Origin: a virus | Length of the DNA: 30,043 bases | Virus record (IMG/VR): IMGVR_UViG_3300025870_001462 | Coordinates: 1-30,043 of that record | Reading direction: 5' to 3' (one strand) | Shown here: piece after piece, positions 1 to 30,043 of the stretch | Numbering within the stretch: the first letter of the stretch is position 1 | Layout of the letters: every line of letters starts with the position of its first letter | Position numbers and translations under genes: made by a program | Notes under the pieces: model-generated | The model's input: only the letters and a program-made list of their open reading frames with translations | Databases searched by the model: none | What the model was told of the DNA's origin: nothing

Positions 1-55
1 TGGATTTGTATGATCCCGTATAACATGCTTCAAAATGCTATAGATAACAGTTAAC

Positions 56-133
56 GGTCTCTTAGCTCAGCTGGATCAGAGCAAGTGCCTTCTAAGCACT
101 AGGTCGTAGGTTCGAGTCCTACAGAGATCACCA
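56..133 (+). tRNA. tRNA-Arg(TCT)
   Basis: Complete cloverleaf with encoded CCA. The acceptor stem GGTCTCT pairs with AGAGATC (one G-T wobble). The D stem is GCTC/GAGC, the anticodon loop CTTCTAA gives anticodon TCT, and the T arm carries TTCGAGT. It reads AGA/AGG codons, which AT-rich phages use often. It is the first of four tRNAs spaced 2-6 nt apart, so they are probably cut from one precursor. Confidence 0.95.
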
Positions 134-135
134 AT

Positions 136-219
136 GCCCGCATGGTGGAACGGTAGACACACCAGACTTAAAATCTGTTGCCGCAAGGCGTCCCGGTTCG
201 AATCCGGGTGCGGGCACCA
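136..219 (+). tRNA. tRNA-Leu(TAA)
   Basis: Class II tRNA of 84 nt with a long variable arm. The acceptor stem GCCCGCA pairs with TGCGGGC, and CCA is encoded. The anticodon loop CTTAAAA gives TAA. The T arm CCGGTTCGAATCCGG is intact. It lies 2 nt after tRNA-Arg and would support TTA-rich phage genes. Confidence 0.96.
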
Positions 220-225
220 AATAAT

Positions 226-302
226 GCTCCTGTAGCTCAGTTGGTTAGAGCAGAGCGCTCATAACGCTTTGGCCCTAGGTTCGAGTCCTAGTGGGAGCAC
301 CA
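226..302 (+). tRNA. tRNA-Met(CAT), probably elongator
   Basis: Cloverleaf with acceptor GCTCCTG/TGGGAGC (two wobble pairs) and encoded CCA. The anticodon stem GAGCG/CGCTT carries loop CTCATAA, anticodon CAT. The first acceptor pair is G-C and the anticodon stem lacks the three G-C pairs of an initiator, so it is not tRNA-fMet. A lysidine-modified tRNA-Ile2 cannot be excluded by eye. Confidence 0.9.
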
Positions 303-307
303 AGTAA

Positions 308-382
308 TGGGAGGTAGTTCAGCGGTAGAATAGCTGACTTTGAATCAGTTGGTCGCAGGTTCGAATCCTGCCCTCCCAGCCA
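308..382 (+). tRNA. tRNA-Gln(TTG)
   Basis: Cloverleaf with acceptor TGGGAGG/CCTCCCA, discriminator G and encoded CCA. The anticodon loop CTTTGAA gives TTG. The T arm is GCAGGTTCGAATCCTGC. It is the last member of the left tRNA cluster. Confidence 0.95.
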
Positions 383-499
383 AGTATCGAAAAAGGGTTT
401 GTAGTAGAGAGCAGCAAACCAGAAACCCTGCGACAGCAATGTCAATACCCATTAAGATCGCCTGTTAGGTTGCTCACATATAATAAAAGGAGTGTTAAC
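383..499 (+). other. Leader with two mutually exclusive hairpins
   Basis: Non-coding stretch between tRNA-Gln and the first protein gene. GGTTTG (396-401) can pair with CAAACC (415-420). Alternatively AGGGTTT (394-400) can pair with AAACCCT (423-429). The two helices share bases 396-400, so only one can form at a time. No T-run follows, so it does not look like a simple terminator. It may help processing of the tRNA precursor or act in the leader of the next gene. Confidence 0.4.
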
Positions 500-961
500 T
501 TGAAAGTTTGGATAGGTAAATATAATGAGGATGGTCAACACAGGGAAATTGAAATCCACGATTATGATACGTGGAGTATGGACGATACCCTAGCTCCTAT
601 TATCCTACCTATGCTGATACAACTCAAAGCAACCAAGCACGGTGCACCACGGGTTGATGACGAAGATGTCCCAGAAGAACTTCGTAGTACTAGCGCACCT
701 CCAAAAGAAAACGAGTATGACACAGACGACTTTTATTTTAAGCGGTGGGACTGGGTTTTAGATGAAATGATCTGGGCATTTGAACAAAAATGTAAAGACG
801 AGTGGCAGGATGAATTTTACGGTCCATATACTGAACCTACTGGGGATGATATCATGGGTAAATTTGAATGGGTTGACCGAGATGGATTAAACCAGCATCA
901 AAAGCGTATGAGTAACGGTTTTAGATTATTTGGAAAATACTATGAAAACTTGTGGGACTGA
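500..961 (+). CDS. Conserved T4-like phage protein, unknown function
   Basis: Protein of 153 residues. The TTG at 500 is chosen because AGGAG lies at 488-492, 7 nt upstream; the same frame is open further left to a TTG at 470 that has no ribosome binding site. The protein is acidic and rich in Trp and Asp. It contains the segments HDYDTWSMDDTLAPIILPML and DDEDVPEELRS and ends in YYENLWD. I recall this pattern from unannotated proteins of marine T4-like phages. No catalytic motif or membrane segment is visible. It overlaps the following oxygenase gene by 20 nt. Confidence 0.8.
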   Translation: MKVWIGKYNEDGQHREIEIHDYDTWSMDDTLAPIILPMLIQLKATKHGAPRVDDEDVPEELRSTSAPPKENEYDTDDFYFKRWDWVLDEMIWAFEQKCKDEWQDEFYGPYTEPTGDDIMGKFEWVDRDGLNQHQKRMSNGFRLFGKYYENLWD

Positions 962-1499
962 GTTATATAACCCTTTTGCGGTGCCATTTCTAAAAGTAAA
1001 AGTTTCTAATTGGAAAGTTAAGAAGCAAAAGCTATTAGAGATGGCACCTTTGTATGATGAGGATACAGACCCTGTTAATGGCGGATACAAAAGCGATTAC
1101 TTTAAATACGGCGGGTTACCACCATACTTTAAAAGCTTTCATGATATTTTAACCGATGAACTAGATGAGATTGGAAACTATTTTAAAGATATTAAAATTC
1201 TAAATCTATGGTCTCAAGAATACATGGATGATGAATTCCACGATCCTCATAACCATGGAGGATATTTTTATTCAGCTGTGTTATATGCAGAGTTTGATCC
1301 TTTAGAACATGAGCCAACTCATTTCATATCACCTATCAATAACTTTGAAGATGGTACAGTAATACGACATCGACCAGACATGGAGGAAGGCGACATTATA
1401 ATATTTCCAAGTGTAATACAACATTTCTCAGGTGTATCAAAGTCGACCCAGAAAAGAAAAATCTTTTCATTTAACTTTCGGGCTTCGGCACTTTTCTAA
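942..1499 (+). CDS. Putative 2OG-Fe(II) oxygenase
   Basis: Protein of 185 residues from ATG 942; a TTG at 930 in the same frame is the alternative. The central part reads EFHDPHNHGGYFYSAVLY and the C-terminal part reads GDIIIFPSVIQHFSGVS followed by KRKIFSFNFRA. This is the layout of the double-stranded beta-helix fold of short 2-oxoglutarate, Fe(II) oxygenases (2OG-FeII_Oxy_5 type): an early metal-binding His cluster, a late metal His after IIFPS, and a basic residue for 2-oxoglutarate. The substrate is unknown. It is one of six or seven such proteins in the window and the only one outside the right-hand cluster. Its 3' end overlaps the convergent peptidase gene by 29 nt. Confidence 0.72.
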   Translation: MKTCGTELYNPFAVPFLKVKVSNWKVKKQKLLEMAPLYDEDTDPVNGGYKSDYFKYGGLPPYFKSFHDILTDELDEIGNYFKDIKILNLWSQEYMDDEFHDPHNHGGYFYSAVLYAEFDPLEHEPTHFISPINNFEDGTVIRHRPDMEEGDIIIFPSVIQHFSGVSKSTQKRKIFSFNFRASALF

Positions 1500-1980
1500 A
1501 CCCTAACACTTTACTTGCTGGATAATACTTAATGTTTACCGCATCATCTTGATTACCACCAAGAACAGAAATCATTTGAACACCGTTAATATCTTTTACA
1601 CTTATGAAAAAACCAACATGACCTTTCCAACCGCTATTACCTCTTTCAAAGATAACGATATCACCTTGGACAGGTTCGGTAGTTTTTTCTCCATACTCTA
1701 AAAAGCTCCTAGCCATAAGAGGAAACCCACTTACCGATGCTGATGTTGGATAATCATTTTCTAATAAAACCATATTGACGAATGCAGCACACCACTCAGT
1801 CCTAGTAGGATCTACTCCGGTTAATTCTTTTATCAATTGCCTATCTTTTGTTTCTGACAATCCATAATAATAATAAGCCTTATGAGATAGATCTTGGTTT
1901 TTATAAGTCCGGGTTGCTGAAATAGCATTTTGGCAGGCACACACAAAAGTTAAACTAAAAATAATAAATAATTTTTTCAT
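1471..1980 (-). CDS. Secreted NlpC/P60-like cell wall peptidase (TIGR02594 type)
   Basis: Protein of 169 residues, started at the ATG ending at 1980 because it opens with a signal sequence (MKKLFIIFSLTFVCAC); the frame is open further upstream. The mature part has the Cys-His peptidase pattern: EWCAAFVN with the nucleophile Cys, GDIVIFERG, GHVGFF with the His, and VLGGNQ. This is the order seen in the TIGR02594 family of the NlpC/P60-CHAP group. The likely role is peptidoglycan cleavage in the periplasm, as a secreted lysin. FVCAC may be a weak lipobox, so a lipoprotein is possible. It is a lone minus-strand gene, with its start 18 bp from the divergent epimerase gene. Confidence 0.78.
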   Translation of the reverse strand: MKKLFIIFSLTFVCACQNAISATRTYKNQDLSHKAYYYYGLSETKDRQLIKELTGVDPTRTEWCAAFVNMVLLENDYPTSASVSGFPLMARSFLEYGEKTTEPVQGDIVIFERGNSGWKGHVGFFISVKDINGVQMISVLGGNQDDAVNIKYYPASKVLGFRKVPKPES

Positions 1981-1998
1981 AAATGGGATCCATATATA

Positions 1999-2862
1999 AT
2001 GAAGGTCTTGGTAACTGGAGCAGCTGGCTATGTTGGCAGTCACGTTTGTAAACTTCTTAAAGAGCACGGTCACGAAGTTCATGGCTTTGATAATTTCTTT
2101 CATGGTGAATACAACGACGTAAGTTTTATTGATAAGTTTTGGAAACAAACCATTACTGATAACTATTTATTTGGCTGGGGAGATGCCGTAGTTCACCTCG
2201 CAGGCCGTAGCATTGTTCCTCAGAGTTTAAAGGAGCCATCCGAGTACTATAGAATTAATACAATGGGTACTAAAAACGTTGTTGAGAAATTAAGAACAGA
2301 CAATTTTATTTTCGCTAGCACAAGCTCTGCAATACATATGAAATCTCCATATGCACGGAGTAAAGTAGCAGCTGAAGATATTATTAGGGAAAAATCAAAT
2401 GGGTACACTATTTTTAGGTTTTATAACGTTTCTGGTAGTGCTAACGGTTTTAGGCAGCTCGGCGATGCCACTCATCTTATTCGTCGTTGCGCTATGGCTG
2501 CTGCTGGCAAACTTCCACATATTGATGTATATGGCACTACTTATAATACTAGGGACGGCACTTGCATACGTGATTATATTCATGTTACTGATATTGGGAA
2601 TTCCATTGTAAATGCCGTAGAAAAGGGCCCTCAGTCCTTCGATGTTCAGGCCCTTGGTAGTAATACTGGGTACACTGTGCTAGAAGTGATTTCTATGATG
2701 GAACAAGTAACCGGTAAGAAAATTAAAAGAAATATTTGTGATAAAAGGGAAGGTGATGGCGATATTCAAGTCGTGGATACACTTTCAGAGTATTGCAACC
2801 TTACAAAAACTCTAGCAGATATGTGCTTAGATCAATATAAAATGGAATTAGATCGTGTTTAG
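1999..2862 (+). CDS. NAD-dependent sugar epimerase/dehydratase (GalE-like)
   Basis: Protein of 287 residues of the extended short-chain dehydrogenase family. The N-terminus MKVLVTGAAGYVGSH is the Rossmann GxxGxxG loop. FASTSS followed by SPYARSKVAAE supplies the catalytic Ser and YxxxK (Tyr118, Lys122). RDYIHVTDI is the typical mid-domain motif. It probably interconverts or dehydrates a nucleotide sugar such as UDP-glucose. It is shorter than the roughly 340 residues usual for GalE because the C-terminal substrate domain is trimmed. It could supply sugars for the glycosyltransferases far downstream. It overlaps the next gene by 8 nt. Confidence 0.9.
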   Translation: MKVLVTGAAGYVGSHVCKLLKEHGHEVHGFDNFFHGEYNDVSFIDKFWKQTITDNYLFGWGDAVVHLAGRSIVPQSLKEPSEYYRINTMGTKNVVEKLRTDNFIFASTSSAIHMKSPYARSKVAAEDIIREKSNGYTIFRFYNVSGSANGFRQLGDATHLIRRCAMAAAGKLPHIDVYGTTYNTRDGTCIRDYIHVTDIGNSIVNAVEKGPQSFDVQALGSNTGYTVLEVISMMEQVTGKKIKRNICDKREGDGDIQVVDTLSEYCNLTKTLADMCLDQYKMELDRV

Positions 2863-3337
2863 TGAAAATCAAATTAATGAAATGGTCGACTTATTAATCA
2901 GTTGTGATGGCAATACTAAAGTTTATCTTGGCTGTGACTCAATTAGATACTTAACTAAATCTAAACGTCAGATGGGTAAATATGCAACGGTAGCTATTGT
3001 ACATATGAATGGCCAACATGGCTGTAGAATTTTTTCTACCATGTCGCATGAACCTGATTATGATATGAAACCAAATAGACCTAAGATGCGAATGATGAAA
3101 GAGGTTCAAAAAGTTTGTGAGTTGTATACTCAAATTGGTCCATTCATTGACGAGTTCGACGTAGAAATCCACCTCGATATTAATACAAATCCATTGCATG
3201 GATCTAACTGTGCTGCAACAGAAGCTGCGGGTTATGTACTAGGTATGACTGGAATTGAACCCAAGCTTAAACCAAATTCTTGGGCTGCAAGTTTTGGAGC
3301 TGATGGTGTTGCCCACGGTAGAACCGAATATAATTGA
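2855..3337 (+). CDS. YkuK/DUF458-type RNase H-like protein
   Basis: Protein of 160 residues starting with GTG at 2855, inside the end of the epimerase gene. VYLGCDSIRY near the N-terminus, VEIHLDINTNP in the middle and AATEAAGYVLGMTG then KPNSWAASFGADGVAHG near the end match the order of conserved blocks in the YkuK (DUF458) family. That family is predicted to have an RNase H-like fold; Asp27 of GCDS and the HLDIN acidic residue are the candidate metal ligands. Nuclease activity is unproven. It is the last gene before the sigma70 promoter at 3368. Confidence 0.72.
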   Translation: MFSENQINEMVDLLISCDGNTKVYLGCDSIRYLTKSKRQMGKYATVAIVHMNGQHGCRIFSTMSHEPDYDMKPNRPKMRMMKEVQKVCELYTQIGPFIDEFDVEIHLDINTNPLHGSNCAATEAAGYVLGMTGIEPKLKPNSWAASFGADGVAHGRTEYN

Positions 3338-3367
3338 AAAAAACTTAAAATAAAATGAAATTAACTG

Positions 3368-3396
3368 TTGACATTCCTTTTTAGATAGGTTATATT
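3368..3396 (+). promoter_or_regulatory. Strong sigma70-type (early) promoter 1
   Basis: Consensus TTGACA (3368-3373), 17-nt spacer, TATATT (3391-3396). The upstream AT-rich element AACTTAAAATAAAA and the AAATTAACTG abutting the -35 box recur almost unchanged at the promoter at 13248. It lies 27 nt before the start codon at 3423, which is preceded by AAAGGA. Confidence 0.85.
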
Positions 3397-3422
3397 AGAA
3401 TCATCAAACAAAGGAACACCAA

Positions 3423-3677
3423 ATGTACACAGTAACAAACATATACAACGGCGTTAACTATAAAATGGATGTTGTAAAATCTTTTCAAGACGCCCTTGAT
3501 TGTGAGTGTAATAAATGGGCCGATGGCTCAATAAACTGGGATTATGTTGCAGCAGATATGCACATGGATCTTAGTACATGGTATGCTGCATCTTATATTG
3601 ATGAAGCCTTCGAATATATGGTTGAACTTGAAATGGAAGATCGTGCAGTTGCAATCAAAATGTTGGAGTACGTATAA
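3423..3677 (+). CDS. Small hypothetical protein behind promoter 1
   Basis: Protein of 84 residues, acidic, with no membrane segment or recognisable domain. The start is supported by AAAGGA 8 nt upstream and by the promoter directly before it. It is the first gene of a cassette whose junctions all overlap, ending with the genes up to 5053. Promoter type and small size suggest an early host-interaction protein, but this is inference. Confidence 0.75.
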   Translation: MYTVTNIYNGVNYKMDVVKSFQDALDCECNKWADGSINWDYVAADMHMDLSTWYAASYIDEAFEYMVELEMEDRAVAIKMLEYV

Positions 3678-3934
3678 TGGCAAATACACCTTGGATTCAA
3701 AAAACCCGCAATGGATTTAACATGTCTACAGAAGAAATAGACCGCATTTATCCTGAGCCTGTTCAAGGCGAACAAGCAATTGCTGTTCAACTTGACCTAA
3801 AATCTTGGGCTTTGGAAAAAGGCTTGTGGAATACTGATGAACCTTATAATGATATGATTGTTCGTCACGCTATTGATCGTGGTTGGTTGCAAGCCAATAT
3901 TGATGGAATGGAAGTAATTGAATGTATAGACTAA
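3677..3934 (+). CDS. Small hypothetical protein
   Basis: Protein of 85 residues coupled to the previous gene by a TAATG overlap. It contains TEEIDRIYPEPVQGEQA and a C-terminal part with RHAIDRGWLQANI. No known domain is recognised. It is probably co-translated with its neighbours from the promoter at 3368. Confidence 0.72.
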   Translation: MANTPWIQKTRNGFNMSTEEIDRIYPEPVQGEQAIAVQLDLKSWALEKGLWNTDEPYNDMIVRHAIDRGWLQANIDGMEVIECID

Positions 3935-4053
3935 CTGCTCATTATGACGGTAAATCTGTAACAAAAATTTTCAACTGTGTTCTCGACGCCGGTGAATGGC
4001 GCGAGGACATGGATGCTTTGTACGCCAAAGTTGTGTGGGTTAAAATCTATTGA
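3922..4053 (+). CDS. 43-residue hypothetical protein
   Basis: A short frame from ATG 3922 to TGA 4051-4053. It begins MYRLTAHYDGKSVTKIFNC and ends KVVWVKIY. It overlaps the upstream gene by 13 nt and the TTG start of the methyltransferase by 4 nt (TTGA), so it fills the gap exactly as a coupled gene would. No domain is recognised. Confidence 0.6.
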   Translation: MYRLTAHYDGKSVTKIFNCVLDAGEWREDMDALYAKVVWVKIY

Positions 4054-4727
4054 GCATTAAACGGATTTATGACGACATACCACTTGACGTCTGGAAAAAA
4101 GTACTTAACGAAAACATGGATTATAGTTTCATACCAGAAGCTATGGATAATCCATGTTTTTCTAGTGTAAGCACTGTCCTTGATGTTGGGTGTGGCTGGG
4201 GAGCAAACATACGAACGCTTAAGAATAAATATAACATTAACACAACAGGCCTTACAAATTCTCTCCAGCAATTTGATTTGTTAAAAAACGAGGATATTAT
4301 ATTGTCTGATGCTGAAGATTATGTTCCAGATAAAGAATATGATCTCATTATGTTTGTGCAATCAATTACACATATGAAAAATTCTGTACTCAAAAACTAT
4401 CAGAGTGCTACAAATAAAATTTTTATAACTGATTTTGTTTCTAATGAATATAAGTATCAGTATGATTGGGATATGCGAATTAGAACAAAAATTGAATACG
4501 AATATATGTTTAACAAAATAGGATTTGAAATTAAAGAATTTAATGTATGGTCATATGAAAAATACTATCCATTTGCACAGTATTGGCTAGATAATATTAA
4601 TAAACATAAAATAACTAACGGTCACCAAATGATTATGCTCAAACGTCTTTGCGAAGATATCCTAGGAAATATGCATAGGGTACGAGACGTTTTAATGTGC
4701 GACATCTACGCAGAAAGAATTAAATGA
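4050..4727 (+). CDS. Class I SAM-dependent methyltransferase
   Basis: Protein of 225 residues starting with TTG at 4050, overlapping the preceding stop. VLDVGCGWGANIRTL at about residues 43-57 is SAM-binding motif I. TGLTNS follows as the post-I strand and YDLIMFVQSITHM resembles motif IV of small-molecule methyltransferases (UbiE/CmoA-like). The C-terminal third is rich in Tyr and Lys and unassigned. The methyl acceptor is unknown; no DNA methylase DPPY or Cys motif is seen, so a metabolite or surface sugar is more likely than DNA. It overlaps the next gene by 4 nt. Confidence 0.82.
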   Translation: MSIKRIYDDIPLDVWKKVLNENMDYSFIPEAMDNPCFSSVSTVLDVGCGWGANIRTLKNKYNINTTGLTNSLQQFDLLKNEDIILSDAEDYVPDKEYDLIMFVQSITHMKNSVLKNYQSATNKIFITDFVSNEYKYQYDWDMRIRTKIEYEYMFNKIGFEIKEFNVWSYEKYYPFAQYWLDNINKHKITNGHQMIMLKRLCEDILGNMHRVRDVLMCDIYAERIK

Positions 4728-5053
4728 ACTTAGAACAATTTTTTGAAGAAGAAAAACATACAACCCTAGATCAAAAATGGGGAACGGATAAAGAAAAGCA
4801 AACACGCTTGAGAATTAAGCTAACCATAGCAGCTTATGCCTATGAGATTATGAACCATAGTATCATGTCTGATGCTGATTTTGATAAAAAATGTTTAGAG
4901 GTAGATCTATCTATAGACACCGGCAACACAGAACTTGATAGTTTTTTTAGAAAAGAGTTTGACCCTTCCACCGGTCAGTGGATACATAATCATCCTGAAA
5001 AAAGAAAAATTGGTTATTTGCTAGACAAATATTATAACGTGCAAAATAATTAA
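4724..5053 (+). CDS. Phage-conserved hypothetical protein
   Basis: Protein of 109 residues, ATGA-coupled to the methyltransferase gene. Characteristic segments are YAYEIMNHSIMSDADFDKK, then FFRKEFDPSTGQWIHNHPE. I recall this combination from marine T4-like phages as an unannotated protein. The SDADFD part resembles the start of the N-terminal domain of NAD-dependent DNA ligases, but nothing else of that enzyme is present. Its stop meets the convergent gene at 5050 with no terminator between. Confidence 0.7.
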   Translation: MNLEQFFEEEKHTTLDQKWGTDKEKQTRLRIKLTIAAYAYEIMNHSIMSDADFDKKCLEVDLSIDTGNTELDSFFRKEFDPSTGQWIHNHPEKRKIGYLLDKYYNVQNN

Positions 5054-5307
5054 GTTGAGTCTCTTTTACGGAATATTTTTTCGTATTCCTCAGCATTATA
5101 ACACCCACCCCTAAACAATGTTCCGTCAGGTGTACCAAACGCAAATTCATATTTGTCGTTTACAATTGGTTTTTTGGCAATGTAATTAACGAAGAGAGCG
5201 CACTCATCATGGTTTTGAAAAGTGCGTTCGCTTATATCAGGACCATAGATCTTTGTCGGATCCATGATGTTCATAGTAAACCAAATTAGGACAACGAGAT
5301 CTGCCAA
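5050..5307 (-). CDS. Small membrane-anchored or secreted protein
   Basis: Protein of 85 residues starting with TTG directly after the stop of the upstream gene; ATG codons at residues 12 and 15 are alternatives. The N-terminus (ADLVVLIWFTMNI) is a hydrophobic segment. The rest has two Cys (HDECALF and RGGCYNAEEY) that could form a disulfide outside the cytoplasm. It resembles the protein at 6973-7161 in layout: hydrophobic start, then an aromatic/Cys domain. Last gene of the minus-strand block. Confidence 0.6.
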   Translation of the reverse strand: MADLVVLIWFTMNIMDPTKIYGPDISERTFQNHDECALFVNYIAKKPIVNDKYEFAFGTPDGTLFRGGCYNAEEYEKIFRKRDST

Positions 5308-5466
5308 TTACTCAGACTTCCAAATAGTCCAAGCACCCCAAGCTATTGCAATACCTGCGGCAATTTTAGCCAATGGTGCCATGAACAATACGAGCATTCC
5401 TAAGCCTACTAGGCCTACGCCATCCCATGTTGTTCTTTCTTTTAATCTGTTTTTAATCCAATTCAT
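5308..5466 (-). CDS. 52-residue one- or two-helix membrane protein
   Basis: Begins MNWIKNRLKERTTWDGVG, continues with a hydrophobic stretch (VGLGMLVLFMAPLAKIAAG) and ends GAWTIWKSE. AAAGGAGAA lies 5 nt before the ATG. A short basic amphipathic start followed by hydrophobic helices is common for small phage membrane proteins, including holins, but size alone does not prove a holin. It lies between two other membrane or surface-type genes of the minus-strand block. Confidence 0.7.
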   Translation of the reverse strand: MNWIKNRLKERTTWDGVGLVGLGMLVLFMAPLAKIAAGIAIAWGAWTIWKSE

Positions 5467-5477
5467 TGTATTCTCCT

Positions 5478-5804
5478 TTAAAATTTATATTCATATCCAA
5501 TCACAAATCCCGGATCATCACCGAGAGGTACTGGTGACATAAAGTAATCATCATACGTTACTCTAAAGTAGGGAGAAATAGAAGTTTTGTCAGACCACTT
5601 ATAGCCTGTTACTGCTCCAACTTCTACTCCAAATAAGTCATATTCTTGTCTGTAGCCACCGTATGCACTCATTTTATCCATACTATTATAATAAGCGCCG
5701 GCTATAAAATGTTCTTGCTGTACCCTTACATGGGGATGAACCGCGTTATAATCTGCTTCCATCCCTACATGCAAACTTAAAGCTACACTAAAAATCCATT
5801 CCAT
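5478..5804 (-). CDS. Beta-barrel-like phage protein
   Basis: Protein of 108 residues. Alternating aromatic and polar residues (HFIAGAYYNSMDKMSAYGGY, VGAVTGYKW, SPYFRVTYDDYF) and a C-terminal FVIGYEYKF with terminal Phe suggest antiparallel strands of a small outer-membrane barrel. A short hydrophobic start (MEWIFSVALSLHVG) could serve as an export signal but is short. I recall similar unannotated proteins in marine T4-like phages. Function unknown. Confidence 0.65.
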   Translation of the reverse strand: MEWIFSVALSLHVGMEADYNAVHPHVRVQQEHFIAGAYYNSMDKMSAYGGYRQEYDLFGVEVGAVTGYKWSDKTSISPYFRVTYDDYFMSPVPLGDDPGFVIGYEYKF

Positions 5805-5972
5805 TTAAAACCTATCCAGGTAAGAACTAGTTTCAGCATAAGCATAGTTATCTGACTGAGTAGCTCTTAGTTTCCAATATTCATTTCGTTCGTTTGTTGA
5901 TGTGCGATTCTCTTCATGCCTCTTATGAATTTCAATGTATTCTTTTAAAGTTATTGAAGAGTTGCTAATCAT
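5805..5972 (-). CDS. 55-residue hypothetical protein
   Basis: Runs from the ATG ending at 5972 to a TAA abutting the next start. Begins MISNSSITLKEYIEIHKRHE and ends YAETSSYLDRF. Hydrophilic, probably helical, no domain recognised. It overlaps the upstream gene by 4 nt (ATGA) and exactly fills the space between two confident genes, which is the main support for it. Confidence 0.65.
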   Translation of the reverse strand: MISNSSITLKEYIEIHKRHEENRTSTNERNEYWKLRATQSDNYAYAETSSYLDRF

Positions 5973-6271
5973 TTTTTACCACCTAACGTTTTTGGACTTT
6001 TTGCTTCTAAATCATTAAGGCGTCTTTCCATATCGTCAATTTTCTTTGTTACTTTTGGATATCGTTTACGCCAAGCTTCGGGATCGTCTTGTAACCATTC
6101 CCAACCAAAACGATCTACTAGATGATCTAATAGACCATCAAATTTACCCATTAAATATAAAGCAGCTTTTGTATTTCTAAACCATGCAAGAAAAGCAGCA
6201 CCTAAAACTGAGCCGCCAATTGCTGTATAAATCCATAGCGTATCACCAAACATTCTTGTGAGCATTTCCAT
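5969..6271 (-). CDS. Small membrane protein with a C-terminal coiled coil
   Basis: Protein of 100 residues. One membrane helix near residues 13-31 (YTAIGGSVLGAAFLAWF), then a soluble part with DRFGWEWLQDDPEAWRKRYP and a short heptad-like helix (VTKKIDDMERRLNDLEAKS). The Lys-rich end is cytoplasmic or periplasmic depending on topology. It lies 1 nt after the lipase gene. Position next to a lipase and other membrane genes suggests an envelope role, perhaps in lysis. Confidence 0.7.
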   Translation of the reverse strand: MEMLTRMFGDTLWIYTAIGGSVLGAAFLAWFRNTKAALYLMGKFDGLLDHLVDRFGWEWLQDDPEAWRKRYPKVTKKIDDMERRLNDLEAKSPKTLGGKK

Positions 6272-6272
6272 T

Positions 6273-6980
6273 TTATTTTCCTCTTAAATGTTTTACGTAA
6301 TTAGCCATACCATGATCCAAAGCACCGTCTAGCAACCCTGAACGATATCCCCGCCATTTATCTTTAATAGCTTGCCATGTAGTAAGCTTACGAATATTTC
6401 CGTAAAAGTTGATGTATTGTAATACACCGTGATGTTTATAACCCATTATCCATAGTGGTACTTTAGTAACTATATCGTTATTATTTACAAAACGCATATG
6501 AGGTGTTGAAATATGTTTAACGAATTTACGTGTGCCAACCCTTGGTGATCCAAATGTTGTTAACTGTTCTACTTTGGTTTCTTCTTCAAATCGAGAACAA
6601 GCTATAGTAGCCATAGCGGCTCCAAGCGAATGTCCTGTTATATACAGTTTTCTTTTAGAATGACTGCGCTGATGCTTAGCAACACTTTCCCATAACTTAT
6701 CAAGCTCTCCTCTAAATCCAGAGTGTACTAAACCATGCGTCATAGCACCGCGGGGAATAGCATTTAAATCAGCTAATAAGTCTGAAAGTTCGTCTGGTTC
6801 TGTACCACGAAATGCTAAAACGTATTCTTCTTTATTCCAAAATGCATGACATTGAGCACCGTCAACATCCCAAAACTTATGGCCTGTAATACCATAATCT
6901 TTATTTTTAGCTTTGGCCTCTTTACTATCAAGGTATGCCATCTCGGCCATTATAGCCATTTTAAGATTTAAATTAATCAT
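6273..6980 (-). CDS. Class 3 lipase (alpha/beta hydrolase)
   Basis: Protein of 235 residues. The strand-elbow motif YITGHSLGAA places the nucleophile Ser118. VLAFRGTEP supplies the oxyanion region. FGSPRVGTR follows, and NNNDIVTKVP carries the catalytic Asp (about 169), with His in YKHHG as third triad member. This is the pattern of the Lipase_3 family, which hydrolyses acylglycerols or phospholipids. No signal peptide is seen, so it would act from the cytoplasm or leave through a holin lesion. Inferred role: degrading host membrane lipids during lysis. It overlaps the upstream gene by 8 nt. Confidence 0.9.
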   Translation of the reverse strand: MINLNLKMAIMAEMAYLDSKEAKAKNKDYGITGHKFWDVDGAQCHAFWNKEEYVLAFRGTEPDELSDLLADLNAIPRGAMTHGLVHSGFRGELDKLWESVAKHQRSHSKRKLYITGHSLGAAMATIACSRFEEETKVEQLTTFGSPRVGTRKFVKHISTPHMRFVNNNDIVTKVPLWIMGYKHHGVLQYINFYGNIRKLTTWQAIKDKWRGYRSGLLDGALDHGMANYVKHLRGK

Positions 6981-7161
6981 CGTTCCCCTCCATGTTAATA
7001 CAAATGGCTTGTTGGCCGGCTTTAAAATAGCCCATGCCTTTTCCTACTTCTTTACTTAATACTTGTCTTGCCTTAAAACAATCCATCATATTTGGAAAAC
7101 TATTTACAGCTTCAACGTACGGAACGCCTGAATAAAAATATATAAAAGTTAGTACCCACAT
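6973..7161 (-). CDS. 62-residue protein with an N-terminal membrane/signal segment
   Basis: Starts MWVLTFIYFYSGVPYVEA, a likely signal or anchor, followed by a short domain with two Cys (MMDCFKARQ and QQAICINMEG) that could be disulfide-linked. Its start overlaps the stop of the upstream gene by 1 nt, and its end overlaps the lipase start. It is similar in plan to the gene at 5050-5307. Function unknown. Confidence 0.65.
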   Translation of the reverse strand: MWVLTFIYFYSGVPYVEAVNSFPNMMDCFKARQVLSKEVGKGMGYFKAGQQAICINMEGNDD

Positions 7162-7463
7162 TATTTTCCCTTACTCAATGTTTTTAATTTGTCTTTTAAC
7201 GAAGATGAAGTGGTTTTTGACGATACTCTGGATTTCGTGTCTTCCCATCGTATGTCAACACCGGACAATACCTTATGATCTTGTGGTTGTCTTTCGTTCG
7301 TGGTTGGGGTATCCACCTTATGACGTTCTCTTGCTCTGGCGAGTCGCCTTGCGGTTTCGTTTTGCTTTTGAACCCAGTACCTTTCAATCATATTCTCCTT
7401 AAACCTTTGATCTACTAATTCATCTATATAGTTTTTAAAAAGTAGTTCAAACCAGTACTTCAT
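7161..7463 (-). CDS. Basic hypothetical protein
   Basis: Protein of 100 residues, strongly basic, with an N-terminal helix (MKYWFELLFKNYIDELVDQ), an Arg-rich helix (NETARRLARARERH) and a Ser/Thr/Lys-rich tail ending LSKGK. No membrane segment. It might bind nucleic acid or membrane surface, but no family is recognised. Its start overlaps the stop of the 48-residue gene upstream by 4 nt. Confidence 0.62.
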   Translation of the reverse strand: MKYWFELLFKNYIDELVDQRFKENMIERYWVQKQNETARRLARARERHKVDTPTTNERQPQDHKVLSGVDIRWEDTKSRVSSKTTSSSLKDKLKTLSKGK

Positions 7464-7606
7464 TTTTGATCCTGTTTGTATTTATTAGGGTTTAAAGTCT
7501 TATCTACGTGAGGCCCTACGTTTTCCCAGTATTCTTTACTTGACGGTACAATAATATACCAGGCCGATACAAAAACTAAAAATGTTATGATATATGCAAT
7601 TTTCAA
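7460..7606 (-). CDS. 48-residue single-helix membrane protein
   Basis: Starts with TTG overlapping the upstream stop (TTGA). Sequence opens MKIAYIITFLVFVSAWYIIV, a clear membrane helix or uncleaved signal, then KEYWENVGPHVDKTLNP and a Lys/Gln-rich tail. It bridges the gap between two neighbours with overlaps at both ends, which supports it being translated. A spanin-like or regulatory membrane peptide is possible; no family recognised. Confidence 0.68.
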   Translation of the reverse strand: MKIAYIITFLVFVSAWYIIVPSSKEYWENVGPHVDKTLNPNKYKQDQK

Positions 7607-8016
7607 CGCACAAGATCCCTATTATCCCAAGGTGCGTTTTCAAAACAACCTGCTGGTAATTTATCTTTGTACCACACTTGAGCTTTTACACCATTAGGTC
7701 CTACTTCTAATGAAGATTTCTCAAAAGGCATTTCTCGTGGTTTACCAAAACATCTATTTAAACTTTGACCTGGAACACGATACCTTGGATTGTGCTTTAA
7801 GAAATCTTTGAGTTCCGCTGTTTTTGCTTGGTTAATTCTATTTCTTGCCTTAGCAGCGCACCGGGCAACGTTGTTAAAATTATAAGTATCAAATAAGTCT
7901 GGCGAATAATTGTATTTGCTTAAGCAACTTTTCAATTCGTCATTATATCCTGTCTCTGCACGCGATACGCTTGGAGTAAGGATTATCATACCTATTATTA
8001 CAAAAACTTTTTTCAT
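7603..8016 (-). CDS. Secreted hypothetical protein with four Cys
   Basis: Protein of 137 residues with a signal peptide (MKKVFVIIGMIILTPSVSRA, cleavage before ETG). The mature part has Cys in KSCLSKY, ARCAAKA, NRCFGKP and AGCFENAP, enough for two disulfides in the periplasm. No domain is recognised. It overlaps the Cys-rich gene upstream by 1 nt (TAATG). Confidence 0.7.
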   Translation of the reverse strand: MKKVFVIIGMIILTPSVSRAETGYNDELKSCLSKYNYSPDLFDTYNFNNVARCAAKARNRINQAKTAELKDFLKHNPRYRVPGQSLNRCFGKPREMPFEKSSLEVGPNGVKAQVWYKDKLPAGCFENAPWDNRDLVR

Positions 8017-8126
8017 TACTCACAGTCACACTTCGTGCACACGTCGTTTATACACTCACTACAATCAGGTCTATAACAATGACAACCATGTCCACATTTT
8101 GTGCACGTTCTTTTTGGTTCAATCAT
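8016..8126 (-). CDS. 36-residue Cys-rich, metal-binding-like protein
   Basis: Ten of 36 residues are Cys, arranged as CTKCGHGCHCY then CSEC and CTKCDCE. The spacing (CxxC pairs plus a CxC) resembles metallothionein or a pair of zinc knuckles. GGAGGG lies 5 nt before the ATG, a strong ribosome binding site. The next gene starts within its stop codon. Likely binds zinc or another soft metal; no signal peptide. Too short to assign to a family by eye. Confidence 0.72.
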   Translation of the reverse strand: MIEPKRTCTKCGHGCHCYRPDCSECINDVCTKCDCE

Positions 8127-8136
8127 AACACCCTCC

Positions 8137-8778
8137 TTAGTTTGCTAATGGATTATCTAATGCTCTTTGAAGCTTATCGTTCAAAGCAGATTCTAAATCT
8201 CTCATTTCGCGAAGCATTTTTTCTTCTAAGTCAGTCATACGTTGACCACTTGACTCTCGCAAATCAGATGCTTTTGTGTCATATTGGTTTTGTAGTGCAT
8301 CCCTTTTATTATCGAATCGTTCTTCAGCGTTTTGAATGATTTGTCTTATGTCTGCTTCAGTGTCTCGTACAAGCTTCTCAACTCGACGTGTCTGATCTTC
8401 AAGGTAACCGATTTGTGAGTTTGTGTCTACTTTATTTTCACGGTTACGTGTTGCTGCGTCGTCTAATTGTTTTTGAAGTGCAACAAGTTGAATACTAATT
8501 TCCTTATTAACGTTTGTTAATGAGGCTTCTATTTGTTGGTTGCGTGTTTCTATCACGTCAACATCGATATTCTGGACAATTTCTTTCATGCCCATGTAAT
8601 CATCATATACTTGGAAAGCGCCATATAAACCACCGAGTATCGAACTGATTAATGCAAATAGCATACCAATTGTTGTCGGCGTCATGGTAATACCAAAGAG
8701 TTTCATCTTGGTATTTTTTAAATTTTCTACTTCCTGCTCAAAGTTCTCGATTCCTTCACCAAGATCTTTATCGGCCAT
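8137..8778 (-). CDS. Membrane-anchored coiled-coil protein
   Basis: Protein of 213 residues. One membrane helix at about residues 34-56 (TTIGMLFALISSILGGLYGAF) is followed by a long charged helical region to the C-terminus with heptad character (NKEISIQLVALQKQLDDAA, RVEKLVRDTEADIRQI, MTDLEEKMLREMRDLE). This plan, one anchor plus a rod, fits a periplasm-spanning scaffold; an inner-membrane spanin is one possibility, though the rod is longer than usual. GGAGGGAT precedes the start. Similar unannotated proteins occur in marine T4-like phages as far as I recall. Confidence 0.72.
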   Translation of the reverse strand: MADKDLGEGIENFEQEVENLKNTKMKLFGITMTPTTIGMLFALISSILGGLYGAFQVYDDYMGMKEIVQNIDVDVIETRNQQIEASLTNVNKEISIQLVALQKQLDDAATRNRENKVDTNSQIGYLEDQTRRVEKLVRDTEADIRQIIQNAEERFDNKRDALQNQYDTKASDLRESSGQRMTDLEEKMLREMRDLESALNDKLQRALDNPLAN

Positions 8779-8787
8779 GTATCCCTC

Positions 8788-9207
8788 CTAGTTTTCAAAC
8801 TGCTGGCCACCGGATTCATTTAAACGCTTAAGAGCTTCGAGTTCTTGCTGTAATTTCAAAACCTCTAATCTCTTTTTTCTCAATTCCAATTCATACAAAG
8901 AGTTACAGTTAATTCTTTCTTTTGGTTTATCGAGTGGTATAACTATTCTTGCATACACACCGACATCTTTTGCTGAGTCCATCCCGTTACCGCTATCAAA
9001 TGGACTATTGTAATTATCAATAATACCGGTCAAGCCGAACTCAAGTTGTGTTGCGCCGCCGATCGAGTTTTTACAATCTAAATCGCCAGCTCTAATGCTG
9101 TCTTGTCCAAACGAGTTTGAAGCGCCAGGCAGAGCCAAACCAATTTGACTGTTATCCGCCTGTGCTATTGTTGGTAGCAGCATTAGTAGTATAATATATT
9201 TTCTCAT
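8788..9207 (-). CDS. Secreted protein with a C-terminal coiled coil
   Basis: Protein of 139 residues with a signal peptide (MRKYIILLMLLPTIAQA). The middle is beta-rich (TQLEFGLTGIIDNY, DVGVYARIVIPLDKP) with Cys in DLDCKNS and INCNS. It ends in a charged helix (LYELELRKKRLEVLKLQQE) that could pair with the rod of the adjacent coiled-coil protein. Its start overlaps the upstream stop by 4 nt. Confidence 0.7.
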   Translation of the reverse strand: MRKYIILLMLLPTIAQADNSQIGLALPGASNSFGQDSIRAGDLDCKNSIGGATQLEFGLTGIIDNYNSPFDSGNGMDSAKDVGVYARIVIPLDKPKERINCNSLYELELRKKRLEVLKLQQELEALKRLNESGGQQFEN

Positions 9208-9599
9208 TCACCCAACCTTTTCACTCTAGAGCAAATCTTCGAAGACACGGCTGTCCGCGTCCTTGATGATTGTCTTAATTTAGATACTGAGCAAATATAA
9301 GTAACATCATATCTATCCTCAGATCTTATATAAATGTCAAAAGACACTGTGCTTAAGTACGGTACTTTATAGACTTTATAATTGGAAACAAACTTAATAG
9401 GTTCCCAGTCTTGTGTAAAAACACCAATTTCGTAATACTCAACCTCAGGTCTTTTATTAAACATTGTCATAGTTGTTCTATATAAACCATCCACATAAGC
9501 CGGTTCTAACTTTGGATACGTAGGAACCATCTCATGCGAATAAGCTGCAGAAGATATTATTAACGCCATGGTGGCAATAATGTATTTCATTTTAATCAT
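9204..9599 (-). CDS. Secreted Ig-like protein, possible chaperone-like fold
   Basis: Protein of 131 residues with a signal peptide (MKYIIATMALIISSAAYS). A second ATG three codons in is also possible. The mature part is rich in beta strands (EYYEIGVFTQDWEPIKFV, VSFDIYIRSEDRYDVTYICS) and ends SSKICSRVKR. The strand order and the position next to a fimbria-like subunit suggest an Ig-like or PapD-chaperone-like domain, but the resemblance is weak. The ribosome binding site AAGGTG lies 10-11 nt upstream. Confidence 0.66.
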   Translation of the reverse strand: MIKMKYIIATMALIISSAAYSHEMVPTYPKLEPAYVDGLYRTTMTMFNKRPEVEYYEIGVFTQDWEPIKFVSNYKVYKVPYLSTVSFDIYIRSEDRYDVTYICSVSKLRQSSRTRTAVSSKICSRVKRLGE

Positions 9600-9626
9600 A
9601 ATTTTTATTCACCTTCAATTTAGGCC

Positions 9627-9710
9627 TTATGGTCCTGGTCCTGGAGAGTAGAACATTCCACCTCCACCTCCGTAATTTATTCCGGAACTAGAACTACTGC
9701 CTCCGCCATT
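9627..9710 (-). other. In-frame Gly/Ser-rich extension beyond a UGA stop
   Basis: Directly after the UGA (9711-9713) of the fimbria-like gene, the same frame stays open for 27 codons to a TAA at 9627-9629. It reads NGGGSSSSSGINY, then GGGGGMFYSPGPGP. There is no start codon before the internal ATG at codon 19. The composition is protein-like. UGA is followed by A (AAA-UGA-AAU), a context often leaky in bacteria. It could be a readthrough domain or the remnant of a longer gene. Confidence 0.5.
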
Positions 9711-10220
9711 TCATTTAGCTATACAAGCCGCCTCGACTAATGCAGTATAATTACCACCAGGGAATGCTTTTGAGCCACCCATAGTCGCGGTTGAAGTAGT
9801 TTCAAACCATGTTGAACCTGTAGCTGTAAGGTTGTAACGATCTGTATAACCAGTTTCTAATTTTCCTGTTTCATATCCACTCATAGTTGTTGAGTCAGAC
9901 ATAGTTTTTACTGTCGTGTCGCCAACCCATGTTACCACATCAGATAAACCTGGTGAAGATGAAAACTCACTTGGCGCTGTAATATCTACATAATATGCAG
10001 CGGCTAAAGTTACATCAACACGAATTACTGGAGGTGAACCACCATCAGAATTTGCAGTTGACAGCGTATAAGCATTAGGGTTACCATAAATACCTGGCTG
10101 ATCTGTTTGAATAATACAGCGACTTTGTACTGTACCATTAATTGGTGTATCTTGGGCATAACCCGCGGTGGCGCTTAAAACTAAAAGCGCAGCTACGGTA
10201 CCCGTCTTTAAATTAAACAT
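9711..10220 (-). CDS. Secreted fimbria-like subunit
   Basis: Protein of 169 residues with a signal peptide ending ATAGYAQ. The mature part starts DTPINGTVQSRCIIQTD and ends KAFPGGNYTALVEAACIAK, with two Cys near the two ends. This resembles type 1 pilin and spore-coat-U-like domains, where a Cys pair links the first strand to the end and the C-terminal strand reads like YTALVE. I recall similar proteins in marine T4-like phages without a known role. A Gly/Ser-rich frame continues past its stop. It sits in a run of four signal-peptide genes (9204-11635). Confidence 0.68.
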   Translation of the reverse strand: MFNLKTGTVAALLVLSATAGYAQDTPINGTVQSRCIIQTDQPGIYGNPNAYTLSTANSDGGSPPVIRVDVTLAAAYYVDITAPSEFSSSPGLSDVVTWVGDTTVKTMSDSTTMSGYETGKLETGYTDRYNLTATGSTWFETTSTATMGGSKAFPGGNYTALVEAACIAK

Positions 10221-10230
10221 TTACGTCTCC

Positions 10231-11133
10231 TTAGTTTGTGTTTAAATTATATTGCATTTCAACCATTTGCTTGTGAAGCAATTGTTGAGCTAAACCATTA
10301 CGTAAACCATTTTTGCCATCAGGTAAATCTGCGTCAGGCAAATTAATCGCATCATCATATACTCCACCGGGAATTCCTGCAACAACATAAGTCTGAAGTT
10401 TTTGTACAGATGTCATGTTTATTGCATTGATTCTCGCATTTTCTGCTGAAAGAGAAGCTGCGTCTGCAATACTTAAGGCTTTTTCTAATCTATATTTTCT
10501 TTTAGCCTCTTCTTCTTCCTCTTCCTTTTTGCGTTCGTTTTCTTCTAAATTTATATCATCCTGTTCAACGGTTTTGTTTCTTTCTAGGTCTACGTTTTCG
10601 TCGTCAAAAACATCATATAAATCGTCTAAATTAACTTCCACAATGTTTGGCACTGGTACAACATAATTAGGACAATTAGGATCGAACTGTGGATCATAAC
10701 ACGGGGTAACTTTATATGTGTAAACTACCTGAGCATTATATACTGACCCGTTGCCCTCTACTTCAATACTTCCAGGGCCCCAAAGTTCCCTTGGTAAGTC
10801 GCCAACAGGAACAACTTTGTTAATTCCCATTCCTGTTACTGTTCCTGGTTTCCATTCATCAGTTTCTCTGAAGATATAACCAGTTCCGTTGGCATTTTTA
10901 TTTTGTACGTGAACGGTTACCCACTCACCAGATTCTTTTTGTATAGTATAGGAATATATCACGTTTTGAATATCTAAGCCAGGAGGCTCAGGCAAAACAT
11001 TACCCATAGACCAATTTAATGATTGATCAGTTATAGCGTTTCCTGTCGTACCCCAATATGGAGCAAGACTCTCAGAGTAAGAGTAGGAAGGCCAGGAGGC
11101 CAGCGCCAATAGCAGGAGCAGCTTTTTCCGCAT
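10231..11133 (-). CDS. Secreted protein with beta domain and acidic coiled coil
   Basis: Protein of 300 residues. The signal peptide is MRKKLLLLLALASWPSYSYS. Residues to about 165 are beta-rich (VIYSYTIQKESGEWVTVHVQ, VVYTYKVTPCYDPQFDPNC). Then comes a very acidic linker (DDLYDVFDDENVDLERN) and a highly charged helix (ENERKKEEEEEEAKRKYRLE) followed by an Ala/Asn-rich helix. The first 62 nt overlap the 3' end of the upstream gene in another frame, so the signal peptide is dual-coded. The combination suggests an extracytoplasmic structural protein; no family name can be given. Confidence 0.7.
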   Translation of the reverse strand: MRKKLLLLLALASWPSYSYSESLAPYWGTTGNAITDQSLNWSMGNVLPEPPGLDIQNVIYSYTIQKESGEWVTVHVQNKNANGTGYIFRETDEWKPGTVTGMGINKVVPVGDLPRELWGPGSIEVEGNGSVYNAQVVYTYKVTPCYDPQFDPNCPNYVVPVPNIVEVNLDDLYDVFDDENVDLERNKTVEQDDINLEENERKKEEEEEEAKRKYRLEKALSIADAASLSAENARINAINMTSVQKLQTYVVAGIPGGVYDDAINLPDADLPDGKNGLRNGLAQQLLHKQMVEMQYNLNTN

Positions 11134-11635
11134 CTATAGGTCCCATAAGTTTGAGTTCTTTTTCTGTTTCTTCTACGTGAGTTTCCCAACCCAATTTGGC
11201 CGCATCACCAATTAATCCATTGTACGGACATGGTGTACCTGCGTTCATCATGGCATCAAAGACATTTTTGTCTTGGCACATAGTAGAAACCGCGGCGACC
11301 TTCATACCCATATCATATAATACTTTTGCGTTCTTAAGTCTTTGGCAATTCTCTTCAGTGAATGTACCACCACCAGAAATACCAAGAATTTGTGTTTGTA
11401 CCGCGGCTGACACACCTATTGTACATAGATCGTTATTAGTGCCTGCGGAAAACTGTGGTGATATAGCTGTTGGCGGGGGCTGTTTAATAGTTGTTGTCAT
11501 ATTACCATCTGTTGTAATATTACTATCAGTGCCTGATATTGTGCACACGTACCCTTCTGGGCATTCTACTGATTCTTGCCCTTGCGCGGCAGTAACTAAA
11601 AACATTGCCGCAAATGCAATTAACAGTACTCTCAT
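11072..11635 (-). CDS. Secreted protein with a C-terminal membrane anchor
   Basis: Protein of 187 residues, first gene of the minus-strand block. The signal peptide is MRVLLIAFAAMFLVTAAQG. The mature part has VECPEGYVCTISG, PPPTAISPQFSAG, DLCTIGVSAAVQTQ and LYDMGMKVAAVSTMCQDKNV, with six Cys in all, and ends in a hydrophobic tail (APAIGAGLLAFLLLL). I recall this block pattern from unannotated proteins of marine T4-like phages. GGGAGGAG precedes the ATG, and a late promoter lies about 40 nt upstream. Confidence 0.75.
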   Translation of the reverse strand: MRVLLIAFAAMFLVTAAQGQESVECPEGYVCTISGTDSNITTDGNMTTTIKQPPPTAISPQFSAGTNNDLCTIGVSAAVQTQILGISGGGTFTEENCQRLKNAKVLYDMGMKVAAVSTMCQDKNVFDAMMNAGTPCPYNGLIGDAAKLGWETHVEETEKELKLMGPIDAEKAAPAIGAGLLAFLLLL

Positions 11636-11670
11636 TATCTCCTCCCAATTTAAACATTATTACTCATTCT

Positions 11671-11682
11671 TATTTATAAATA
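11671..11682. promoter_or_regulatory. Overlapping back-to-back T4-type late promoters
   Basis: TATTTATAAATA contains the T4 late -10 element TATAAATA on both strands: plus 11675-11682 and minus 11671-11678, sharing four bases. The minus copy faces the block starting at 11635, the plus copy the nuclease gene at 11730. With T4 spacing (TATAAATA at -13 to -6), starts would fall near 11666 (minus) and 11688 (plus), giving leaders of about 30-40 nt. Confidence 0.75.
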
Positions 11683-11729
11683 ATAATGTCTAAGAGACAA
11701 AATATAACAATAACATGAGGAAACAACCC

Positions 11730-12212
11730 ATGAATACCAATGAGTATGACATTAAAGTCATTAAAGTAGTAGACGGCGACACGGTTGATGTCGATATTGA
11801 TTTAGGATTTGGAGTAACCCTTTCTGACGAACGCGTTCGTATTATGGGTATTGATACACCAGAAAGCAGAACATCTGATAGAGTTGAAAAACTATTTGGA
11901 AAAGCATCAAGTAAACGCCTTGGTGAATTGCTGGAACATGGCGCTAAGCTTATTACCACAGAAGATAAATCTGGCGAAGATATGAAAGGTAAATTTGGAC
12001 GTATCCTTGGAGATTTTAGAGCTGCTGATGGTCGTTTAGTTACAGAAATTATGATTGCTGAAGGACATTGTGTACCTTATTTTGGTGGATCAAAAGATGA
12101 TACGCAAGCTGCGCACATGGTTAATCGCGAACGTTTACTTGCTGAAGGTGTAGTAAGCCGTGAAGACTTTGAAAAAATGACAATTGCCGAAGCAAACGAA
12201 AAAAGTAGTTGA
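11730..12212 (+). CDS. SNase-like (thermonuclease) nuclease
   Basis: About 160 residues from ATG 11730, chosen because GAGGAA lies 7 nt before it; ATG 11715 is an in-frame alternative. DIKVIKVVDGDTVDVDIDLG is the first barrel strand pair. RIMGIDTPE carries the Arg, Asp and Glu of the staphylococcal nuclease active site, and KGKFGRILGD supplies the second Arg. The fold ends with EGHCVPYFGG. It hydrolyses DNA or RNA in a Ca2+-dependent way in the family. There is no signal peptide, so it acts inside the cell, perhaps on host DNA. The sigma70 promoter at 12209 overlaps its stop codon. Confidence 0.9.
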   Translation: MNTNEYDIKVIKVVDGDTVDVDIDLGFGVTLSDERVRIMGIDTPESRTSDRVEKLFGKASSKRLGELLEHGAKLITTEDKSGEDMKGKFGRILGDFRAADGRLVTEIMIAEGHCVPYFGGSKDDTQAAHMVNRERLLAEGVVSREDFEKMTIAEANEKSS

Positions 12213-12237
12213 CAACACGTTACTAATGTGATATATT
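12209..12237 (+). promoter_or_regulatory. Sigma70-type promoter 2
   Basis: TTGACA (12209-12214), 17-nt spacer, TATATT (12232-12237). The -35 box includes the TGA stop of the nuclease gene. Predicted start is near 12244, about 20 nt before the metallopeptidase ATG, with GGAG in between. It lacks the long upstream element of promoters 1 and 3 but keeps box sequences and spacing. Confidence 0.75.
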
Positions 12238-12263
12238 ATATTTAATGATCGGAGATATATATA

Positions 12264-12719
12264 ATGAACTATATTGAAGTAACCGGTGGTCGTAAGAAAG
12301 AGCGAGATATAGTTTTTAGTACTGTAGGAGCTTGTATAGATATTTTAATGCCAAGGGTTCGTACTCTTGATATAGAGGTATCATTAACAAATTGCGATTC
12401 ACATGGTTATTGTTTAAATACCGACGATCATAAATCTTTTGAACTTGAAATCAAAAGAAATTTAGGTTTTCATGATCTCGTTACGACTGTTTGCCACGAG
12501 ATGATCCACGTAAAACAATATTATCGTAAAGAGCTTAAAGCTTTGTGCGGTGGTGGTAGTACATGGTACGGTAAAGAGTCTAACGAAGATTATGAAAATT
12601 TACCTTGGGAAAAAGAAGCCCATACACTTGAAAAAAGTTTAGCAGAAAACGTGATTATAAATATTCATAAATATACGAGGAATAATAATGAGCACATCTT
12701 ATACATTGGAAGAACTTAA
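12264..12719 (+). CDS. Zinc metallopeptidase-like protein (HExxH)
   Basis: Protein of 151 residues. TTVCHEMIHVKQYY holds the zinc motif with His78, Glu79 and His82. A third acidic ligand is probably in PWEKEAH (Glu116 or Glu118). Other than a beta strand pair before it (LDIEVSLTNCDSHGYC) and a Gly-rich linker, no further domain is seen. The size and layout fit SprT/WLM-like minimal metallopeptidases or the toxin-like IrrE fold. Expressed from promoter 2, so probably early; a host protein target is possible but not shown. It overlaps the next gene by 32 nt. Confidence 0.72.
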   Translation: MNYIEVTGGRKKERDIVFSTVGACIDILMPRVRTLDIEVSLTNCDSHGYCLNTDDHKSFELEIKRNLGFHDLVTTVCHEMIHVKQYYRKELKALCGGGSTWYGKESNEDYENLPWEKEAHTLEKSLAENVIINIHKYTRNNNEHILYIGRT

Positions 12720-13023
12720 TGCTATGTTAGCATTAAATGAAGATACTGAAATTAGCGAAGTTACTTCTGCTGAATACCTTGAAACCAATGCTTCTGACGA
12801 GTTCGTCTATCGCGTTATGCATATGTCTACACATAAAGGCACGGTTGTTGAAAACCGTCTCTTTATTGAGACAAATGAAGATGGTGACTTAGTTGCTGCT
12901 GTGTATGACCATGGAGATGACGATCCAGATCAAACTGAAGTTGATTTAGAAGAAGCCATGGAAACACATCCTGATGCTGTTAATAGCGAGTTTCCGCTAA
13001 CTAGTGCAAGGGTTGGAAGATAG
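12688..13023 (+). CDS. Acidic hypothetical protein
   Basis: Protein of 111 residues with very high Asp/Glu content (SDEFVYRVMH, DHGDDDPDQTEVDLEEAME). GAGGAA lies 7 nt before the ATG, inside the end of the metallopeptidase gene. No Cys and no membrane segment. Strong negative charge is typical of DNA-mimic and inhibitor proteins, but there is no specific evidence for that. Last coding gene before a structured non-coding stretch. Confidence 0.72.
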   Translation: MSTSYTLEELNAMLALNEDTEISEVTSAEYLETNASDEFVYRVMHMSTHKGTVVENRLFIETNEDGDLVAAVYDHGDDDPDQTEVDLEEAMETHPDAVNSEFPLTSARVGR

Positions 13024-13029
13024 GTATAT

Positions 13030-13206
13030 GAGAATCTCCGAGTCGGCGCCGCTATATTAAGCTGGCAATCTAATCGGAGCGAATAAGGCAAATTAGGCTG
13101 TTATAGCTCTTATTCGATATAGGTAACAGCCTATACCTGGTGCTGCCCGTCGGCCCAGAATGAAATCTAAATATGTTAATTCCTATTATTACATATAGGG
13201 CGGGCC
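13030..13206 (+). ncRNA. Structured non-coding stretch with interleaved helices
   Basis: About 280 nt without a gene lie between 13024 and 13304. This part holds several helices: CTCCGA/TCGGAG (13036-13041 with 13074-13079); CGAATAAG/CTTATTCG (13080-13087 with 13109-13116); TAGGCTGTTA/TAACAGCCTA (13094-13103 with 13124-13133); CTGG/CCAG around a GCC-CGTC-GGC hairpin (about 13137-13158); and ATATGT/ACATAT. The second and third helices are interleaved, so they form a pseudoknot or a switch. No separate promoter precedes it, so it is likely the 3' part of the transcript from 12209. Confidence 0.5.
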
Positions 13207-13247
13207 AAATTCTTTCTAAAAAACTTAAAATAAAAGCAAATTAACTG

Positions 13248-13276
13248 TTGACAAACCCTTTTTAATATGTTATATT
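13248..13276 (+). promoter_or_regulatory. Sigma70-type promoter 3
   Basis: TTGACA (13248-13253), 17-nt spacer, TATATT (13271-13276). The preceding bases AACTTAAAATAAAA and AAATTAACTG match promoter 1 almost base for base. It drives the small membrane protein gene at 13305. Confidence 0.85.
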
Positions 13277-13304
13277 GTTTATATAAGTTATAAAGGAAAT
13301 TAGT

Positions 13305-13472
13305 ATGGTTTTAGTTGCGAGTATTATAGGTGCTGTTGTTTTTGGTACTTTGGGTGGACTTTTTGTTAAGAAGCCCGGAACTGCTGAAGGAGAGCTTGCA
13401 TTGCTAGCTTGGAGTTTGTCTGGCGTCATTGTAGGTATTTCTACTTTTGCTCTATTAGGTTTATTAAATTAA
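13305..13472 (+). CDS. 55-residue two-helix membrane protein
   Basis: Runs ATG 13305 to TAA 13470-13472, with AAAGGA upstream and its own promoter 3. Two hydrophobic helices (LVASIIGAVVFGTLGGLF and LLAWSLSGVIVGISTFALL) flank a short polar loop, VKKPGTAEGE. A small phage membrane protein with this hairpin layout could be a holin, antiholin or superinfection-exclusion factor; the sigma70 promoter makes an early role more likely than lysis. A second promoter follows right after it. Confidence 0.72.
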   Translation: MVLVASIIGAVVFGTLGGLFVKKPGTAEGELALLAWSLSGVIVGISTFALLGLLN

Positions 13473-13496
13473 TTTGAAAAAAAGTGAAATTAACCG

Positions 13497-13525
13497 TTGA
13501 CAAACCAACTAAGATGTATTATATT
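13497..13525 (+). promoter_or_regulatory. Sigma70-type promoter 4, for the large RNA and tRNAs
   Basis: TTGACA (13497-13502), 17-nt spacer, TATATT (13520-13525), preceded by GTGAAATTAACCG, close to the element of promoters 1 and 3. The predicted start near 13532 begins the long non-coding stretch. There is no protein gene until 14714. Confidence 0.85.
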
Positions 13526-13875
13526 AATAGTATAAGGAATGAGGAAAATCCGACCAGGCGATAAGAACTCAAACCTTTAGGCGCACGGGGAAAGCCTGAC
13601 AATCACGTCAAACGTACCCAAAAACCTAGGTAAGGAAGAGGCCCTCTGACCTAGGTGGGTATACTCGCCGGTACCGATTAAACCCGGACGTTTGCTACTA
13701 ACGACATTGTAGATAAGGGGAGGGACGCTGCAGGAAAGTCCCTCCCACGAAAACTTCTTAATACTGCATAGTACGAGCAAAGAAACGTAACAGGTAGGTA
13801 GGTGCTAGCAACCGAACCCGTAAAATCCTGGTGAGGGACTAAGTTAAGACTACTATTCAGTATTAAGAAGTTTGA

Positions 13876-13949
13876 TAGGGTGTAGTATAATGGTAGTACA
13901 ACGGATTCCAAACCCGTTGGCGTGGGTTCGATTCCTACCACCCTAGCCA
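13876..13949 (+). tRNA. tRNA-Trp(CCA), one mismatch in the anticodon stem
   Basis: Acceptor TAGGGTG/CACCCTA is perfect, with discriminator G as in tRNA-Trp and encoded CCA. The D stem is GTAT/GTAC and the T arm GTGGG-TTCGATT-CCTAC. The anticodon loop is TTCCAAA (anticodon CCA) on stem ACGGA/CCCGT, with an A-C mismatch next to the loop. A Gly(TCC) reading would require a worse stem. It starts 2 nt after the long 13751-13873 helix. Confidence 0.8.
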
Positions 13950-13953
13950 ATTA

Positions 13954-14030
13954 CTCGGTGTAGCGCAGTCTGGTAGCGCATTTGGTTTGGGACCAAAGGG
14001 TCGGGAGTTCGAATCTCTCCACCGAGACCA
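13954..14030 (+). tRNA. tRNA-Pro(TGG)
   Basis: Acceptor CTCGGTG/CACCGAG with discriminator A and encoded CCA. D stem GCGC/GCGC, anticodon loop TTTGGGA (TGG), T arm GGGAGTTCGAATCTCTC. All arms are canonical. It lies 4 nt after tRNA-Trp. Confidence 0.95.
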
Positions 14031-14191
14031 AGAATTCCCGCCTCACTAGTCTTTGACTGGAGGGTAATAGGTTCACCGTATGGGGACCCGGGAACACATA
14101 GCCAAGGTCCTAGACGTTGTGAAGCTACAGGCTTTGTATGTAGTTAGAAAGCTAGGAGACCTGTCAGTAGGGTCTAAACTGACACTTATTT

Positions 14192-14267
14192 GCGGGTAAG
14201 CACACGGGTTGTGTCGCCGGCCTTCCAAGCCGTGCTGAGTGGGGTTCGAATCCCTCTATCCGCTCCA
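14192..14267 (+). tRNA. tRNA-Gly(TCC)-like, aberrant
   Basis: 76 nt with acceptor GCGGGTA/TATCCGC, discriminator T as in bacterial tRNA-Gly, and encoded CCA. The anticodon loop CTTCCAA gives TCC. However, the D arm collapses into ACAC-GGGTT-GTGT with a 5-nt loop, and the outermost pairs of the anticodon stem (C-T) and T stem (T-C) are mismatched. The usual U8-A9 is absent. It is either a divergent tRNA or a decayed one kept as a tRNA-like domain of the large RNA. Confidence 0.6.
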
Positions 14268-14663
14268 AAGTTCTAACGGTGTGTCTGGGAACGAGGCATT
14301 CACTTTACGATCAATAACGTTGCTGGTAAAACCGATAAATTCCTCCTCAGGATTTGCAACAAGATCGACGTTAGGATACAAGTAGTCCACTGTTACCCAT
14401 ATACAGCTTCGTGCTGGGGAGCATAACAGGAACGGTGAATGTTTACACTGTGAGGCAGGTTGATCGCTGCCAAGGGAATTAGGGACTTAGGACAACCTTA
14501 ACCGGCTCTCCTTTGGTGTATAGCCACTTTATCCTGCCTAGACCAAAAGAATTCTGGCGAATATACCGCCCGTGAAATACCGGTGTCGTGAAAACCAGAT
14601 AGGCAGGGACAGCCTGGGAGAGGTGTAACACACAGCCCGAAGTCCATATAGAAGACCTGAGTA

Positions 14664-14698
14664 ATAGGGAGATCATTAATTTGGTCTCCCTATTTTTG
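14664..14698 (+). terminator. Rho-independent terminator of the large RNA
   Basis: ATAGGGAGA(TC) pairs with (GG)TCTCCCTAT across an 8-nt loop (11 pairs, one wobble), followed by TTTTTG. Its 3' arm and T-run recur at 15172-15187. Confidence 0.85.
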
Positions 14699-14706
14699 TA
14701 TAAATA
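14699..14706 (+). promoter_or_regulatory. T4-type late promoter
   Basis: TATAAATA begins immediately after the terminator T-run. With T4 spacing the start would be near 14712, only about 2 nt before the ATG at 14714, so the message would be nearly leaderless. No purine-rich ribosome binding site precedes that ATG. Confidence 0.6.
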
Positions 14707-14713
14707 AAGCATT

Positions 14714-15172
14714 ATGATTGATTACGTAGATACACATGCCACAAGAATAACAAATTACAGTTTTGTAAAGGAATTGTGTTATCGTAATTTAGAATACTCT
14801 AAAAAGGTAGAGTATAGATTAAGCAAATTACAGCAAACTAAATTTGATTTTATACATATCCCAGAGTTTGAATTTAAAAGACAAGATACGTTTATAACAA
14901 TTGAATGCGAATTTATTAAAGGCTACTGCGCTTCAGGCAATGTTAACGATATCTATAAAGATTTAGTATCACATGACTGGACTTTTACTGATCCACACCC
15001 ATCTAATTTTATTGAATGTAAAAAAAGTAAAAAAATTTATGCTATTGATTTAGACTCTTTTGACTATGTGCCTGATATTAATGAACGCAAAGCTTTTTGG
15101 ATTGATAAAGAATGGCCTGCACAAATCAAGTACCATCAATTTAATATGGATGGATTAATAGGGAAACCTTAG
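14714..15172 (+). CDS. Small kinase-like (APH/RIO-type) protein
   Basis: Protein of 152 residues. DWTFTDPHPSNFIE resembles the catalytic loop of aminoglycoside phosphotransferase, RIO and WaaP kinases (Asp, then HPxN), and IYAIDLDSF resembles their metal-binding DFD segment. The part before it (TFITIECEFIKGYC) looks like strand 5 and the hinge. The Gly-rich loop and the strand-3 Lys are missing, so the N-lobe is reduced and kinase activity is uncertain. It may phosphorylate a sugar or be a pseudokinase. It is a self-contained unit: late promoter before it, terminator overlapping its stop, and homologous terminators on both sides. Confidence 0.65.
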   Translation: MIDYVDTHATRITNYSFVKELCYRNLEYSKKVEYRLSKLQQTKFDFIHIPEFEFKRQDTFITIECEFIKGYCASGNVNDIYKDLVSHDWTFTDPHPSNFIECKKSKKIYAIDLDSFDYVPDINERKAFWIDKEWPAQIKYHQFNMDGLIGKP

Positions 15173-15190
15173 TCTCCCTATTTTTGTTTT
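15158..15190 (+). terminator. Terminator after the kinase-like gene
   Basis: ATAGGGA-A-AC pairs with GT-C-TCCCTAT around a CTTA loop (9 pairs, one mismatch), followed by TTTTTGTTTT. The stop codon of the kinase-like gene lies in the hairpin. It shares a 16-nt arm and T-run (15172-15187) with the terminator at 14664. Confidence 0.8.
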
Positions 15191-15515
15191 ACTTTTTACC
15201 TACAGCATCAGCAGCAAAGAATGCTGAAACCAACACTGCAATAGATGCAAAGTATGTCGGAGCGATATCAGCTACTAAGCCAGCCGCTGTATCTAAATTT
15301 AACCATGAGGTTAAGATAATCGCTAATGGATATACTAACAATCCAATCAATGAGAACCAAGCCATCTTACGAATAGCATCTCTTTGTGCGTCTTTATCTT
15401 CTAAAGCTTTACGCTTAAATTCTAAATGCATCGCCAGTTCTTCAGCTGAGATATGACCGTCTCCGTTCACATCAATTGCTGCCGCTGCTTCTGCATCGAT
15501 AGTTGTTTCTGCCAT
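15189..15515 (-). CDS. EF-hand membrane protein
   Basis: Protein of 108 residues, with the start chosen at MAETT because GGAGAA lies 5 nt upstream; an open frame continues 11 codons further. Residues 15-26 (DVNGDGHISAEE) form a complete EF-hand loop with ligands at positions 1, 3, 5, 9 and 12. A charged helix (EFKRKALEDKDAQRDAIRK) leads into two membrane helices (about 52-71 and 86-105), and the tail is VGKK. It is likely a Ca2+-binding membrane protein. Isolated on the minus strand, its promoter is unclear; TATAAT-like bases lie near 15570. Confidence 0.82.
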   Translation of the reverse strand: MAETTIDAEAAAAIDVNGDGHISAEELAMHLEFKRKALEDKDAQRDAIRKMAWFSLIGLLVYPLAIILTSWLNLDTAAGLVADIAPTYFASIAVLVSAFFAADAVGKK

Positions 15516-15574
15516 TTTATTCTCCATTAAATTAAAAATTTTATACATAACGAAGAACTCACTATCTTATTTAT

Positions 15575-15582
15575 TATAAATA
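15575..15582 (+). promoter_or_regulatory. T4-type late promoter for the structural genes
   Basis: TATAAATA followed by ATAATACG. The predicted start near 15588 leaves a leader of about 34 nt that contains AGGAGGAG before the ATG at 15622. It is the only clear promoter before the long plus-strand run to 29007. Confidence 0.75.
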
Positions 15583-15621
15583 ATAATACGCTAATAGTCA
15601 ATTTTATAGGAGGAGACGACG

Positions 15622-15813
15622 ATGGCAATCAGAGTAAATGGCGAAGATGTAATCACCAACGCCCGAGCATTGGCAAACATTTCAGGCGCAGACGCAACAA
15701 GTGGCCGAGCAATTAACAACTCAATTAAAACTCAGCAAAACATTCTTAAAATATTTGATTCCGCTGGAAACGAAGTACGTACTTTATACTGTGCTGTTGA
15801 AACACCAATTTAA
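15622..15813 (+). CDS. Small conserved phage protein, probably virion-associated
   Basis: Protein of 63 residues with a very strong ribosome binding site. Begins MAIRVNGEDVITNARALANI and ends NEVRTLYCAVETPI. Short proteins with a VNG..VI..ARAL start occur near tail-fibre genes of marine T4-like phages and resemble the repeat unit of fibre proteins. The late promoter and the following structural-type gene support a virion role. No enzymatic motif. Confidence 0.65.
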   Translation: MAIRVNGEDVITNARALANISGADATSGRAINNSIKTQQNILKIFDSAGNEVRTLYCAVETPI

Positions 15814-15823
15814 GGGGTAGGTT

Positions 15824-16849
15824 ATGACAGCTCGATTAGGATTATTCATGTCGGCTCCTGCCGGGGAGCCGTTTCAACAAATTAACGAAATGCCCACAAT
15901 CGGGATGAATAGTGTTCATGACTTTGCAAGCTATGTTTTATCTACTAATCCTGCAGTAAGGTTAGAAGTAAATACCTCTAATGGCTCACTAATGGGTGGG
16001 CAACCTTTTGTAGACACTTATTATATAGCTGGTGCTTATACTACTCGTGTTGATAGATTTTCAACAGCAGCAGAAACACCAAACGTTAGCCAGTCAACAG
16101 ACAACTATAGCAGATTAAGAATTATCAGAGACACTCCATCCTTACCTACAGGTGACGCAAATAACTTACAATATCCACTGTATCTTTATGATGATAGCGG
16201 TACTACCCAACTTAGGACAATGACTCGTCAGGATTTTATTGATAGCTTTGTTACTCCTGCACTTCCAAGAGTGTTAAATTCTGGTTACTATAATGGAAGT
16301 ACTGGTCAAGGTAACGGCGGAATATATTTTATGACCACGAGTACTAGCCCAACAAATGGTACGCTTGTTTCAGCTACGCCAGTGGCAGTAAACGGTGTAG
16401 CAAACTTAGCTGCTTATACCTCGGGTGGTATACCTGAAACACAAAAACAAAACTCGGATACAAATTATTATATTGCTAAATGTACACCAGATCCAACATC
16501 CTTTGATTTGTATGATCCTGATTTAGAATTTTATGATTTGCCACTTTATTTTAATGCTGGCGATGAAACAATTAGAGTTCATACTCCAACCACGTGGGCA
16601 AACCTTCTTAATCCATTTTTAAGATATTACACGGGTAATACCGGTACTGGATATACAGTTGATTATAACTTGAGTGGTAATGGTGCTCAAGTTGGTACAA
16701 CCTATACTGACACAAGACGTACTCCAACTGGCACCGGCTATACTACTCGTTTTGTTAACGCGGACGATTATCGTACTCAAGAATTCCCAACTGGTACTGC
16801 GAGTACTATTTCAGCAAATACAAAACGACTATATGTAGAAAACATTTAA
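15824..16849 (+). CDS. Putative virion structural / tail-fibre-like protein
   Basis: Protein of 341 residues. It is rich in Thr, Asn, Gly, Ser and Tyr with few Lys, typical of beta-structured fibre or decoration proteins (TGNTGTGYTVDYNLSGNG, RRTPTGTGYTTRFVN). It lacks a signal peptide, membrane segments or catalytic motifs. It follows the small VNG protein by 10 nt under the late promoter at 15575. The role is inferred from composition and context; no family is recognised. It is a possible substrate for the modifying enzymes downstream. Confidence 0.62.
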   Translation: MTARLGLFMSAPAGEPFQQINEMPTIGMNSVHDFASYVLSTNPAVRLEVNTSNGSLMGGQPFVDTYYIAGAYTTRVDRFSTAAETPNVSQSTDNYSRLRIIRDTPSLPTGDANNLQYPLYLYDDSGTTQLRTMTRQDFIDSFVTPALPRVLNSGYYNGSTGQGNGGIYFMTTSTSPTNGTLVSATPVAVNGVANLAAYTSGGIPETQKQNSDTNYYIAKCTPDPTSFDLYDPDLEFYDLPLYFNAGDETIRVHTPTTWANLLNPFLRYYTGNTGTGYTVDYNLSGNGAQVGTTYTDTRRTPTGTGYTTRFVNADDYRTQEFPTGTASTISANTKRLYVENI

Positions 16850-16867
16850 CAAATAAGGAAAAACAAA

Positions 16868-17446
16868 ATGGCAGAATTTAGTGGAAAAGTGGTTGACGCT
16901 CAGTTTGTAGATGCAGAACATTCTATCATTAAAGTTTTGTATGAACAAGACGAACTAATTATGGTATATAACTTGGATGTAAATCCAGACCACCCAGATT
17001 ATAAAGAGCTTATGTCCGAAGGATGGAATTTAGAAAAGATCGCTGAATCTACGGCTGAATATAAAAAGGCTGAGTCAGCGGCATTTAATATTGAAGTTAA
17101 CGAGGCAGCAAGAGCGCTTGCCCAAGAAATGCTTGGTATGAAAGTTCTTCAGGATGAGCGAGATCGTCTTGCAGCAGAAAAAGAAAAGCTGGGAGAGCAA
17201 GTCAATTCAAAAGAAGAAGTTTTAATTGGACTTGATAAAGAATTTAAAATCAAAACAAACCAAGTCGATAGTGCTTACTTTGAACATTTATGGGAAATGA
17301 ATGAAAACAAAGAAGAGCTTTTTAAGTTTAAACTTTGGGCACTTGAATTAGATGCAGTTAAAGATGCAGGTAAAGAAATTAAGTCCTCTATTAGAAAGGC
17401 AACACGTATTTCGCAAGGTTTAGCGATTATTGATGCATTAATGTAA
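16868..17446 (+). CDS. Helical hypothetical protein, possible fibre partner
   Basis: Protein of 192 residues. An N-terminal beta part (VVDAQFVDAEHSIIKVLYEQ, LIMVYNLDVNPDHPDY) is followed by a long helical region with coiled-coil character (LQDERDRLAAEKEKLGEQ, WALELDAVKDAGKEI). AAGGAAAAAC precedes the start. The short beta domain plus coiled coil would fit a tail-fibre adaptor or assembly protein. I recall similar unannotated proteins in marine T4-like phages. The next gene starts directly after its stop. Confidence 0.65.
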   Translation: MAEFSGKVVDAQFVDAEHSIIKVLYEQDELIMVYNLDVNPDHPDYKELMSEGWNLEKIAESTAEYKKAESAAFNIEVNEAARALAQEMLGMKVLQDERDRLAAEKEKLGEQVNSKEEVLIGLDKEFKIKTNQVDSAYFEHLWEMNENKEELFKFKLWALELDAVKDAGKEIKSSIRKATRISQGLAIIDALM

Positions 17447-18148
17447 ATGCCTTATATAGATAATGATTTGACCGCGATGGTAGACCTTTCAACCTATTGC
17501 AATGCGTCATGCCCGCAGTGTCACCGAACAGACCAAGAAGATATTTCTAAAAAGAACTATTGGCTCCCTTTAGTTCAATGGTCGTTTGAAACCTTCAAAC
17601 AAAGATTTCCAAAACAATCTCTTTACAGATACAGGCAAATCATTTGCTGTGGTACATGGGGTGATCCTATGATGAATAAAGATATTATGAAAATCATAAA
17701 ATATATTTTATCAAGCAATAACAAAACATTAGTAATTGTTAACACCAACGCAAGTCTAAGAGATGAAGATTGGTGGTGGGAACTTGGTATGATAAGTTAC
17801 AAATATCATCATAGGCTTGAGGTCATATTTGATATTGATGGAGTTACACAAGAGCAGCATGCTAAATATAGAGTAGGAACAGAACTGGATAAAGTGCTAA
17901 CACATATGAGAGCCTTTACTGAGTCTGGATCAATTGCTAAATGCTTTACTATCGTGTTTGAACACAACCAAGATGACGTTGAAAAAATAGGTGAATTAGC
18001 TAAAGCAAATGGAGCAAGTGCTATGTACATCCAACCTTCAAATAGATTTGATAAAAACCCAGAGCAATTTAGATATATCCAAGAAGGAAAAATAAGACAC
18101 TTAAAACCACCCACAAAATATACTGAATTTAAGGCTATAGGATTATGA
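17447..18148 (+). CDS. Radical SAM protein, core of split pair 1
   Basis: Protein of 233 residues. STYCNASCPQCHRTD carries the CxxxCxxC that binds the 4Fe-4S cluster and SAM (Cys18, 22, 25). ICCGTWGDPMMN is the Gly-rich SAM-binding strand, and VIVNTNAS and LEVIFDIDGVTQEQHAKYR are the following barrel strands, with the R.GT pattern of SPASM-type enzymes. No C-terminal auxiliary-cluster domain is present; the next gene supplies one. Related enzymes modify peptides, proteins or sugars. First gene of the modification cluster; it overlaps the next gene by 4 nt. Confidence 0.88.
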   Translation: MPYIDNDLTAMVDLSTYCNASCPQCHRTDQEDISKKNYWLPLVQWSFETFKQRFPKQSLYRYRQIICCGTWGDPMMNKDIMKIIKYILSSNNKTLVIVNTNASLRDEDWWWELGMISYKYHHRLEVIFDIDGVTQEQHAKYRVGTELDKVLTHMRAFTESGSIAKCFTIVFEHNQDDVEKIGELAKANGASAMYIQPSNRFDKNPEQFRYIQEGKIRHLKPPTKYTEFKAIGL

Positions 18149-18531
18149 AAAAAATACGTTGTTCTTTCTTTGAAAAAAATGAATTAAATATAAATCCAGA
18201 CGGTCAGGTATATCCATGCTGCTTTTTTGCTAATACTCTTTTCATAGCAAAACAATTTGGGTATCCAAAGCAAGGTGATATAGATCTTAGAGAAGAAGAC
18301 AGCACCCATATACAAAACGGATTACAAAACTCTGAGTCTATAGCAGTCGGAGTAATAGACAACAATCCAATATATAAAGAGTATGTTGAAAACGAAGCTG
18401 ATTATAATTTAGATAATAAAAGCATTAGTGAAATAATAAACTCTGAATGGTATCTTAAACTTGAAGAGTCTCGTAAAACTTGGGATACCGCTCCTCAAGT
18501 ATGTAAAAATTGGTGCACTGTTAATGACTAA
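18145..18531 (+). CDS. Stand-alone SPASM-like Fe-S domain, partner of pair 1
   Basis: Protein of 128 residues. It starts KKIRCSFFEKNELNINPDGQ, then VYPCCF, and ends APQVCKNWC (Cys6, 25, 26, 120, 124). NINPDGxVxPCC and a late CxxxC are the hallmarks of the SPASM/twitch auxiliary cluster domain that normally forms the C-terminus of radical SAM enzymes. Here it is a separate protein coupled to the upstream core (ATGA). ISEIINSEWYLKLEESR matches the I...W......R spacer of SPASM domains. It probably assembles with the core into one enzyme. Confidence 0.8.
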   Translation: MKKIRCSFFEKNELNINPDGQVYPCCFFANTLFIAKQFGYPKQGDIDLREEDSTHIQNGLQNSESIAVGVIDNNPIYKEYVENEADYNLDNKSISEIINSEWYLKLEESRKTWDTAPQVCKNWCTVND

Positions 18532-19222
18532 AATTGTTGATTTCTATAATCGTTCATATGACAAAAGCGACTTCAAACATCATAGAAGGCCTGGTAATAG
18601 AAATATCAATATGGATATAACTAATAGGTGTACTCTAGAATGCGTAACATGCGAAAGACAATATCGTATTCGGTTAAAGGGAAAGGTTGTGGGAGAAGTT
18701 TTATCAGTGTCTGATTTTGAAAAATACATACCGTGGTTCGACCACTTTGATTTTTGTGGACAAGTTTCAGATCCTAGCATGCATCCTGAGTTTGATAAGA
18801 TTTTAGAGCTTGTAGCAAAAAACGATAAGAGCGCTGATGTTCATAACACTGCTTCTCAAAGACCGGAAAGATGGTATAGAAAAATGTTTGATATATCATC
18901 AGGTACTAGAATAGCGTGGCGGTTTGGAATAGATGGATTACCAAAAGATTCTCATATATATCGGACAAGGCAAGACGGTCAAAAGTTATTTGATATGATG
19001 TCTATTGCTGCAGAATATAATCCCAAATTTAGAATTTATTGGAAATATATTATTTTTAATTACAATCAACATGATATAGAAGAATGTAAACAAATGGCTA
19101 AAGACATGGGAGTAATATTTAATACTGTTAACTCAAGAAGACATCCACCAGGTTTGAGACCAGATGAAGAATTGACTTCAAAACTTGCTATGGATAATAC
19201 ATATTTTTATCCAAATGACTGA
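18524..19222 (+). CDS. Radical SAM protein, core of split pair 2
   Basis: Protein of 232 residues from ATG 18524, which overlaps the previous stop by 8 nt. DITNRCTLECVTCERQ holds CxxxCxxC (Cys36, 40, 43). FDFCGQVSDPSMHPEF is the Gly-rich strand, and WRFGIDGLPKDSHIYRTRQ is the later barrel strand with the SPASM-like Y/HRTR pattern. It resembles the upstream core in length and lack of a C-terminal auxiliary domain, so the two look like diverged paralogues. The substrate is unknown. Confidence 0.86.
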   Translation: MTKIVDFYNRSYDKSDFKHHRRPGNRNINMDITNRCTLECVTCERQYRIRLKGKVVGEVLSVSDFEKYIPWFDHFDFCGQVSDPSMHPEFDKILELVAKNDKSADVHNTASQRPERWYRKMFDISSGTRIAWRFGIDGLPKDSHIYRTRQDGQKLFDMMSIAAEYNPKFRIYWKYIIFNYNQHDIEECKQMAKDMGVIFNTVNSRRHPPGLRPDEELTSKLAMDNTYFYPND

Positions 19223-19556
19223 AAAATTTGATCCAATATGTATGACTAAAAGTGAAGGTATGGCTCATACCTGCTCAGGACATTTGATTCCGTGTTGCCA
19301 TCTTGATTACATTGCCAATAGCGATCCCGCATATAGAGAACTACTTAAAGACAAATTAAAACTATCAAACAATGATAGTGTGGAAGATATATTAACTTCT
19401 GACGAATGGTTAAATTTTGGGCGAGCCGTTTTTAAAGGATTAAATGAAGGAATAGAATATGCTCCTACCTCTTGTCAAAGAAAATGTGGTCCAAAAGATG
19501 GTTGGGATCCTAATAATACATCTAAGCTAAACGAGTATCCTAAAGGTTGGAAATGA
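19215..19556 (+). CDS. Stand-alone SPASM-like Fe-S domain, partner of pair 2
   Basis: Protein of 113 residues from ATG 19215, overlapping the core gene by 8 nt. Cys9, Cys20 and the pair Cys27-Cys28 (HLIPCCHLD), then SCQRKCG, parallel the partner of pair 1. SVEDILTSDEWLNFGRAVF also matches the INSEWYLKLEESR region of that gene. This supports descent of both pairs from one duplicated pair. It likely supplies auxiliary 4Fe-4S ligands to the upstream core. Confidence 0.78.
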   Translation: MTEKFDPICMTKSEGMAHTCSGHLIPCCHLDYIANSDPAYRELLKDKLKLSNNDSVEDILTSDEWLNFGRAVFKGLNEGIEYAPTSCQRKCGPKDGWDPNNTSKLNEYPKGWK

Positions 19557-20653
19557 AACATTATTGCGCAGCACCTTTTACCCATATATCTATTGACCCA
19601 CGAGGCGTGCTGCTTCCATGCTGTAGATATAAAAAACCTTTATCAAACTTAGATGAAGAAAGAATAGACGAAGGTTGGAATAATCAAAACTTTCAGGATT
19701 TAAGAAATCAATTTTTAAATGGTGAAAAGCCCGAGGCTTGTTCTGATTGTTGGCATGCCGAGGAGTCTGGTAACCAAAGTTTACGAAGTGTTATTAATGG
19801 CTGGGCTCGTAATAAAAAGTTTGATTCGCCAATAGTAGAAGACGGTCCTGTTTATTATGAATTTAAAACGACTAATGTGTGTAATCTTAAATGCCGTATG
19901 TGTGGTTCTTTTAATTCAAGTCAAATAGCAAAAGAAACAGAGTCAGTAGAAACTCGCAAACATTATTTAAAGCATAAATTAATAGGTACACACCATGAGC
20001 CTATCATATATGAATGGCTTAAAAAAGCTGATTACATTCTCTTTGCAGGTGGTGAACCATTTGTAAACGAAGAAATCAAAAAGGTTATGACTTATATTGA
20101 TGAGCAAAACCTAAATGCAATAAGAACATTAATGGTAACAAACGGAACTTATTGGAATGAAAAATTTGTACGCCAATTAAAATCATTACTTGATTTAGAT
20201 ATAAGAATTAGCTTAGATGATATATACGAAAGAAATAATTATCAAAGGGAAGGTTCTGACTTTGATGTAATTGAACAAAACTTTATTAAGTTTTCAAAAA
20301 ACTTCTATGGAAAGGTGACGTTTAACTGTACTTTGAATTGGTATAATATATATCATATAGATGAATTTTTAGAATATGCTGACGACTTTAATACACCCGT
20401 GTCAATACAGTATGTAGAAAACCCGTCATATTTAAACATTAGTAATTTACCTATAGCTGTAAAAGAGGTTATATGTAATAAGTTTAAAGATACAAAGGAC
20501 GAAAGAATTAAAAAGATTATAAGACGAATGATGATTGATGGCGAAGATCAATTAGATAAGTTTTGGAAACACATAAAATATTATGATAAACTGCGAGGCA
20601 ACGATTTTAAAGTTGCTTTCCCAGAGTGGAGCAAGGTTCTTGAAAGCGTGTAA
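19553..20653 (+). CDS. Radical SAM protein with N-terminal twitch-like domain 1
   Basis: Protein of 366 residues from ATG 19553 (ATGA overlap). The Fe-S auxiliary motif comes first: C5AAPFTHISIDPRG, then PCC (23-24) and CSDCWHAEE (63, 66). The radical SAM core follows, with TTNVCNLKCRMCGS (Cys110, 114, 117), LFAGGEPF and MVTNGT. This inverted order, auxiliary cluster before core, matches proteins annotated as twitch domain-containing radical SAM. Conserved acidic residues in RISLDDIYERNNYQR follow the usual barrel strand. Target unknown. Confidence 0.87.
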   Translation: MKHYCAAPFTHISIDPRGVLLPCCRYKKPLSNLDEERIDEGWNNQNFQDLRNQFLNGEKPEACSDCWHAEESGNQSLRSVINGWARNKKFDSPIVEDGPVYYEFKTTNVCNLKCRMCGSFNSSQIAKETESVETRKHYLKHKLIGTHHEPIIYEWLKKADYILFAGGEPFVNEEIKKVMTYIDEQNLNAIRTLMVTNGTYWNEKFVRQLKSLLDLDIRISLDDIYERNNYQREGSDFDVIEQNFIKFSKNFYGKVTFNCTLNWYNIYHIDEFLEYADDFNTPVSIQYVENPSYLNISNLPIAVKEVICNKFKDTKDERIKKIIRRMMIDGEDQLDKFWKHIKYYDKLRGNDFKVAFPEWSKVLESV

Positions 20654-21689
20654 CGCACCATTTAATAACATGTACATCACACTTCAAGGTAGGGTTTCTC
20701 CTTGTTGGAAGCTGCCTGGTTTTTGTGAAACCTGGAGCAAAGATAAAACTTTAATGGATATATGGCAAGGTGATGTATTCCAAAAATATAGAGATGCGTT
20801 AAGTCAAAATGTATTTTTAGACCGATGCATGGAATGTAAAAGAGATATTGATAACGATGTCTGGCCGTTGGCAAAAGCTTATGAAAAGTTTCCAGTAAAT
20901 ACCATGCCATCTCTTATGGAAATAGAGTTAAGTAACCAATGTAATCTTGAATGTATTATGTGCAATGGTAATTTAAGTTCTGGTATTAGAAAGAACAGAG
21001 ATAATCTTCCACCATTACCGCAGATATTTGATGATTCGTTTTTAGAACAAATGCGAGAGTTTATTCCACACCTTACTGAATTAAGAGTAAATGGTGGCGA
21101 ACCTTTTGCTCAAAAAATATTATTAGATTTACTTGACGTTGTAGCTGAAATTAAACCAGAACTTAAAATCAATATTGCAACTAATGGTACTGTTTATAAT
21201 AAAAGAGTTCAAGGAATACTTGATAAATGTAATATCCATTTAAACATTAGTATTGATAGTTTAATTCCAGAACGATATGAAGAAATAAGAGTAAATGGTA
21301 ACTTTGATACACTAATGAAATATTTTGATATATTTAAAGATTATTGCCATACAAACAAACGAATCTTATCTATCATGGTTAACCCTATGAATATGAACTG
21401 GGATGAAATGATAGAGTTCGTAAGGTTTACTGATAAACATCAATGTGAACTTTGGTACAATACTATATTATATCCAACCCATGTTACACTTAAACATTTA
21501 CCTGGCGCAGAACTTGCCGCGATTATTGACGACATGAAAAAAGAGCTAAATACAATTATAGGTTTTAGAAACTATGACAAAGCAAAACATCTAATAAGCC
21601 AATTAGAAAATTGGTGCTTAGATTCTTTAGATGGAACTCAAATTGATTTATATACTGATGGAGGGAGTTTGATTAATGCAACCCGATAA
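20640..21689 (+). CDS. Radical SAM protein with N-terminal twitch-like domain 2
   Basis: Protein of 349 residues if started at TTG 20640, which has GGAGCAAGG just upstream and keeps the Cys at residue 4; an ATG at 20583 in the same frame would overlap the previous gene by 71 nt. CNAPFNNMYITLQGRVSPCW and CMECKRD (63, 66) form the twitch-like motif. SNQCNLECIMCNG (Cys101, 105, 108), RVNGGEPF and IATNGT form the radical SAM core, and NISIDSL follows. It is paralogous in plan to the gene before it. Overlaps the next gene by 14 nt. Confidence 0.86.
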   Translation: MKACNAPFNNMYITLQGRVSPCWKLPGFCETWSKDKTLMDIWQGDVFQKYRDALSQNVFLDRCMECKRDIDNDVWPLAKAYEKFPVNTMPSLMEIELSNQCNLECIMCNGNLSSGIRKNRDNLPPLPQIFDDSFLEQMREFIPHLTELRVNGGEPFAQKILLDLLDVVAEIKPELKINIATNGTVYNKRVQGILDKCNIHLNISIDSLIPERYEEIRVNGNFDTLMKYFDIFKDYCHTNKRILSIMVNPMNMNWDEMIEFVRFTDKHQCELWYNTILYPTHVTLKHLPGAELAAIIDDMKKELNTIIGFRNYDKAKHLISQLENWCLDSLDGTQIDLYTDGGSLINATR

Positions 21690-22287
21690 TATTATATTTG
21701 TAAAACATGGTGATAAGTACCATGCTGAACATGTAAATAGACTAAGAGATCAGCTTAAGGAATTCTATCCTATGGCACAATATCTATGTTATACCGATGA
21801 TCGTATCGGTGTTGAGATTGAAACTATCCCGTGTTTTGAGAAACCAACTTTAAAATATTGGTGGAACAAGCTTGCAATGTTTAGTAAAGACTTTCCAGTT
21901 AAAGGTAAATGTTTATTCTTTGATTTAGATATGGATATACAATCTGATCCAACCGACTTTATTAAATGGGATGGGTTAACTATACTTAAAGACTACTGGA
22001 AAGACGACTTGTACATGGCTCCACATGCCTATGATGTGCATATAAATAGTTCTGTAATTACATGGACCGCAGGCGAACAAAATCATATATGGGAACACTT
22101 CTTATCTAATAAAGATTATTTTATGAGAAAGTACAAAGGTATCGATAGATTTTTAGTTCACGAAGGTTTAAAATTTAATACGTTTGAACATGGACTTGTA
22201 AACAGTGTGGCTAATCCTTCTGAATGGAAAGCGCCAATTGATATGTATAATGGAATGAAATATGATGTACAAAGAAGAAGTTTATAA
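21676..22287 (+). CDS. Glycosyltransferase-like protein (GT-A, DxD)
   Basis: Protein of 203 residues. KYWWNKLAMFSKDF then KCLFFDLDMDIQSDPTDF gives the strand with a DxD metal-sugar motif, as in GT8-like and related phage or O-antigen transferases. INSSVITWTAGEQNHIW corresponds to the acceptor-side segment and HEGLKFNTFEHG to the late part of the fold. It is short for the family but has both halves of the nucleotide-sugar site. It probably transfers a sugar to a surface glycan or a protein. Overlaps the next gene by 26 nt. Confidence 0.72.
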   Translation: MQPDNIIFVKHGDKYHAEHVNRLRDQLKEFYPMAQYLCYTDDRIGVEIETIPCFEKPTLKYWWNKLAMFSKDFPVKGKCLFFDLDMDIQSDPTDFIKWDGLTILKDYWKDDLYMAPHAYDVHINSSVITWTAGEQNHIWEHFLSNKDYFMRKYKGIDRFLVHEGLKFNTFEHGLVNSVANPSEWKAPIDMYNGMKYDVQRRSL

Positions 22288-22912
22288 AAACGCTTTAGAA
22301 ATTATCCGACAAATATACGAAGAGTCAAAGTATAATCCAGATATGGATTTATACCGAAGCTTAGATATTATCACCGCAACTAATGACGCTCAATTAGCAA
22401 GTAAAGAATGGCTTGTTAATAATTTAATCCAATACTTAGGCAGCAAATATCTAACATTTCCGTTAAGAGATGTTTTAGTGATGGGTAGTTGGTATGGGTT
22501 GACCGGTGCTGCATTACGCCAACACATTTCCGACGATGTTAAAATTTGGAATGTAGATTCAGATCCTTTGTGCTCTTATATTGGATATAAATTAAATCAA
22601 CACGAAAATACTATTCACGTAACTGATGATGCTATTGAATATTATTTTGATAGAGCGGATGCTTTCCAATTAATTATTAATACAAGTTGTGAACATATGG
22701 AGGAAGAAGATATTCGTATGATATTGAGTTTAAAACCTATTGATACTATAGCTTGTTTTCAAAGCAACAATTATCATAACGAAGCAGAACATATTAATAC
22801 ACACAACAGTTTAGACGAGTTTGTTGAATCATTACAACTAGCTAGCGTATATTATAAAGGAGAAATGAAGCCCTCTGAGGACTATACAAGGTATATGGTG
22901 ATAGGAATATGA
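22262..22912 (+). CDS. Class I methyltransferase-like protein
   Basis: Protein of 216 residues; two adjacent ATGs (22262, 22265) are possible starts. RDVLVMGSWYGLTGAALRQ resembles SAM motif I with a less usual GSWYG loop, KIWNVDSDPLCSYIG resembles the acidic motif II, and LIINTSCEHMEEEDI the motif IV region. The degenerate Gly loop lowers confidence; a Rossmann protein without methyltransferase activity is possible. Its position between glycosyltransferases suggests sugar or glycan methylation. Confidence 0.62.
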   Translation: MMYKEEVYKNALEIIRQIYEESKYNPDMDLYRSLDIITATNDAQLASKEWLVNNLIQYLGSKYLTFPLRDVLVMGSWYGLTGAALRQHISDDVKIWNVDSDPLCSYIGYKLNQHENTIHVTDDAIEYYFDRADAFQLIINTSCEHMEEEDIRMILSLKPIDTIACFQSNNYHNEAEHINTHNSLDEFVESLQLASVYYKGEMKPSEDYTRYMVIGI

Positions 22913-24618
22913 GCAGGGTAATATTTACAACATACGACGACATTGATCATGTGGATGATCGGTGGGGTGCGAACGTACACCAAATAGACCAAATTGAAGA
23001 ATACAAAGATCGATTATTACTAAACAAAAGAATATATGCTGATGAAATTGGCGCCGACTTTAAGTTTTACTATAATACTATGAAAGACTTTGAGGTTGAT
23101 GCTGGGTTTGATTTTGCAAAGGTAAATTTATATAAGCATTACTTAATGGCTCAACTGGCGAAAGAGTACGATGAAGTAATGTATGTTGATATGGATGTTT
23201 TATTTAATACCGAGCTTAATGTATTTGAAGAGCTTGATTTAGAAAAAGGTATTCATATCAAAGACCAAGATGATAAAATTGTAAATAAAAATATTAAAGA
23301 AATAGTATTTCAATCAGTTGGTCAGCGTAGTCCTACAATCAAATACCACATTACTAAAGACTTGTTAGATGGCCAAGATAACCATGTAATGAATACTGGT
23401 ATTATGATAGGTAAATCTAAACACATAAAACAAATTCATTACTATGATCGTATGATGGAAGCAATAGAAAAGCTTAATGAAATTAAATCAAATAACCTCG
23501 AAAGAGAAGATGGATCTCATTTAAGAGTTTATTATTATCCAAACAACGAAAGCATATTCTCTTATATCATGGAAAAATATGATGTACCATATGTATTAAT
23601 GGATAAGGAATGGCATTATATTATTGATGAACCAGAAGAAATTAATTTAGATGACATTAAAATAGCTCATTTTGTTAACAAAAAGTTTAATACATTTTTT
23701 GAAGATAAAACAAAACTTATCTATTCAATTTATATTGAGATACCTGACGAACGTTTAGATAATCCAAAAGGTCGATCCGACGATCCCGTTAATAAAAGTC
23801 TACGAACAAAACAACGTTTAAGTAATTATGAAAAACAATTAATTGAGAACCATAAAGCTTATGCTGAAAGTGTAGGTGCGACTTATATTAACTTTCGTAG
23901 AGACGATGAGTATGAAGAGTTTTTTAATAGGTTTCCAGATTTATCTGAGTATGATATTATTAACTTATACAAGGTTCACCTTTTAGATAAGCTTACCCAC
24001 ACTGCTGATTTGGTTTTGTATATAGATTATGATGTAGTGTTTAACAAAAATATTGATGCATTTAATTTCTTAAAGGCAGAGACATGTCTTTGTTGCGACA
24101 TATCGTCAGCAGAAGATTCTGGGGTTACACCTGGAATACGTGGTTATTTTGAAAAATATGATAAAGACTTTCGTAATCCACAGGCTAAGTATTGGAATTG
24201 CCATGCGATGTTACAAGAGGAAGACCTTGATGGAGACAACAAAGTATTTAACACCGGTATTATGATGGCTAGCCGGAAAGTAATGGACCGTTTAAACTAC
24301 TTTGACGGTATTGATGATACTCTTGAAACAATGAAAGAGCTCAAGGAATTTTCGATGTATCCTCCAGCAATACAAAAATCATTTGGTTATGACAACGAAA
24401 CTATTATGTCTTATAAAGTTCAAATGAATAATGTCTCAGTATATCCATTGTCTCAAACGTGGCATTATAAACATGACACCAATAAGATTAAAACCTATGA
24501 TAAAAATACTATTGAATTTGAACAAGAAAAAATAAGCTATAATAGTTTAGTAAAAGAACACGACGTAATTATGACACACTTTATTTCTAAGAACTTTGGT
24601 TTAATATTTCAAGGATAA
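22909..24618 (+). CDS. Tandem glycosyltransferase with two GT-A-like domains
   Basis: Protein of 569 residues, the largest here. Domain 1 has KVNLYKHYLMAQLAKEYDEV, the DxD strand VMYVDMDVLFN (Asp94, Asp96), NTGIMIGKS and IAHFVNKKFN. Domain 2 repeats the order with NLYKVHLLDKLTHTADLV, LYIDYDVVFN (Asp373, Asp375), FNTGIMMASR and MTHFISKNFG. The halves are about 280 residues each and clearly diverged paralogues. Both keep metal-binding acids, so both may be active, as in two-site polymerising transferases. ATGA overlap with the upstream gene. Confidence 0.8.
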   Translation: MSRVIFTTYDDIDHVDDRWGANVHQIDQIEEYKDRLLLNKRIYADEIGADFKFYYNTMKDFEVDAGFDFAKVNLYKHYLMAQLAKEYDEVMYVDMDVLFNTELNVFEELDLEKGIHIKDQDDKIVNKNIKEIVFQSVGQRSPTIKYHITKDLLDGQDNHVMNTGIMIGKSKHIKQIHYYDRMMEAIEKLNEIKSNNLEREDGSHLRVYYYPNNESIFSYIMEKYDVPYVLMDKEWHYIIDEPEEINLDDIKIAHFVNKKFNTFFEDKTKLIYSIYIEIPDERLDNPKGRSDDPVNKSLRTKQRLSNYEKQLIENHKAYAESVGATYINFRRDDEYEEFFNRFPDLSEYDIINLYKVHLLDKLTHTADLVLYIDYDVVFNKNIDAFNFLKAETCLCCDISSAEDSGVTPGIRGYFEKYDKDFRNPQAKYWNCHAMLQEEDLDGDNKVFNTGIMMASRKVMDRLNYFDGIDDTLETMKELKEFSMYPPAIQKSFGYDNETIMSYKVQMNNVSVYPLSQTWHYKHDTNKIKTYDKNTIEFEQEKISYNSLVKEHDVIMTHFISKNFGLIFQG

Positions 24619-24626
24619 ATAGACAT

Positions 24627-25343
24627 ATGCACAATACAACAAAACTCATAATTAACCACGCGCTTTGCCACGTCTTACTTATTCCTGCATTTATGTATGG
24701 AGAAGCTTGGATGTTTTTTGCAGGGTTTTTGTGGTGGCAAATTATTGTCATTGTAGCTATATCTGGTGGCTACCATAGATATTATTCACATAAAAGTTAC
24801 GAGTGTAGTAAACTACATCAAATCATTATAAATGTTCTTGGAATATTTTCAGGGGCAGGTCCTGCTCTTACTTGGGCTGCTGTACACAAGCAACATCACG
24901 CTACAAGCGATACATTAAACGACCCTCATTCATATCACCATAAAGGTAAGTTAGCTGTATATTTAAATACGTGGGGATATGATTCTAAAATTAAAAGAAA
25001 ATATATTAAAACATTGTGGCGAGACCCTATACTTAAATGGTTTCTAAAGCATTATTTTAAATTAAATATAGCTATTGTATTGTTGCTTACTTTAATACAT
25101 CCTTTACTTATGATATTTGGTTATGCTATTCCTGTTATACTTGCATTCCATGGTTATGGGATATTAAATATACTTGGCCACAAAGATGGGCCTACTAACT
25201 CTGCTATTGCTAATGTTTTAACCGCAGGAGAAGGATGGCATTTAAACCATCATAAAAAACCTAGCAGTTATAAAATAGGAAACAAGTGGTGGCAATTTGA
25301 TCCTACCGCTTATTATATTGCTTTTATGTTTAGGGGGAAGTAA
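24627..25343 (+). CDS. Membrane fatty acid desaturase (delta-9 type)
   Basis: Protein of 238 residues with the three His boxes of acyl desaturases: GGYHRYYSH (His50-55), VHKQHH (His87-91) and WHLNHH (His205-209). Hydrophobic helices flank them (LLIPAFMYG.., FFAGFLWWQIIVIVAIS, NIAIVLLLTLIHPLLMIFGY). It would bind a di-iron centre and introduce a double bond into acyl chains in the inner membrane, needing host electron donors. It is shorter than host enzymes of about 300 residues. AAGGA lies upstream. A GATAAATA one base off the late element precedes the ATG. Confidence 0.92.
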   Translation: MHNTTKLIINHALCHVLLIPAFMYGEAWMFFAGFLWWQIIVIVAISGGYHRYYSHKSYECSKLHQIIINVLGIFSGAGPALTWAAVHKQHHATSDTLNDPHSYHHKGKLAVYLNTWGYDSKIKRKYIKTLWRDPILKWFLKHYFKLNIAIVLLLTLIHPLLMIFGYAIPVILAFHGYGILNILGHKDGPTNSAIANVLTAGEGWHLNHHKKPSSYKIGNKWWQFDPTAYYIAFMFRGK

Positions 25344-26021
25344 ATGAAATTAAGATATAAAAATGAAGATCGTTTCGCCGAAACTATGGGATACGAAGGA
25401 TTTGAATCCGATAAGGAAGAACTTAAAGCTATTTACAATAGAATTAAGCCTATATGGAATGACCATAATAAAATTGGTATGGATGATGATCAAATCATAT
25501 ATCATATTAGCTATGACGACAACATGGTACTATGGGATGAAATTTTCCAAGTTGTAAAAAGAATAGGCGAAAACTGTGGTGTAAAAATTATTTGGGAAGA
25601 AGTTAAACATGTAATGAAATTCACGTTTATGTATACTCAACCACGTGGTGTTCTTCATCCACATACTGCTCACAACTTAAGAGCTTTATCTGCTTTTAAT
25701 ATTCCTCTTATTGGCAGAACAGAGGTTATTTTATACGACAGAAAAAAAGGTAAAAACCTAATGTTTCCAGGTAGTGATACATATGAGTATGCACGACATG
25801 AATACTTTAACCCATGTTTTTTAAACGTAAACAAGTTGCATGGTGTTGTGAATAACCAAGATACTGAACGTGTGATTTTAAAATGTCATATGCTTATTAC
25901 ACCTATTGAAACCATGATTGAAGCAACAGAAGGCGAAGAAACAATTAAACAATTACCATACGCGCCATGGTTGGAAACTAAGTTCAAACAAAAGTTATGG
26001 TTTCCTAAGAGCTCTACATAA
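25344..26021 (+). CDS. 2OG-Fe(II) oxygenase-like (cupin fold) protein
   Basis: Protein of 225 residues starting right after the desaturase stop. GVLHPHTAHNLRALSAFNIPL, a middle EYFNPCFLNVNKLHGVVNN and ERVILKC follow the layout of the Asp/Asn beta-hydroxylase group: first metal His, later metal His, and an Arg for 2-oxoglutarate. The usual HxD is replaced by HTA or HPH, so iron binding may differ or the enzyme may be inactive. Neighbouring oxygenase genes support the fold assignment. Confidence 0.55.
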   Translation: MKLRYKNEDRFAETMGYEGFESDKEELKAIYNRIKPIWNDHNKIGMDDDQIIYHISYDDNMVLWDEIFQVVKRIGENCGVKIIWEEVKHVMKFTFMYTQPRGVLHPHTAHNLRALSAFNIPLIGRTEVILYDRKKGKNLMFPGSDTYEYARHEYFNPCFLNVNKLHGVVNNQDTERVILKCHMLITPIETMIEATEGEETIKQLPYAPWLETKFKQKLWFPKSST

Positions 26022-26590
26022 TGGCTTACCCAGCTGAAATCAACGTGTTTAAAATGGATTCTACAAATGAATCTATTTTTGTTCATAAGTTAAAAGAGCT
26101 TGAACAAACAGACAAAAGCAAAAATAAAGATTGGTGGCCAAACCTTATTGTAAATTATAAAAATTACGATCAATGGTATTTAGCTTTCCATAAAGAAGAA
26201 ATTATATCTTTTTCTTGCGTTCAATTGTTTGGTAAAAGTACTGCCCGGCTCGCGACTAGATTGTGGAATGGCGTAAAGAAAACTGGATTAGAAAGAGGAG
26301 TTATTTTAAATGAAGTATCTCCAGCTATGATTATGATTGAAATGCAATTAAAAGATTATAAAAATTATGATGCTTTCTTTTCAATGCAAATGTTAAATAG
26401 AAGAAAGCACCTTGAAAAATTAGCTGAGAAGTTAAATATTAAATTAGGTAGATCCTTTAAATTAAACGATGGCATGCATCAAACATGTCCGTATGATGAT
26501 ATTAATTGTTGGCAAAGTACAATATCTGAAAAAGAATTAAACTTGCCTGAAATGCCAATTGAAGAATGGAAAGAGAAGTATTGTGACTAA
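26021..26590 (+). CDS. GNAT-like acyltransferase candidate
   Basis: Protein of 189 residues, TAATG-coupled. WYLAFHKEEIISFSCVQLF resembles the strand pair of GNAT folds, RLATRLWNG the Arg-rich CoA turn, and FFSMQMLNRRKHLEKLAEK a following helix. The C-terminus has two Cys in QTCPYDDINCWQST. Similar proteins occur in marine phage clusters next to oxygenases, from memory. The acyl acceptor is unknown and the assignment is tentative. Confidence 0.45.
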   Translation: MAYPAEINVFKMDSTNESIFVHKLKELEQTDKSKNKDWWPNLIVNYKNYDQWYLAFHKEEIISFSCVQLFGKSTARLATRLWNGVKKTGLERGVILNEVSPAMIMIEMQLKDYKNYDAFFSMQMLNRRKHLEKLAEKLNIKLGRSFKLNDGMHQTCPYDDINCWQSTISEKELNLPEMPIEEWKEKYCD

Positions 26591-27206
26591 AAGCTTAATT
26601 CAAAAAACAAAAAGAGCGCGTGTAAATGGACCAGGTCCAAAGAGAAACGAAATGCTTACCTTTGCTAAAATTGGTGACGTTGATCCTGAATTGTTAGAAC
26701 AACTTAAGTCTATATTATTAGAAAATCCACAAAACGATTTAGGTGGAGATGGATACAATATTTCTCAGCAATGTGATATTGAAAACGTATTTAATGCTGC
26801 TGATTCTTACAGGCAAGTTCTTATTCAAAAATCAATTCATGACGAAAATACTGCTTCAGAGTTTGACTATTCTGACTATGTATATGATGTAAAAGTTCCT
26901 TGGTTTAAATACATTTATAGACTAAGGTTATCTCATATGGGTCCTGGCCATACAATCAACTGGCATATTGATACTGATACCAGTGTTATGTGTAGAGCTC
27001 AAATTTGTTTAAATGAAAATGATTCTGTGTTTAAATTCAAAACAAAGTCTGGTGTTGAATCATTTACTATGAAGCCCGGTGAAATGTGGTTTATTAATAC
27101 GGGTTGGCCGCATAGTGTTGAAGGTGGAAAAACAGAAAGGTCTGTAGCAATATTTGGATTTGAATATAGGGATTACAATGGAAATACTAACTTATTGCGC
27201 TCATAA
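26583..27206 (+). CDS. Aspartyl/asparaginyl beta-hydroxylase-like 2OG oxygenase
   Basis: Protein of 207 residues from GTG 26583, which overlaps the previous stop by 8 nt. The basic start (TKSLIQKTKRARVNGPGPKR) is unusual. HTINWHIDTDTSVMCRAQI holds HxD, MWFINTGWPHSVEGG the distal His, and TERSVAIFGF the Arg. These are the three elements of the Asp_Arg_Hydrox family. It would hydroxylate an Asp, Asn or related residue or small molecule using 2-oxoglutarate and Fe(II). Confidence 0.8.
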   Translation: MTKSLIQKTKRARVNGPGPKRNEMLTFAKIGDVDPELLEQLKSILLENPQNDLGGDGYNISQQCDIENVFNAADSYRQVLIQKSIHDENTASEFDYSDYVYDVKVPWFKYIYRLRLSHMGPGHTINWHIDTDTSVMCRAQICLNENDSVFKFKTKSGVESFTMKPGEMWFINTGWPHSVEGGKTERSVAIFGFEYRDYNGNTNLLRS

Positions 27207-27771
27207 TATAGAAGTAAATCATAATAAAATAGAACAAGAGATTTTATCAATACCTCTTACTTCTTATCACTATGACAAATTTAGAAATACATATATACTT
27301 CCTTTGTTTAATCCTGCAGGCAAAACAGGTAAAGTAGATATTAATCTTGATGGAAATATGAAATGGACTATGGATTTACCAAATGTTCAAAAAGCGTTTA
27401 GTCCAATTTTAGATGAGCTACCAGGAAGGTTTACTATACTCTATACCCCACCTAATAAAGAAATGAATATACATTTAGATTGCAAAGAAGCAGAGGTTGG
27501 TACACGTCAATATAAGTGGCGTTACGTGGTTAAAGGTGATTTAAAAGGATTATATTTTTTAAATGAAAATATGGAAAAGGTTTATCCTAACCAAGGCGAA
27601 AGAAGTTATGTAATGGATGGAGGGCATCCACATTCTATTGATATCTCTGATAAACCAAAATGGACTTTATGTATAGGATCTCCTTGGCGAGATAATTTAC
27701 CCAGCGATTTAGATACATCAAAGTCATATATAATTAGTAGACCTAAAATAAAGGACCAGTGGAGTGTATGA
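27178..27771 (+). CDS. 2OG-Fe(II) oxygenase-like protein
   Basis: Protein of 197 residues from ATG 27178 inside the end of the previous gene; an upstream ATG at 27154 is open but lacks support. MNIHLDCKEAEVG gives HxD, MDGGHPHSIDISDKPK the second His, and KWTLCIGS the last strand with Lys-Thr where an Arg is usual. Same family group as its neighbour but diverged. Overlaps the next gene by 8 nt. Confidence 0.65.
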   Translation: MEILTYCAHNIEVNHNKIEQEILSIPLTSYHYDKFRNTYILPLFNPAGKTGKVDINLDGNMKWTMDLPNVQKAFSPILDELPGRFTILYTPPNKEMNIHLDCKEAEVGTRQYKWRYVVKGDLKGLYFLNENMEKVYPNQGERSYVMDGGHPHSIDISDKPKWTLCIGSPWRDNLPSDLDTSKSYIISRPKIKDQWSV

Positions 27772-28540
27772 AAAAGTAATGAATGAATGCTTTTATCTCC
27801 AAGAAGATATAGATTTAGACGAACAAGCATTCATAAACATATCATCTCAATTTGGAAAGTTGTGGAATGAGGAAGACCATATTATAGCTAAAGAACCTTT
27901 GGGTGGTGAGGTTGTACACTGGACATCAAAAAACAAATTCGTTAGGATGAGTATTCCTTGGCATGCCGATAACTCAGCTAGTAAAGAATACAAATATCCA
28001 CTTAGATCATTTTACGCAGTATCCATACCAGACTCAGAAGATTCTAAATTATTTTTCTTAGATACTACTACGGCCTTTGAAATGATGAGTAAAGACAGAC
28101 AACAATACTTAAGAGATTGTTCTATAATAGTTGGTGATAATCCAACGTTTAAACAATCTGGAAAATGGACCTTTGAAGATCCTTGGGTAGAACCATTCAC
28201 AAAAATACATCCTATTACTGGACGAGAAAATATTAATTATGGATGTTTAGCGTTAGCCAGTGATGTATTTGGATTAAGCCCAGACGAAGGTTACTCTGGA
28301 ACTGAATCATATAACAAAGCTATATTACACCCTGATGGTTCTAAATGGTCTGATAAAGAAATCTCAAAACTGTTTGAAGAAATGATAAATAAAGTTGGGG
28401 TATATGAACACAAATGGAAAGAAAAGCAATTCTTAGTTATGAACAATTGGGTTGGATTGCATTATAAACAAACCACTAAAATCATAGACCAAGAACGGTT
28501 AATCTGGAGAAGGACAATATTTCAACAATGGCATATATAA
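27764..28540 (+). CDS. TauD/TfdA-like dioxygenase
   Basis: Protein of 258 residues from GTG 27764; AAGGA lies upstream. SIPWHADNSASKEYKYPLRS has the HxD and the following region of TauD-like enzymes. TTTAFEMMSKDRQQYLRDC is the TauD lid segment. MNNWVGLHYKQTTK holds the distal His, and QERLIWRRTIFQ the 2-oxoglutarate Arg. The family hydroxylates small molecules such as sulfonates, clavaminate-type precursors or hydroxy acids; the substrate here is unknown. It is the most canonical oxygenase of the cluster. Confidence 0.82.
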   Translation: MYEKVMNECFYLQEDIDLDEQAFINISSQFGKLWNEEDHIIAKEPLGGEVVHWTSKNKFVRMSIPWHADNSASKEYKYPLRSFYAVSIPDSEDSKLFFLDTTTAFEMMSKDRQQYLRDCSIIVGDNPTFKQSGKWTFEDPWVEPFTKIHPITGRENINYGCLALASDVFGLSPDEGYSGTESYNKAILHPDGSKWSDKEISKLFEEMINKVGVYEHKWKEKQFLVMNNWVGLHYKQTTKIIDQERLIWRRTIFQQWHI

Positions 28541-29007
28541 CAACAATGGTTTCCACGGCAGGCCCGGATGGAGACTCCGACTTTTTTAGCGACTATATAA
28601 ACAATCCTAGTAAGCGCTATCAAGATTGGTCAGCACCTGTACTACCAGCAACCTTTTGGGAAAACTACGACTCCGTTTACTTGAGCTACAAAGATGCTAA
28701 TAAAATTCTTTTTAGATCAAAATATGTCGACTCAAATAACGATATGTTTGTTACTCAGGTTTGGGAAAGCCAAGCTATTAGAGAACAATTTCTAATTGAT
28801 GTTGACCATGCTCAATTTGAGTCAAACGTAAGCCATGGAATAACGCGTAACGATTACGAAGCTAACACATCAGTAATTGAAAGTGTTATTACAGACGTTT
28901 TAAACGCCGGTGATTATATCATTCAAATTTGTGCAGACGAGTATAGACGCCCAGGAATGGTTATTGGCGATCCCTTAAAGGGTGAAACAACATTTACTGT
29001 GGAATAA
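28528..29007 (+). CDS. Hypothetical protein at the end of the cluster
   Basis: Protein of 159 residues, overlapping the dioxygenase gene by 13 nt. Acidic and aromatic (FFSDYINNPSKRYQDW, FWENYDSVYLSYKDAN), with a C-terminal beta-like part (GDYIIQICADEYRRPGMV). No catalytic motif recognised. Its 3' end overlaps the convergent gene at 28994 by 14 nt. Confidence 0.7.
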   Translation: MAYITTMVSTAGPDGDSDFFSDYINNPSKRYQDWSAPVLPATFWENYDSVYLSYKDANKILFRSKYVDSNNDMFVTQVWESQAIREQFLIDVDHAQFESNVSHGITRNDYEANTSVIESVITDVLNAGDYIIQICADEYRRPGMVIGDPLKGETTFTVE

Positions 29008-29470
29008 CATTTCCAACTATGTGAGTACGGATAAACTGTTCTCGATTTGCGTTGAGGGCAGTATGATATAAAGTAGTATCTACTAAATAAACTGATCCAT
29101 CAGCTGGAAGTTTATAGACTTCACCGTCAATAATAAACATGCATCGTTCATTTGACGTTAGTGGAATGTGAATCCTTGGCGTCAAGTCAATGTGATATGA
29201 ATAACAGGTTCCTTTAATCATTTTCATAACACGGGTTCTATGCATCTTATATTTTGATAATAATGAATATGTGTATTGCATATCGTCGTATAATGGTACA
29301 ATGTATTCTGACTCATCAGCTCTTAAGTCATAAGTCTTTCCACAAGCTCCATCATAATCTCCTTCAAAGGCTCCTTGTAATGGAAACTGAGCAGAAACTT
29401 TTTTATTCTCTAATTCTTGAATAATCCATTCAATATCGCATTCACCAACTTTTTGTATTACATCTTTCAT
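28994..29470 (-). CDS. 2OG-Fe(II) oxygenase-like protein
   Basis: Protein of 158 residues. YSYHIDLTPRIHIPLTSN gives HxD, YLVDTTLYHTALNANRE the distal His, and QFIRTHIVG an Arg, consistent with the Asp/Asn beta-hydroxylase group. It is on the minus strand, together with an SDR-like gene and another oxygenase fragment, so the cluster continues beyond this window in the other direction. It overlaps the upstream gene by 4 nt. Confidence 0.72.
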   Translation of the reverse strand: MKDVIQKVGECDIEWIIQELENKKVSAQFPLQGAFEGDYDGACGKTYDLRADESEYIVPLYDDMQYTYSLLSKYKMHRTRVMKMIKGTCYSYHIDLTPRIHIPLTSNERCMFIIDGEVYKLPADGSVYLVDTTLYHTALNANREQFIRTHIVGNVIPQ

Positions 29471-29904
29471 ATTGATATCGTTAGCTCCTTTACTCTATAT
29501 TTTTGTTTAGTAACCCATAAAATCGTTTCAATAACATAATCTAAATCCATTTTTGGAGTATCAACGTGTGCACATCTTTCAGTATCAAAGTATCCAAAGT
29601 TCAAACAAGTAACATTATGGCCCATGTTATATAATTGTTCGTTAGCTGCTCTTAAAGCTTTTTTCTCAATAGCGTATTCAAATGCGTTTTCCCTACCAAC
29701 ACCATTATAGTCAGAAGCTCTTGAACCTAGACTAATTACTCTTTTACCGAGTTTGGCTGCCTTGAATAAGTTTTCAACTTGGGTATATCCATCATGTTTA
29801 TTATTAATGAATATGTCGCACTCTTCTAAAGTATCAACAATTGGAAACAATTCAGCTAATTCTTTGCCAAGACCTCGTCTTGTACCATTTACGTAGTATT
29901 TCAT
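29467..29904 (-). CDS. Very short SDR-like oxidoreductase
   Basis: Protein of 145 residues. Starts MKYYVNGTRRGLGKELAELF, a GxxxGxG cofactor loop, then DIFINNKHDG, RVISLGSRASDY with the catalytic Ser, and YAIEKKALRAANEQ with YxxxK. NFGYFDTERC follows the last strand. Complete SDRs have about 240-250 residues, so this one lacks much of the fold between the main strands. It may still bind NAD(P). ATGA overlap with the next gene. Confidence 0.72.
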   Translation of the reverse strand: MKYYVNGTRRGLGKELAELFPIVDTLEECDIFINNKHDGYTQVENLFKAAKLGKRVISLGSRASDYNGVGRENAFEYAIEKKALRAANEQLYNMGHNVTCLNFGYFDTERCAHVDTPKMDLDYVIETILWVTKQKYRVKELTISI

Positions 29905-30043
29905 AATTTATATCTCAAAGAAATTCCTGTTTTAATTCCTGACAAAACTCCTGTTGTATGAATATATTTATTGTTAAATATCATGGCTGATCCTGGTGTA
30001 AAAGAATAAGCTTCTCCGGTTAAACCAAACCACTGTTCTTTTG
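29901..30043 (-). CDS. Partial oxygenase-like protein, C-terminus only
   Basis: Open frame entering from the right edge, with TGA at 29901-29903. It reads EQWFGLTGEAYSFTPGSAMI, then NNKYIHTTGVLSG and ISLRYKL. An isolated His followed by an Arg about a dozen residues later on the last strands resembles the end of 2OG-Fe(II) oxygenases. The N-terminus lies outside the window. Its stop overlaps the start of the SDR-like gene. Confidence 0.6.
   Translation of the reverse strand, partial: KEQWFGLTGEAYSFTPGSAMIFNNKYIHTTGVLSGIKTGISLRYKL

Follow-up and report, generated by a model that had tools for sequence, protein, structure and literature searches.

The DNA analysed here (the window), 30,043 nucleotides in length, makes up the whole of a linear 30 kb virus record from IMG/VR. 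Its minus strand carries a cluster of genes for predicted secreted proteins, in which the order pSec187-p300-FIM-CHAP-p139 is retained in nearly all loci examined (Table 1). Attention was drawn to this locus by the end of FIM, whose open reading frame, with its UGA included, occupies 10220..9711 on the minus strand according to the ORF list and the translation of the window. An earlier reading, made from the letters of this DNA only (the sequence-only reading), had claimed that the frame stays open for 27 codons past the UGA and encodes a Gly/Ser tail there. Translation confirmed this from 9710 to 9630, where UAA follows, so that the originally proposed range 9627-9713 is composed of the UGA, the tail and the tail stop. 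It was also right that the tail has no plausible start of its own: no start codon was found near its beginning in the window, and the single ATG in its interior would give MFYSPGPGP at most. However, 19% of base-shuffled tails of the same composition also remain open, and with chance openness of this order the window alone proves nothing, leaving the case to be carried by its relatives.

Table 1. Features of the window, tails of related FIM genes and tmRNA genes found on contigs of relatives.
Feature	Position	Strand	Remarks
pSec187, predicted secreted, hydrophobic C-terminus	11072..11635	-	relatives in Pelagibacter and Roseobacter phages
p300, predicted secreted	10231..11133	-	conserved operon member, upstream of FIM
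FIM, secreted pilin-like subunit, 169 aa	9714..10220	-	signal peptide; C-terminal end ...ACIAK
FIM stop UGA, proposed readthrough site	9711..9713	-	followed by A (UGA-A-A-U-G-G)
In-frame tail of 27 codons, NGGGSSSSSGINYGGGGGMFYSPGPGP	9630..9710	-	start NGGGSSS homologous to L002, L003 and L024
Tail stop UAA	9627..9629	-	CHAP ATG 27 nt further
CHAP, secreted, probable single-domain PapD-like chaperone, 131 aa	9204..9599	-	always adjoins FIM
p139, predicted secreted	8788..9207	-	last conserved operon gene
Conserved secreted-protein operon	5050-11635	-	followed in many relatives by p213, a lipase/esterase and a small membrane-like protein
Region of mosaic similarity	9767-9540	-	L002 nearest on both tail flanks, L001 for the rest of FIM
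Phage tRNA-Trp(CCA)	13876-13949	+	U11-A24 in the D-stem, by inspection
Radical-SAM-like gene run with companions	17447-21689	+	CxxxCxxC motifs; by eye, from the ORF list
Tail of L002, NGGGSSSGGSSPTCRRLGGCP			after UGA-A; first IMG/VR scan
Tail of L003, NGGGSSSGSSSSGASCRRWPGCP			after UGA-A; first IMG/VR scan
Tail of L010, KGGSSGTPSSPSPTCRRLGGCP			after UGA-A; first IMG/VR scan
Tail of L024, NGGGSSSGGSSSGGSSPTCRRYPSCP			after UGA-A; first IMG/VR scan
Tail of L056, NGGSSIGQSAPATNPDPTCRRFGGCP			after UGA-A; first IMG/VR scan
Tail of L059, NGGSSSSSSSGATCRMWPGCP			after UGA-A; pattern scan
Tail of L061, NGGSSSSSSSGASCRRWPGCP			after UGA-A; pattern scan
tmRNA gene	L001:1860-2231		tag ANNNFAPSGLALAA
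tmRNA gene	L024:481-862		tag ANDNFAPSEFALAA
tmRNA gene	L026:5723-6047		tag ANDNFAPQELAQAA

The alignment of the FIM family (n=32) has a mean column identity of 64% with Cys35 and Cys166 invariant, and the end of FIM coincides in it with the end of untailed relatives. A Pfam search was of no use for this protein, and PHROGs returned only families of uncharacterised function. Its AlphaFold2 model is a beta sandwich (pLDDT 85), and the best Foldseek matches of this model include the CFA/I (CfaB) and type 1 (FimF) pilins, although weakly (E 3e-3 to 7e-3), with Gram-positive adhesin domains scoring like pilins and Z staying below 8. Mature CHAP matches the N-terminal domain of FimC, DraB, CfaA and Caf1M with Z of about 10, at which MSP domains tie; the match begins at residue 1 of mature FimC, and the second chaperone domain is absent. 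A search for the outer-membrane usher (PF00577) returned nothing in 15 phage records of up to 328 kb, which may be incomplete, and it is possible that the usher is supplied by the host. The locus resembles chaperone-usher pili (CFA/I, type 1, Caf1) in having an Ig-like secreted subunit, judged by a weak fold match, beside a probable PapD-like chaperone domain, but differs from them in the one-domain chaperone, in the lack of an usher in these 15 records and in the lack of a family match at the sequence level. Since the second chaperone domain is missing and the usher was not found, membership in this class is not claimed. The models of FIM and CHAP fit a subunit with its chaperone, and the term “fimbria-like” used for FIM in the sequence-only reading seems reasonable in view of the weak pilin likeness and the chaperone-domain match next door.

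The initial scan of IMG/VR gave 58 FIM relatives. Most of them end in UAA or UAG and pass directly into the next gene, while some carry UGA-A with a Gly/Ser tail in frame behind it. The carriers represent a family of uncultured marine phages that are T4-like at least in part, some relatives encoding T4-type gp23. Among isolated phages no FIM relative was found at E 1e-5, Vibrio phages matching weakly at E of 0.5 or more. A bacterial origin of FIM was considered and rejected, as the five matching genome contigs all came from metagenome bins and are probably binned phage DNA. Contigs L118, L119 and L121 of one such bin (Rhodobacteraceae bacterium Water_Bin34) carry this phage operon, two of them with the tail, and are probably phage contigs binned with a bacterium.

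In 11 further IMG/VR contigs altogether the FIM gene stops at the same codon and continues in frame into a Gly/Ser tail, and all distinct tailed forms (8/8, the window counted in) have UGA-A. The end motif C-R-R/M-x-x-G/S-C-P is conserved in every tail except that of the window, which ends in PGPGP where the others end in CRRxxGCP. Scanning with the pattern CIA[K/Q] followed by UGA retrieved 13 contigs, 11 of them tailed (L043/L157 and L237 are tail-less). When any codon was admitted at the stop position before [K/N]GG, the same 11 contigs were found in IMG/VR with UGA in 11/11, and neither UAA, UAG nor a sense codon was registered by these pattern scans at the stop position of tailed genes, though the scans may leave out records very close to the window, hence its own population. 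Among the matches listed there are at least 126 distinct family ends, partial copies of single genes included, of which 90 are UAA, 23 UAG and 13 UGA, and none has UGG at the FIM stop position. Counted over distinct proteins, UGA terminates 7/7 tailed versus 1/74 untailed genes (Fisher P 2e-9, kinship ignored). The tailed relatives are 65–70% identical to the window protein and about half of fourfold sites differ in most tailed lineages, which argues that the common UGA does not result from recent whole-gene copying. Scans with the motif and the linker matched this gene only, plus one out-of-frame chance match, giving no sign of the tail as a module elsewhere, and no second FIM copy bearing the tail was found in 12 records, each having one copy. 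The sequence-only reading had named homologues devoid of a tail as evidence against its proposal. Many such homologues do exist, but nearly all of them end in UAA or UAG, while the tailed ones all have UGA-A. It had also advised a comparison of homologues for a conserved or a fused tail; the conserved one was found in the 11 contigs, and no fused (sense-codon) version was found in IMG/VR.

Evolution of the tails was considered at the codon level. Pairwise comparison of the CRRxxGCP tails over their nine terminal codons gave 18/43/95 differences at codon positions 1/2/3. The tails of L002 and L010 differ there at 5 sites with 0 amino-acid changes (P 0.0007 versus random placement), and the other two frames of the tail show no constraint in this pair, individual pairs of tails being significant in part only. 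The tails are 21, 22, 23, 26 or 27 codons long, with length differences in whole codons only, and each is closed by a stop. In tailed relatives the distance to the next gene is 20–39 nt from the tail stop and 89–120 nt from the UGA, while the FIM stop of untailed relatives (n=63) lies 0–23 nt from it. The codon constraint covers the tails of the relatives; that of the window is alignable with them over NGGGSSS only, with the last 20 codons outside. These data suggest that the tail of the family evolves as a protein-coding sequence in the FIM frame. The family as a whole thereby displays what is expected of functional readthrough, namely a coding-conserved extension past a stop that occupies the same place in diverged relatives, and a leaky UGA-A context that is kept in tailed forms, while untailed ones have mostly UAA or UAG.

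A tree of 81 FIM proteins requires six tail changes, and on the best tree UGA switches together with the tail in 6/6 independent pairs; well-supported branches underlie 3/6 of these pairs, and the sign test thus falls short of significance. In the CHAP tree all tailed members fall within one well-supported set of 22, with about five tail changes. Taken as a whole, FIM of the window is closest to untailed L001, while L002 matches the window at 90% identity over the last 60 nt of FIM and at 88% over the first 57 nt of CHAP, as compared to roughly 55–80% elsewhere. This mosaic at the 3′ end of FIM is a sign of recombination, and the tail seems to travel with its UGA as an end module by homologous recombination. 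Because of such joint exchange the tailed cases are not fully independent. Their independence is weakened by this, but conversion of UGA to UAA takes a single transition and was seen in none of the tailed lineages despite the divergence of their tails.

The same mobility may be read in another way, with the UGA and the stretch behind it being an untranslated spreading cassette, such as a spacer, a recombination tract or the leader of the next gene, and the open frame being incidental. Movement of the tail with its flanking DNA, its frequent gain and loss, and near identity of several lineages in DNA over the first tail codons are all in line with this idea. Yet the third-position excess and the lack of amino-acid change are confined to frame 0, length differences are all in whole codons, a stop ends each tail and no common RNA fold is present, and we consider the cassette rather unlikely.

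As to the decoding of the stop, UGA is the ordinary terminator of about 14 other window genes, which marks the genetic code as standard. The next-base A had been called leaky in the sequence-only reading, and indeed UGA-A is the context most frequently misread by tRNA-Trp in E. coli (PMC5289835). Efficiency of UGA readthrough differs strongly among bacteria, reaching 12% in E. coli but staying below 0.1% in Pseudomonas (PMC9481147), and the rate in the present phages would depend on their host. No stimulating RNA structure was detected: 7 tailed sequences have no common fold (z-scores from −1.6 to +0.9), the same 7 sequences have no stable common stem-loop (SECIS) after the UGA as required for selenocysteine insertion, and Rfam elements gave no match in the window at E 5. 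These negative results fit a simple leaky stop.

A dedicated recoding of the UGA, whether by selenocysteine, a phage suppressor tRNA, a general code change or stop hopping, appears quite improbable against this background. It could be favored by the tRNA-Trp(CCA) gene of the window and by the one known case of ribosomal bypassing in T4-like phages. However, neither a conserved stem-loop nor an Rfam element accompanies the UGA, which also ends those other genes, and matching take-off and landing codons needed for hopping are not there (AAA, CAA or AAG before the stop, AAU or AAG after it). The phage tRNA as a dedicated suppressor was rejected: among 20 related records, which are incomplete, its matches came only from untailed L023 (100%) and L001 (79%), and with no match in the tested tailed records host tRNA-Trp would generally have to suffice. 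The U11-A24 pair seen in the D-stem of this tRNA is the state that makes the Hirsh tRNA-Trp of E. coli a UGA suppressor, but since untailed L023 has an identical tRNA, it is not linked to the tail.

Two further alternatives can practically be set aside. A small independent gene read in the +1 frame (ATG GCG ...) and overlapping the tail would account for its conservation and is open over the tails of L003, L024, L056, L059 and L061, but stops interrupt this frame in the window as well as in L002 and L010, such a start is absent from L010, and substitutions alter its amino acids at or above about the chance rate. A recent nonsense mutation, which was the alternative of the sequence-only reading, or a sequencing error at 9711-9713, which it had named as fatal to its proposal, is conceivable in principle for a single contig with a gene normally fused to the tail, but the identical stop is found in 11 other contigs from different metagenomes and is common to relatives of 65–70% identity, IMG/VR yielded no version with a sense codon, and the end of FIM matches that of untailed relatives.

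Thus, functional readthrough of the UGA, giving a minor tailed form of the secreted pilin-like subunit as a small share of the protein, is in our opinion the likely explanation, and comparative evidence in this way supports what the sequence-only reading had proposed for the leaky UGA-A. The occurrence of readthrough, its rate and the inserted amino acid are all inferred. Most ribosomes would terminate at the UGA and release the 169-residue subunit, while a minority would decode it as an amino acid, most likely tryptophan delivered by tRNA-Trp with the help of the next A, and would append the Gly/Ser-rich tail of 27 residues. More speculatively, the tailed form may enter an extracellular assembly as a minor subunit, the neighboring CHAP serving this assembly, with the Gly/Ser part acting as a flexible linker and the end (CRRxxGCP mostly, PGPGP here) as the working part. 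PapD-like chaperones grip the subunit they serve by its C-terminal carboxylate, and if this is valid here, the tailed FIM might be handled differently by its chaperone, in the way conceivable for a rare subunit at a tip, base or cap, which is a speculation. It may even be, though we would not give this an even chance, that T4-like marine phages use readthrough to hold tailed subunits at a fixed low proportion relative to untailed ones within a surface appendage, as a natural display system of a DNA phage, with the tail and the UGA traded as an interchangeable end module.

One of the closest known parallels is that of phage Q-beta, to which the sequence-only reading had correctly referred: rare readthrough of the coat UGA, about 1 in 15 and with Trp inserted, gives there the minor extended subunit A1 (PMC8067240). 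In both cases the gene of a surface subunit is closed by a leaky UGA with A as the next base. Unlike the present phages, Q-beta has an ssRNA genome, its protein and extension have no sequence relation to FIM and its tail, and the A1 extension folds into a domain of almost 200 residues, while the tails described here are Gly/Ser stretches of 21–27 residues on a protein that is secreted and pilin-like and for which readthrough is proposed. Among plant RNA viruses, poleroviruses and enamoviruses likewise use programmed readthrough to make a minor coat protein with an extended C-terminus (PMC9553062), but they do so on eukaryotic ribosomes, with a long extension and with downstream RNA signals of a kind not found here. 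Clusters of secreted, surface-directed proteins are also encoded by other marine phages, since pelagiphages have curli-like (type VIII secretion) ones (PMC7029224, PMC9599517, PMC9004378). Their proteins appear to be different ones, and the word readthrough does not occur in the two of these papers that were searched for it.

Q-beta and its RNA-phage relatives are the textbook example of readthrough in phages, and a review calls the device unique to phages of that type (PMC8067240). The literature searched, the coverage of which was partial, yielded no account of a dsDNA phage with functional readthrough, and this is weak evidence of absence. Such tails escape gene callers, which end a gene at its UGA. 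Comparative support in dsDNA phages would extend functional readthrough to a very abundant group of viruses. For the gene itself, readthrough would provide a protein-level reason to keep its UGA, and it would point to a surface structure built in two forms during infection.
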